Origin: Bacillota bacterium
GTDB lineage: Bacteria; Bacillota_I; Bacilli_A; RFN20; CAG-826
Assembly: GCA_030834445.1 (NCBI GenBank)
Contig: JAURFC010000004.1
Location: forward strand, 1 to 50,074
DNA length: 50,074 nucleotides
Reading direction: 5' to 3'
Position numbers and translations under genes: made by a program. Position 1 is the stretch's first letter. Each line of letters starts with the position of its first letter. Below, in pieces: positions 1 to 50,074 of the stretch. The notes under the pieces are model-generated. The model had not been told where the DNA came from and searched no databases. It saw only the letters and a list, made by a program, of their open reading frames with translations.

Positions 1-114
1 CTTAGTGAAGGATTCAAAATTTCAATATTTGAAGTTATAAAGGGGAACTCTAAGTTTGTTTTAATCACAGCATCCTTAGTTGGTGTCTTAGCCTTAATCG
101 TTGGTATACTATAA
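1..114 (+). CDS. C-terminal fragment of a membrane protein, truncated by window edge
   Basis: Open frame from base 1 to TAA at 112-114, hydrophobic C-terminus (SKFVLITASLVGVLALIVGIL). Confidence 0.55.
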   Translation, partial: LSEGFKISIFEVIKGNSKFVLITASLVGVLALIVGIL

Positions 115-220
115 TTACTAGTTAAACAGTTCATTCATATAAGGAATCTTTTGTGATCATAAAGCATCTTTGCTTAAATCATTTTAAAAGATTCCTTTAT
201 ATTTAAAAGAGGTAGAAATC

Positions 221-1531
221 ATGGAAAAGAAGACGAAATCTATAGATTTAATCTATGATTTAAATGATAAACCAAAATCTAAAAAAGATTTAATCATATA
301 TACCTTACAGTGGATTATGATTATGTTTTATCCGGTTGTATGGGGTTATTCGATTGTTGGCTTAGGGTTAAATCTTACTGGTGATGAATTGGGACTTTAC
401 ATGATAAGAGTTGTTTTTATGATTGGAGTTACTACTTTAGTCCAAGTCTCTTTTGGTCATAGGTTATCAATGATATCAGGACCAAATATTATTCCTTCTT
501 TAGCGATTGTTGCTGCATTTGCTATTGGTGGAAAATCTTATGCACTTGCATCATTTAATGCGTATATCATTGCAGGGCTTATCGTTGCTATCTTAGGTTT
601 TCTAGGTGTTTTTAGTAAATTAAGCAAGATTTGGACACCTTTAGTATCTGGATCGATGATTATGATGGTTGGTTTATCTACAAGTTCTGTTGGGATTAAC
701 CTAATATCTGGGGATAGTGCTAATTATGGTTTTTATGTCGGTATATTTTTAGCTATTTTTTGTGGCTACTTATCGATTAAAGGTAAAGGATTACTAGCAA
801 CTATACCTGTATTATTAACAATAGTGATTGGTTATTTAATCTTTATCATTACCGGAAACTTTAATTGGGCATTAGTTAGAAGTATGCCAGTCATAACACT
901 TCCTAAATTATTTCCTTATGGTACAGCATTTCCACCACTTGATTTAATTATCGTGATGATTATCGTTAATATTTTTTCTGCGATCAACTTATATGGAAAT
1001 GTTCAAGGATATTCAAGCATTATCGGTGCTAAACAAACGCCAAAAGATGAAAAAAGATACTTTTCATTTTTTGGGTTATTCGAAGGTGTTTTACCTTCAA
1101 TCTTTGGTGTTTCAAGTCATGTAGCATATGGTGAAAATTTAGGATTTGTTTTACTCACTAAAGTTGCATCAAGAATCTTTATCATTATAGCGAGTATTGC
1201 ATTTATCCTCATGAGTTTCTTTGGAAACATTGGTGGTATTATGGCAGCTATGCCAGCAGCTGTTGCTGGTGCAGTGCTTTTAGGGGTTGCATCCACTTTA
1301 ATTGGTATTGGGGCAAAACAATGGATCACAAGTAAAACTTTTGAAACTAGAGAAATATTTATTGTTGGCTTTTCAATATTTCTAGCATATGGTTTAAGTG
1401 TATTATCTGATAGTTTTTATGACAGTATCCCAAGACTTGTGGGAACACTATTTAAAAATCCAGTGATTACAGTGATTATGATATCTGTATTATTAGAACA
1501 AGTTATTTTTAAAGAATTTAGAAAGGAATGA
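221..1531 (+). CDS. NCS2-like (xanthine/uracil-type) permease
   Basis: 436 aa polytopic protein; RBS aaaagaggt upstream; sits in a nucleobase/ureide gene cluster. Confidence 0.7.
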   Translation: MEKKTKSIDLIYDLNDKPKSKKDLIIYTLQWIMIMFYPVVWGYSIVGLGLNLTGDELGLYMIRVVFMIGVTTLVQVSFGHRLSMISGPNIIPSLAIVAAFAIGGKSYALASFNAYIIAGLIVAILGFLGVFSKLSKIWTPLVSGSMIMMVGLSTSSVGINLISGDSANYGFYVGIFLAIFCGYLSIKGKGLLATIPVLLTIVIGYLIFIITGNFNWALVRSMPVITLPKLFPYGTAFPPLDLIIVMIIVNIFSAINLYGNVQGYSSIIGAKQTPKDEKRYFSFFGLFEGVLPSIFGVSSHVAYGENLGFVLLTKVASRIFIIIASIAFILMSFFGNIGGIMAAMPAAVAGAVLLGVASTLIGIGAKQWITSKTFETREIFIVGFSIFLAYGLSVLSDSFYDSIPRLVGTLFKNPVITVIMISVLLEQVIFKEFRKE

Positions 1532-1535
1532 TTCT

Positions 1536-2390
1536 ATGAAAAACATGAGATCTTATGAAGCATTTTATGAAGAAAATAGAGAAAAAATGCTTGAAAAAGT
1601 AAATGAGGCATATGAGTATTTTAAAAAAACAAAAACGTATGCATTTCCAAGATGGTTATATGGTAATCCTATAGGGAAAACCATGACATTAGAAGTGGAA
1701 GATAATCCTACATTTGGTGAAACAGCATATATCGAAATGGATATGGCAAGAACAGCGTTTTTATCCATTGACATGCAAACAGATTTTTGTGGCAAAAAAG
1801 GATATGTAGATGTGATGGGATATGATCTATCGCTTACAGCTAAGGCCTTGGGTCCGATTAAAAATGCACTTGATGTTGTAAGAACAACCGAAATGAAGGT
1901 TGTTCATACAAGAGAAGGACATGATCCTGATTTATCAGATGCACCTTTTAATAAAATTCTTAGAAGTAAGATTATTGGTAAAGGTGTAGGAATTGGTGAA
2001 ACTCCAGAAAATGGACTGGGAAGACTTCTAGTTCGTGGTGAGAAAAACTGGGATATCCATGAAAGTGTTTATCCAATAGCTGGTGAATATGTTGTTGATA
2101 AAGCAGGTAAAGGTGCTTTTGGTTCATCAACACTTCATATGTTGTTAAAAAATTTAGGTGTGACCCATTTAATCATTTCAGGGATTACCACTGATGTATG
2201 TGTACATACCATCATGCGTGAAGCTAATGATTATGGATATTGGTGTATTTTAATGAAAGATGGCACAGGAGCAACCGATCAAGGTAACCATGAAGCTGCG
2301 ATTAAATCAGTTAAGATGCAAGGTGGCGTTTTTGGGAATGTTACTGACTCTAGTAAAGTGATTAAGGCAATCAAAGAAGCGATAAAGTGA
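1536..2390 (+). CDS. Isochorismatase-superfamily cysteine hydrolase, biuret hydrolase (BiuH)-like
   Basis: Catalytic D (SIDMQTDFCGKKGYVD), K (VVDKAGKGAF), C (GITTDVCVHT); MQGGVFG motif as remembered for BiuH. Confidence 0.8.
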   Translation: MKNMRSYEAFYEENREKMLEKVNEAYEYFKKTKTYAFPRWLYGNPIGKTMTLEVEDNPTFGETAYIEMDMARTAFLSIDMQTDFCGKKGYVDVMGYDLSLTAKALGPIKNALDVVRTTEMKVVHTREGHDPDLSDAPFNKILRSKIIGKGVGIGETPENGLGRLLVRGEKNWDIHESVYPIAGEYVVDKAGKGAFGSSTLHMLLKNLGVTHLIISGITTDVCVHTIMREANDYGYWCILMKDGTGATDQGNHEAAIKSVKMQGGVFGNVTDSSKVIKAIKEAIK

Positions 2391-2412
2391 TATGACTATA
2401 AGAGGTGGATGT

Positions 2413-3231
2413 ATGAAACAAAAATATGAAATCGAATCTATGAGTATAAGTGTATATATGCTCATCAAGAAATTTGGTGGTATGCTTTTTGGTATTCATA
2501 AACATTCACTTCATATCAAATTATCAGGAAAACTGATAACGATTGGACATGATATTTCTGAAGGTATGCATCACATTAAACTTAAAGAACCTTTGGATTT
2601 TAAGGATTATGATTTAAGAGCAGATACACATGTCTATTTATATAACGATATATTAAACATTGGTCCATTAGCCTTTGTTTTATCAGAAGCATCGATAAAA
2701 ACATTTATACCTTATGAACATAACTATCAGTTAGATGATGAGATTGAAGATTTATCTCATCATTTAAATCATATGATAGAAAAAAAGATATCCAATCATA
2801 TTATCCATAAATATAATCAAGTGGTTATGAATTTAGTTTTTGATCATGTTAATCAGTTTATAGAAAATCAAAGTTTAGAACATGCAATAAAACTATTAGG
2901 TTTAGGACCTGGTTTAACACCTTACGGGGATGATATTCTAGTTGGTTATATATTAGGTAAAAACAGTATAGGTCATCAGATTGATTGGATTGATGATCTG
3001 ATAGACTTAGCAGATCAAAAAACAAATCATCTAAGTGCACAAAACATCAAAGATACATATGAGAAAATGTATCCAATGATTTACATTCAGATGATTGAAG
3101 ATATATTTATACATAAAAAAATAGAACATGCCAAAAAACTGATGGAAATCGGTGATACCAGTGGTATTGGGATGCTTATTGGTTTTTTGCATGGCATAAA
3201 AGAAGGTGAACATAAAAATGAAAGATTATGA
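2413..3231 (+). CDS. DUF2877 protein (AllH/YlbF-like)
   Basis: LGLGPGLTPYGDDILVGY and GDTSGIGMLIG motifs; ATG at 2413 preceded by agaggtgg; ORF track starts at 2392. Confidence 0.8.
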   Translation: MKQKYEIESMSISVYMLIKKFGGMLFGIHKHSLHIKLSGKLITIGHDISEGMHHIKLKEPLDFKDYDLRADTHVYLYNDILNIGPLAFVLSEASIKTFIPYEHNYQLDDEIEDLSHHLNHMIEKKISNHIIHKYNQVVMNLVFDHVNQFIENQSLEHAIKLLGLGPGLTPYGDDILVGYILGKNSIGHQIDWIDDLIDLADQKTNHLSAQNIKDTYEKMYPMIYIQMIEDIFIHKKIEHAKKLMEIGDTSGIGMLIGFLHGIKEGEHKNERL

Positions 3232-4753
3232 GATAGTTAAGAATGCTTATTACGATTCTGTAACTTTGATGAGTACGACAGTATCGATTAAAAAAGCACT
3301 CAATTTAAAAGATTTAGTCATGTTTATGGGTACGGATATGAACAAAGACATGATGGAGTCTGTTGGTCTTTATGACAAGAAGTTTGATGATGCTACACCA
3401 AATGATTTATTAATTGGTATTGAAATGCATGAGACTATTGATGGTTGGGTTGATCAAGTTTTAGATAAACTGAGCAACAAAACCAATCAAAATCAAGATC
3501 AATCTCAAACAGTGTTTAAAACAATTTCCCAAGCTAAACAAGCAAAAGATAGTAATATCGCAATCATCAGTGTGCCTGGCATTTATGCTGCAAATGAAGC
3601 ATATAAGGCATTAGAAAATAACATGCATGTCATGTTATTTAGTGATAATGTGAGTGTTGAAGATGAAATTGGGTTAAAAGACTTAGCGATTAAAAAAGAT
3701 TTATTAGTGATGGGTCCTGATTGCGGAACCGCAATCATTAATGGTATGGGTTTATGTTTTGCAAATCAAGTGTCAAAAGGACATATTGGATTGGTTGCTG
3801 CTAGTGGAACAGGACTTCAAGAAGTAACAGTCATCATTGATCGTTTTGGTGGTGGTATTAGCCAAGCTATAGGTGTTGGTGGTAGAGATCTATCAGAAGC
3901 TGTTGGTGGAAAGATGATGCTTAAGAGCATTGATGCTTTAAGTGAAGATGATGAAACAGAAGTGATTGTATTAATTTCTAAACCTCCACACAAATCAGTT
4001 TTAGATAAGATCTTAACAAAGATCAAAGATTTAAATAAACCAGTTGTTGTTTGTTTACTTGATGCAGTTGTAAATGAAAACATTAAGGATGTTCATTTTG
4101 TATCAACATTAACTGAAGCAGCACAAAAAGCATTAGAACTTGGTGGCTTTAAAACACCAGATTTAATGACGATTGATAAAGAAACAGAAACATTAATTGA
4201 AAAAGAACAACTATTAAAAGTTAAATCTCAAGATAAGATTAAAGGGTTATTTTGCGGTGGAACTTTAACTGCTGAGACATTAAGTGTCTTAAGAGGTAAA
4301 GTTCATGATATTATAAGCAATGTAGCTAAAAAGAAAGATGAAATCATGATCAATCCTATGGAAAGTCATGGACATAATTTAGTCGATTTAGGTGATGATG
4401 TTTTCACACAAGGAAAACCTCATCCAATGATTGAACCGATGATTAGACTTGATCGTATCATCCAAGAAGCAAAAAATCCAGAAACTTCAGTGATTCTTTT
4501 AGATTTTGAACTTGGATTAGGTTCACATGAAGATCCAGTAGGTGTAACGATTGAAACCATTGAAGAAGCCTTAGCTATCGCTAAAAAGGATAACAGACAT
4601 TTAAGTTTTGTTGCTTATGTTTGTGGAACAAATAAAGATGCACAAAACTTAGAAAAATCTGAAGCAATGTTAAAAGAACATGGCGTTATTATCGCAAAAA
4701 CAAATGCACATGCAGCGCTTATTGCATCTAAGATTGTAGGAGGTAAGTTATGA
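3218..4753 (+). CDS. fdrA: FdrA-like protein (AllF-like, succinyl-CoA-synthetase-fold)
   Basis: ASGTGLQEVTVIIDRFGGGISQAIGVGGRDLSEAVGG motif; neighbours DUF2877 and DUF1116; ATG 3218 with agaaggtg RBS preferred over GTG 3206. Confidence 0.85.
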   Translation: MKDYEIVKNAYYDSVTLMSTTVSIKKALNLKDLVMFMGTDMNKDMMESVGLYDKKFDDATPNDLLIGIEMHETIDGWVDQVLDKLSNKTNQNQDQSQTVFKTISQAKQAKDSNIAIISVPGIYAANEAYKALENNMHVMLFSDNVSVEDEIGLKDLAIKKDLLVMGPDCGTAIINGMGLCFANQVSKGHIGLVAASGTGLQEVTVIIDRFGGGISQAIGVGGRDLSEAVGGKMMLKSIDALSEDDETEVIVLISKPPHKSVLDKILTKIKDLNKPVVVCLLDAVVNENIKDVHFVSTLTEAAQKALELGGFKTPDLMTIDKETETLIEKEQLLKVKSQDKIKGLFCGGTLTAETLSVLRGKVHDIISNVAKKKDEIMINPMESHGHNLVDLGDDVFTQGKPHPMIEPMIRLDRIIQEAKNPETSVILLDFELGLGSHEDPVGVTIETIEEALAIAKKDNRHLSFVAYVCGTNKDAQNLEKSEAMLKEHGVIIAKTNAHAALIASKIVGGKL

Positions 4754-6159
4754 GTATATCAAAATTATTTAGTGAAACATTAAAAGTTGTTAATGTTGGA
4801 TCTCCTAGTTTCAAAAAAGATTTTGAAACTCAAGGGCTTGATTATGTCCATCTAGAATGGAAACCACCTGCAAGTGGTGATTTAAAATTACTTTCTTTAT
4901 TAAATCAAATTAGACCTTATAGTGAACAAATAGAAAAAGCTAATGAAGAAGTAGTATCTAAAATCAAAGCAGCAGAAGCAAAATTAGTAGCTGTTAAACA
5001 AGCTAAAGATGTTATACCAAATATGACTTCACATACTATCCTACATTCAGGTCCACCGATTGCCTTTGATAACATGGTAGGACCAATGCAAGGTGCAATT
5101 ATAGGTGCCTTAATGTATGAAGGATTAGCAAAAGATGAAAAAGAAGCAACCCTTTTAGCTAAGTCTGGAAAAATAACATTTGATAGTGCTCATCACCATC
5201 AAGCTGTTGGACCAATGGCTGGTATTATATCTGCATCGATGCCAGTACATGTTTTATATAATGAAATCCATGGTAACTATAGCTATTGCACGATTAATGA
5301 AGGCTTAGGTAAAGTGCTTCGTTATGGTGCCAATAGTAATGAAGTACTTGATCGCTTAAAATTCATGGAAACAACAGTCATGCCTGTATTAAATGAAGCA
5401 GTAGAGCTTGCTAAGGGTATTGATATTAAATCAATCATCACCCAAGCGCTTCATATGGGGGATGAATGTCATAACAGAAATAAAGCATCTTCTGCGTTAT
5501 TTTTAAGAGAAGTTGCTGGATATATTGTTCAAACAAGTTTTTCTGATGAAATGAAATCAGGCACATTAAACTTTATTAAAAATAATGAGCATTACTTTTT
5601 AAATCTATCGATGCCTTATTGTAAATTAGCACTAGATAGTGCAAGACATACACCATATTCAACAGTCGTTGTCGCAATGAGCCGTAATGGCGTTGATTTT
5701 GGTATACAACTTGCACATAGTGACAAATGGTTTACTGCACCAGCTAATTATGTCAAAGGGTTAATGTTCCCTGGATTTACTGAAGATGATGCAGCACCTG
5801 ATATAGGTGATAGTGCGATTACTGAGACATGTGGTATTGGTGGGTTTGCGATGGGTGGTGCCCCTGCAATTGTTCAATTTGTAGGTGGTGTTGTTAAACA
5901 AGCTTATGATTACTCAAAAGAAATGCACGAAATCACAAGTGGAAAACATCAAGTCTTTACACTTCCACCTTTAGATTTCATGCCTACCGCTTTAGGTATC
6001 GATATCTTAAAGGTTGTAGAAACAAATATTTTACCAATTATTAATACGGGTATGGCACACAAGAAAGCTGGAGTCGGACAAGTTGGTGCTGGATTAGTTA
6101 ATCCACCAATGGCTTGTTTCGAAAAGGCACTTGAAGATTATGCAAAAGGAGTTAAGTAA
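4750..6159 (+). CDS. DUF1116 protein (AllG/YlbE-like)
   Basis: 469 aa, overlaps fdrA by 4 nt, conserved FdrA-DUF1116 context. Confidence 0.8.
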   Translation: MSISKLFSETLKVVNVGSPSFKKDFETQGLDYVHLEWKPPASGDLKLLSLLNQIRPYSEQIEKANEEVVSKIKAAEAKLVAVKQAKDVIPNMTSHTILHSGPPIAFDNMVGPMQGAIIGALMYEGLAKDEKEATLLAKSGKITFDSAHHHQAVGPMAGIISASMPVHVLYNEIHGNYSYCTINEGLGKVLRYGANSNEVLDRLKFMETTVMPVLNEAVELAKGIDIKSIITQALHMGDECHNRNKASSALFLREVAGYIVQTSFSDEMKSGTLNFIKNNEHYFLNLSMPYCKLALDSARHTPYSTVVVAMSRNGVDFGIQLAHSDKWFTAPANYVKGLMFPGFTEDDAAPDIGDSAITETCGIGGFAMGGAPAIVQFVGGVVKQAYDYSKEMHEITSGKHQVFTLPPLDFMPTALGIDILKVVETNILPIINTGMAHKKAGVGQVGAGLVNPPMACFEKALEDYAKGVK

Positions 6160-7083
6160 ATGAGAATTGTAGTCGCTTTAGGTGGTAATGCACTTGGAGA
6201 TAATCCAAGTGAGCAATTAGAATTAGTTAAACATGCAGCACAAAGTATCGTTGATTTAGCAGCAGATGGACATCAAGTTGCAGTGATTCATGGCAATGGT
6301 CCACAAGTTGGGATGATTCAAAATGCTTTTGAAACAGCACATGATAACAATGATAAAATACCTGGAATGCCACTTCCTGAATGTGGAGCCATGAGTCAAG
6401 GATATATTGGTTATCATCTACAAAATGCAGTGACCAATGCGTTATTAGAAAGAAATCTAGCAAAAAAAGTAGCAACCATTGTCACACAAACAATCGTAGA
6501 TGAAAATGACCCAGCTTTTGAAAATCCAACAAAGCCAATTGGTCGTTTTCACACAAAAGACGAATCTGAACAAATGATTAAAGAACTTGGTGTTCGTATG
6601 GTTGAAGATTCTGGAAGAGGATATCGTATTGTTGTTCCTAGTCCAAAACCGATTGATTTTGTTGAAAAAGATGTGATTAAATCATTAATTGATAGTGGTG
6701 TAATCGTCATCGCATCAGGTGGCGGTGGTATACCAGTCATCAAAACGAATAAGATTACAGGTATAAGTGCAGTCATTGATAAAGACTTTAGTGGTGCTAA
6801 ATTAGCTGAACTAATCGATGCAGATGTATTTATTATTTTAACTGGTGTTAAACGTGTTGCGATTAATTTTAATAAACCGAATGAAAAAGAATTTTCTAAT
6901 ATAAGTCTAGAAGATGCTAAACACTATATTAAACAAGGTGAATTTGGTAAAGGCAGTATGCAACCAAAAGTAGAGGCTGCCATTGCGTTTGTCAATAACA
7001 ATCCTAAAGGTAAAGCAATTATTGCGTCTTTAGAAGAAGCATCTTTAGCCATTAAAGGTGAATCAGGAACTGTGATTGGTTAA
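6160..7083 (+). CDS. arcC: Carbamate kinase
   Basis: MRIVVALGGNALGDNPSEQ...VIHGNGPQVG; SGGGGIPV; KGSMQPKVEAA motifs. Confidence 0.93.
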   Translation: MRIVVALGGNALGDNPSEQLELVKHAAQSIVDLAADGHQVAVIHGNGPQVGMIQNAFETAHDNNDKIPGMPLPECGAMSQGYIGYHLQNAVTNALLERNLAKKVATIVTQTIVDENDPAFENPTKPIGRFHTKDESEQMIKELGVRMVEDSGRGYRIVVPSPKPIDFVEKDVIKSLIDSGVIVIASGGGGIPVIKTNKITGISAVIDKDFSGAKLAELIDADVFIILTGVKRVAINFNKPNEKEFSNISLEDAKHYIKQGEFGKGSMQPKVEAAIAFVNNNPKGKAIIASLEEASLAIKGESGTVIG

Positions 7084-7090
7084 CATCTAA

Positions 7091-7124
7091 AAAAGATACG
7101 CTTAACGCTAAGTGTATCTTTTTA
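7091..7124 (+). terminator. Rho-independent terminator after carbamate kinase
   Basis: AAAGATACGCTTA-acgc-TAAGTGTATCTTTTT. Confidence 0.75.
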
Positions 7125-7154
7125 TACTGATGATAATAGATGAGGATTGATAAA

Positions 7155-8684
7155 ATGAAGATAAAATATTTTGTAAAAAGTGATTGGAACGGTTTTTTTG
7201 GACTGTTTACCAATAATTTAACGAACGTCTTAGTGATGGCAAGTTTATTAAGTGCAGTCGTTGGACTTCCTGGTAATATTGTCTATGGCAGAATATTACC
7301 AGCCGTTGGTTTTTCAATTTTAATATCATCTTTATATTATACGTTTATGGCAATCAAACTTGCTAAAAAAGAACATAGAGATGATGTGACTGCACTCCCT
7401 GCAGGCACAAGTGTTCCACACATGTTTTTAATTGTATTTTTAATTATAGGTCCAGTTTTCTGGGCGACAGGTAATGCTTATTTAGCATGGGCAGCTGGTC
7501 TGGTTTGGTCACTGCTTGAAGGAGTGATTGAATTATTAGGTAGTTTTATTGGACCAAAGGTTAGAAAGATAGTGCCTAGAGCTGCAATGCTTGGATCACT
7601 TGCTGGGGTTTCAATTACTTATATTGCATTAAACCCAGCATTTAGTGTGTTTGCAGTGCCTTATATAGGATTAGTTGCATTAGCGATTGTTTTACTTGGG
7701 TGGATTGGAAAGGTTAAAATGCCGTTTAATATCCCTGTAGGACTTGTGGCTATTATCGTTGGTGTGGCTATTGGCTGGATCAGTGGACTGATGGATGGTG
7801 CTGTTTTAGTGGATAGTTTAAGCAATATTAACATGGGTATTCCTATACCAAGTGTAAGTAGATATATCGATGGTTTTGAAGAGGCATTACCGTTTTTATT
7901 TAGTGCCATTCCTTTAGGTATCTATAATTTCTTTGAAACGATTGATAATTGTGAATCAGCAGCTGTTGCTGGTGATCACTATTCAACTAAAGAAGCGATG
8001 ATTGCTGATGGTACAACGACCATCATCGGCTCTCTTTTTGGTAATCCTTTTCCTACAGCTATATTTATTGGACATCCAGGATGGAAAGAAGCAGGTGCTA
8101 GAATTGGTTATTCCTTTTTAACAGGTATATATATATTTTTATTAACAGTATTTGGCTTATTTTCTGTTTTACTCATCGTCATCCCTGTTGTCGCAATCCT
8201 TCCAATCTTACTTTATATTGGTATTGTCATTACTACACAAGCATTTACGAGTGTTAAACATAAATATGCACCAGCTGTAGTGCTTGCAATCATCCCTGCA
8301 CTAGCAGATTGGACAAAGAATGCTGTAGATATTGCCTTAGGCACTTTAAACAGTTCTGCAGGCGATATCGGTTATAATATATTAGAAGTTGCAGGTTTAA
8401 ACTATTACGGGATGATGGGACTTGGTGCTGGAAGTATCATTGTCGGTATTATTTTAGGGTCTATTGCTGTTTATGTGATTGATCATAAGTTTATGTATGC
8501 AACGATCGTTTCATTGCTTGCGGCATTATTATCATTTTTTGGCATTGTTCACGGAACAACCGTAGGTATCAATATGAACGAGGGCATGACCATTGGCTAT
8601 ATTTTTATGGCACTTATATTTTTTGGTTATGACATCTATTATAAAAAGAAGGGAGTTTCAATGGATGAGGAAGTATCAAGTTGA
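7155..8684 (+). CDS. Second xanthine/uracil-type permease
   Basis: Polytopic ~510 aa protein; distinct from the 221-1531 permease; ATG 7155 with upstream gagg, ORF track starts at 7140. Confidence 0.65.
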   Translation: MKIKYFVKSDWNGFFGLFTNNLTNVLVMASLLSAVVGLPGNIVYGRILPAVGFSILISSLYYTFMAIKLAKKEHRDDVTALPAGTSVPHMFLIVFLIIGPVFWATGNAYLAWAAGLVWSLLEGVIELLGSFIGPKVRKIVPRAAMLGSLAGVSITYIALNPAFSVFAVPYIGLVALAIVLLGWIGKVKMPFNIPVGLVAIIVGVAIGWISGLMDGAVLVDSLSNINMGIPIPSVSRYIDGFEEALPFLFSAIPLGIYNFFETIDNCESAAVAGDHYSTKEAMIADGTTTIIGSLFGNPFPTAIFIGHPGWKEAGARIGYSFLTGIYIFLLTVFGLFSVLLIVIPVVAILPILLYIGIVITTQAFTSVKHKYAPAVVLAIIPALADWTKNAVDIALGTLNSSAGDIGYNILEVAGLNYYGMMGLGAGSIIVGIILGSIAVYVIDHKFMYATIVSLLAALLSFFGIVHGTTVGINMNEGMTIGYIFMALIFFGYDIYYKKKGVSMDEEVSS

Positions 8685-9324
8685 AGCAAAACCATTTACA
8701 TTTGATTTTGATTTAGAAAAAACAGCACTTGTTATTATTGATATGCAAAGAGATTTTTGTGAGTTTGGAGGATTTGGTGAAGCGTTGGGTAATGATATTA
8801 CTCCAACAAAATCAATCATTCCAACGGTTAGAAAAATCCTTGATCAAGCAAGAGAAAAAGACATGTTTATCATCCATACAAGAGAAGGTCATCGACCTGA
8901 TCTAAGTGATGTTCCAGCTGCGAAAAAAAGAAGATCATCTGCAATTGGTGAACAAGGACCGATGGGAAGAATCTTAATCCGCGGAGAATATGGGCATGAT
9001 ATTGTTGATGAGTTAAAACCTTTAGATGCTGAGGTAGTTATTGATAAACCAGGAAAAGGTGCTTTTTATCAAACGGATTTACATATCATCTTACAAAATA
9101 AAGGTATTGAAAGTTTAATCTTTTGTGGTGTAACGACACATGTATGTGTCCATACAACCATCAGAGAAGCAAACGATAGAGGTTATGAGTGCTTAATGAT
9201 TGAAGATGGAACTGCAGCTTTTGATCCTAAAGATCAAGAAGCAGCCATTCGCATGATTAACCAACAAGGTGGTATCTTTGGTTGGACGACAACTTCAGAT
9301 AAACTGCTTGAGAAACTAAAATAA
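8665..9324 (+). CDS. Second isochorismatase-superfamily cysteine hydrolase, BiuH/TrtA-like
   Basis: VIIDMQRDFCEFGGFG, VVIDKPGKGAFYQTD, CGVTTHVCVHTT, NQQGGIFGW; start ATG 8665 inside the permease 3' end with gaaggga RBS. Confidence 0.8.
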   Translation: MRKYQVEAKPFTFDFDLEKTALVIIDMQRDFCEFGGFGEALGNDITPTKSIIPTVRKILDQAREKDMFIIHTREGHRPDLSDVPAAKKRRSSAIGEQGPMGRILIRGEYGHDIVDELKPLDAEVVIDKPGKGAFYQTDLHIILQNKGIESLIFCGVTTHVCVHTTIREANDRGYECLMIEDGTAAFDPKDQEAAIRMINQQGGIFGWTTTSDKLLEKLK

Positions 9325-9336
9325 AAGGAGGTCATC

Positions 9337-9960
9337 ATGGGATTACATGTATTTAAACATCCATTAATGAAACATAAAATGACTATCATTCGTGATAAAA
9401 ATTGTTCAACCAAAATGTTTAGAGAAGTGGTTGAAGAGTTAAGTGCACTGATGGTTTATGAAGTGAGTAGAGATTTCGAATTAAAAACAATTGATATCGA
9501 AACACCTATTTGTAAAACAAAAGGTTATGAAATTGTTAAAGATATTGTTTTAGTACCGATTTTAAGAGCTGGTTTAGGAATGACTCAAGGCATTCAAAAC
9601 TTGATACCAAGTGTTAAAATAGCACATGTTGGAATGTATCGTGACCACGATACACTTGAACCTAATGTTTATTATGCAAAATATCCACAAACCATTAAAG
9701 ATAGCAAATGCTTTATTTTAGATCCTTTGCTTGCAACTGGTGGAAGTGTATCTAAAGCTATAGAGTTTTTAGTTAAACAAGGTATAACAGATATTACTGT
9801 ATTATCAATCATCGGTGTTCAAACAGGTGTAGATCGAATATTAAAAACATATCCAAATGTTGAAATCTATTTAATAAATTTAGATGAAAAGTTAAATGAA
9901 GATGCTTATATTATTCCAGGATTAGGTGATGCTGGAGATCGATTATTTGGGACTAAATAA
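9337..9960 (+). CDS. upp: Uracil phosphoribosyltransferase
   Basis: VPILRAGLGMTQGI, DPLLATGGSV, IPGLGDAGDRLFGT; RBS aaaggagg. Confidence 0.95.
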   Translation: MGLHVFKHPLMKHKMTIIRDKNCSTKMFREVVEELSALMVYEVSRDFELKTIDIETPICKTKGYEIVKDIVLVPILRAGLGMTQGIQNLIPSVKIAHVGMYRDHDTLEPNVYYAKYPQTIKDSKCFILDPLLATGGSVSKAIEFLVKQGITDITVLSIIGVQTGVDRILKTYPNVEIYLINLDEKLNEDAYIIPGLGDAGDRLFGTK

Positions 9961-9984
9961 AAATGCATAAGAAGGTGAATAAAG

Positions 9985-10464
9985 ATGAATAGTCATATCG
10001 ACAAAGGCATGAGATTAGCAATTGAAAAAGCAGAAGAAACCATGAATAAAGATTTGGGTGGACCTTTTGGTGCATCTGTTATTAGTAAAAGTGGTGAAGT
10101 GATATCAGTCTCTTCAAATTCTGTATTGGGTGATCACGATCCTACTGCACATGCAGAAATCAACGCAATTAGAAAAGCATGTCAAGTATTAAAAACACAT
10201 GATTTAACAGATTATATATTAGTAACGACTTCATACCCATGCCCAATGTGTTTAGGTGCAATCATGTGGTCTAACATTAAAGAAGTGATTTATGGTTGTC
10301 GTTTAGATGATGCTAAGGGGATTGGGTTTAGAGATGACCTTATGTATGATTTTATTAAGATGGATATGAAAAACAAAGATATCTTAGTATTAGAAGAGGT
10401 ACAAAGAAATTCTTGTTTAAAATTATTTAAATCATATCATGAACAAAATAAAACTTTATATTAA
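9985..10464 (+). CDS. Nucleobase deaminase, GuaD-like (CDA family)
   Basis: DPTAHAEINAIRKAC and PCPMCLGAI zinc motifs; GuaD-like C-terminus (LFKSYHEQNKTLY). Confidence 0.8.
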   Translation: MNSHIDKGMRLAIEKAEETMNKDLGGPFGASVISKSGEVISVSSNSVLGDHDPTAHAEINAIRKACQVLKTHDLTDYILVTTSYPCPMCLGAIMWSNIKEVIYGCRLDDAKGIGFRDDLMYDFIKMDMKNKDILVLEEVQRNSCLKLFKSYHEQNKTLY

Positions 10465-10497
10465 TTTTTATAGATGAAAAAATAGAAATGTTTAAAC

Positions 10498-10523
10498 AAA
10501 GCCATCATTTGATGGCTTTTTTT
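10498..10523 (+). terminator. Rho-independent terminator
   Basis: AAAGCCATCA-tt-TGATGGCTTTTTTT. Confidence 0.8.
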
Positions 10524-10611
10524 CATATTACAACCGTTTTCATTACTCGTTTCCTTTACAAACTGACAACCTCTTGAAATAATATGAGTTGTGAGAAAAA
10601 GGAGAGATACG

Positions 10612-10683
10612 ATGAAAAGACTATTATTAATATTTACAGTATTGCTTGCAGGATTATCACTTGGGTTGCGTAACCTATTTTAA
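10612..10683 (+). pseudogene. Truncated lipoprotein/signal peptide remnant (MKRLLLIFTVLLAGLSLGLRNLF)
   Basis: Good RBS (aaaggagag) and signal peptide, interrupted where the cassette left-end repeat begins. Confidence 0.5.
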
Positions 10684-10722
10684 TACAATTGCGCCCCCTC
10701 ATCAATAATCTATGCACTCCTA
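10662..10722. repeat. Left-end repeat, copy 1
   Basis: TGGGTTGCGTAACCTATTTTAATACAATTGCGCCCCCT matches 20850 copy; units at 10691 and 10712 (21-bp spacing). Confidence 0.6.
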
Positions 10723-10827
10723 TAAAAAGGTTGCTTGCCACAATATTATCCTTTAATAGAGTTACATTCACTTGTGCTGAGTTAAGTGTTCAAAATTAAA
10801 TGTGTGAAATACGCTACACAATCCAAT

Positions 10828-11166
10828 CTATTTAAGTATGATATGTTTAAAATACTGTTCTTGGAACATTATTAGCTGTTCTATCTCTTCATTGCTATAA
10901 GACTGATTATCAGGAACTATTATTAACTTATCATCATCTTCTTCTAGTCGTCTTATAACAGCAATACATTTCCCTTTATACTCTTTAATTGGATAATCTA
11001 TTCCCAACACATAACAATCTAGCTCATCCCCATCACCACTTACAGTATCAGGAACAAATCCATAATTAACCTTATATACAATATCAGAACGCTTTGGATG
11101 TACTGATCCTAATGGTCTGTCTATTGAAACACTTACAATCTTTCCAATATATTTTTTTGAGTTCAT
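10828..11166 (-). CDS. Short family I inorganic pyrophosphatase-like protein
   Basis: NYGFVPDTVSGDGDELDCYVLG...EEDDDKLIIVPD active-site-like motifs; RBS aggagg. Confidence 0.8.
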   Translation of the reverse strand: MNSKKYIGKIVSVSIDRPLGSVHPKRSDIVYKVNYGFVPDTVSGDGDELDCYVLGIDYPIKEYKGKCIAVIRRLEEDDDKLIIVPDNQSYSNEEIEQLIMFQEQYFKHIILK

Positions 11167-11305
11167 AAACTACTCCTCCTAGCTTTTAAGCATTTTTATC
11201 TAAAGGTTTGTCCTGTATTACCCTTTGTCTTGTCATTATGGATTTTATCACTGTTTTTGATAACCTCTAGACTAACTTTACTACAACCGATGCTAAAAGT
11301 TCATT

Positions 11306-11626
11306 TTATTTATCTAGCTTAGATAACAACTCTGGTATATTTACTGTAGCAATGTCATAAATGATATTTAGTCTAATACCTTCGTATTCATGTGATATCA
11401 TATTTCTTAAGCCAATAATGCTTGGCCAATGAATAGAAGGATGATTTTGTTTTGTCTCATCTGAAAGTTTCTTCGCTGTTTCACCAATTTGTTCTAGATT
11501 TAATATAACTGCATCGACTTTCTCGTCGTTGTTCTCAAAGTCTTTGAATGTATGAACTTCTTCTATATATCTGCATATTTTCTTTGCATACTTAATAATA
11601 CGATCAATATATATCTTATCTTTCAT
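11306..11626 (-). CDS. hepT: HepT-like HEPN toxin (DUF86)
   Basis: RNMISHEY (Rx4HxY); adjacent MNT-domain gene with 11-nt overlap. Confidence 0.88.
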   Translation of the reverse strand: MKDKIYIDRIIKYAKKICRYIEEVHTFKDFENNDEKVDAVILNLEQIGETAKKLSDETKQNHPSIHWPSIIGLRNMISHEYEGIRLNIIYDIATVNIPELLSKLDK

Positions 11627-12110
11627 AAATCAATACTCCTGTCTTTTTAATATCTTCATCTATTTTCGAATGTTCTTGAATTGTTTTATTACTTAGAACT
11701 TCCACTTTTTTCTTTAAATTTTCTCTTAGTTGTTCAACGAATTCAAAATACTCTAATCCGTATAAATCAGATTCCATATATAAATCAATATCACTATTTG
11801 CTGTAGCTTGCCCTTTGACATAAGAGCCAAACAAATATATACGTTTAATACCATATTTTTCTGCAATTTTAACAACACCTTTTTTAATAGTCAAAAATGA
11901 TAAAATACCAGTTGACTCATCAACAACCATTTGTTGTTCATTCGATTCCCTTAATATTCTATCTATCAATAAGTTAAGTGTCCATTCACTTGGTGTTCTA
12001 GTTTCTTGTTCCCAGTTTCTTATGGTATTTACTGGAATACCAATCAAGTTAGATATTTCTAATTGTGTAAGCCCAAGATTCTCTCTTATTGCTTTTAGTG
12101 ATTGATTCAT
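11616..12110 (-). CDS. mntA: MntA-like nucleotidyltransferase antitoxin with N-terminal XRE helix-turn-helix
   Basis: GSYVKGQATANSDID (GSx10DxD); N-terminal LGLTQLEISNLIGIPVNTIRNWEQETRTPS HTH; start 12110 with gaggtgat RBS. Confidence 0.88.
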   Translation of the reverse strand: MNQSLKAIRENLGLTQLEISNLIGIPVNTIRNWEQETRTPSEWTLNLLIDRILRESNEQQMVVDESTGILSFLTIKKGVVKIAEKYGIKRIYLFGSYVKGQATANSDIDLYMESDLYGLEYFEFVEQLRENLKKKVEVLSNKTIQEHSKIDEDIKKTGVLIYER

Positions 12111-12129
12111 ATAAATCACCTCCACTTAT

Positions 12130-12176
12130 ATTATATACCCCATTGAAGTAGTTGTCAACTGTTTAATACCTCATTG
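12130..12176 (-). promoter_or_regulatory. Consensus promoter and candidate direct-repeat operator of mntA-hepT
   Basis: Minus strand TTGACA-17-TATAAT; ATACCyCATTG at 12135 and 12166 (31 bp apart). Confidence 0.7.
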
Positions 12177-12177
12177 G

Positions 12178-12297
12178 GATATGTAATTTCACTTGTAATC
12201 GTGTAACTAGAGAGCAAATCGTGTAAATTTACTTGTAATCGTGTATATCAAAGGCATATCGTGTAAACTGACCTGTAATCGTGTAAACGTTATTCCT
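12178..12297. repeat. 20-bp-phased ATCGTGTAA repeats, copy 1
   Basis: ATCGTGTA at 12198, 12218, 12238, 12258, 12278; degenerate unit at 12178. Confidence 0.9.
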
Positions 12298-12379
12298 AAT
12301 AACGATTTTGATACTTATTTTTGTCTATTTTTAGTACCAAAATATACTCACTTAAATGATAAAAAGCCCTTATTAAAGC

Positions 12380-12402
12380 AAAAAAGGCCTGATAACTCAG
12401 GC
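12380..12402 (-). terminator. Terminator of tRNA-Leu
   Basis: Minus strand GCCTGA-gtta-TCAGGC followed by CTTTTTT. Confidence 0.65.
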
Positions 12403-12443
12403 GATTAGTAAATCGCATTTGTATCAAACCAATGCTTGTTATA

Positions 12444-12529
12444 TGGTGCAGTCGAGGAGATTTGAACTCCTACACCCGTGAAGGTACTAGACCCTGAATC
12501 TAGCGCGTCTGCCGTTCCGCCACGACTGC
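12444..12529 (-). tRNA. tRNA-Leu(CAG)
   Basis: 86 nt with encoded CCA; acceptor GCAGTCG/CGACTGC; anticodon loop TTCAGGG. Confidence 0.93.
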
Positions 12530-12543
12530 ATACGGTTATTATA

Positions 12544-14250
12544 CTAGGAAATGGCCTGCTGATACGTGTTGAGTTTTACCGAAATATAATCGTGGAAAGT
12601 GATATTTTTTTGTGTTTTTTGATTCACGGAGAAAACCACAAAGAAATCGCGTAAGGCCGGACTTGTGGGTTGAAGATACGTAAAATCTCCCCCGGTCGGA
12701 TAATACGTATCACGATACGCATAATGCATGTCATAAAACGATCCTGAAAATTGGCCGGGTGCAATATTATTGGAAGTGAGCCAGCCGCTTTGTACGATTT
12801 CTTGAAGTGCATCACGGTAAATTGTTTGATAAGTAGAAATTGCGCCTTCAACGACGGTAAAACGATGAAGCGGATTCGTACGATTGCCGTTCCAAGGGGC
12901 TAATAAGGCGGATGCAAACGGGGATAAACGCGTCATCGACGGTCCCGCGTACGCAAAATCATTTTCGGTCGGATCCCAATCCCCATTTTGACCAAGACCA
13001 CGATCTAAATCATGAGGAATAAAAACAGCTTTTCCTGTTGATGGAACAAAATACACAAACATATTGTTGAAATTATTTCGAAAATCATCAGGATTTCCGA
13101 TAAAATATGCGACGGCTTCCATCCGAATAAATTGTTCGATATCAATAAATGCTTCTAATCGGGACCGGAATCCTTCATCGTTATATTGATTGGTTTCATT
13201 AACAAGACCAATCAGGTTCGCCATATCGGAATAATCTTCCAAAACGGTATTTGTCTTTTTGTCGTAAGTAGGATGGTAATTGGTAAGATTGTTTTCAATC
13301 CCAATTTTATTTCCTTGTCGGATGTGCGTTGTCCCACTGCTAGAAACCGCATTGTCTCGAGAAAAATCTGCTGGCCCCGTTTGGGAGTAAAGCAGTTTAT
13401 ATAAATTTCCATCCGCTTCTGGGCCATCGCCTAAGCGTCGGGCAAAGAAACGACGATCCATCGGTTCAATTAAGGTATATAATCCCATGTACGTCGATTG
13501 ATAGTCTGGATTTTGAACATCGACTTGATGAAAGAAAACACCCCCTAATGTGGCTTCCGGTGACATCGTTAAAAATTCACGATACATTTTATAATTGTAC
13601 ACTTGCCGAATTTGCGTGTGGTCTTGGTTACGATTCCATTTCATATCCAGTTTTGTCATCCCAAAAAATTGGGTATTCGGAATACGATTTTCACTCGGAT
13701 TATCTGAAGAGAAGGAGACTTTTAAATTAACAAAGTCATTAATAAGACCGTCATTGTTCACAAAAGAGGTTCGTGAGGTATTCCCTTTCATACGCACACC
13801 GACGATAGGGTAACAGTACGTTTGTGTAGGTTGATCAAGGGGTGTTACTTCAATTTTCAAGGAAGCAAGCGAATAAATATCATGAAGTTCACTCCGCGTC
13901 CCATTATCAGAAATGGCTTTTAACGAGGCTTTTGACAAGGAAAAATCGAGCATGACTTTGGTTGTCGGGGCAAATAAGGTTTCAAAGCCTTCTTCCGTAT
14001 TCGCCGCTGTCACCGGGGCGCTCTCAGGGGTACAATCCCCTTCAAAAATAGGTAAGGATGGGGGTAACGTGCTCGAGCTAGGAATCGAAGTGGGTGTCTC
14101 ACTCGAGCCGTTGCTGGAGATTACTTCGGAAGAAGTTTCTAACGAGGTATCAGGTTCTGAAGACGATGAAATCGACAATAAAAAACCATCACAACTGGCG
14201 AGAATGATACTTGTAAAAAGCAAAAGATAAAGAGTCTTGAGACGTTTCAT
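12544..14250 (-). CDS. CotH kinase-family lipoprotein
   Basis: Lipobox (IILASC), Ser-rich linker, MKGNTSR and FIPHDLDRGLG CotH-type motifs. Confidence 0.75.
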   Translation of the reverse strand: MKRLKTLYLLLFTSIILASCDGFLLSISSSSEPDTSLETSSEVISSNGSSETPTSIPSSSTLPPSLPIFEGDCTPESAPVTAANTEEGFETLFAPTTKVMLDFSLSKASLKAISDNGTRSELHDIYSLASLKIEVTPLDQPTQTYCYPIVGVRMKGNTSRTSFVNNDGLINDFVNLKVSFSSDNPSENRIPNTQFFGMTKLDMKWNRNQDHTQIRQVYNYKMYREFLTMSPEATLGGVFFHQVDVQNPDYQSTYMGLYTLIEPMDRRFFARRLGDGPEADGNLYKLLYSQTGPADFSRDNAVSSSGTTHIRQGNKIGIENNLTNYHPTYDKKTNTVLEDYSDMANLIGLVNETNQYNDEGFRSRLEAFIDIEQFIRMEAVAYFIGNPDDFRNNFNNMFVYFVPSTGKAVFIPHDLDRGLGQNGDWDPTENDFAYAGPSMTRLSPFASALLAPWNGNRTNPLHRFTVVEGAISTYQTIYRDALQEIVQSGWLTSNNIAPGQFSGSFYDMHYAYRDTYYPTGGDFTYLQPTSPALRDFFVVFSVNQKTQKNITFHDYISVKLNTYQQAIS

Positions 14251-14290
14251 CTTTACAACTATAACAAAACTTTACAAAAAACTTAAGGTG

Positions 14291-14752
14291 CTATGAAAGA
14301 CTTTCAACGACCTGTTGCATTAACCGTTCAAGATAATGTTGGTCGATGGTATCAAAAGCAGCGTGATCATAAGAGTCTAAATCAAGCACACCTAGCAAGA
14401 TTCCGTTGTGAAGAAGGGGGACGACAATTTCGGATTGACTGCCCGCATCGCAGGCAATATGGCCAGGAAAAGCATGAACATCTTCCACAATGACGGTTTT
14501 TTCTTCGCGGGCGGCTTTACCGCAGACACCCTTTTCAAAAGGAATATGTGTGGTCGCAACTAGACCTTGGAACGGACCCAAGTAAAGTGAGCGATCCTCA
14601 TTTTTTAAGTAAAAACCACACCAAGATAGATAAGGGATATTTTGTTTCAGTAACGAGGCGATGTTGGCCAATAACGAGACCGGCTTTAAACCAGGTTCAA
14701 TTAAACCACTCGCTTGCAGTAAGACAGATTCATAAAGTGCTTTTTTATCCAT
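14291..14752 (-). CDS. GAF-domain free methionine-(R)-sulfoxide reductase-like
   Basis: LGPFQG, GVCGKAA, DVHAFPGHIACD, SEIVVPL motifs. Confidence 0.85.
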   Translation of the reverse strand: MDKKALYESVLLQASGLIEPGLKPVSLLANIASLLKQNIPYLSWCGFYLKNEDRSLYLGPFQGLVATTHIPFEKGVCGKAAREEKTVIVEDVHAFPGHIACDAGSQSEIVVPLLHNGILLGVLDLDSYDHAAFDTIDQHYLERLMQQVVESLS

Positions 14753-14755
14753 ACT

Positions 14756-15262
14756 TTACTTACGTTCATCCTTTTTCATGACCGAAAAATTGACATGGCA
14801 ATAACCAAAAGGATTTTTATCCAAGTAATCTTGATGGTACGTTTCCGCATCAAAGAAACCACGTTCTTGTTCAAGTTCCACGGCGATCGGTAAACGATAA
14901 TGTTGTTGTTCTTTTTTTAGAAAGGCTTCTGCGATGACACAATCAGCTTCATCGTAATAATAAATGCCGGTACGGTATTGAATGCCTTCATCATGGCCTT
15001 GTTTATTAATGGAAGTCGGATCAATGATGCGGAATAAGTGTTCTAAAAGTTTTTCTAACGTAATTTCATGTTCATTAAATTCAATATAAACCGCTTCTGC
15101 GTGCGTCGCTTTTTCTTCACAAACGTCTTCATAGGTAGGGTTGGCGTAGTTACCATTCACATAACCCACTTGGGTATCGGTCACTCCACGAAGCATTTTA
15201 AAATACGCTTCGACCCCCCAGAAACAACCCCCTGCTAAAATAATCTTTTTCATCCTCATCAC
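14756..15262 (-). CDS. msrA: Peptide methionine-(S)-sulfoxide reductase
   Basis: AGGCFWGVEAYF motif and MsrA length. Confidence 0.95.
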   Translation of the reverse strand: MMRMKKIILAGGCFWGVEAYFKMLRGVTDTQVGYVNGNYANPTYEDVCEEKATHAEAVYIEFNEHEITLEKLLEHLFRIIDPTSINKQGHDEGIQYRTGIYYYDEADCVIAEAFLKKEQQHYRLPIAVELEQERGFFDAETYHQDYLDKNPFGYCHVNFSVMKKDERK

Positions 15263-15358
15263 CTCGTTGCAAAAATATTATATGCAATGCCTCTACGAAA
15301 TGTTAAGTTCGTGCTTACAGGGAATGAAAGTGTTAGGATAAGAATGGAGGAAAGAACC

Positions 15359-16189
15359 ATGATTTTTCAAAAAACACTCACACTTTCTAATGGCGTTATC
15401 GTCCCCTTACTCGGCTTTGGAACGTGGCAAATCAAACCGGGCGACGAGGCGTATCAATCGACCTTAACCGCGTTAAAACTCGGTTACCGTCACATTGATA
15501 CCGCTGCCGCGTATCGCAACGAACAATCGGTTGGCCAAGCGATTAAAGATTTTGGATTACCGCGAGATCAGGTCTTTATTACAACCAAACTAGAATCCCA
15601 TATCAAAGACTATGATCAAGCCTTAGTCGAATTTGAAAACTCCCGCACGCGCCTTGGGGTTGATTATATTGACCTTTATTTAATTCACGCGCCATGGCCA
15701 TGGTCAGAATGGCAAACGAATCCGGATTATTCTAAAGGCAACATTGCCGCGTGGAAAGCGATGGAAAAACTTTATCATGAAAAGAAAATTCGCAGCCTTG
15801 GTGTTTCTAACTTTGAAATTGATCATTTAGAAAAACTGCTCAAAGAAACAACGATTGTCCCCCACGCCAACCAAATCCCCTTATGGATTGGTCGTCCCCA
15901 AAAAGCATTACGTGCGTTTTGTGAAGCCAAAGGTATTGCGATTGAAGCCTACTCTCCCTTAGCAACCGGTCGTATTTTCAAACAACCGCTCCTACAAGAA
16001 CTCGCGACCAAATACGGCAAAACGATGGCCCAAATTGCCATTCGCTTTACGGTTGAACTGGGAGCGATTACCTTACCCAAATCCATCACGCCCAGTCGCA
16101 TTGAAGAAAATGGAAACCTTGATTTCGCCCTTGAAGGGCGTGATATGGAACGTCTACTTGCCCTTGAAGGGTTAAACTACCGCGATTAA
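15359..16189 (+). CDS. Aldo/keto reductase
   Basis: GFGTWQI, HIDTAAAYRNE, LYLIHAPWP, GVSNFEIDHLE; RBS ggagg before ATG 15359. Confidence 0.92.
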   Translation: MIFQKTLTLSNGVIVPLLGFGTWQIKPGDEAYQSTLTALKLGYRHIDTAAAYRNEQSVGQAIKDFGLPRDQVFITTKLESHIKDYDQALVEFENSRTRLGVDYIDLYLIHAPWPWSEWQTNPDYSKGNIAAWKAMEKLYHEKKIRSLGVSNFEIDHLEKLLKETTIVPHANQIPLWIGRPQKALRAFCEAKGIAIEAYSPLATGRIFKQPLLQELATKYGKTMAQIAIRFTVELGAITLPKSITPSRIEENGNLDFALEGRDMERLLALEGLNYRD

Positions 16190-16209
16190 TTCATCTCTTT
16201 TTCCAAGAA

Positions 16210-16236
16210 AAAAAGCCTGAGTGTTCAGGCTTTTTG
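16210..16236. terminator. Terminator between aldo/keto reductase and tRNA-Ala (possibly bidirectional)
   Basis: AAAAAGCCTGA-gtgt-TCAGGCTTTTTG. Confidence 0.75.
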
Positions 16237-16245
16237 TTTGCATTT

Positions 16246-16321
16246 TGGTGGAGCTGACGAGGCTCGAACTCGCGACCTCCTCCATGCCATGGAGGCGCTC
16301 TACCAACTGAGCTACAGCCCC
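16246..16321 (-). tRNA. tRNA-Ala(GGC)
   Basis: 76 nt, GGGGCTGTAGCTCAGTTGGTAGAGC..., anticodon loop ATGGCAT, encoded CCA. Confidence 0.94.
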
Positions 16322-16365
16322 AAATTGCTTATTTACTTTAGCAAATTCCGTATCAGGTAGCAAGA

Positions 16366-17991
16366 TTAACGTAATGTTAAGCCTAAAAACACTAAAACCA
16401 CCGCAAGTAACCAGACATTTAGGGAAGGAAAGGAGATGGTAAAATCGCGAATTTGTTGGAACGGTTTCGCGTCTTTACGTATGACGCCATAATAGAGTGT
16501 CAATCCAAGGGAGAAATACAATACATAATCCACCAGCGATGCAAGGGAACCGATGTGGACATCATACGCGGTAAAGCCATAAAGAGTTTGAATGATTGGT
16601 TGATAAAATAAGCCAATCGCGAGCATAAGTATCGCCATCAAGGTCATCGGGAGATGTTGACGAAAACTCGATTTCCCAACATCGATACCGGCTTTGGGTT
16701 GGCCGGTAAACATCACCAAAAGTTTTGAAAAAGAAATCATCGTACCCACGTTAATCGCTTGAAAGAGTATCATCCATAATGCATCATCCGCAAACGCGTA
16801 TTTAATCATAGTTTTTGAGACATACCCATTGAAAAAGGGTGCCCCAGTAATCCCGAGAATTCCCACCAAAAACAAGGTCGCTGTCCATGGCATCGTCTGA
16901 AATAGCCCTCGTATTTCATAAACTTTTTTCGTGTTATAAACCTTGATGATGACGCCCGCGGCCAAAAAGAGTAACCCTTTAAACAAGGCATGATTGAGAA
17001 GATGGAGAACACCCCCGACATAAGAATTTCCTGATCCAAACGAGATGCCAATCATCATCAAACCGACTTGGGAAATCGTATGGTAGGCCAAGACTTGTTT
17101 TATATCTTTTTGCGTCATCGCAAAAAGCACCCCTAAGCCACCGGAGACAAATCCAAGCACAAAAAACACCTGGTCAAAGCCATACGGTTGACCAAACATA
17201 TCCCCATGCAAACGCATAATGAGATAGAGGGATACTTTGACAATTAATCCAGACAATAACGCTGAGATGGACGACTGAGCGACTCCATGCGCTTTGGGAA
17301 GCCATGCATACACGGGGAATACTGCCCCTTTTACCATCCATGCTGCCATCATGAGGCCATAGGCCACACGCATGAGCATCGTGTCTTCATACGTAGACAT
17401 CATCTCGGCCACCAGGCGAATATTAATCGTACCAAATAAATAATAAATGAGCATGACGCCGATTAAATAAAGCATCGCTGCCACCGAGGAAATGAGTAAA
17501 TATTGCAAACCTGCTTTCAGCGATTGTTCGGCTTTACGGTATGCGATTAAAATCGTCACGAGTAAACTTGTTAATTCTAAAAACACAAAGAGGTTGAATA
17601 AATCATTCGTCATCAATAGACCGATGAATACCCCTTCTAAAAACGTCAAAAAGAAAAAGTACTTCTTCTCTTTTCGATTCGCTTTAAACGAGTAATACAT
17701 GATGATGAAAAACATCACAATGGTGAGTCCGACAAACGTGAGATTGAGTGCATCTGCATAAAAACTAATGCCAATCCAATCCGCATACCCCCCAAACACC
17801 AAAAGAGCATCTTCAGGAAAGGCACGAAGATGACCAATATAAAGGATAAAAAGAAGCAGTAAGATGGCCTGTAAGGGAAACACTAAACCGTGAATCCAAT
17901 TTGGTTTCACCATAAACATGATAATCGCGGTGATAATCGGTAAAAACACCCAAACAATCGGAAGGATATTCATCGCTTTAAATCCTTCCAT
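16366..17991 (-). CDS. mrpD: Mrp antiporter subunit D (NuoM/N-like)
   Basis: 541 aa proton-translocating antiporter signature (MKGAVFPVYAWLPKAHGVAQSSISALLSG); Mrp operon context. Confidence 0.88.
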   Translation of the reverse strand: MEGFKAMNILPIVWVFLPIITAIIMFMVKPNWIHGLVFPLQAILLLLFILYIGHLRAFPEDALLVFGGYADWIGISFYADALNLTFVGLTIVMFFIIMYYSFKANRKEKKYFFFLTFLEGVFIGLLMTNDLFNLFVFLELTSLLVTILIAYRKAEQSLKAGLQYLLISSVAAMLYLIGVMLIYYLFGTINIRLVAEMMSTYEDTMLMRVAYGLMMAAWMVKGAVFPVYAWLPKAHGVAQSSISALLSGLIVKVSLYLIMRLHGDMFGQPYGFDQVFFVLGFVSGGLGVLFAMTQKDIKQVLAYHTISQVGLMMIGISFGSGNSYVGGVLHLLNHALFKGLLFLAAGVIIKVYNTKKVYEIRGLFQTMPWTATLFLVGILGITGAPFFNGYVSKTMIKYAFADDALWMILFQAINVGTMISFSKLLVMFTGQPKAGIDVGKSSFRQHLPMTLMAILMLAIGLFYQPIIQTLYGFTAYDVHIGSLASLVDYVLYFSLGLTLYYGVIRKDAKPFQQIRDFTISFPSLNVWLLAVVLVFLGLTLR

Positions 17992-18290
17992 TCGATTGAG
18001 CCATGATGATGGAAAATTTTAATACTAATGATGAGCGCTAAACTCGTCACCGTCGACCCAATGACTATCGTGGTAATCATGAGCGCTTGTGGAATCGGAT
18101 CGACAATCGCTAGACTCACATCCGAGGTAATGGGAATCACGCCACCATTCCATGTGCCTAAATTTAAGAAAAGTAAGATGACGCCCGATTCAATCATCGT
18201 TGCCATAAACACACTTTTAATAATATTCGTGCTAGAAATAAGACCATAAAGTCCCACTAAAATAATGATGAGTGTCACATACGGATTCAT
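17970..18290 (-). CDS. mrpC: Mrp antiporter subunit C (NuoK-like)
   Basis: Small 3-TM protein with DPIPQALMITTIVIG motif. Confidence 0.9.
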   Translation of the reverse strand: MNPYVTLIIILVGLYGLISSTNIIKSVFMATMIESGVILLFLNLGTWNGGVIPITSDVSLAIVDPIPQALMITTIVIGSTVTSLALIISIKIFHHHGSIEWKDLKR

Positions 18291-18982
18291 TAGCGCCCCT
18301 CCTTTAAAAAGGCGATAAAAATCGCGGTTAAACCTAACGCAACTTTCGCCCCGATGAGGACATTTAAGGTAATCAGAAAAACACTTTGCCAGGCCACACC
18401 CATGTCCGGACTCACCACATTCGTAAATAAAAATCCCCGAGTAAAGAAACTCAAGGAACTAATGAGGAGAAGGAGCAAATAAAGCACTTTTTCGATGAAG
18501 AAAATACGGGTAAGATTCGTTTTCTTGTTCAAATCAATGTAATAAAGAATAAGTAAAGCGGTCGCTAAAATACTTCCGCCTTGGAAACCGCCCCCCGGGG
18601 CAAGATGACCGTTAAAGACCACATAAATTCCAAATAACAACACAATCGGATAAAGCACGCGGGCAATCGAGACAAAAAGTTCAGGAATTTTAAAGCGGTC
18701 GAGCATGAATAACGGGTTATGTTCAATGTGATCATGTTGGGCGATCCAGCTCACCCCCGAAACGGCAACGAGTAAAATACCCGCTTCAAATAACGTATCC
18801 AACAAGCGGTAATCAAGATAAATTCCCGTGACAAGATTCAACGAACCTGTTTCTAAAAATCCATTGGTTTGGAAATAAAGTCGTGCTTCATCGTTATAAA
18901 GAACCCCAAACTCATTCATTGCTTCCACCATGAAGAAAAATAGACCGATAAGCAAACTTAACCCGATGATGCGTCTAATCAA
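18290..18982 (-). CDS. mrpB: MbhE-like segment fused to MrpB/MnhB domain
   Basis: LFGIYVVFNGHLAPGGGFQGGSILA (MnhB) preceded by MbhE-like N-terminal segment. Confidence 0.82.
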   Translation of the reverse strand: MIRRIIGLSLLIGLFFFMVEAMNEFGVLYNDEARLYFQTNGFLETGSLNLVTGIYLDYRLLDTLFEAGILLVAVSGVSWIAQHDHIEHNPLFMLDRFKIPELFVSIARVLYPIVLLFGIYVVFNGHLAPGGGFQGGSILATALLILYYIDLNKKTNLTRIFFIEKVLYLLLLLISSLSFFTRGFLFTNVVSPDMGVAWQSVFLITLNVLIGAKVALGLTAIFIAFLKEGR

Positions 18983-19517
18983 GGTCGTGACCCTCCTCGA
19001 TGAGTTCCGTACGAATATGAGGATGTTGTTTCAGTTCTTTCACCATTTTCTTCATGAGCATGTGATGGGATTTTCCTTTGAGGACATAGGTTTCTTCTTC
19101 TTTGGTAATGATGAAATCCACATTCATTTCGCGAATTAACGTGGCATCATCCCCTTCAAGATCACTACAAACATTCAAACGTAGTTTATTTTTTTTACTG
19201 AACGTATAAAGGTATGTATAAATTTCACCTTCAAAGACCTTTCCTGGGGTAATGTCACCATGATGCAAGGTGTCATAGACGATAATTTCGCGTTGGCGCG
19301 AGATCGCGATCACATAAATTAGAGGAATGATCGCCGCGTTGATGGCAACTTCGGCAATTGCCACATCCGGAGCTTGATTAAACATATAAAGCGTCGCGGC
19401 AATCAAAGAATACACCGACATTAAAATAATCACGGTGAAATTATTTTTTTGAAAGACCACCGCGATGGCAGTCACAAGCATAAAGAGTTGAAACCCAAGG
19501 GCTATCAGTTCGTTCAT
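18975..19517 (-). CDS. MbhD/DUF4040-domain Mrp subunit with soluble C-terminal extension
   Basis: SLIAATLYMFNQAPDVAIAEVAINAAIIPLIYVIAI MbhD-type segment, then ~100 aa polar domain. Confidence 0.78.
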   Translation of the reverse strand: MNELIALGFQLFMLVTAIAVVFQKNNFTVIILMSVYSLIAATLYMFNQAPDVAIAEVAINAAIIPLIYVIAISRQREIIVYDTLHHGDITPGKVFEGEIYTYLYTFSKKNKLRLNVCSDLEGDDATLIREMNVDFIITKEEETYVLKGKSHHMLMKKMVKELKQHPHIRTELIEEGHDLD

Positions 19518-19819
19518 ACGGACTTCCTCTGGTCGTGATCAAGGGGAAGTTTGGATAAGTACGCTGAGCGAATATTCACGTGGGTAGAGATGGGGGAGGT
19601 TAAAAAGATAAACCCGATAAGCAGGATAATTCGGAAAATAAAGGCCCCATCCCACAAAAGTAACATGAGTCCGATTAAAAATAGGAAACTTCCAACCGTA
19701 TCAATAATGGTAGAAGCAATAATGCGCATGTATAAATTTTTAAAGACAAAAATACTGATAACCCCAAAGAGAATGAAAATCATAGCAATACTTAAAAAAA
19801 TCCATCCGATGATGATCAT
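19514..19819 (-). CDS. mrpG: Mrp antiporter subunit G
   Basis: Small membrane protein with LTSPISTHVNIRSAYL; position in operon. Confidence 0.8.
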   Translation of the reverse strand: MIIIGWIFLSIAMIFILFGVISIFVFKNLYMRIIASTIIDTVGSFLFLIGLMLLLWDGAFIFRIILLIGFIFLTSPISTHVNIRSAYLSKLPLDHDQRKSV

Positions 19820-20100
19820 TCTTTTCCTTTGCCTCCGGCAATTACAAATTTAGAAAATAAGGTCATCGTTAGAAAGCTAATGATTCCATACGTTAACGCA
19901 ATATCAAGCAGTAATTCCGAGGCCGTGATGATCGCATACAAGGCGAGTAACAATAAAATTTTGGTAGAAATAAGATTTAATAGTAATAACCGATTCCAAA
20001 CATACCGTGTCCATAGAATTTTCAAAAAGAACGCGATCATGGCCAGCATTAATAAGCCCATGACTGTTCCATAAAAAATGATTTCAGCAGTCCATATCAT
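19816..20100 (-). CDS. mrpF: Mrp antiporter subunit F
   Basis: 94 aa, 3 TM; overlaps flanking mrp genes by 4 nt. Confidence 0.78.
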   Translation of the reverse strand: MIWTAEIIFYGTVMGLLMLAMIAFFLKILWTRYVWNRLLLLNLISTKILLLLALYAIITASELLLDIALTYGIISFLTMTLFSKFVIAGGKGKE

Positions 20101-20606
20101 CGTTTTATTTTTCCTTGGAGTCGCCGTTCAAATTGGGCATGAATTGGGGCTTCTACTTCTGCGGGGGTTGTGCCTTTTTTCACCACTGCCATCACGGTGA
20201 GTGTCGATCCATTGACATCAATGCTAACCGTCCCTGGCGTTAATGTAATGGAATTGGCGATGAGGGCAACTTTGATAGGATCCTGTTCGTGAAGCTGCAT
20301 ATCAAACACGAGCAAATCGTATTGGCCACCCAAAATAACTTTGATATAGCTAATGGCGGCAAGAAAAATTTCTTTCATCAAATTTGCAACGTACACGATG
20401 AGTTGCCAAGGGGAAAGCATATGGGTTTGAAACTTGGTTTCATCGTATAACACAAACGACGTAAATAACGTCATAGCCACACTGACAAGAAACCCGAGGG
20501 TCCACGTCCATAAATCCCACTGGAAATTAAAAAGCATCCATAACGAATACATGGCAATAAAGAAATGCCAGCGTTGGAAAAATCGATTTTTAATCCATGT
20601 TTTCAT
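20097..20606 (-). CDS. mrpE: Mrp antiporter subunit E
   Basis: ANSITLTPGTVSIDVNGSTLTVMAV motif typical of MrpE/MnhE. Confidence 0.9.
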   Translation of the reverse strand: MKTWIKNRFFQRWHFFIAMYSLWMLFNFQWDLWTWTLGFLVSVAMTLFTSFVLYDETKFQTHMLSPWQLIVYVANLMKEIFLAAISYIKVILGGQYDLLVFDMQLHEQDPIKVALIANSITLTPGTVSIDVNGSTLTVMAVVKKGTTPAEVEAPIHAQFERRLQGKIKR

Positions 20607-20615
20607 TGTTTTTTT

Positions 20616-20692
20616 TGGCGCGGTTGGAGCGATTCGAACGCCCGACTTTCTCCTTAGGAGTGAGATACTCTATCCAACTGAGTTACAACCGC
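20616..20692 (-). tRNA. tRNA-Arg(CCT)
   Basis: 77 nt, GCGGTTG/CAACCGC acceptor, anticodon loop CTCCTAA, CCA encoded. Confidence 0.88.
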
Positions 20693-20849
20693 ACTATCGT
20701 TATTTTAACAAAAAACAACATAAATGAAGGATGGAGTTATGGAACAATTTTACTAATTTTTTTATGGAAAGAAAAACCCCCGCACTTTCCTAACTTTACT
20801 AAGTTATTGGTAAGTTTAGTCCAAGTTTTGAGGGTAAGAACACTCTAAA

Positions 20850-20930
20850 TGGGTTGCATGACCTATTTTAATACAATTACGCACCCCTGATAGGATTTTA
20901 CGCACTCTTAAGCTATTTTTACGTACCCCT
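20850..20930. repeat. Left-end repeat, copy 2
   Basis: TGGGTTGCATGACCTATTTTAATACAATTACGCACCCCT; ACGYAC units at 20879, 20900, 20921 (21-bp spacing). Confidence 0.65.
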
Positions 20931-21016
20931 ACAAAAGTGTCTTAACAAAGAGAACTTTCAAAATTACTGATGAAATTACCCTATGTAGTCCAATTCTGAT
21001 GCGCCTTTTAGATAAT

Positions 21017-21925
21017 TTAGTTTGCTTTAAACTGGTACATTTCAGCAATCAAGTTAACAAGTAATGGATTGTCCAAGAATTCCATGATGATTTCTGTTTT
21101 CTGATCATCTATTGTACCTACTTCTTGATTTACTCTAAGATGAGAATCCCCAACACACAATATCGCTGCTGCATAGTATCCTTTTTCAGTTAAAAGATTA
21201 ACAAATGCTAACTGAATTGCTTCAACTACGCTTGCTTTTCTTCCATCTCGATAAAAAATCAAAAAGGGAGGAATGGATTTATTTACTTCGACGTGATTGC
21301 CTGGTATAGCCTCAATACGTTCTAGTGGATCATCAGATAATTCTTCTTGTTGCCAACCTTGTATCGACATATATGTCCAAGTGTCTAATGAAATCACACC
21401 CTTGATCATTGAAAGACTCCCACCTGCTTGTTCAATATAGATCTCGTTGGTCGCGAGTAGACTTACAAGATATGCTCCTGCTGAGTGACCCATGATGAAT
21501 ATTTGATTGGGATTTCCTCCGTAGTTTGAGATATTTTCATAAATATACATAAATGCATTCGCTACATCCTCTATGTGAGATGGCGAGACAACTGCAGGAC
21601 TCAAGCGATAATTGATGGATACATAGACGTAATCATTCGAAACGAAGTAATTAGATTTTGCAAGATAAGCCGCTGCGTTAGTTTTATCTCCATTTTTTAA
21701 TCCTCCTCCATGAACATACATAATCACAGGTTTGTTGATAAAAGATGAATCTGTATATATATCTAAACTTAAGTAATTAGAGTCAACATCCTCGATTACC
21801 CTATACTGCAATGTAAAGACTTCCATATTTTCTGCTGTAACGTAATCATATTCAAAAGAAGTCGTACAACCTGAAATTATGAATACAACCAGTAATGATA
21901 ATACTAATAGTATTAATTTTTTCAT
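21017..21925 (-). CDS. Alpha/beta-hydrolase (esterase-like) lipoprotein
   Basis: Lipobox IISGC; HGGG, GHSAG nucleophile elbow, DSHLRVN. Confidence 0.85.
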   Translation of the reverse strand: MKKLILLVLSLLVVFIISGCTTSFEYDYVTAENMEVFTLQYRVIEDVDSNYLSLDIYTDSSFINKPVIMYVHGGGLKNGDKTNAAAYLAKSNYFVSNDYVYVSINYRLSPAVVSPSHIEDVANAFMYIYENISNYGGNPNQIFIMGHSAGAYLVSLLATNEIYIEQAGGSLSMIKGVISLDTWTYMSIQGWQQEELSDDPLERIEAIPGNHVEVNKSIPPFLIFYRDGRKASVVEAIQLAFVNLLTEKGYYAAAILCVGDSHLRVNQEVGTIDDQKTEIIMEFLDNPLLVNLIAEMYQFKAN

Positions 21926-22220
21926 ACAATGCCTCCCTCTTATCTTTGCACTGAATCAAATTTTAAGCACGTAGATATATACATAAATCTAAAATAAAAC
22001 GAAATATACTTTTCCTTCTTGATTAAAATATAAGTACCTATCTGTAAACAATTAATCATTACCTATCATGCATAAATTGATATGTAAGTTGCGATATATT
22101 ATGCAATGTTTGTTTTTATATTGAAATCATCATAGCACTTTTGATAAAAAATTTTAAGACATTACCATTAGCTTAATGGGGTTAAATGTTTTCTCTCAAA
22201 TAAATAACAAATAATAAGTA

Positions 22221-22250
22221 ATCGTGTAAAAATCACACAAATCGTGTAAG
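22221..22250. repeat. 20-bp-phased ATCGTGTAA repeats, copy 2
   Basis: ATCGTGTAA at 22221 and 22241. Confidence 0.8.
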
Positions 22251-22341
22251 CATCTATTCTGCTAACGATTTTTATCCTCTTTTTACGATGCCTTTCATAA
22301 TGAAATCTACTTTACATACTGAGAAAAAGCCCTTATTAAAG

Positions 22342-22373
22342 AAAAAAAGGCTTGATAATAATTGTATCAAACC
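22342..22373 (-). terminator. Terminator of tRNA-Pro
   Basis: Minus strand GGTTTGATA...TATCAAGCC followed by TTTTTTTC. Confidence 0.65.
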
Positions 22374-22386
22374 TATGTTTTTTATA

Positions 22387-22463
22387 TGGTCGGGATGATG
22401 GGATTCGAACCCACGACCTCTTGGTCCCGAACCAAGCGCGCTACCAAGCTGCGCTACATCCCG
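22387..22463 (-). tRNA. tRNA-Pro(CGG)
   Basis: 77 nt, CGGGATG/CATCCCG, anticodon loop TTCGGGA, CCA encoded. Confidence 0.94.
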
Positions 22464-22483
22464 TGCTTTCCTATTTTAGCCGT

Positions 22484-25400
22484 TTATGCGTCAAATGAAA
22501 ATAAAGAAATCGTTTCTGTGCGATCTAGTTGATCTAAAACCCCGCGTTGTTTCATATGATCGATATTTGTCTTTGAAAGTTTCGTGCGATTTTTTAAATC
22601 ATCTACGGATAAAAAAGGTTGTTGCTGACGCGCTTCAACGACACTATTTGCCGCAGCTTCACCTAAGCCATCAAGGACAATAAAGGGTGGGAGGATACCT
22701 TGACGTGCTTCATCAATTTGAAAGGCAATGGCCGAGGATTTTTCTAGATCAAGCGCTAACATGTGATAACCGCGTTCTTTCATTTCTAACACGTTCATGA
22801 GCGTCACTTCGATATCGGCATCTTTTGGACTTAAGCGTTTTCGTGATGTCGTTTTCATCCGTTTAAAGTCTTCGAGTTTTTCATAAATTTGTTTAGGGGT
22901 CATAAGCATCGCATCATAGTCATATTGTTTACTACGGAGCGTAAAATACGTCGCATAGTAAGCCAGGGGATGATGCACTTTAAAATAGGCAACACGCACC
23001 GCCATCGTCACATACGCGACCGCATGGGCTTTGGGGAATAAGTATTTAATTTTCTTACACGATTGAATGTAAAAGGTGGGTACATTCACCGCGCGCATGG
23101 CCGCTTCATATTCGGGGGTTAACCCTTTTCCTTTACGCACATCTTCCATAATGCGGAAGGCAACCAGTGAATCAATACCAAGACTCATGAGGTAGGTCAT
23201 AATATCATCCCGGCAACCAATCACTTGATCGACCGTCGCCACTTTATCTTCAATCAGTTCACGCGCGTTGCCGTTAAAGACATCGGTCCCGTGGGCAAGA
23301 CCAGAAATAATGACAAGATCATTAAACGTTTTGGGTTGAATGACATTGAGAATATCCATGCCTAGTAATGTGCCAAATTCGGGTAATCCCATCGCTCCGT
23401 TACTCACATCAAGATATTTTTCATTTCGCATTAAAGGAGCGTCCGAGGCAAACACAGCCAGCGCATCAGGATCATTGAGTGGAATATCCTCAATGGGAAT
23501 GGTGGTTAAATCCGACATCATTTTTAACGCCATCGGGTCGACATGTCCGAGCATATCAAATTTTAATAAAGCATCATGAAGCGCTTCAAATGCAAAGTGG
23601 GTAGTAATAATGGAGGTTTCTTGATTATCAGCAGGCCGTTGAATCGGAGTAAAGTCATGCACATCAAATTCTTTGGGAACCACCACGATCCCCCCTGGGT
23701 GTTGACCCGAAGTTCGGCGCACACCTTCAACACGTTTCGCAAGCACGATTAACGTGGCTTGGGAAAGCGACTGTTCATCCACGCCAATCGATTCAAAATA
23801 CCCTTTGACATAACCAAACGCTGTTTTTTCTGCCACCGTTTCAATGGTTCCGGCGCGATAAACCGCGTTGTCTCCAAGAAGTTTCGCGGTTTCTTCATGG
23901 GCAATGGCTTGATAATCACGGGGAAAGTTTAAATCAATATCGGGAACTTTATCCGCATTAAATCCTAAAAAGGTCGCAAAAGGAATATTTTGTCCATCAG
24001 CCCGGTAGGTTTGATGGCAACGTGGACATTGTTTAGTGGGTAAATCAAAACCCGATTTAATTTGGGGATCTTCATTAAATTCGACATGTTGACACGTTGG
24101 GCAATAATAATGGGGAGGTAACGGATTCACTTCGGTAATGCCTGCCATCGTCGCCGCAAAACTACTTCCCACCGACCCACGGGATCCGACGATAAAGCCC
24201 GCTTGATTGGCTTTGGCAATGACGGTGGCTGTAATGTAATAAATGACCGCATAACCCGAAACAATAATCCCATGCAGTTCTTTTTCTAAGCGCTCGGCGA
24301 TCAGCAACGGCAAGGGATTGCCATATTGTTGATATGCCCGTTGATAACAACGTTCTTTTAATTTTTCATCCACGCCTTCGATGCGAGGTGTTTTTAATTT
24401 GGCTTGAATGGGCTTGATTGGTTCAATCATGTTAGCAATCGTTTGTGAATGGGTGACAACATAGGCATAGGCTTCTTCTTCCGGTAGCCAGGAGAAAGCA
24501 GCGAGCATATCGTTGGTAGAACGGAAGTGCGCATCGGGATTTTCAAAGACGGGTAAATCTTTTCGATAATATGGATTGAGTGGATGCGGAACGCCCTTTA
24601 ATCCTTTGGCACTAATATACACATCACGAACCGGTTTATCTTGGGGTAAAGGATAATGGACGTCACCTGTTGCCACAATGATTTTATTCAGTTTTTTGGC
24701 AATCTCGATGATGTCTTTTAAAATGCGTTGGATTTCGTCCATCGAACTCACAGCACCGGTATGAACTAAAAATGCATAATGCTCCAAGGGCATGATCTCA
24801 ATGTAATCATAAAGACGCATGGCTTCTTCTAACGCTTCTTTGGATTGGGTCCGTGCCTTTTCAAACACTTCACCATTCATGCAGGCAGATCCTAAAAGTA
24901 AATGTTCGCGCTTTTCGATTATTTTTTGGCGGGGAATACGCGGAATATCGGAAAAATAATCTAGATGCGATAAACTCACGAGTTGATACAATGCTTTTAA
25001 TCCGTCCGCATTACGGGCAAGGACCGAGATGTGATAAGGACGTTGATTTTGTAAGACGGATTGCGTTGCCTGTAATTTTTCTAAATCAGCGTGGGTGGTA
25101 ATCCCATCCATCACCACCAGTTTTTCCCGTAAAGCAAGCCAAACAGCGACTAAAACTTCAGCATCATAAATCGCACGGTGAGCTTTTTCTTCATCATAAG
25201 CGACATCGAGTCGCTTCGCTAAGGCACCGAGTCGATGTGATTTTGCCTCTGGATAAAAATGTCGCGATAAGGTTAAGGTATCGATCACCGGATACGAAAA
25301 TGGTTCGCCTAATCGAGAAAAACTTTCCTTGAGAAAACCAATATCAAAAGGTGCATTATGCGATAAAAGAATTGCATCCTTTAAAAAGTCCCGAATCATT

Positions 25401-26869
25401 GAGGCCACCTCATGAAATACAGGTTGTCCCTCAAGCATGGCCATGGTAATGCCACTAATTTGACTGGCGGTCGCACTTAAAGGAACCTCTTCAGGATGAA
25501 TCAGTAACGATAAGCGGTCGATAATTTCCCCATCACGGACCCGAACGCCTCCAAATTCAATAATGCGATCATAACGCGAGGATAAACCGGTCGTTTCTAA
25601 ATCAAAAATGACATAATCCGTCGTCATTAAATGACGATCACCCGGATGCATGATATGACTCACGGCTTGATCCACCATATACATCTCGCAGCCATAAATC
25701 ATTTTTATTCCCTGCTTTTCTGCGGCATTTTGCGCTTCAGGAAACGCTTGAACGACCCCATGATCGGTGACCGCAAAGGCGGAATGCCCCATTGCTTTAG
25801 CAAGGGCGGCATACGCATCCATCGAACCAATCCCATCCATTGTAGACATCGAAGAGTGTAAATGAAGTTCAACGCGTTTTTCTTTCGCTTCATCCACTAA
25901 AAATCCGGGTGGAGAGGTCGGAACAATTTCATGGACATAAAGACGTGGTTCTTGGGTGGCCATATCGAGCGTCATCCCGCCACGAATGCGAACATAAAGC
26001 CCTTCTTTCAAGCCTTGAAACGCAGAACCATCGACATTTTTATCTTCTTGCATCGTCACGAATAAGCCTTTTGAGGCATTGCCTAACACAAATTTAGCGA
26101 CTTTGCGCCCTTGATATTGTCGTTGGAAATAACTATAAATGGTTCCCTCCACTTCGACTTTATCGTGGGTGTATTGAATGTCTTCAAGACGGATGAGTTC
26201 ATAATCCCCGACTTGTTTTTTACGTTTTTCTTTTTCGACAAAGGCTTGTTCTTTAAGATCTTCTTCAAAAACAGCGACGAGGCGTTCTTCTTCCTTTTTA
26301 ATGGTTTCAGCATGTTCGAGAAAAAATTGTTGCAGATCTTCTTCCGCCTGCCGCTCTAAGGCAATTTCTTTGGCCCGTTGATTCAAGGTATCGCGTTCCG
26401 CTGCATTGACTTTAGGTTCTTGAATCTCAACCGATTCGGCCACTGTGATGTCGTAGTGTAAAAAAAGCATGACATCGGCGAAAGTGGATCGCACCGAAGC
26501 GAAAGCTTGTTGTTGAGCTTCATCATGCCAGACTAGCATCAACTCAGCATCTTTTAATCGACAAACGCCAGGAAAAGGGTGATGATACGTTGCCTCAAAC
26601 CAATCATGAAAGAAGGGAGAAATATGCTCTACTAAGATGATTTGACCATAGCGAAAGGTAATTTCAACCGGATAGGATAATTGGATAAGACCGCGGGAAA
26701 ACGCTTCAAAATGGGCGTACGTCCAAGGCGTTTGTTTTTCAATGACCATCAAGAGTTTATCTTTTTCAAATAAATCTTTGGTGATTGATAAAAACTCCAT
26801 GTCATAGCTACTAGGATCTTCAATACCTAATGCGGATAAAAATCGAACAATACGGTCGTTTACAGCCAT
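22484..26869 (-). CDS. polC: DNA polymerase III PolC-type alpha subunit
   Basis: 1461 aa; PHP (ELHLHSSMSTMDG), DEDD exonuclease (IFDLETTGLSS), DPDIDLNFP-type polymerase motif (VPDIDLNFPRDYQ). Confidence 0.97.
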   Translation of the reverse strand: MAVNDRIVRFLSALGIEDPSSYDMEFLSITKDLFEKDKLLMVIEKQTPWTYAHFEAFSRGLIQLSYPVEITFRYGQIILVEHISPFFHDWFEATYHHPFPGVCRLKDAELMLVWHDEAQQQAFASVRSTFADVMLFLHYDITVAESVEIQEPKVNAAERDTLNQRAKEIALERQAEEDLQQFFLEHAETIKKEEERLVAVFEEDLKEQAFVEKEKRKKQVGDYELIRLEDIQYTHDKVEVEGTIYSYFQRQYQGRKVAKFVLGNASKGLFVTMQEDKNVDGSAFQGLKEGLYVRIRGGMTLDMATQEPRLYVHEIVPTSPPGFLVDEAKEKRVELHLHSSMSTMDGIGSMDAYAALAKAMGHSAFAVTDHGVVQAFPEAQNAAEKQGIKMIYGCEMYMVDQAVSHIMHPGDRHLMTTDYVIFDLETTGLSSRYDRIIEFGGVRVRDGEIIDRLSLLIHPEEVPLSATASQISGITMAMLEGQPVFHEVASMIRDFLKDAILLSHNAPFDIGFLKESFSRLGEPFSYPVIDTLTLSRHFYPEAKSHRLGALAKRLDVAYDEEKAHRAIYDAEVLVAVWLALREKLVVMDGITTHADLEKLQATQSVLQNQRPYHISVLARNADGLKALYQLVSLSHLDYFSDIPRIPRQKIIEKREHLLLGSACMNGEVFEKARTQSKEALEEAMRLYDYIEIMPLEHYAFLVHTGAVSSMDEIQRILKDIIEIAKKLNKIIVATGDVHYPLPQDKPVRDVYISAKGLKGVPHPLNPYYRKDLPVFENPDAHFRSTNDMLAAFSWLPEEEAYAYVVTHSQTIANMIEPIKPIQAKLKTPRIEGVDEKLKERCYQRAYQQYGNPLPLLIAERLEKELHGIIVSGYAVIYYITATVIAKANQAGFIVGSRGSVGSSFAATMAGITEVNPLPPHYYCPTCQHVEFNEDPQIKSGFDLPTKQCPRCHQTYRADGQNIPFATFLGFNADKVPDIDLNFPRDYQAIAHEETAKLLGDNAVYRAGTIETVAEKTAFGYVKGYFESIGVDEQSLSQATLIVLAKRVEGVRRTSGQHPGGIVVVPKEFDVHDFTPIQRPADNQETSIITTHFAFEALHDALLKFDMLGHVDPMALKMMSDLTTIPIEDIPLNDPDALAVFASDAPLMRNEKYLDVSNGAMGLPEFGTLLGMDILNVIQPKTFNDLVIISGLAHGTDVFNGNARELIEDKVATVDQVIGCRDDIMTYLMSLGIDSLVAFRIMEDVRKGKGLTPEYEAAMRAVNVPTFYIQSCKKIKYLFPKAHAVAYVTMAVRVAYFKVHHPLAYYATYFTLRSKQYDYDAMLMTPKQIYEKLEDFKRMKTTSRKRLSPKDADIEVTLMNVLEMKERGYHMLALDLEKSSAIAFQIDEARQGILPPFIVLDGLGEAAANSVVEARQQQPFLSVDDLKNRTKLSKTNIDHMKQRGVLDQLDRTETISLFSFDA

Positions 26870-28047
26870 AATGCGAATAAAATGCCTAGGTCACGGAAGA
26901 TTAATAAAATCATTAAACTCATGAGGATAAAGAAACCGATAAGGGATAACACATTTTTTAAGGTACTTGGGATCTCCCGGCGCATAATCCCTTCAATGGT
27001 AATCACCAGTAAATGCCAACCATCTAACCCGGGGAAGGGTAATAAATTAAAAATCGCCAAATTAACGGAGATGAGTCCCCACAGGAAAATATACGTACCA
27101 AGCCCAAGGTTTTCTAGGACACTCGAGGAGGTTGTAAAGATGGCGACAATGCCGCCCACTTGGTCTAGATTTTCCCCGGCAAAAAAACCGATTACTGTGT
27201 TGAAAATAAGTGAAACACCGCGGGTCCAATCCTGCCATGAAGCATCGATCGCTTCGACAAAGTTGTAATCTACCGTGTAAATATAAAAGGCGATACCTAT
27301 CGGTGCCCAATCAAAACCATCCTCGATGGCGATTGCTGACCACCGGACATCTACGGAACGGGTGGTAAATTCACTGGAGGACGTATACGTGCGAATGGGT
27401 AAACTTAAATCAATAAAGTCATCCAAGGACGTGGGAACAAAGCGAACCCAGGTGTTGGCAAGATCAACATAACCCACATCCAAAATGTCATTGAGGGTCG
27501 CTTCATAACTTTCCGGATCTTGAATGCGTAAACGATACGTTCGTGAAGGATCGGAGGTAACGAGGGGTTCGGTTTGTTCAGCTAGGGCGTTAAAATCTAA
27601 CACTTCCCCTGTTTGAATGCCAGCTTGACTCCCAAGGGAACCTGTTTCAATGACGAGCTGATTCGTGAGTTGTTGTTGAGTAAATCCCCAATTCGATAAA
27701 AAGAATAAAATAAACGCGAGAATGAAGTTTAAAATAACCCCTGCCGACATGATGACAGCCCGTTTGGGTTTACTTATCCCGAGTAAACTTCGTGACCGTG
27801 GAATATCGATGCCTTCTAAAGAAACTTCTTCCCCATACATCGCCACATACCCACCGAGTGGAAACGCTTTAATCGAATACGTCGTTTCTCCTCGTTTAAA
27901 TGAGATGAGTTTGGGGCCAAATCCTAAGGAAAATTCCCGAACATAAACCCCGAATGCTTTGGCAGCCACAAAATGGCCGAGTTCATGAATAAACACAAGT
28001 AAACCAAGTGATAATACGAAGAGAAGTGTGGAGATAATGTCGTTCAT
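26860..28047 (-). CDS. rseP: Site-2 protease family RseP/RasP zinc metalloprotease
   Basis: HELGHFVAAK and NLLPFPGLDGWHLL. Confidence 0.93.
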   Translation of the reverse strand: MNDIISTLLFVLSLGLLVFIHELGHFVAAKAFGVYVREFSLGFGPKLISFKRGETTYSIKAFPLGGYVAMYGEEVSLEGIDIPRSRSLLGISKPKRAVIMSAGVILNFILAFILFFLSNWGFTQQQLTNQLVIETGSLGSQAGIQTGEVLDFNALAEQTEPLVTSDPSRTYRLRIQDPESYEATLNDILDVGYVDLANTWVRFVPTSLDDFIDLSLPIRTYTSSSEFTTRSVDVRWSAIAIEDGFDWAPIGIAFYIYTVDYNFVEAIDASWQDWTRGVSLIFNTVIGFFAGENLDQVGGIVAIFTTSSSVLENLGLGTYIFLWGLISVNLAIFNLLPFPGLDGWHLLVITIEGIMRREIPSTLKNVLSLIGFFILMSLMILLIFRDLGILFALWL

Positions 28048-28114
28048 AAACCCTCAAAAAGACTTAAAAAAATCTAGTCTCATTGTAGCAAATTATCGTC
28101 CGCTTGAGGACGGT

Positions 28115-29068
28115 TTATTGTAAAGCGATGACCCAATCGTAAATCACAGTTAAGACAAGCGAAGTCACCAAACACGCCATCATAAAGGAATCAATCCGAT
28201 CGAGAATGCCGCCATGGTCGCCTAAAAGGGTCGAAAAATGTTTAATTCCAAATTCTCGTTTAATGATCGAGAATGTAAAGTCCCCCAGCGTACTCACGAG
28301 GGGAATAATGAGTGACAATAACACTAAAAAGTACCACTCCTGCATCGTTAAAAAAGAAAGTAAGGGTGTGCCGAGAGCGTCCATCATCACGGCAAAACCA
28401 AAGGAACTTAAAAACGAAATAATGACGCCGCCATAAAATCCTTCCCAGGTTTTGTTTTTCGAGACGCGCACATTCATTTTGTTTCGCCCTAAAAGAGAAC
28501 CGACAAAATAGGCGCCAATGTCCGTCATAAAGGTACCAATACCCACATAAATAAGTAGGAGACTATTGGCAAGATTATCGCGTGAGGCCATTAAAAAATT
28601 AGGAAAAAAACGTAAATAGAGAAACCCTTGAAAACTTAAAGTAATTAATAATACTAAGGCGATTAAAAACGTCGCATCTTGAACCTTAAAGCGCACATCC
28701 GTAATCGAGGAGAAGAAAAGGGTACCAGCAAACACGGTCAAAAAGATGGTAGGAAGTTCTAATTTTTCCATCCCCACATCAAAGCCCCATTCGGTGACAT
28801 TAAAACCGAGTTGTTGAAAGTTGTTATAAAGAAAAATCCAAAAGACTAAACTGAAACTCATGCCGTAGACAAACCAACGAATCGGAAGCGGAAACGGGCG
28901 TTCAATCCGAATTTGTAAAAGTTCTTTAATGGCAAAGAAAAGTCCACCTGCGGCAAATAACACAATCCACCAATCTCCGAATAAAATCGCAGGAAAGGCG
29001 ACAAAAAATAAAACGAGACCGACGATCAGTCGATTCAACGTGGAACGTTGAAACGTCTTCATTTCCAT
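28115..29068 (-). CDS. cdsA: Phosphatidate cytidylyltransferase
   Basis: GSLLGRNKMNVRVSKNKTWEGFYGG...LGDFTFSIIKREFGIKHFSTLLGDHGGILDRIDS. Confidence 0.94.
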   Translation of the reverse strand: MEMKTFQRSTLNRLIVGLVLFFVAFPAILFGDWWIVLFAAGGLFFAIKELLQIRIERPFPLPIRWFVYGMSFSLVFWIFLYNNFQQLGFNVTEWGFDVGMEKLELPTIFLTVFAGTLFFSSITDVRFKVQDATFLIALVLLITLSFQGFLYLRFFPNFLMASRDNLANSLLLIYVGIGTFMTDIGAYFVGSLLGRNKMNVRVSKNKTWEGFYGGVIISFLSSFGFAVMMDALGTPLLSFLTMQEWYFLVLLSLIIPLVSTLGDFTFSIIKREFGIKHFSTLLGDHGGILDRIDSFMMACLVTSLVLTVIYDWVIALQ

Positions 29069-29794
29069 CTAGGATTCCTTTCCAAAACGACGTTGACGGT
29101 GCGCGAATTGATCAAGGGCGTCGTGCAGGACCGTCACGGTAAAATCTGGCCAATGGTTTTCCACAAAAATAAGTTCACTATAAGCGAGGTGCAATAACAT
29201 AAAATTCGACAAACGTTGTTCACCCGACGTGCGAATCAAACAATCAATCGGTGGCAATAAATCGCCTAACCATGTATGAGAAAAAAGGGTTGATTCTTGA
29301 ATCGCTTCAACAGGAAGATCCCCATTTGCAACTTTTTTAGCAATACGTTTACTCATTTCCACAAGTTCTTGAGTTCCCCCGTAATTTAAACAAACGTTAA
29401 GTATATAACCGTGAAAATTTTTTGTTTCTTCAATTAACTCACGAACAACTTTCTGAGTAGTTTTAGGTAAACCCAAGATATCTCCGGAAACAACAAACCG
29501 TATTTGGACCTTTAAAAGACGTTGTTTATATTGTTTTGCAAAGGTTTCTAGAATAATAAAAAGTCCTTCAACTTCTTGTTGAGAACGTTTCCAATTTTCG
29601 GTAGAGAACGCAAATAAGGATAGGTAATGGATACCTAAACGTTTGGCTTCTTCGGCAATGTCTATGACACGTTTTGCGCCTTCTTCATGGCCTTTTAAGC
29701 GTGGTAAACCTTTGGCTTTAGCCCACCGACCATTGCCATCCATAATGACAGCAAGATGCGTTGGTAGCGTTGAATTGGATGTGTTTTGATCCAT
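29069..29794 (-). CDS. uppS: Undecaprenyl diphosphate synthase
   Basis: LAVIMDGNGRWAKAKGLPR; ATG 29794 preferred over TTG 29809. Confidence 0.95.
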   Translation of the reverse strand: MDQNTSNSTLPTHLAVIMDGNGRWAKAKGLPRLKGHEEGAKRVIDIAEEAKRLGIHYLSLFAFSTENWKRSQQEVEGLFIILETFAKQYKQRLLKVQIRFVVSGDILGLPKTTQKVVRELIEETKNFHGYILNVCLNYGGTQELVEMSKRIAKKVANGDLPVEAIQESTLFSHTWLGDLLPPIDCLIRTSGEQRLSNFMLLHLAYSELIFVENHWPDFTVTVLHDALDQFAHRQRRFGKES

Positions 29795-29838
29795 AAGCAA
29801 ATTATACAACTCCCCCTTGTTGAAACATAGAAAAACCC

Positions 29839-30381
29839 TTACAAGGTAAGAATGTCGTGTTCTTTTTCTTGATAAATGGCGTCAATTTGACGAATAAAGT
29901 CATCATAGACTTTGGTCATCTCGGCTTCAATGCGTTTTTGTAAATCTTCGGTATATTCATCATCGGTCAGTAAACTGAGTGCATCTTTACGAATGGAACG
30001 AATGGCGACTTTGGCATCTTCCGCTTGTTTTTTAGCAAGCTTCGCATATTCCTTACGACGTTCTTCGGTTAATGCCGGTAAATTTAAACGTAAGGTCGTT
30101 GCATCCACAATTGGATTTAACCCTAAGTCCGAGGTTAAAATAGCATCTGAGATTGCTTTAATATCGCCTTTATCATACGGCTTTATTAAAAGTTGACGTG
30201 GTTCTGGGACCGAAACGGAGGCGATTTGGTTAATCGGCAACATATCGCCATAGTAATCCACCATCACACGGTCGAGTAAGGCAACACTCGCGCGTCCAGT
30301 GCGAATACTATTCAAATTCATTTTTAAGGCATGGATGGTTTTTTCCATGCTATTTTTGGCGTCTAATACAAGTTCATCCAT
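29839..30381 (-). CDS. frr: Ribosome recycling factor
   Basis: LNSIRTGRASVALLDRVMVDYYG. Confidence 0.97.
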   Translation of the reverse strand: MDELVLDAKNSMEKTIHALKMNLNSIRTGRASVALLDRVMVDYYGDMLPINQIASVSVPEPRQLLIKPYDKGDIKAISDAILTSDLGLNPIVDATTLRLNLPALTEERRKEYAKLAKKQAEDAKVAIRSIRKDALSLLTDDEYTEDLQKRIEAEMTKVYDDFIRQIDAIYQEKEHDILTL

Positions 30382-30383
30382 GG

Positions 30384-31103
30384 TTATACTCCTTTTTTTA
30401 AGGTGGTGCCAATCGCCGGGTTATCTAACACCGCTTCCATATTGCCCTCTTGATTCATATCAAAGACACGAATGACGATGTCACTGTTTTTTAATAAGGA
30501 CACGGCTGTTAAATCCATGACTTCCAATTTTTTATTGAGCATTTCATCAAAGGTTAACACAGGAATAAGTTTTGCATCGGCGTGTTGTTTAGGATCACGG
30601 TCGTAGACCCCTTCCACCCCATTTTTTGCCATAAAGATGGCTTCGGCTTGAATTTCCATCGCGCGTAATGAAGCGGTGGTATCGGTAGAGAAATACGGCG
30701 AACCTGTTCCCCCTGCAAAAATAACTACGCGACCTTTTTCAAGGTGACGAATTGCACGGCGGCGAATATAATTTTCCGCAACTTGTTCGACATGAATTGA
30801 GGATAAAACTCGGCATTGGACACCTTCATTTTCTAACGCAGATTGTAACGCGAGTGAATTAATGATGGTTCCAAGCATCCCCATGTAATCGGCGGTTGAC
30901 GCTTCAATGCCAATCGAGCGCGCTAATTTACCGCGCCAAATATTCCCCGCACCAATCACAATCGAAACTTGAATCCCGCGTTCATGAATGCGTTTAATCG
31001 CCTTAGCAACCCGCGATAAGTGATCGGATTCTAAAATCGTTTTCGCGTGGTGATCGGCCAGTGCTTCTCCGGATAATTTAATGAGTATGCGATGATATGC
31101 CAT
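30384..31103 (-). CDS. pyrH: UMP kinase
   Basis: ILIKLSGEALA, IGAGNIWRG, FAGGTGSPYFSTDTTA. Confidence 0.97.
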   Translation of the reverse strand: MAYHRILIKLSGEALADHHAKTILESDHLSRVAKAIKRIHERGIQVSIVIGAGNIWRGKLARSIGIEASTADYMGMLGTIINSLALQSALENEGVQCRVLSSIHVEQVAENYIRRRAIRHLEKGRVVIFAGGTGSPYFSTDTTASLRAMEIQAEAIFMAKNGVEGVYDRDPKQHADAKLIPVLTFDEMLNKKLEVMDLTAVSLLKNSDIVIRVFDMNQEGNMEAVLDNPAIGTTLKKGV

Positions 31104-31132
31104 GACGTTACCTCTCCTTATTATACATACAA

Positions 31133-31157
31133 AAAAACACTCTTAACGAGTGTTTTT
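31133..31157 (-). terminator. Terminator whose loop contains the tsf stop codon
   Basis: Minus strand AACACTCG-TTAA-GAGTGTTTTTTT. Confidence 0.7.
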
Positions 31158-32027
31158 AAGTTGCGCTTCGACCTCAGAAGCGAAGTCAACGACTTTTTTC
31201 TCAATGCCTTCACCCACTTTGAAACGGGCGAATTGTACGACTTTAGCTTGATGTTTTGCTAAGACGTTTTTAACGGGTTCTTCCGTTTCAGACATCATGA
31301 ACGGTTGGGCATCCAACGATTTTTCTTTGAACAGTGTATTGACTTTACCTTCGACAATCTTTTCAAGAATGTTGGTAGGTTTACCTGCAAGCTTTTCATC
31401 CGCGGACACAAGGGCTTGTTGTTTTGCTTTTTCTTCTGCGATGAGGGTTGGATCAATCGCATCGAATGAAACATATTCAGGATTACGGTCGGTGATGTGC
31501 ATCGCGAGCTGTTCGGCAAAGGCAGCATCGCCTCCTTCAACGACTACGATGGAGGAAACCACCCCATTCATATGAACGTATTGACCAAATTGTTGATTCG
31601 AAGTTTTGAAAAGTAGGGCAAAGCGACGTAAAGATAATTTTTCACCAATTTTAACCGTTGCATCGGTGAATAAATTTGTCGTTAAGCGAAGGGCTTCTTC
31701 TAAGGAAGCCGGTTTTTTCGCTAATAAAATGCTCGCAGTTTCGTCCACTAACGCTCGGAATGGTTCACCACGGGAAACGAAATCCGTTTCACAGTTAACT
31801 TCCACAAGAAGCATGGAAGCCCCATCGGCACTCGCATACACAAGGGATAACCCTTCTGCTGCGACACGGTCTGCTTTTTTAGCAGCCTTTAAAACACCTT
31901 TTTCTTTAAGCCATTCTTGGGCTGCTTTGAGGTCCATGTTGGATTCCAACAAGGCTTTTTTGCAGTCCATCATCCCCGCGCCGGTAATTTCGCGAAGTTC
32001 TTTAATCAAGGCAATCATGTCTGCCAT
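31143..32027 (-). CDS. tsf: Elongation factor Ts
   Basis: LREITGAGMMDCKKALLES; CETDFVSR. Confidence 0.97.
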   Translation of the reverse strand: MADMIALIKELREITGAGMMDCKKALLESNMDLKAAQEWLKEKGVLKAAKKADRVAAEGLSLVYASADGASMLLVEVNCETDFVSRGEPFRALVDETASILLAKKPASLEEALRLTTNLFTDATVKIGEKLSLRRFALLFKTSNQQFGQYVHMNGVVSSIVVVEGGDAAFAEQLAMHITDRNPEYVSFDAIDPTLIAEEKAKQQALVSADEKLAGKPTNILEKIVEGKVNTLFKEKSLDAQPFMMSETEEPVKNVLAKHQAKVVQFARFKVGEGIEKKVVDFASEVEAQLKNTR

Positions 32028-32030
32028 GGT

Positions 32031-32987
32031 TTATTCTTCCTTAGCGTCAATTTTGACGGTGGTTTCTGCCGCAGGGGCAGGAGCGGCTGGGCGTTCTTCA
32101 TAACGACGATCGCGTCGGGGAGGACGGTTTTCATTCGGTTTGTTGAGTTCTTTTAAGACCGCGAGTTTGGCCAAATAGTCATCATCGCTAGTGTAGGCAA
32201 CCACAGGGGCGCCTCCTTTTGCTTCGACAATCGCATCGGCTAAGGTTTGTACAATTAATTTCACAGAACCGACGGCATCATCATTCCCAGGAATCGGGAA
32301 ATCCACTACGTCTGGATCACAGTTGGTGTCGGTAATACCAAACACAGGAATGTTTAATTTACGGGCTTCGGCAACGGCGTTGTGGTCAATCATTGGATCG
32401 ACAACAAACACGGCTTTGGGTAAACCACGAATTTCTTTAATCCCTTCAAAGTTCTTGAAGAGTTTTTCTTTTAATTTACGAAGATTGTTCGCTTCTTTCT
32501 TGGGAAGTAAAGCAAGCGTACCATCGGTTTCTTGGGCTTCTAAATCTTTAAGGTAACGAATACGACCAAGAATCGTACGGAAGTTGGTTAAGGTTCCACC
32601 TAACCAACGCGTGTTAATGTAGAAAGAGCCCGAACGTAACGCTTCTTCTTTGATGATGCCTTGAATTTGTTTTTTGGTACCGACGAATAAGACGGTACCT
32701 TTGTTATTGACGATTTCTTTGAGTTTCGCATACGCTTCTTCAATTTTCGTCACGGTTTTCTTTAAATCAACGATATAAATACCACGGTCTGAGGTATAAA
32801 TAAATTTCGCCATTTTGGGATTCCACTTGCGCATTTGATGACCATATTGGACACCGGCAGCTGCAAGTTTCTTCATCGAGATGATCGGTTCATTGGTTTG
32901 AACGACCACGTCTTCCATCGTCATTTCGTTCGTGTTTTCTGTTGCTTCGACAGCAGGTTGAACGACACCTTTTTCTTGTTCACTCAT
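32031..32987 (-). CDS. rpsB: 30S ribosomal protein S2, with N- and C-terminal extensions
   Basis: GVQYGHQMRKWNPKMAKFIYTSDRGIYIVDL; ATG 32987 with aggagga RBS. Confidence 0.97.
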   Translation of the reverse strand: MSEQEKGVVQPAVEATENTNEMTMEDVVVQTNEPIISMKKLAAAGVQYGHQMRKWNPKMAKFIYTSDRGIYIVDLKKTVTKIEEAYAKLKEIVNNKGTVLFVGTKKQIQGIIKEEALRSGSFYINTRWLGGTLTNFRTILGRIRYLKDLEAQETDGTLALLPKKEANNLRKLKEKLFKNFEGIKEIRGLPKAVFVVDPMIDHNAVAEARKLNIPVFGITDTNCDPDVVDFPIPGNDDAVGSVKLIVQTLADAIVEAKGGAPVVAYTSDDDYLAKLAVLKELNKPNENRPPRRDRRYEERPAAPAPAAETTVKIDAKEE

Positions 32988-32999
32988 GGTGAATCCTCC

Positions 33000-33110
33000 T
33001 ATTTGTTGAGCCTCCATCACTTCGAACAACGTGCCCTAACCGAAGTTAGACAATGGCGGTTGAATTCATGATGTGTGTTGTCTCTATGGTGACATAGAGC
33101 GTGTAAATAA
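33000..33110 (-). promoter_or_regulatory. Possible structured rpsB 5' leader
   Basis: ACTTCG...CGAAGT and CTAAC-ttcg-GTTAG pairing upstream of rpsB. Confidence 0.35.
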
Positions 33111-33140
33111 TAGCACATCTATCCGTAATAGCAAAGGAAT

Positions 33141-34049
33141 TTAACGCTTTTTTTGTTTTCCTCGCGGATGATTTTCATGGTAGGTTTTTAACATAGCTTC
33201 GGTAGATACATGCGTATAAATTTGTGTGGTTTGAATCGATTGATGCCCCAGCAGTTCTTGAATCATGCGTAAATCCGCCCCTTGATCTAATAATTGCGTG
33301 GCAAACGCATGACGAAGTTGATGCGGGTGCAAATGCGTTCCTTGCATGCGGGTCATCTTGGCCAACAAAAATTGAATTCCCCGCGGTGTCAATGGCGTTC
33401 CGGATTGATTTAAAAAGACGTGGGATGTATTTGAGTCTGCTGTTTTGTGGAGGAGCAGTTGGGGGCGAATTTGCTTTAGGTATTGGTCCATTAGACCTTG
33501 GGTGGACGGTCGTAAGGGAACAATGCGTTCTTTACTTCCTTTACCCAGCACGCGCAAAAACCGACGGGATCGATCGATCATGAGTAACGTTAACCCTGCA
33601 ACTTCACTCACGCGAAGTCCAGAATAATACATGCATTCAAGCAGGCACAGATCACGGATTTTCATACTGTCTTCCCGTTGCCTGATGTGCTCTAAGATTG
33701 CTTCCATCGTTGTTTCAGAGGCAGGATCCGGCAAACGAATGTGTCCCTTGGACGGTGCAAGCATGGCAAAGGGATTTAATTTTAAATGCCCTTGACGCAC
33801 ATGATAAGCGTACAAATGTTTTAAGCTTGCTACATGCCGGCGCATGGAAGGCATCGATAATCCTTCTTGCCGTAAATGACTTAAATAATGGCGAATTTCA
33901 GGCAAACCGACCGTGTCAAATTTCCAGGATTGCGTTTTTAAAAAAGCAAAATAATGCGTACTATCGCGTTGATAGGCCGCTAAGGTATGGGCGGCATACT
34001 TTCGTTCATGGAGTAAATAATCTAAATACGTGGCAAGCAGTTGATTCAT
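33141..34049 (-). CDS. xerC: Tyrosine recombinase XerC-like
   Basis: HPHQLRHAFATQLLDQGADLRMIQELLGHQSIQTTQIYTH. Confidence 0.93.
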   Translation of the reverse strand: MNQLLATYLDYLLHERKYAAHTLAAYQRDSTHYFAFLKTQSWKFDTVGLPEIRHYLSHLRQEGLSMPSMRRHVASLKHLYAYHVRQGHLKLNPFAMLAPSKGHIRLPDPASETTMEAILEHIRQREDSMKIRDLCLLECMYYSGLRVSEVAGLTLLMIDRSRRFLRVLGKGSKERIVPLRPSTQGLMDQYLKQIRPQLLLHKTADSNTSHVFLNQSGTPLTPRGIQFLLAKMTRMQGTHLHPHQLRHAFATQLLDQGADLRMIQELLGHQSIQTTQIYTHVSTEAMLKTYHENHPRGKQKKR

Positions 34050-34065
34050 GCCTATAGTATACCGA

Positions 34066-36192
34066 TTAGGCGGCGTCTTTTTTCGGGAAGGGTGTCAAGT
34101 TTTCCAAATAATCACACTTTGGGAACCCAGAACAACCAATAAAGGGTCGTTTGGTTTTCTTGGCAATCCGTTTCAGTAACGGTTTACCACATTTCGGGCA
34201 AGCGCGACCGACTTCTTCTACGACGGGTTTTTCCTTCGGTTTAAACACTTTGACACCGTCTTCGGTTGTTTCTTCGTCGTGGTCTTCCCCTTCTTTTTCG
34301 GGCCAAGGGAACGGCACTTGATTGACATTGTAATTACACGTAGGGTATTCTGAACATCCTAAAAACACACCGAATTTGGAGCGACGCGGAACAATGACCC
34401 CATGGCAACCTGGTTTCGGACATTTTCCATAAAACTGCATCGCCGGATGATCGTTGGGTAAATCGCCTGCCGCGTCATATTGTTCTTTAAAGTGGGTGTA
34501 AAAAGCGGATAAAAGTTCGCAACGTGTCTTTTCGCCATCTTTAACTTCATCGAGTTTAAGTTCCATATCGGACGTGTACGTGGCATTAATAAAATCAGAG
34601 AAATACTGAACGAGGTAAGCAATCGCCGCATGCGCTTCAGGGTTAGGATAAAGCGTATGACCTTTGACCGAGACGTAATGATGTTGTTTTAACCGATCAA
34701 TTGTTGCGGCATACGTGGAAGGACGACCAATACCTTGATATTCAAGTTCTTGAATGAGTTTAGCTTCTGAGAAGCGTCCAGGACCTGCAGTTTGATGCGC
34801 TTCAAATCCATCTTGATGGAGTGGATACACTTGTCCTTGAAAGAGTTGCGGTAACTCCGGTTCATCGGTTTCTTCACTCATGCCATAGGCACGGCGGAAT
34901 CCTGGGAACGTGACCACACTTCCTGAAACTTTGAAAGTAAAATCGCCCCCCGTTAATGAATAGGTCGTAATTTCATATTGTTGCGGCGTCATGAGCGAGG
35001 CTAACGTACGATTAAAAATAAGGCGATAGAGTTTGAGTTGATCTGGACTCAAGTACGAGGCAATTGATTCTGGGGTTCTTGACACACTGGTGGGACGGAT
35101 CGCTTCGTGGGCATCTTGACTTTGCAAGACCACGGTTTTGGATTTCGGCGCACTTGCGACATAGGCTTCGCCATATTGCTGGGTGATAAACGTTTGCGCA
35201 TCGGAGGTAAATCCTGCGGATAATCGGTCTGAATCGGTACGCATATACGTAATCAAACCCACTTGTTCGCCATGAATGGAAACCCCTTCATAGAGCTCTT
35301 GGGCAATCTTTTGGGTTTTCTTTGGAGAGAATTTTAAATAACTACTTGCATCTTGTTGAAGGGTGGACGTACGAAACGCGGCTTTGGATTCGCGTTTTTT
35401 CTTTTGCATGCTGACATCGGTCAAGGTGACTTCCGTCGGAAGTTTGCCTAATAAGTCATTCGCTTTGGCTTCGGAATCAATGGGAATAATTTTTTTATAC
35501 CCCTTGGGATCGGATTTATCGTCGGTCATTTTTAAGGTTTGTCCTTGATACTGCGTGGCTTCGACAGCCAAGGGTCCTTGAGGGGTTGTCAACGACGTTT
35601 TTAAGGTGTAATACGCTTGAGGGACAAAGGCGAGCACTTCAATTTCACGTTCAATGACAAACCGTAAGGCAACCGATTGAACACGTCCTCCTGCCGGTGA
35701 ATATACTTTTTTATTGAGAATTTTTGACAGCATAAACCCGACAATACGGTCTAAAATACGTCGTGCTTCTTGGGATTGCACCATATCCATATTAATGGCA
35801 CGCGGTTGGGCAATTGCTTCAAGAATTTTACTTTTTGTAATTTCATAAAATTCAATGCGTTCAGTCTTTTTCGGATCAAGCGCCATCGCATCGGCTAAGT
35901 GCCAGGCAATGGATTCCCCTTCGCGGTCGGGATCGGTTGCCAGAATCACCTTATCCATTTTTTTGGCTTGCTTGGTTAAAGTTTCAACGAGTTTTTCTTT
36001 GCCTTTAATGATGGTGTAGGTAGGTTGAAAACAATGGTCGATATCGACACCAAATCCTTGTTTTCCTGAAATCGCTAAATCACGAACATGGCCTTTGGAC
36101 GAGGCAATCGTGTACGTATCGGGTAATTCGGCCACATATTTTTCAAAGGTTTTTTGTTTGGTGGGCGATTCGACAATTAATAAGATGTTCAT
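34066..36192 (-). CDS. topA: DNA topoisomerase I
   Basis: VESPTKQKTFEKY, TDPDREGESIAWHL, C-terminal CxxC zinc ribbons. Confidence 0.97.
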   Translation of the reverse strand: MNILLIVESPTKQKTFEKYVAELPDTYTIASSKGHVRDLAISGKQGFGVDIDHCFQPTYTIIKGKEKLVETLTKQAKKMDKVILATDPDREGESIAWHLADAMALDPKKTERIEFYEITKSKILEAIAQPRAINMDMVQSQEARRILDRIVGFMLSKILNKKVYSPAGGRVQSVALRFVIEREIEVLAFVPQAYYTLKTSLTTPQGPLAVEATQYQGQTLKMTDDKSDPKGYKKIIPIDSEAKANDLLGKLPTEVTLTDVSMQKKKRESKAAFRTSTLQQDASSYLKFSPKKTQKIAQELYEGVSIHGEQVGLITYMRTDSDRLSAGFTSDAQTFITQQYGEAYVASAPKSKTVVLQSQDAHEAIRPTSVSRTPESIASYLSPDQLKLYRLIFNRTLASLMTPQQYEITTYSLTGGDFTFKVSGSVVTFPGFRRAYGMSEETDEPELPQLFQGQVYPLHQDGFEAHQTAGPGRFSEAKLIQELEYQGIGRPSTYAATIDRLKQHHYVSVKGHTLYPNPEAHAAIAYLVQYFSDFINATYTSDMELKLDEVKDGEKTRCELLSAFYTHFKEQYDAAGDLPNDHPAMQFYGKCPKPGCHGVIVPRRSKFGVFLGCSEYPTCNYNVNQVPFPWPEKEGEDHDEETTEDGVKVFKPKEKPVVEEVGRACPKCGKPLLKRIAKKTKRPFIGCSGFPKCDYLENLTPFPKKDAA

Positions 36193-36277
36193 ACAGACTC
36201 CATTCGACTAGAAAGTAGCAAGGAACCTTAACACGTGTCAATGAATTTAACTTCTGCTTTTTTCTTTATTTAATATA

Positions 36278-37117
36278 TTAAATAAATTTTTTTTCATGAT
36301 TTTCTTTAGCCGAAGTTGATCCCTTTTGCTCATGTTGGTCAAGCATGTGTTCCACGATATCTTGCGCCGATTCAACCAAGATCGCGCCATCCTTAATGAG
36401 ACGATTGGTGGAATTATCGGTACTGGCAAGATGCGGTAACACATACACATCTTTTCCTAAGTACAACGCATACCCAACCGTAATGAGTGTCCCACTTCGT
36501 TTTTTGGCTTCTGCGACAAACACCGCCTGGGCCAAACCCGCAATAATACGATTTCGCCACGGGAAATGCTCTTTATGAGGTTCGGTATCATGAGGATATT
36601 CCGATACCACAAGATGATCTTGACAAAGCGTTTTGTATAAAGCCTGATTTTCTTCGGGATAGCAGCGATCAATCCCTGAACCTAACACGGCAATCGTTTT
36701 TCCGTGCGCATCGAGCGCGGACTGATGGGCCATGGTATCAATGCCACGTGCCAACCCAGAAACGACAATAATGCCTTCTTCAATTAAGGCTTGGGTAATT
36801 TGTTGAGTCATCTTTAAACCATAAGGAGAAGCTTTCCGCGACCCAATCATCGCCAGGGATCGTGACCCCATGTGTAAAAGCTGTATATTGCCATAGTAAA
36901 AAAGCACAAAGGGGGGTTTATATATCTTTTTGAGAGATTCAGGATAATCATCATCAATAATCGTTAGTACTTGGGAATGAACAAGGTTTAACGCATGAAG
37001 GACCTCGTCTTCTTGAACGTGCTCTTTTTCTTTAATCGCTTGATAAATACGATTCCAATCCCCTTCGTATTTAATCGCTAAAAAAATAATAATATCTCGA
37101 CCTTTCATCATGGGCAT
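36278..37117 (-). CDS. dprA: DNA processing protein DprA
   Basis: SGLARGIDTMAHQSAL, FPWRNRIIAGLA, KRSGTLITVGYAL. Confidence 0.95.
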   Translation of the reverse strand: MPMMKGRDIIIFLAIKYEGDWNRIYQAIKEKEHVQEDEVLHALNLVHSQVLTIIDDDYPESLKKIYKPPFVLFYYGNIQLLHMGSRSLAMIGSRKASPYGLKMTQQITQALIEEGIIVVSGLARGIDTMAHQSALDAHGKTIAVLGSGIDRCYPEENQALYKTLCQDHLVVSEYPHDTEPHKEHFPWRNRIIAGLAQAVFVAEAKKRSGTLITVGYALYLGKDVYVLPHLASTDNSTNRLIKDGAILVESAQDIVEHMLDQHEQKGSTSAKENHEKKFI

Positions 37118-37147
37118 ACCTCTATCTAGGAGTAGATAGGGAAAAGA

Positions 37148-37783
37148 CTATTTATCCCACAAAGTGATTGATTGAAGCGCTTTAACGGGGCCAAAGGACG
37201 TGCGATGCACGTGAGGTAGGATGCCGAGTCGGCTTAATGCGTCTAGATGCATCGGCGTAGGATAGCCTTTGTGCGCGGCAAATCCATACCCAGGATATTG
37301 ATGATCGAGTTCAACCATGATACGGTCGCGGGTCACTTTGGCAAGAATGGAGGCACAGGCCACGGCAAACACTTTTTGATCACCGCGAATGACCGCCGCA
37401 TAGGGAGCGTATTTTTCCGGTAATTTCATCGCGTCGGTGACGATAAAATCAGGATGCGGCGACAGGCAATCTAAACTACGCATCATCCCGAGTCGAGATG
37501 CTTCTAAAATATTGATTCGATCAATCGTATCGGCATCAATAACTTCAATGGCATAACTAACTGCATATTCACAAATCCATGCATACGCGTGGTCGCGTTC
37601 TTTTTCCGTCATCTTCTTGGAATCGTTAATATAAGGAGCATCGGGGTGGGGGTGAATGAGGACGGCAGCCGCTACGACCGGACCGGCAATCGGCCCGCGA
37701 CCGGCTTCATCGGTTCCCGCTAGCAAGCGATAACCTTGGGAAAGATAATGAGCATCGAGGCTAAATTCAGGCTTTTTTTTCAT
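37148..37783 (-). CDS. rnhB: Ribonuclease HII
   Basis: LAGTDEAGRGPIAGPVVAAAV. Confidence 0.96.
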   Translation of the reverse strand: MKKKPEFSLDAHYLSQGYRLLAGTDEAGRGPIAGPVVAAAVLIHPHPDAPYINDSKKMTEKERDHAYAWICEYAVSYAIEVIDADTIDRINILEASRLGMMRSLDCLSPHPDFIVTDAMKLPEKYAPYAAVIRGDQKVFAVACASILAKVTRDRIMVELDHQYPGYGFAAHKGYPTPMHLDALSRLGILPHVHRTSFGPVKALQSITLWDK

Positions 37784-38589
37784 TGAAACGTAAAGCGACC
37801 TAATTTACCGGTTGCCATATAGTGGAGAAAAGTTTCTTCGGCAAGAGAAGTATCCCATGTTCCTGCTTTTTTCATCTGGCGTTTTTCGGCAAAGGCGAGC
37901 AAGAAAGCATGATAATCATCTCCAGTAAATCCGTTCACAAAGGGATGGTGGACGGCAACCAAGCAACGAAAGACGTACCGGGCTAACACTTCCTGAGGAA
38001 GTATTGAAAATTTCATCGAACCAATGGCAGCAAGTTGATACGCCACATCTTGGGATTCATAGCGCGGCGTTAAAACACCGGGCGTATCTAAAAGCGAATA
38101 GCCTAAGGTCGTATGAATCCACTGCTGTCCCCGCGTGGAACCCGCGCGATTTTCCGTCGCCACTTTTCGCGTCCCACACAAGCGATTAATGAGGGTGGAT
38201 TTCCCGACATTAGGAACACCCACAATCATGAGTTTAAGGGGTTGCGGTTTTCGCCCTTTTTCGGCATCGATATGATGTGCTTTTGTTTGCATGTCTTTTA
38301 ATACATGGGTTAGCGTTTTCCATCCTGAAGGGGTGGTTAATGAGACATGAATCGTGGTAGCATCCCCCTCTAGAAGATCCTGAGAAAGGGGAGCTGCTAA
38401 ATCCACTTTGTTATAGACGATTAAATGCGATTGACGGGTTTTTAAGGGAAAGGGAGGTAACGCTGTGGCACCAGGGGCACGTGCATCCCGCACCTCAATC
38501 AAAACATCAATGAGCGGTAATTTTTCTAAAATTTGCCGCCACGCTTTTTTCATATGGCCAGGAAACCAATGAACATTTTTTTGGTTCAT
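37780..38589 (-). CDS. rbgA: Ribosome biogenesis GTPase RbgA/YlqF
   Basis: HWFPGHMKKA, NKVDL, GVPNVGKSTLINRL; ATGA overlap with lepB. Confidence 0.95.
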   Translation of the reverse strand: MNQKNVHWFPGHMKKAWRQILEKLPLIDVLIEVRDARAPGATALPPFPLKTRQSHLIVYNKVDLAAPLSQDLLEGDATTIHVSLTTPSGWKTLTHVLKDMQTKAHHIDAEKGRKPQPLKLMIVGVPNVGKSTLINRLCGTRKVATENRAGSTRGQQWIHTTLGYSLLDTPGVLTPRYESQDVAYQLAAIGSMKFSILPQEVLARYVFRCLVAVHHPFVNGFTGDDYHAFLLAFAEKRQMKKAGTWDTSLAEETFLHYMATGKLGRFTFQ

Positions 38590-39221
38590 ACATACCACCG
38601 TGGCCATGCGTACGTTCGACTTGCGCAGTTACTTAAATCAACCCCCGATTGAGATGTCCCCGTGGAGGCAGTACAAACACCTTCAATGGCAATAAGTTTA
38701 CCAATAATCATCGAGCGTTGAATCGGACCAAAGGTGCGTGAATCCAAGGAGGAAGGACGGTTATCTCCTGAGACAAAAAATGCGTCATTATGTAAAGAAA
38801 TAGGCGCTTCACAACCGATATAGGTGGCAACGCTGCACGTTTGTGAGACATAGGAGGTATCGTCATAAAAAGGTTGATCGATGGTAACGTCATTAATCAA
38901 AAGTGTTCCGTTTGTTTCAAAGGCAAGTGTTTCTCCGGGTAGTCCTAAAATACGTTTAATGATGAAGCGATCAATCGACGGATTTTGTTGAATGACGATA
39001 ATATCAAATCGTTCTAATGACATTAAGGTGCGGTCATGGACATCCATGATACCAAATTCATTATTTTGTAAGGTCGGTTGCATCGAGGCTCCCACGATTT
39101 TAATGGGCGTGAAATAAAGATTATGAAAAATAATGCCTGATCCTAAAATCATAAGGATCACAAAGACAATTTGTGAGAGAATGGCAAGGCCCTTTTTGAG
39201 CGGATGTGGCAGTCGATTCAT
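38586..39221 (-). CDS. lepB: Signal peptidase I
   Basis: GASMQPTLQNNEFG, RFIIKRILGLPGE, VSGDNRPSSLDSRTFG. Confidence 0.95.
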   Translation of the reverse strand: MNRLPHPLKKGLAILSQIVFVILMILGSGIIFHNLYFTPIKIVGASMQPTLQNNEFGIMDVHDRTLMSLERFDIIVIQQNPSIDRFIIKRILGLPGETLAFETNGTLLINDVTIDQPFYDDTSYVSQTCSVATYIGCEAPISLHNDAFFVSGDNRPSSLDSRTFGPIQRSMIIGKLIAIEGVCTASTGTSQSGVDLSNCASRTYAWPRWYV

Positions 39222-39253
39222 ACGAATTATTATAAACGCTATCTCATAGAAAG

Positions 39254-39279
39254 AAAAAAGATTCCTTGTGGAATCTTTT
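39254..39279 (-). terminator. rplS terminator
   Basis: AAAAGATTCC-ttgt-GGAATCTTTT. Confidence 0.7.
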
Positions 39280-39286
39280 GTTCAAT

Positions 39287-39634
39287 CTACTTGTCGAGAA
39301 TTTCTTTAATGCGTGCCGCTTTACCAGAAAGTTTGGTCAGGTAGTTGAGCTTGTTACGACGAACCTTCCCGCGACGTAAGACGTCGATGGAGGCAATCGT
39401 TGGCGCGTGTAACGGGAAAATACGATGGACCCCGATACCACTGGAAACTTTACGAACCGTAAATGTTTCGCCGATGCCACTTCCTTTGCGGGCAATGACA
39501 ACCCCTTCAAATGCTTGAAGACGTTCCTTGCCACCTTCGATAATTCTGACCATGACTTTGACCGTATCCCCTGATTTAAATTCAGGAAGATCCTTACGAA
39601 GTTGGTCGGCGGTGATTTGATCAACTAAATTCAT
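39287..39634 (-). CDS. rplS: 50S ribosomal protein L19
   Basis: [32 protein letters not shown]. Confidence 0.97.
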
Positions 39635-39649
39635 TGATTCACCCTCCTT

Positions 39650-39735
39650 TGGATCGTTTTGTCAAAGTGTTCATATCCATATCGATGATAGCGGACCACT
39701 TCTAGCACGATTTCGTGCTTTCCTATAGTAGCAAA
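39650..39735 (-). promoter_or_regulatory. Possible L19 leader RNA
   Basis: Perfect hairpin AGCACGA-tt-TCGTGCT at 39704-39719 within rplS leader. Confidence 0.35.
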
Positions 39736-39813
39736 GCTAAGACAGAATCGCAATATATTTATCTTTCAATTTTATCGGTAAACGTCTTGAATCTACGCGT
39801 AAAGTAATTTTAC

Positions 39814-39842
39814 TTGACGCATGCTTTTTTACAACCTACAAT
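39814..39842 (+). promoter_or_regulatory. rpsP operon promoter
   Basis: TTGACG-17 bp-TACAAT. Confidence 0.65.
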
Positions 39843-39867
39843 AAGAAAGTCAAAAAGGAGATTATTT

Positions 39868-40140
39868 ATGGCAGTCAAAATTCGTTTAGCACGTACCGGT
39901 CGTCATTCCGACCCATCTTATCGCATTGTTGCCGCGGACTCACGCTATGCCCGTGATGGTCGCTACATTGAACAACTCGGTTATTACAATCCTCAAAAAC
40001 CAGCCACTGAAGCAGTTATTGATGATACACTCGCGGTCAAATGGATGCTTTTAGGCGCCCAATATTCCGATACTGTTCGCACCCTATTCAAAGCCAAAGG
40101 CATTATCGCCAAGTTCTTAGACGCGAAGAAAGCGAAGTAA
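39868..40140 (+). CDS. rpsP: 30S ribosomal protein S16
   Basis: MAVKIRLARTGRHSDPSYRIVAADSRYARDGRYIEQLGYYNP; RBS aaggag. Confidence 0.97.
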   Translation: MAVKIRLARTGRHSDPSYRIVAADSRYARDGRYIEQLGYYNPQKPATEAVIDDTLAVKWMLLGAQYSDTVRTLFKAKGIIAKFLDAKKAK

Positions 40141-40144
40141 CCGT

Positions 40145-40411
40145 ATGGATTACGCCGCAATTCTTCATGCGTTCATCGATGACTTTGTTGAAAATAAAGA
40201 TGCAATTCTCATTCGCGAATTACCGAATGACAATCCCAAAGATCTCACCTTACTCATCGTCGCAGAATCCGAAGATACCTCGCGTCTCATTGGACGTAAA
40301 GGCATCATCGCCGATGCACTCCGCGAAGTGCTTGCGATTGCTGGGAAAATGGAAGATCGTCGGGTCCATCTCAAATTCGAATCGTTTGAACGTTCATCCA
40401 GCGAGGAGTAA
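40145..40411 (+). CDS. khpA: KH-domain RNA-binding protein KhpA
   Basis: RLIGRKGIIADALREVL; position between rpsP and rimM. Confidence 0.88.
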   Translation: MDYAAILHAFIDDFVENKDAILIRELPNDNPKDLTLLIVAESEDTSRLIGRKGIIADALREVLAIAGKMEDRRVHLKFESFERSSSEE

Positions 40412-40427
40412 ATCTCCTCGCTTTTCT
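40400..40427 (+). terminator. Terminator whose loop contains the khpA stop codon
   Basis: AGCGAGGAG-taaat-CTCCTCGCTTTTC. Confidence 0.7.
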
Positions 40428-40440
40428 TTATAATAAGACT

Positions 40441-40947
40441 ATGGAATTTTTAACTATTGGTAAAATTATTAATGTTCGGGGGTTAAAGGGGGAAGTCAAA
40501 CTTCAATCCTTAACCGATTTTTCCCATGTGCGTTATCGTAAAGGAAAAACCGTTTATTTAGAAATCAATGGCACGATGCTACCGTTAACCGTAAAGTCCC
40601 ATCATGCGGTGGGAGCCTTGGATTTTGTTCAATTTAATGACTACGCTACCGTCGAAGCGGTCACCTCGTGGATTGGGTCGTATGTCTATGCGAACAAAGC
40701 GGATATTACCCTAGAAAAAGGCCAATACTTTTTTGCCGATTTAGTCGGTTGTCATATCCATGATCATCTATCCCATGCCCACGTAGGCGTTGTTAAGAAA
40801 GTTGAAGAGTATAACGGGAAACATCTTCTTCGTATGACACGGGAAGGTCAATCGGATGTCCTCATTCCCTTTGTTGAACCGTTTATTCAGCACGTGGATA
40901 TTGAACATAAAGTGATCCACGTCCAATTTATTGACGGGATGTTATGA
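40441..40947 (+). CDS. rimM: Ribosome maturation factor RimM
   Basis: IGKIINVRGLKGEVKLQSLTDF; context. Confidence 0.93.
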   Translation: MEFLTIGKIINVRGLKGEVKLQSLTDFSHVRYRKGKTVYLEINGTMLPLTVKSHHAVGALDFVQFNDYATVEAVTSWIGSYVYANKADITLEKGQYFFADLVGCHIHDHLSHAHVGVVKKVEEYNGKHLLRMTREGQSDVLIPFVEPFIQHVDIEHKVIHVQFIDGML

Positions 40948-41714
40948 AATTTCACGTCTTAACGTTATTTCCAGAGATGTTTGAAAGCGTCCTTTCGACT
41001 TCCATTCTAAAACGAGCGATTGGTCAACACCATCTTGAAGTGAATCTCATTAATTTCCGTGATTTTACCACGGATAAATATCGCCGTGTGGATACCCCTC
41101 CCGTCGGAGGTGGCGCCGGTTTAGTCTTAAAAGCCCAACCGATTCATGACGCATTAACGTCCATCCCTCAACGTGGGAAAACGATTTTACTCACCCCACG
41201 AGGCGTTCCCTTTCAGCAAACCCTCGCTCAGCAACTGGCCAAGGAAGAATCGTTAACCCTTATATGTGGTCATTATGAAGGGTTTGATGAACGCATTCAC
41301 CACGACGTCGACATGATGATTTCCCTAGGCGATTTTATTTTAACCGGGGGCGAACTTGTCGCGATGACCCTTATTGATGCGATTGCCCGTTTACAACCCG
41401 GGGTTATCGACGAACAATCCCCGGAGGAAGAATCCTTCAACGAGGGATTATTAGAATACCCTCAATATACCGAACCGTACGAATGGAACGGTCAACGTAT
41501 TCCGGATATTTTGTATTCAGGGAATCATACCGCCATTCGTCAATGGCGACTGCAACAATCGCTTGTTATAACACGAACATATCGTCCCGATTTATTTAAA
41601 AAATTACAGTTATCGCCGGCAAGTCAAATACTTCTGCAACAATATGATGAAGGGGTGACCCCCGATTGGAAAAAAAATGCGCTTGAGAAAGGCAAGAAAT
41701 TTATTAAAAAATGA
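40944..41714 (+). CDS. trmD: tRNA (guanine-N1)-methyltransferase
   Basis: VLTLFPEMFESVLSTSIL; GGGAGLVLKAQP; LICGHYEGFDER. Confidence 0.96.
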   Translation: MKFHVLTLFPEMFESVLSTSILKRAIGQHHLEVNLINFRDFTTDKYRRVDTPPVGGGAGLVLKAQPIHDALTSIPQRGKTILLTPRGVPFQQTLAQQLAKEESLTLICGHYEGFDERIHHDVDMMISLGDFILTGGELVAMTLIDAIARLQPGVIDEQSPEEESFNEGLLEYPQYTEPYEWNGQRIPDILYSGNHTAIRQWRLQQSLVITRTYRPDLFKKLQLSPASQILLQQYDEGVTPDWKKNALEKGKKFIKK

Positions 41715-42529
41715 TGGATTGGCTTCATTATCTTCTCTTAGCGATCTTGCAAGGTATTGCCGAGATTCTTCCGATTTCAAGTTCGGGCCATCTGGCGTTA
41801 TATCAAGCAATCTTTAACATTAATCAAGGCTATGAAGGTACCTTTTCCATTCTCCTTCATGGCGGCAGTTTACTCGCGTTACTCGTCTATTTTTCGCCGT
41901 CTATCGTACGACTCCTTCAAAGTGTTTTTTTCTTTATTCAAGGAAAACGTTCAACCGCCATCCTTGAGGATATGCGATTTATCGGTTATTTATTGCTCGC
42001 TTCCCTACCTGCAGGCATTGTGGGGGTTTTTCTTTCCGATACGATTGATGCGATCTTTGCCTCATTAACCTTTGTCGGTATTGGTTTTTTGATCACCGCC
42101 GGCCTTTTATATGTCGTTTATCGTAGATCAAAACAATCATCGAAGAAAACGTATTCTTTAATTAGTGCGCTGGGTGCAGGTTTTGCGCAGGTACTTGGTA
42201 TCTTCCCAGGTATCTCTCGTTCGGGTTCAACAATTTCCGGAGCCTTACTCACGGGCTTATCATTATCGAAAGCAAAAGAATTTTCTTTCTTTATGTTCAT
42301 TCCCATTAGTGCAGGAAGTTTTCTTTTATCGCTTGATCGTTTACAAAGCGTCGAAACCATTGACTGGATGCCGATGCTGGTGGCCGTAGCAGTAACGTTT
42401 GGAGTCACCTTAATCACACTTCATCTTGTGTTAAAACGACTGAAGGTCACTCACTTCCCTTATTTTTCAATGTATTTAGTCGTGATCGGCATCATCACCC
42501 TCATCCTTGCGGGGTTGCCACAAGGCTAA
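41711..42529 (+). CDS. uppP: Undecaprenyl-diphosphatase
   Basis: LQGIAEILPISSSGHLAL; GIFPGISRSGSTISG. Confidence 0.96.
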   Translation: MMDWLHYLLLAILQGIAEILPISSSGHLALYQAIFNINQGYEGTFSILLHGGSLLALLVYFSPSIVRLLQSVFFFIQGKRSTAILEDMRFIGYLLLASLPAGIVGVFLSDTIDAIFASLTFVGIGFLITAGLLYVVYRRSKQSSKKTYSLISALGAGFAQVLGIFPGISRSGSTISGALLTGLSLSKAKEFSFFMFIPISAGSFLLSLDRLQSVETIDWMPMLVAVAVTFGVTLITLHLVLKRLKVTHFPYFSMYLVVIGIITLILAGLPQG

Positions 42530-42823
42530 AAGCGATTCTCGTAACGAATCGGGTGCGCTTTTTAACATGTCCATCATCGCTTCCGTCCGTTTTAAAAGTT
42601 GAAATTCTGCTTCTAAACTATCGAGTTTTTCTTTCATTTGGCGTAGAGCATCACTGACCGCCGCTTTCGAAATATGGTGGTCATCCGCAATTTCTTGTAG
42701 ACTCAAATCATAATGAAAATAGGCTTTAAATAACGCTTGTTGTTTTTCTGTAAATAAGCGATGATACCAATCAAAACACGCATTGTAATGCGTGAATTCA
42801 CGTAATTTAGAATCGCCCGCCAT
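42476..42823 (-). CDS. ylxM: YlxM-like HTH protein (SRP-associated family)
   Basis: LFTEKQQALFKAYFHYDLSLQEIADDHHISKAAVSDALRQMKEKL. Confidence 0.85.
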   Translation of the reverse strand: MAGDSKLREFTHYNACFDWYHRLFTEKQQALFKAYFHYDLSLQEIADDHHISKAAVSDALRQMKEKLDSLEAEFQLLKRTEAMMDMLKSAPDSLRESLLALWQPRKDEGDDADHD

Positions 42824-43070
42824 AATTGAATAAAAAGCGTAACGTTAATAACACAATAAAGATAAAAGCAAAGTTTTTATGAAATTGGACATTCGTCCAG
42901 ACAGGTTTTCGCGAATTCATATAAGCAAAAATAAAGGCAATCGTGAACGAAACAATAATATCCACAATGCGAATATCGACACCCAAGGTCACTAAAAGAC
43001 TACTGACAAACGTATCTACGGCCACAAAAATTAAAAAACTAATAAAAAATCCCATACGTCTATTGTACAC
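42807..43070 (-). CDS. Small membrane protein, unknown
   Basis: 87 aa, 3 putative TM segments, between rnc and ylxM with overlaps. Confidence 0.6.
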   Translation of the reverse strand: MYNRRMGFFISFLIFVAVDTFVSSLLVTLGVDIRIVDIIVSFTIAFIFAYMNSRKPVWTNVQFHKNFAFIFIVLLTLRFLFNYGGRF

Positions 43071-43749
43071 GTGCTTTCTTACTTAAGGCAGCTTTTGCTG
43101 CAAGTTGTTCGGCAATTTTTTTAGAAGGGCCTTTCCCTTCTCCTAAGGTGAGGTCTTTGAATTTGACGTGCACGGTGAAGATTTTTTCATGCGCAGGTCC
43201 TTCTTCTTTAATTGTTTCATAATGGACCGCCTCACGAAATTCGGCCTGCATGTCTTCTTGAAGTTTGGTCTTATAATCGGTCAATTCATCCATCGTCAAA
43301 TGACGAATACGCTCTTCAAAAAAACGACGAACATAGGCAGCGGCTTTAGCCACCCCTTGATCAAGATAGACTGCCCCAATAAACGCTTCAAAAATATCTT
43401 CTAAAATCTTTTTGGATTGACTGACCCCTTCGCGGGTAATCGAATGACCAATGGTCACATAATTGGCGAGTTGAAGCTGTTTGGCAATTTTGACGAGATT
43501 TTCTGTTTGGACAAGTTTCGCCCGGGTTTTACTTAGTTCCCCTTGCGACCACTCTGGATGGAGGCGAAAGACAAGATCCGCGACGACCATTGATAAAAAG
43601 GCATCGCCAATAAATTCGAGTCGTTCATAGTCTTTACCGATACCTTTGTGTTCGTGATTGACAGAGGTATGGGTAAAGGCTAATTCATAAAGTTCAATCC
43701 GTTTCGGTTGAAGCTTTTGTTCCTTGAGGAACTGCAGCAGTGATTTCAT
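43060..43749 (-). CDS. rnc: Ribonuclease III
   Basis: ERLEFIGDAFLSMVVADL motif; MKSLLQFLKEQ start at 43749. Confidence 0.95.
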   Translation of the reverse strand: MKSLLQFLKEQKLQPKRIELYELAFTHTSVNHEHKGIGKDYERLEFIGDAFLSMVVADLVFRLHPEWSQGELSKTRAKLVQTENLVKIAKQLQLANYVTIGHSITREGVSQSKKILEDIFEAFIGAVYLDQGVAKAAAYVRRFFEERIRHLTMDELTDYKTKLQEDMQAEFREAVHYETIKEEGPAHEKIFTVHVKFKDLTLGEGKGPSKKIAEQLAAKAALSKKARVQ

Positions 43750-44725
43750 GTTCAAATCCTTTCGTGAGTGTTTCCACAATCTTGGCTTCGGCAAGTTTTT
43801 TTCCCACTTCAATCGCATAGGAAAAAGCGACAGCATCACTACTTCCATGGGCTTTGACAACCACCCCATTAAGACCAAGAAGCATACTGCCTCCGGTGGA
43901 ACGGTAGTCCCAACGGTGACGCATGGCTTTAACGCCTTTGGAGGCGAAGAGGTACCCAATCATCGAAAAAAGATTGCGTTTAAAGATCTTTTTGATTTCA
44001 TTAGACATCACCTTAAAGACTCCTTCGGTCGTTTTTAAATAGACGTTACCGGTAAAGCCATCGGTGACAATGACATCGGCGATGCCTGATAAGGATTCCC
44101 GACCTTCAATGTTGCCTTGTAGACCAGGGAAGTTTCGTTCTTTTAAGATTTCTAAGGCCCGTTTACTTTCTGGCGATCCTTTTTTATCTTCGGTTCCATT
44201 GGCTAAAACATACACTCGGGGTTCTTTATTGCCATAGACCGCTTGATTAAAGATACGGCCCATTTCGGCGAATTGTACAAGGTGTTCGGCGGTGTTTTCA
44301 TTACTGGCTCCAATGTCTAACACATTGGTAATCTTTCCCATCGCATTGGGCATCGGGACAATGAGCGCGGCCCGTTCAACGCCCGGAATGAGTTTGAGTT
44401 TTAAGGTTGCGGCAGATAAATAGGCTCCAGTTCCTCCACAACTAATGATTGCATCGGCTTGACGTTCTTTGTAAAGATCAATAGCTTTCATCATCGAGGA
44501 GTCTTTCATACGTAGGACCTCACGCGCTCCTGCTTCCATAGGCACGACATCGCGTGCATCGACAATTTCTGCGATATCTTTAATCGATTGTAGTTTTTCC
44601 TGCTTACCAACAGCGATGAATGTATATTGACCAGGATTGCGTGATAAAAACTGACGAAGACCTACTGAGAGTTCTTCTGCCCCTTTGTCAGCACCCATCA
44701 TGTCAAGGATGATTGTTAATGACAT
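43694..44725 (-). CDS. plsX: Phosphate acyltransferase PlsX
   Basis: DMMGADKGAEE...GASNENTAEHLVQFAEMG; DGFTGNVYLKTTEG. Confidence 0.95.
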   Translation of the reverse strand: MSLTIILDMMGADKGAEELSVGLRQFLSRNPGQYTFIAVGKQEKLQSIKDIAEIVDARDVVPMEAGAREVLRMKDSSMMKAIDLYKERQADAIISCGGTGAYLSAATLKLKLIPGVERAALIVPMPNAMGKITNVLDIGASNENTAEHLVQFAEMGRIFNQAVYGNKEPRVYVLANGTEDKKGSPESKRALEILKERNFPGLQGNIEGRESLSGIADVIVTDGFTGNVYLKTTEGVFKVMSNEIKKIFKRNLFSMIGYLFASKGVKAMRHRWDYRSTGGSMLLGLNGVVVKAHGSSDAVAFSYAIEVGKKLAEAKIVETLTKGFEHEITAAVPQGTKASTETD

Positions 44726-44781
44726 AAGAAAATAGTAGCAAAAAAAGTTAATAAATCATAAGAAATTATAAATAGACTATC

Positions 44782-45447
44782 TTAACAGGCTGAATAATCA
44801 ATCGAATAAGTTAGAATCATGCTTGAAACAACAATCGGAGAAGAAGGAAGTATTGTAAATTGTTGAATATTATCAGAAAACAAGAATGATTTAGATAAAG
44901 TAACTTGATTTGCATCGAGTGATTCATCAGTTAATTGAGAAGTAGTAGATGTGAATGAACCAATTCTTTGATTAGCTACTGAAACGAAGTCATTTTTTAA
45001 ATCAATTGTAGTTTCGACTCCCAAAGAACTATTATATTTTGTTACCACGATTTGAATTGTTGTAAGGCGAAATTTGTTTGTAGAACTTCCCGAAGCATTT
45101 AAATCATTATTTGAATTGAATGGAGTATTTGAGTTTGTATAAAGGAAAAAATAAGGAGAAGAATTTTCGTTATTTGTCACTTTTGAACTTGCGCTGTACT
45201 CAAATAATTGAGTAAATGTGTTATTTGAACCTTCCGCGTACAAATAAAGGTCTGCATTTTTTATTAAAAAAGTATTTATAGTGCTTCCGAAATCAGATCT
45301 ATCGATTTCAACTTGAACACTTGAATAAATAGGTGTTCCTGCCCCCGCGACATTGATAATCGGATCAATAGCTTGATTCGATAAAGCAAAAGGTACTAAT
45401 CCAATGATTACTAAAGATGTAAACGACAAAATAATTTTTTTAAACAT
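44782..45447 (-). CDS. Secreted protein of unknown function
   Basis: Signal peptide MFKKIILSFTSLVIIGLVPFALS; RBS agggggg; no family recognised. Confidence 0.7.
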   Translation of the reverse strand: MFKKIILSFTSLVIIGLVPFALSNQAIDPIINVAGAGTPIYSSVQVEIDRSDFGSTINTFLIKNADLYLYAEGSNNTFTQLFEYSASSKVTNNENSSPYFFLYTNSNTPFNSNNDLNASGSSTNKFRLTTIQIVVTKYNSSLGVETTIDLKNDFVSVANQRIGSFTSTTSQLTDESLDANQVTLSKSFLFSDNIQQFTILPSSPIVVSSMILTYSIDYSAC

Positions 45448-45608
45448 AACATTCCCCCCTAAATTGAAATATGTTAAATTCACTATAAGTGACTAAATAG
45501 TGAAATACACAATTAATTTCTTAACAATGTTCTTTTTTTATGAATACATAATAAAAGATTGTATATTTAATATATAAAGCACAAAAACTTTATAATTAAT
45601 TCATACTT

Positions 45609-47519
45609 TTATAAGGCGATAAAATGACGAACAGCCTCTAAAATTGCCCGATCTTTCACTAAATTAAGCACATTAAACGACGGAACACCGGCTTGTTTTT
45701 CTCCCAGCAGTTCACCTGGTCCGCGTATTTCTAAATCATGTTCAGCAATCACAAAGCCATCGTTAGTTTTTACGAGGACATCTAATCGTTCATTTTCAAG
45801 TAAAGCTTCGGTTTGGGTCACCAGTAAACATGTGGCCTCACTCCCATCTCTTCCAATCCGACCACGTAATTGATGAAGCGTCGCTAAACCAAACGTATTC
45901 GCATCGTGAATAATCATGACGCTTGCTTCTTTAACATCGATACCTACTTCAATAACGGTGGTGGAAATAAGAATCGGAAATTGACCCGATGCAAACTGTT
46001 GTAAAATACGTGTCTTCTCCTCCGCCTTTAACTTTCCATGAAGAGTTGAAACTAAACGAGGATATTTGAATGCATAACGGTCATACAATGCATCAACCGT
46101 TTGTTTCCCTGTTGAAGATTGATCAATAGCAGGAGCAAGAATATAAATGCGCTTGTGTTGTTCCAAGGCAAGTTGAATCGTGTAATCAATGAGCGCATTA
46201 TCGTCTTGAACAAGATACGTTTGTACATTGCGCTTTTCATAGGGAAACTGGTTGAGGGTGGATAAATCCATGTTGGCGTAAATCGACATCGCTAAACTTC
46301 GTGGAATCGGCGTGGCGGACATCATCAAAAAATCCGCATGCGGTCCCTTTAATCGTAATTTTTCTCGTTGTGCAATCCCAAAGCGATGTTGTTCATCAAT
46401 GACAACGAGACCTAAATTCATAAACGTAACATTTTCGGAAAATACCGCATGCGTCCCAACACATAGATCGAGTGTTCCTTCTTCGAGTTGGGTTTGGATG
46501 GAACGTCGTTCACTCACGGATAAGGAGCCGACAAGTAATCCAATTCGTAACCCATCGTCCTTTAGTAGCGATTGTAAGGTTTGAAGATGTTGTTTGGCAA
46601 GCGTATCAGTAGGGGCCATAAGCACCCCTTGTTGACCGCGTAGCGCATTCGCATAGAGAGCCATTACCGCCACCACGGTTTTCCCACTACCCACATCGCC
46701 TTGGAGTAAACGATGCATGACGTGTTCATCATTCATATCGTTGACGATATCATCAAGCGCTTGTAATTGATCGGTCGTTAGTCGATACGGTAAGCGTTCA
46801 ATTTTATCAACCACTTTTCCATACGAAATCGTATCAATCGCTTGCTTTCGTAAGGCTTGCTGCGTTAATTTACGTTGTTTCATATACGAGAAATACGCAT
46901 ACGCTTCTTCAAACTTAAATAGACGTGATGCTTTTTCGACGTCCGTTAGCGAAGTGGGGTAATGAAGAATGGATAACGCTTTTTCAATGGGCATAACGTG
47001 ATGAATCGCATAAAATGATTCAGGTAAGAAACGTTGAAACGATAACGTAGGGAGCAACGTCATCGCTTTTTTAACAAGGCGAGTAAACACATATTGAGGA
47101 ATATCTTCGGGTAGACGATAAACAGGTTTTAACACGGGTAGGGACCCATCATCTTGATAGAAATTCATTAAGTTTAAGCTCGATCGTTTGGCATCATACG
47201 TGGCGACAAGTCGATACAACGTGTTGAGTTGAATCGATTTTGCAAAAAAAGGTCGATTAAAAGCGACAACCGAATAAAGGTGATGGTCATGCGCTAAAAA
47301 TTTAAAAGTCGTCGAGGTAAAGCGACCATGACGAAACATTTTCGGTTGGGTCGCGACGTGGCCTTGTAACACAATCCGTTGACGATCGACTTTGAGTACG
47401 GATTCACTGAGTGATAAATCTTCATACGTTCTCGGAACATGCCTTAACACATCTTCATAGGATAGTATGCCCATGGTTTCTAAGGCGGTTTGAATCCGAG
47501 CTGAACTCGACAATTTCAT
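45609..47519 (-). CDS. recG: ATP-dependent DNA helicase RecG
   Basis: LLQGDVGSGKTVVAVMAL; VIDEQHRFGIAQR; QLRGRIGRDG. Confidence 0.96.
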   Translation of the reverse strand: MKLSSSARIQTALETMGILSYEDVLRHVPRTYEDLSLSESVLKVDRQRIVLQGHVATQPKMFRHGRFTSTTFKFLAHDHHLYSVVAFNRPFFAKSIQLNTLYRLVATYDAKRSSLNLMNFYQDDGSLPVLKPVYRLPEDIPQYVFTRLVKKAMTLLPTLSFQRFLPESFYAIHHVMPIEKALSILHYPTSLTDVEKASRLFKFEEAYAYFSYMKQRKLTQQALRKQAIDTISYGKVVDKIERLPYRLTTDQLQALDDIVNDMNDEHVMHRLLQGDVGSGKTVVAVMALYANALRGQQGVLMAPTDTLAKQHLQTLQSLLKDDGLRIGLLVGSLSVSERRSIQTQLEEGTLDLCVGTHAVFSENVTFMNLGLVVIDEQHRFGIAQREKLRLKGPHADFLMMSATPIPRSLAMSIYANMDLSTLNQFPYEKRNVQTYLVQDDNALIDYTIQLALEQHKRIYILAPAIDQSSTGKQTVDALYDRYAFKYPRLVSTLHGKLKAEEKTRILQQFASGQFPILISTTVIEVGIDVKEASVMIIHDANTFGLATLHQLRGRIGRDGSEATCLLVTQTEALLENERLDVLVKTNDGFVIAEHDLEIRGPGELLGEKQAGVPSFNVLNLVKDRAILEAVRHFIAL

Positions 47520-47535
47520 ACGTTTATTGTAAAAC

Positions 47536-47559
47536 AAAAAAAGAGGCGATGCCTCTTTT
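47536..47559 (-). terminator. fakA terminator
   Basis: Minus strand GAGGC-atc-GCCTCTTTTTTT. Confidence 0.7.
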
Positions 47560-47581
47560 CTTTTTGAAACACAAAGCGTCG

Positions 47582-49255
47582 TTATTCGACGCCGATAATA
47601 AATGAATACACAGGTTGATTGCCTTCTCGGAAATCAAAGTCAACGCCACGATACGCTTCATACGTATAATCGCGTAAACGTTCAATGACCGCATCACTGG
47701 CCCCTTCACCATAAAAGATCGTGACGAGACTGGCTGCATCATCGACCATCGTTTCTAAGAGTTTTTTGGCGGTATCAAATAAGTCTTTGGCCGTGCACAC
47801 AATGGCTTTACCCATAATGCCCATAAAGTCATCTTTTTTCACGGTTAATCCGTTAATGGATGTATCTTTAATCGCAAAAGTCACCGCTCCGGATTTGACT
47901 TGTTTCACGGCCGTATTCATCGCGTCGATATTTTCCGCCATCGATAAATCAGGAATAAAGTTAATCACAGCCGTTAAGCCTTCCGGAATCGTTTTGGTTT
48001 CAATGACCGCAGCATTAATGAGCCCTTCTTCATTGAGTGCTTCTGCCGCTTGTTTCGCGGCTAAAACGATATTCGGGTTATTCGGGAAAAAGAACACATT
48101 CTTGGCGTGAACGGCACGGGCCGCATTGAGGAAATCTTCGGTAGAAGGATTCATCGTTTGCCCGCCACTGACAATATGGTCCACATTGAGGTCTTTAAAG
48201 GATTGTTCCATCCCAACCCCCGCGGCAACGGCAATCAAACCAAAAACTTTTTCTTCCACAGGTTCAGCAGGCTTACTCGTAGGCGCATGGGCGTGATCTT
48301 TACTCGCTTCGGTAATATTTTCGTGTTGAACGGTCATATTATCGGCTTTCATCGTCACAAATTCCCCGTATTTAAACGCATTGGCAAACACGGCAGCAGG
48401 GTTCAACGTGTGAATATGCACTTTGACTAAATTTTCATCTTTAACAAGGACTATCGAATTGCCTTGTTGTTCTAAATACTCATAAAATCGTTTTTCAATG
48501 AACGGTTTTTTATCAGGATTTTTTTCATCGAGCATGAGAATAAATTCGGTGCAGTAGCCAAATTCTTCGGCTTCGAGTTTCGCCCCCGCCATTTCTTTAC
48601 CGGCTTTGGCCGTTAATGCCGTGGCTTCGAGTTTTTCCACAACTTTATCTTTCAAGCCCAAATCAAAGCCTTCTAAGATTTTAATCAAACCCAAACCACC
48701 AGAGTCGACCACACCCACTTCTTTGAGAATCGGCAGTAAATCGGGCGTTCGTTTTAACGATTCATGGGCCTCTTTAATAAGAAGTTCCATGCATTGTTCA
48801 ATCGACCAGCTTTCTTGAACGTGATCCATCAGCATTTGGGATGCTTCACGAATGACGGTTAACATCGTCCCTTCCACAGGTCGCATAACCGCTTTATAGG
48901 CAACTTCTTTGCCTTGCATCCATGCTTCAGCAAATTGAACGGCGTTGATTTCCGCTTTACCCTCTAAATACTGGGCAAAACCACGGAAAATTTGCGAAGT
49001 AATAACCCCTGAGTTCCCGCGCGCACCCATTAAAAGTCCCTTAGAAAAGGCTTTGGCTAAATCATAAATATGTTCATCATTGCGGTTGGCAACTTCTTTT
49101 GAACCGCTGGAGACGGTTAAATTCATATTTAAACCCGTATCGCCATCGGGAACAGGGAAAACATTGAGGGCATCCACTTCGGGATAATGATTATAGAGGT
49201 TGTTCGCGCCAGAGATAATCATGCGCTTAAGGATGACACCATTGAGTGATTTCAT
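47582..49255 (-). CDS. fakA: DAK2/DegV-domain fatty acid kinase FakA (YloV)
   Basis: NVFPVPDGDTGLNMNLT; GARGNSGVITSQIFRG; GGQTMNPSTEDFL. Confidence 0.94.
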   Translation of the reverse strand: MKSLNGVILKRMIISGANNLYNHYPEVDALNVFPVPDGDTGLNMNLTVSSGSKEVANRNDEHIYDLAKAFSKGLLMGARGNSGVITSQIFRGFAQYLEGKAEINAVQFAEAWMQGKEVAYKAVMRPVEGTMLTVIREASQMLMDHVQESWSIEQCMELLIKEAHESLKRTPDLLPILKEVGVVDSGGLGLIKILEGFDLGLKDKVVEKLEATALTAKAGKEMAGAKLEAEEFGYCTEFILMLDEKNPDKKPFIEKRFYEYLEQQGNSIVLVKDENLVKVHIHTLNPAAVFANAFKYGEFVTMKADNMTVQHENITEASKDHAHAPTSKPAEPVEEKVFGLIAVAAGVGMEQSFKDLNVDHIVSGGQTMNPSTEDFLNAARAVHAKNVFFFPNNPNIVLAAKQAAEALNEEGLINAAVIETKTIPEGLTAVINFIPDLSMAENIDAMNTAVKQVKSGAVTFAIKDTSINGLTVKKDDFMGIMGKAIVCTAKDLFDTAKKLLETMVDDAASLVTIFYGEGASDAVIERLRDYTYEAYRGVDFDFREGNQPVYSFIIGVE

Positions 49256-49263
49256 AAACTCTC

Positions 49264-49620
49264 CTAACGGGTATGAATCGATTGAACAAACACATTAATG
49301 AGTGAAAATTTCATTTGAAAGGTTTTTTCAAGATCATACCGGACTTTTTTTTGAACTTCCGTGACAATTTCAGTAATTTTAACCCCAGAGGCGACAATTA
49401 AGTAAAGATCCACACTGAACGTTTGTTTTTCTTTTTTGACAAAAATCCCTTTGGAAAAATCGTTTTGATTTAACAGCTTGGCCATTTCATCCAGGACCGA
49501 ATTTTTCTTAGCAAGACCGACCACACCATAACATTCCAAAGCAGCCGAGGCGACGACAGTCGCGATTGCTTCGGTGGAGATGTGTATAGAGCCTAAGGAT
49601 GTTTTTTGTTCAATACTCAT
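49264..49620 (-). CDS. yloU: Asp23/YloU family protein
   Basis: IHISTEAIATVVASAALECYGVVGLA; upstream of fakA. Confidence 0.93.
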   Translation of the reverse strand: MSIEQKTSLGSIHISTEAIATVVASAALECYGVVGLAKKNSVLDEMAKLLNQNDFSKGIFVKKEKQTFSVDLYLIVASGVKITEIVTEVQKKVRYDLEKTFQMKFSLINVFVQSIHTR

Positions 49621-49733
49621 AAGGGGGAAAATCGACGCGGAGAATTTCGTAAGTTTAGAATACCTTATTAAGGATAAATTTCAAGTAAAAGATGACACGG
49701 TTTTGCGACCAAAAAGGTCTATAAAAGAAAAAA

Positions 49734-49842
49734 GCCCGGCAACGCGTTATTCTCGGAACGAATTCCTACTTTCACCGTGACGGCGCTTAACTTCTGTGTT
49801 CGGGATGGGAACAGGTGTGTCCACCGTGCCATCGTCACCAGA
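49734..49842 (-). rRNA. rrf: 5S ribosomal RNA
   Basis: Minus strand CTGGTGACGATGGC...CACCTGTTCCCATCCCGAACACAGAAGTTAAGC...GTTGCCGGGC. Confidence 0.95.
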
Positions 49843-49953
49843 CTTTTTTCTTCAGGGTATTCCCTGAAAACTAGATACTAGGTTATTAACCGTTACTTTC
49901 TGAACTTTATTACTTTTACTTTGACTGATCTTATTTTAAGACTTTTTGAAATT

Positions 49954-50074
49954 AAGTCCTCGATCGATTAGTATTACTCGACTGAATGTATCGCTACACT
50001 TACATCTGTAACCTATCAACCCCTTCGCTTCAGGGGGATCTTACTTCTTACGAATGAGAAGTCTCATCTTGGGA
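49954..50074 (-). rRNA. rrl: 23S ribosomal RNA, 3' end, truncated by window edge
   Basis: Minus strand ...TACTAATCGATCGAGGACTTA typical 23S 3' terminus. Confidence 0.93.

Follow-up and report, generated by a model that had tools for sequence, protein, structure and literature searches.

A probable cyanuric acid, triuret, and biuret breakdown operon with a predicted phosphorolytic last step in a Bacillota bacterium

In this work, we focus on a gene cluster of a Bacillota bacterium (contig JAURFC010000004.1, assembly GCA_030834445.1; "the window" refers to the whole analysed stretch of 50,074 nucleotides), which is probably an operon for the breakdown of cyanuric acid, triuret, and biuret with a phosphorolytic last step. 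In the proposed pathway, a cyanuric acid hydrolase (AtzD, encoded on another contig) and a TrtA-like hydrolase (BiuH2) would generate 1-carboxybiuret, which would lose CO2 to give biuret, and a biuret hydrolase-like enzyme (BiuH1) would convert biuret to allophanate. The AllF-AllG-AllH complex would then move the carbamoyl group at the end of a carboxylated ureide onto phosphate, converting allophanate to carbamoyl phosphate and carbamate and possibly also 1-carboxybiuret to carbamoyl phosphate and allophanate, after which carbamate kinase (AllK) would form ATP from carbamoyl phosphate. Each of these reactions is a prediction, phosphorolysis above all. The first-pass annotation had proposed an ATP-yielding phosphorolysis of allophanate by AllFGH, which is plausible and partly supported: the context speaks for it (the identity of BiuH1, the presence of AtzD, the lack of matches for AtzF, AllD, allantoinase, and carboxyltransferase domains, module replacement in relatives, and the AllG lineage), whereas its choice of substrate is less secure, as clusters without BiuH point to 1-carboxybiuret or biuret as further candidates.

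Gene content and layout of the cluster

The window contains a single gene cluster extending at least from position 221 to 10464, with all genes on the forward strand in the order permease, BiuH-like hydrolase, AllH, AllF, AllG, carbamate kinase, permease, TrtA-like hydrolase, upp, and deaminase. A five-gene operon had been described at 1536–7083; these genes are all intact and co-directional at those positions, with 1-bp gaps or overlaps between them, and the interval proves too short for the unit, which includes a second BiuH/TrtA-like hydrolase. The five genes encode BiuH1, a cysteine hydrolase (1536–2390); AllH (DUF2877; 2392–3231; Pfam AllH, 61 bits, cut-off 25); the succinyl-CoA synthetase-like subunit AllF/FdrA (3206–4753, start provisional; NCBIfam FdrA, 488 bits, cut-off 433; PDB 3dmy, FdrA); AllG (DUF1116; 4750–6159; Pfam AllG, 307 bits, cut-off 27); and AllK (6160–7083; TIGR00746 arcC, 374 bits, cut-off 358). 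AllF, AllG, AllH, and carbamate kinase are therefore co-encoded, as in the oxamic transcarbamylase of the E. coli type. A predicted model of AllH (pLDDT 72.5, moderate confidence, built from 5 sequences) gave no significant match in the PDB, where FdrA (3dmy) and the AllG-like 3clq are the only structures for components of the complex. The order of the five genes is identical in two related loci, L005 and L006, where most proteins are 75–86% identical to those of the window (AllH about 44%, carbamate kinase 69–77%); because this order is kept in both, the neighbourhood is not a product of chance.

Upstream of BiuH1 lies an NCS2-family permease (221–1531; Pfam Xan_ur_permease, 162 bits), a candidate importer of biuret or cyanurate, homologues of which (65–81% identical) are found directly 5′ of BiuH1 in L005, L006, L007, L011, and L015. 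Positions 1–113, also on the forward strand, encode the C-terminal tail of a transporter, Transp433, which is truncated by the contig start and whose translation (LSEGFKISIFEVIKGNSKFVLITASLVGVLALIVGIL) corresponds to the end of L005:7284-8585; in relatives, the Transp433 gene is located between atzD and the permease. Downstream of AllK, a second permease (Perm2, 7140–8684) is a candidate triuret importer that gave no match in a Pfam profile search; two homologues (57.6% and 43%), annotated as xanthine permeases, flank the BiuH2-like gene of Peptoclostridium. It is followed by BiuH2 (8665–9324), uracil phosphoribosyltransferase (upp, 9337–9960; TIGR01091, 260 bits, cut-off 208), and a cytidine/guanine-deaminase-like protein (9985–10464; Pfam dCMP_cyt_deam_1, 82 bits). 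The upp gene also occurs in the clusters of L005, L006, and L007. A terminator-like hairpin (10498–10519, forward strand; a stem of 9 bp and, after it, a stretch of T, identified by pattern match only) ends the gene run.

BiuH1, BiuH2, and AtzD

BiuH1 is an isochorismatase-family hydrolase with NCBIfam BiuH as its top profile. Its score of 279 bits lies under the 370-bit cut-off of the BiuH equivalog NF050097, as do those of other members of a divergent subfamily with a long N-terminus (about 70 extra residues in BiuH1), including one that adjoins AtzF (273 bits). The resemblance to BiuH noted in the first-pass annotation is borne out both by the closest PDB relative (BiuH 6AZO, 239 bits, versus 145 for TrtA 6xix) and by the active site. 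In BiuH, catalysis depends on Asp36-Lys142-Cys175, and Phe41, Lys145, and Gln215 contact the substrate (numbering of PMC5806882); the equivalents are all present in BiuH1 (D79, K189, C222, F84, K192, and Q262), and its second shell is of the BiuH rather than the TrtA type (Y90, Y96, D220, and V265, corresponding to Tyr47, Tyr53, Asp173, and Val218). When 394 genomes from the order to which G394 belongs were surveyed for BiuH1, one more BiuH-family match appeared, which lacks the N-terminal extension. BiuH2 is closer to TrtA (6xix, 253 bits, versus 225–231 for BiuH) and carries four of the five TrtA-type residues (Phe35, Asn41, Glu160, Gln202, and Ile205; PMC7948467), with His at the Glu160 position, whereas the hydrolases of E. 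coli (L081) and Photobacterium (L086) carry all five. Judged from its sequence, BiuH2 is a candidate triuret hydrolase.

An AtzD-family gene (482 bits) is located at the end of another contig of the same genome, C25, where the contig end removes the last approximately 28 profile positions. It is divergent from a PucR gene, likewise in L006, and synteny with two relatives places atzD just upstream of the window cluster. As the assembly is a fragmented metagenome-assembled genome (93% complete), this link between C25 and C20 relies on synteny. The C25 protein possesses the conserved Ser226-Lys156 dyad and the cyanurate-type Arg188, where barbiturases have Gln (PMC4051656). AtzD copies score 502 bits to cyanuric acid hydrolase versus 311 to barbiturase, and the full-length AtzD proteins of L006 and Citrobacter exceed the cut-off (360) of the cyanuric acid amidohydrolase equivalog NF052395, with 546 and 580 bits. 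Taken together, the residue, the PDB scores, and the equivalog model led us to reject a barbiturase. An AtzD fragment on contig C11 was rejected as a second atzD: its end sequence is found on C25 as well, and an assembly-type junction joins the fragment to the N-terminal part of a further BiuH2-like gene.

Substrate of the AllFGH complex

In relatives, members of the BiuH1 subfamily adjoin AllHFGK, urea-carboxylase-type domains (in one case with a Na+-pumping decarboxylase), or a true allophanate hydrolase. AllHFGK lies between BiuH1 and upp in L006, the same slot in L007, a Clostridiales locus, is occupied by CT_C_D and CT_A_B domains of the urea-carboxylase type together with OadG, a biotin carrier, and OadB, and the BiuH1 homologue of Natronorubrum adjoins AtzF. 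Because one BiuH subfamily adjoins these three modules, allophanate is likely the intermediate common to the clusters. Among 13 genomes with BiuH1, 7 encode AllG and 6 CT_C_D (both in 1, neither in 1), and none has an AtzF above cut-off; AllG is present in all 5 genomes with AtzD.

AllHFGK also occurs without an adjacent BiuH: it is paired with AtzD on Citrobacter and Klebsiella plasmids and, in E. coli and Photobacterium, with a TrtA-type hydrolase and a lone AH_C domain. Of the complete E. coli genomes, 28% carry the latter operon, among them that of a BL21 derivative, T7 Express lysY; it is absent at the corresponding site in K-12 MG1655. In the tree, the AllG proteins of the AtzD-linked and TrtA-linked clusters are sisters (94/85). 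Complexes related to that of the window therefore cannot rely on allophanate made by BiuH, which suggests that 1-carboxybiuret (or biuret) may be phosphorolysed instead of, or besides, allophanate. In the stricter version of this idea, AllFGH would act on 1-carboxybiuret only, BiuH1 would salvage spontaneously formed biuret, and allophanate would decay to urea and CO2. Both AtzD and TrtA produce carboxybiuret (PMC7948467), which retains the acyl-urea and carboxylate form of oxalurate; however, no enzyme would then be left for allophanate, although relatives keep an allophanate module beside the same BiuH1, and we consider such exclusivity unlikely.

Somewhat less likely still is that AllFGH works as a conventional oxamic transcarbamylase on oxalurate taken up by the cell, in a scavenging cluster that joins biuret and oxalurate use. 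Activity of the family, including E. coli AllFGH, has been demonstrated only with oxalurate/oxamate (PMC11326118), and a nitrifier study takes co-location of biuH and allFGHK as two pathways (PMC12625717). Against this, the first-pass annotation had seen no allantoinase or ureidoglycolate dehydrogenase, which holds for the whole 93% complete assembly (no Ldh_2 match for the AllD family; best allantoinase match 19 bits, cut-off 358) and for L005/L006, whereas both were detected in the positive control G402; genes feeding oxalurate from allantoin, which it had named as counting against its proposal, were thus searched for and not found. The same applies to a canonical allophanate hydrolase (best AtzF match 130 bits, cut-off 511), and the assembly contains no CT_C_D match, so that the oxalurate reading, with allophanate modules replacing AllHFGK in relatives, would leave this genome without an allophanate enzyme; given 93% completeness, missing genes are no proof of absence. 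Amidases in the AllG genomes G396, G398, and G402 were rejected as hidden AtzF, being located beside GatC/GatB-like genes and far under the AtzF cut-off.

The lineage of AllG also argues against oxalurate. Every allantoin/AllD-linked AllG sampled falls into one clade of six (100/100), and the window AllG lies outside it, in a biuret-linked group with 12 group-specific positions that partly follow phylogeny; group-specific residues of the window AllG include N242, N279, and H281, where E. coli AllG has Q188, T225, and Q227. The window AllG begins with a stretch of about 50 residues that is equivalent to the C-terminal segment of FdrA in E. coli (residues 7–54 match FdrA profile positions 507–554). 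This extension is weakened as a substrate marker because an AllD-linked AllF-AllG fusion of E. faecalis also aligns with the window AllG from end to end.

Phosphorolysis of biuret to carbamoyl phosphate and waste urea would account for the BiuH-less clusters if carboxybiuret first decarboxylates, but BiuH1, encoded in the same operon, would be a competitor for biuret, which lacks the carboxylate of oxalurate, and this reading appears improbable. An operon for a pyrimidine-derived ureide (e.g., one that turns barbiturate into ureidomalonate, in partnership with upp and the deaminase), to which the NCS2 permease, upp, the deaminase, and the homology of AtzD to barbiturase might point, is the most improbable, given the cyanurate-type features of AtzD described above and a BiuH1 with BiuH-type residues and BiuH, not RutB, as its closest matches. 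Overall, we tentatively favour allophanate as the substrate of the window AllFGH, at somewhat below even confidence; 1-carboxybiuret, an option that may overlap with allophanate, and any other compound are each possible but not likely, and there is only a slight chance that it is biuret.

Relation to known systems and significance

In E. coli, AllFGH-AllK constitutes an oxamic transcarbamylase with a catabolic carbamate kinase (PMC11326118, PMC9843812). The window shares its three subunits and kinase and, as proposed, its chemistry, in which an acyl-urea carbamoyl group passes to phosphate and then yields ATP. Unlike the E. coli genes (F-G-H-K), those of the window are ordered H-F-G-K, the segment of about 50 residues is shifted from the AllF C-terminus to the AllG N-terminus, AllG belongs to a separate lineage, and the partners are BiuH, AtzD, and TrtA rather than allantoin genes. 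The yahE-yahF-yahG-yahI-yahJ operon of E. coli K-12 has the same H-F-G-K order and an identical AllF/AllG boundary (46% identity for AllF, 45% for AllG), but its partner is the amidohydrolase YahJ, and YahG deviates from the biuret-linked AllG group at some of the 12 positions.

Cyanuric acid is mineralized via AtzD-AtzEG-AtzH-AtzF or AtzD-BiuH-AtzF. The AtzD and BiuH steps are also encoded in the genome of the window, which differs in having AllHFGK in place of an allophanate hydrolase (not found in the assembly) and in a predicted ATP gain. The triuret pathway proceeds via TrtA-(TrtB)-BiuH-AtzF (PMC7948467); the window BiuH2 is nearest to TrtA, with the His for Glu160 exchange, and AllHFGK again takes the place of AtzF. 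In 2025, co-location of biuH and allFGHK was published for comammox Nitrospira and ammonia-oxidising archaea in a study that treats biuret and oxalurate use as separate and in whose relevant passages phosphorolysis in the biuret series is not proposed (PMC12625717). In these clusters, BiuH adjoins AllFGHK as in the window, the archaeal BiuH has a likewise extended N-terminus, and the comammox clusters retain AtzF (PMC12625717). AtzF was not found in the genome of the window.

Phosphorolysis by an AllFGH-type complex and carbamate kinase may, we tentatively suggest, represent a second, energy-conserving mode of allophanate and/or 1-carboxybiuret breakdown, with the module spread among Mycoplasmatota, Clostridia, archaea, and enterobacterial plasmids, and with a Na+-pumping decarboxylase plus urea-carboxylase-type carboxyltransferase as its Clostridiales substitute, converting allophanate to urea and CO2. 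A search of the literature outside subscription journals found nothing on allophanate phosphorolysis or an allophanate-driven Na+ pump. In the known cyanuric acid and biuret routes, carbamoyl bonds are merely hydrolysed, or ATP is consumed (urea amidolyase). If the proposal is true, a genome-reduced anaerobe gains ATP from these same bonds. Uric acid oxidation yields triuret and cyanuric acid (PMC7948467), which would mean a natural source for the pathway in animals. For the same compound, allophanate, the Na+-pump variant would add a second new route of energy conservation. Furthermore, AllFGH would form a family of carbamoyltransferases that act by phosphorolysis on several acyl-urea substrates, and the six-gene E. 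coli operon would be assigned a predicted role, triuret use.

The gene run and its hydrolases

The five genes assigned to 1536-7083 by the first-pass annotation are all present, intact, and co-directional, with gaps of 1 bp or short overlaps, and profile searches confirm them as a BiuH-like isochorismatase-family hydrolase (BiuH1, 1536-2390), AllH (DUF2877), FdrA/AllF, AllG (DUF1116), and carbamate kinase (AllK). However, the run extends beyond this interval on both sides: an NCS2 permease (221-1531, profile search) lies upstream, and a second permease, another BiuH/TrtA-like hydrolase (BiuH2, 8665-9324), the uracil phosphoribosyltransferase gene upp (9337-9960), and a deaminase follow downstream, before a terminator-like hairpin starting at 10498. 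The upp gene regularly accompanies BiuH1 clusters (here and at L005, L006, and L007 in other genomes), and no role in the proposed pathway accounts for it.

The nearest PDB relative of BiuH1 is biuret hydrolase (239 bits), as had been proposed, with triuret hydrolase lower (145 bits); its score is under the BiuH equivalog cut-off. D79, K189, and C222 match the BiuH catalytic positions (PMC5806882), and Y90, Y96, D220, Q262, and V265 are BiuH-type at the second-shell positions that distinguish biuret from triuret hydrolase (PMC7948467). BiuH1 falls in a subfamily with a long N-terminus, whose members occur in Mycoplasmatota, Bacillota, Dehalococcoidia, Nitrosospira, and ammonia-oxidising archaea. 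BiuH2 is nearest to TrtA (253 bits) and has the TrtA-type residue at four of five positions; at the fifth, His stands in for Glu160. In Nitrosospira (L008, L016), the BiuH1 adjoining urea carboxylase has Glu at the equivalent of the substrate-binding Gln215, and its substrate may differ, possibly being a guanidinium-type ureide.

Genomic partners of BiuH1

At the loci closest to the window, L005 (Acholeplasmataceae, BiuH1 84% identical) and L006 (Tenericutes, 81%), an AtzD-family ring amidohydrolase gene with a divergent PucR regulator ahead of it is followed by a transporter, NCS2 permease, BiuH1, AllH, AllF, AllG, AllK, and later upp. The same transporter is cut in the window, which begins within its gene and retains the tail in its first 113 bases. 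An AtzD gene in the window's own genome (482 bits), divergent from a PucR gene, lies at the end of contig C25, where its last ~28 profile positions are lost. Given this contig end, the cut transporter, and the synteny with L005 and L006, the simplest reading is that C25 and the window contig belong to a single locus interrupted by an assembly gap. At position 188, the AtzD copies carry Arg in place of the Gln of barbiturases (PMC4051656); the L006 copy scores 502 bits to cyanuric acid hydrolase versus 311 to barbiturase, and it and the Citrobacter copies exceed the NCBI cyanuric acid amidohydrolase equivalog cut-off. AllG is present in all five AtzD-positive genomes, and AtzD, BiuH1, and AllFG share one contig in L005, L006, and L009. 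The window's genome also holds a second set, with PucR, a permease like the second one of the window (62%), and the start of a BiuH2-like gene on C11 (L020:1-1812) and AllF-G-K on C7 (L003:522-4380), matching a Peptoclostridium plasmid cluster (L080); C11 ends in a chimeric junction to an AtzD fragment that is also on C25.

Among 13 genomes carrying BiuH1, AllG occurs in seven (in one, Gudongella, inside an allantoin cluster), the CT_C_D domain in six, both in one, neither in one, and allophanate hydrolase (AtzF) above its cut-off in none. The one-sided hypergeometric p of 0.025 (43/1716) for avoidance between AllG and CT_C_D assumes independent genomes, which these are not, and comes from a small sample. 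The slot between BiuH1 and upp is occupied in L006 by AllHFGK and in L007 (Clostridiales RUG099) by CT_C_D, CT_A_B, an OadG-like protein, a biotin-carrier protein, and OadB. The L007 CT_C_D and CT_A_B proteins are of urea-carboxylase type (372 and 446 bits versus 57 and 172 for 5-oxoprolinase models), with urea carboxylase as top PDB match. No biotin carboxylase domain was found in this cluster (L007:10968-14875; L074:6394-10301), which looks like a putative Na+-pumping allophanate decarboxylase. Dehalococcoidia L012 (near copy L010/L073) has the order carbamate kinase-BiuH1-CT_C_D-CT_A_B, a complete urea carboxylase adjoins BiuH1 in Nitrosospira, and in Natronorubrum a plasmid-borne homologue of BiuH1 (61%) precedes an allophanate hydrolase above its cut-off. 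Allophanate is thus the predicted common denominator of the modules beside BiuH1. An archaeal BiuH1 locus (L013:2273-3727, 6664-8275) carries UbiD-like, creatininase-like, and AIR-carboxylase (PurE-like) genes, the last of which may act on N-carboxylated compounds.

The AllFGH lineage and clusters without BiuH

In the AllG tree, the six-member allantoin group (E. coli, Salmonella, Proteus, Gudongella, E. faecalis with AllD, and genome G345; allantoin-gene-linked or in their clade) forms one clade at 100/100, and every AtzD-, BiuH-, or TrtA-linked AllG falls outside it. Twelve AllG columns, reflecting phylogeny in part, separate the groups (including N242/Q, N279/T, and H281/Q), against only two in AllF. 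A ~50-residue segment that is C-terminal in E. coli FdrA is N-terminal on the window AllG; E. coli YahG has the same arrangement, and its operon is likewise ordered H-F-G-K. At L068:5924-12572, a divergent AllF-AllG pair accompanies AllH-like, acetate-kinase-family (326 bits), KDPG aldolase-like, and sugar kinase-like genes, which suggests that AllFGH relatives may make other acyl phosphates.

Enterobacterial plasmids carry transporter-AtzD-NCS2-AllH-F-G-K without adjacent BiuH; in two of them, atzF lies ~5 kb off, past an IS element. Citrobacter/Klebsiella plasmids (L082, L092, L094) have cyanuric acid hydrolase-NCS2-AllH-F-G-K-LysR, and shower isolates are the source of several plasmids with AtzD. 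In E. coli and Photobacterium, a TrtA-type hydrolase-AllH-F-G-K cluster is accompanied by the C-terminal domain of allophanate hydrolase as a separate protein (AH_C, 143 bits). The AllG proteins of the two cluster types are closely related, the E. coli plasmid and Citrobacter copies pairing at 94/85. On P. aurescens TC1 pTC1 (L091:6986-9782), a truncated AllG and carbamate kinase adjoin atzC, with atzB nearby, a putative AllFGHK remnant on an atrazine-degradation plasmid.

Predicted substrates and the E. coli operon

E. coli AllFGH converts oxalurate and Pi to oxamate and carbamoyl phosphate (PMC11326118). The first-pass annotation proposed allophanate as substrate here, a reading that a canonical allophanate hydrolase or allantoin-pathway genes elsewhere in the genome would have contradicted. 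Within the limits of the assembly (93% complete, 36 contigs), neither was found: the best allophanate hydrolase match scores 130 bits against a cut-off of 511, the best allantoinase match 19 against 358, and no AllD-family protein or CT_C_D domain was detected; Gudongella, the positive control for the allantoin searches, has both allantoin enzymes. Since BiuH1 is present and the searches yielded no other enzyme for allophanate, this compound is the simplest choice of predicted substrate, and AllFGH would convert it with Pi to carbamoyl phosphate and carbamate. AtzD and TrtA share the product 1-carboxybiuret (PMC7948467), so in the enterobacterial AtzD clusters and the E. coli and Photobacterium TrtA clusters the AllFGH substrate is more likely to be carboxybiuret or biuret than BiuH-made allophanate. 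Carboxybiuret, which would yield carbamoyl phosphate and allophanate, is also a possible second substrate of the window AllFGH. AllK would act after each phosphorolysis.

Co-location of biuH and allFGHK in comammox Nitrospira and ammonia-oxidising archaea was published in 2025 and interpreted as biuret plus oxalurate pathways (PMC12625717). Within a partial coverage of the literature, we found no published proposal of allophanate or carboxybiuret phosphorolysis or of an allophanate Na+ pump.

The TrtA-AllHFGK-AH_C operon, with predicted function in triuret use, occurs in 1,543 of 5,426 complete E. coli genomes, mostly on the chromosome, and was listed without function in the avian E. coli tkt1 island (PMC3349570). 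At L095:5001-10965 (E. coli T7 Express lysY) and L081, it also includes a cytosine permease and LysR regulator. It is absent between ysgA and metE of K-12 MG1655, where the two genes are directly adjacent. T7 Express lysY is a BL21 derivative. Because a laboratory strain carries the operon and K-12 MG1655 lacks it at this site, the key tests are feasible in laboratory strains.
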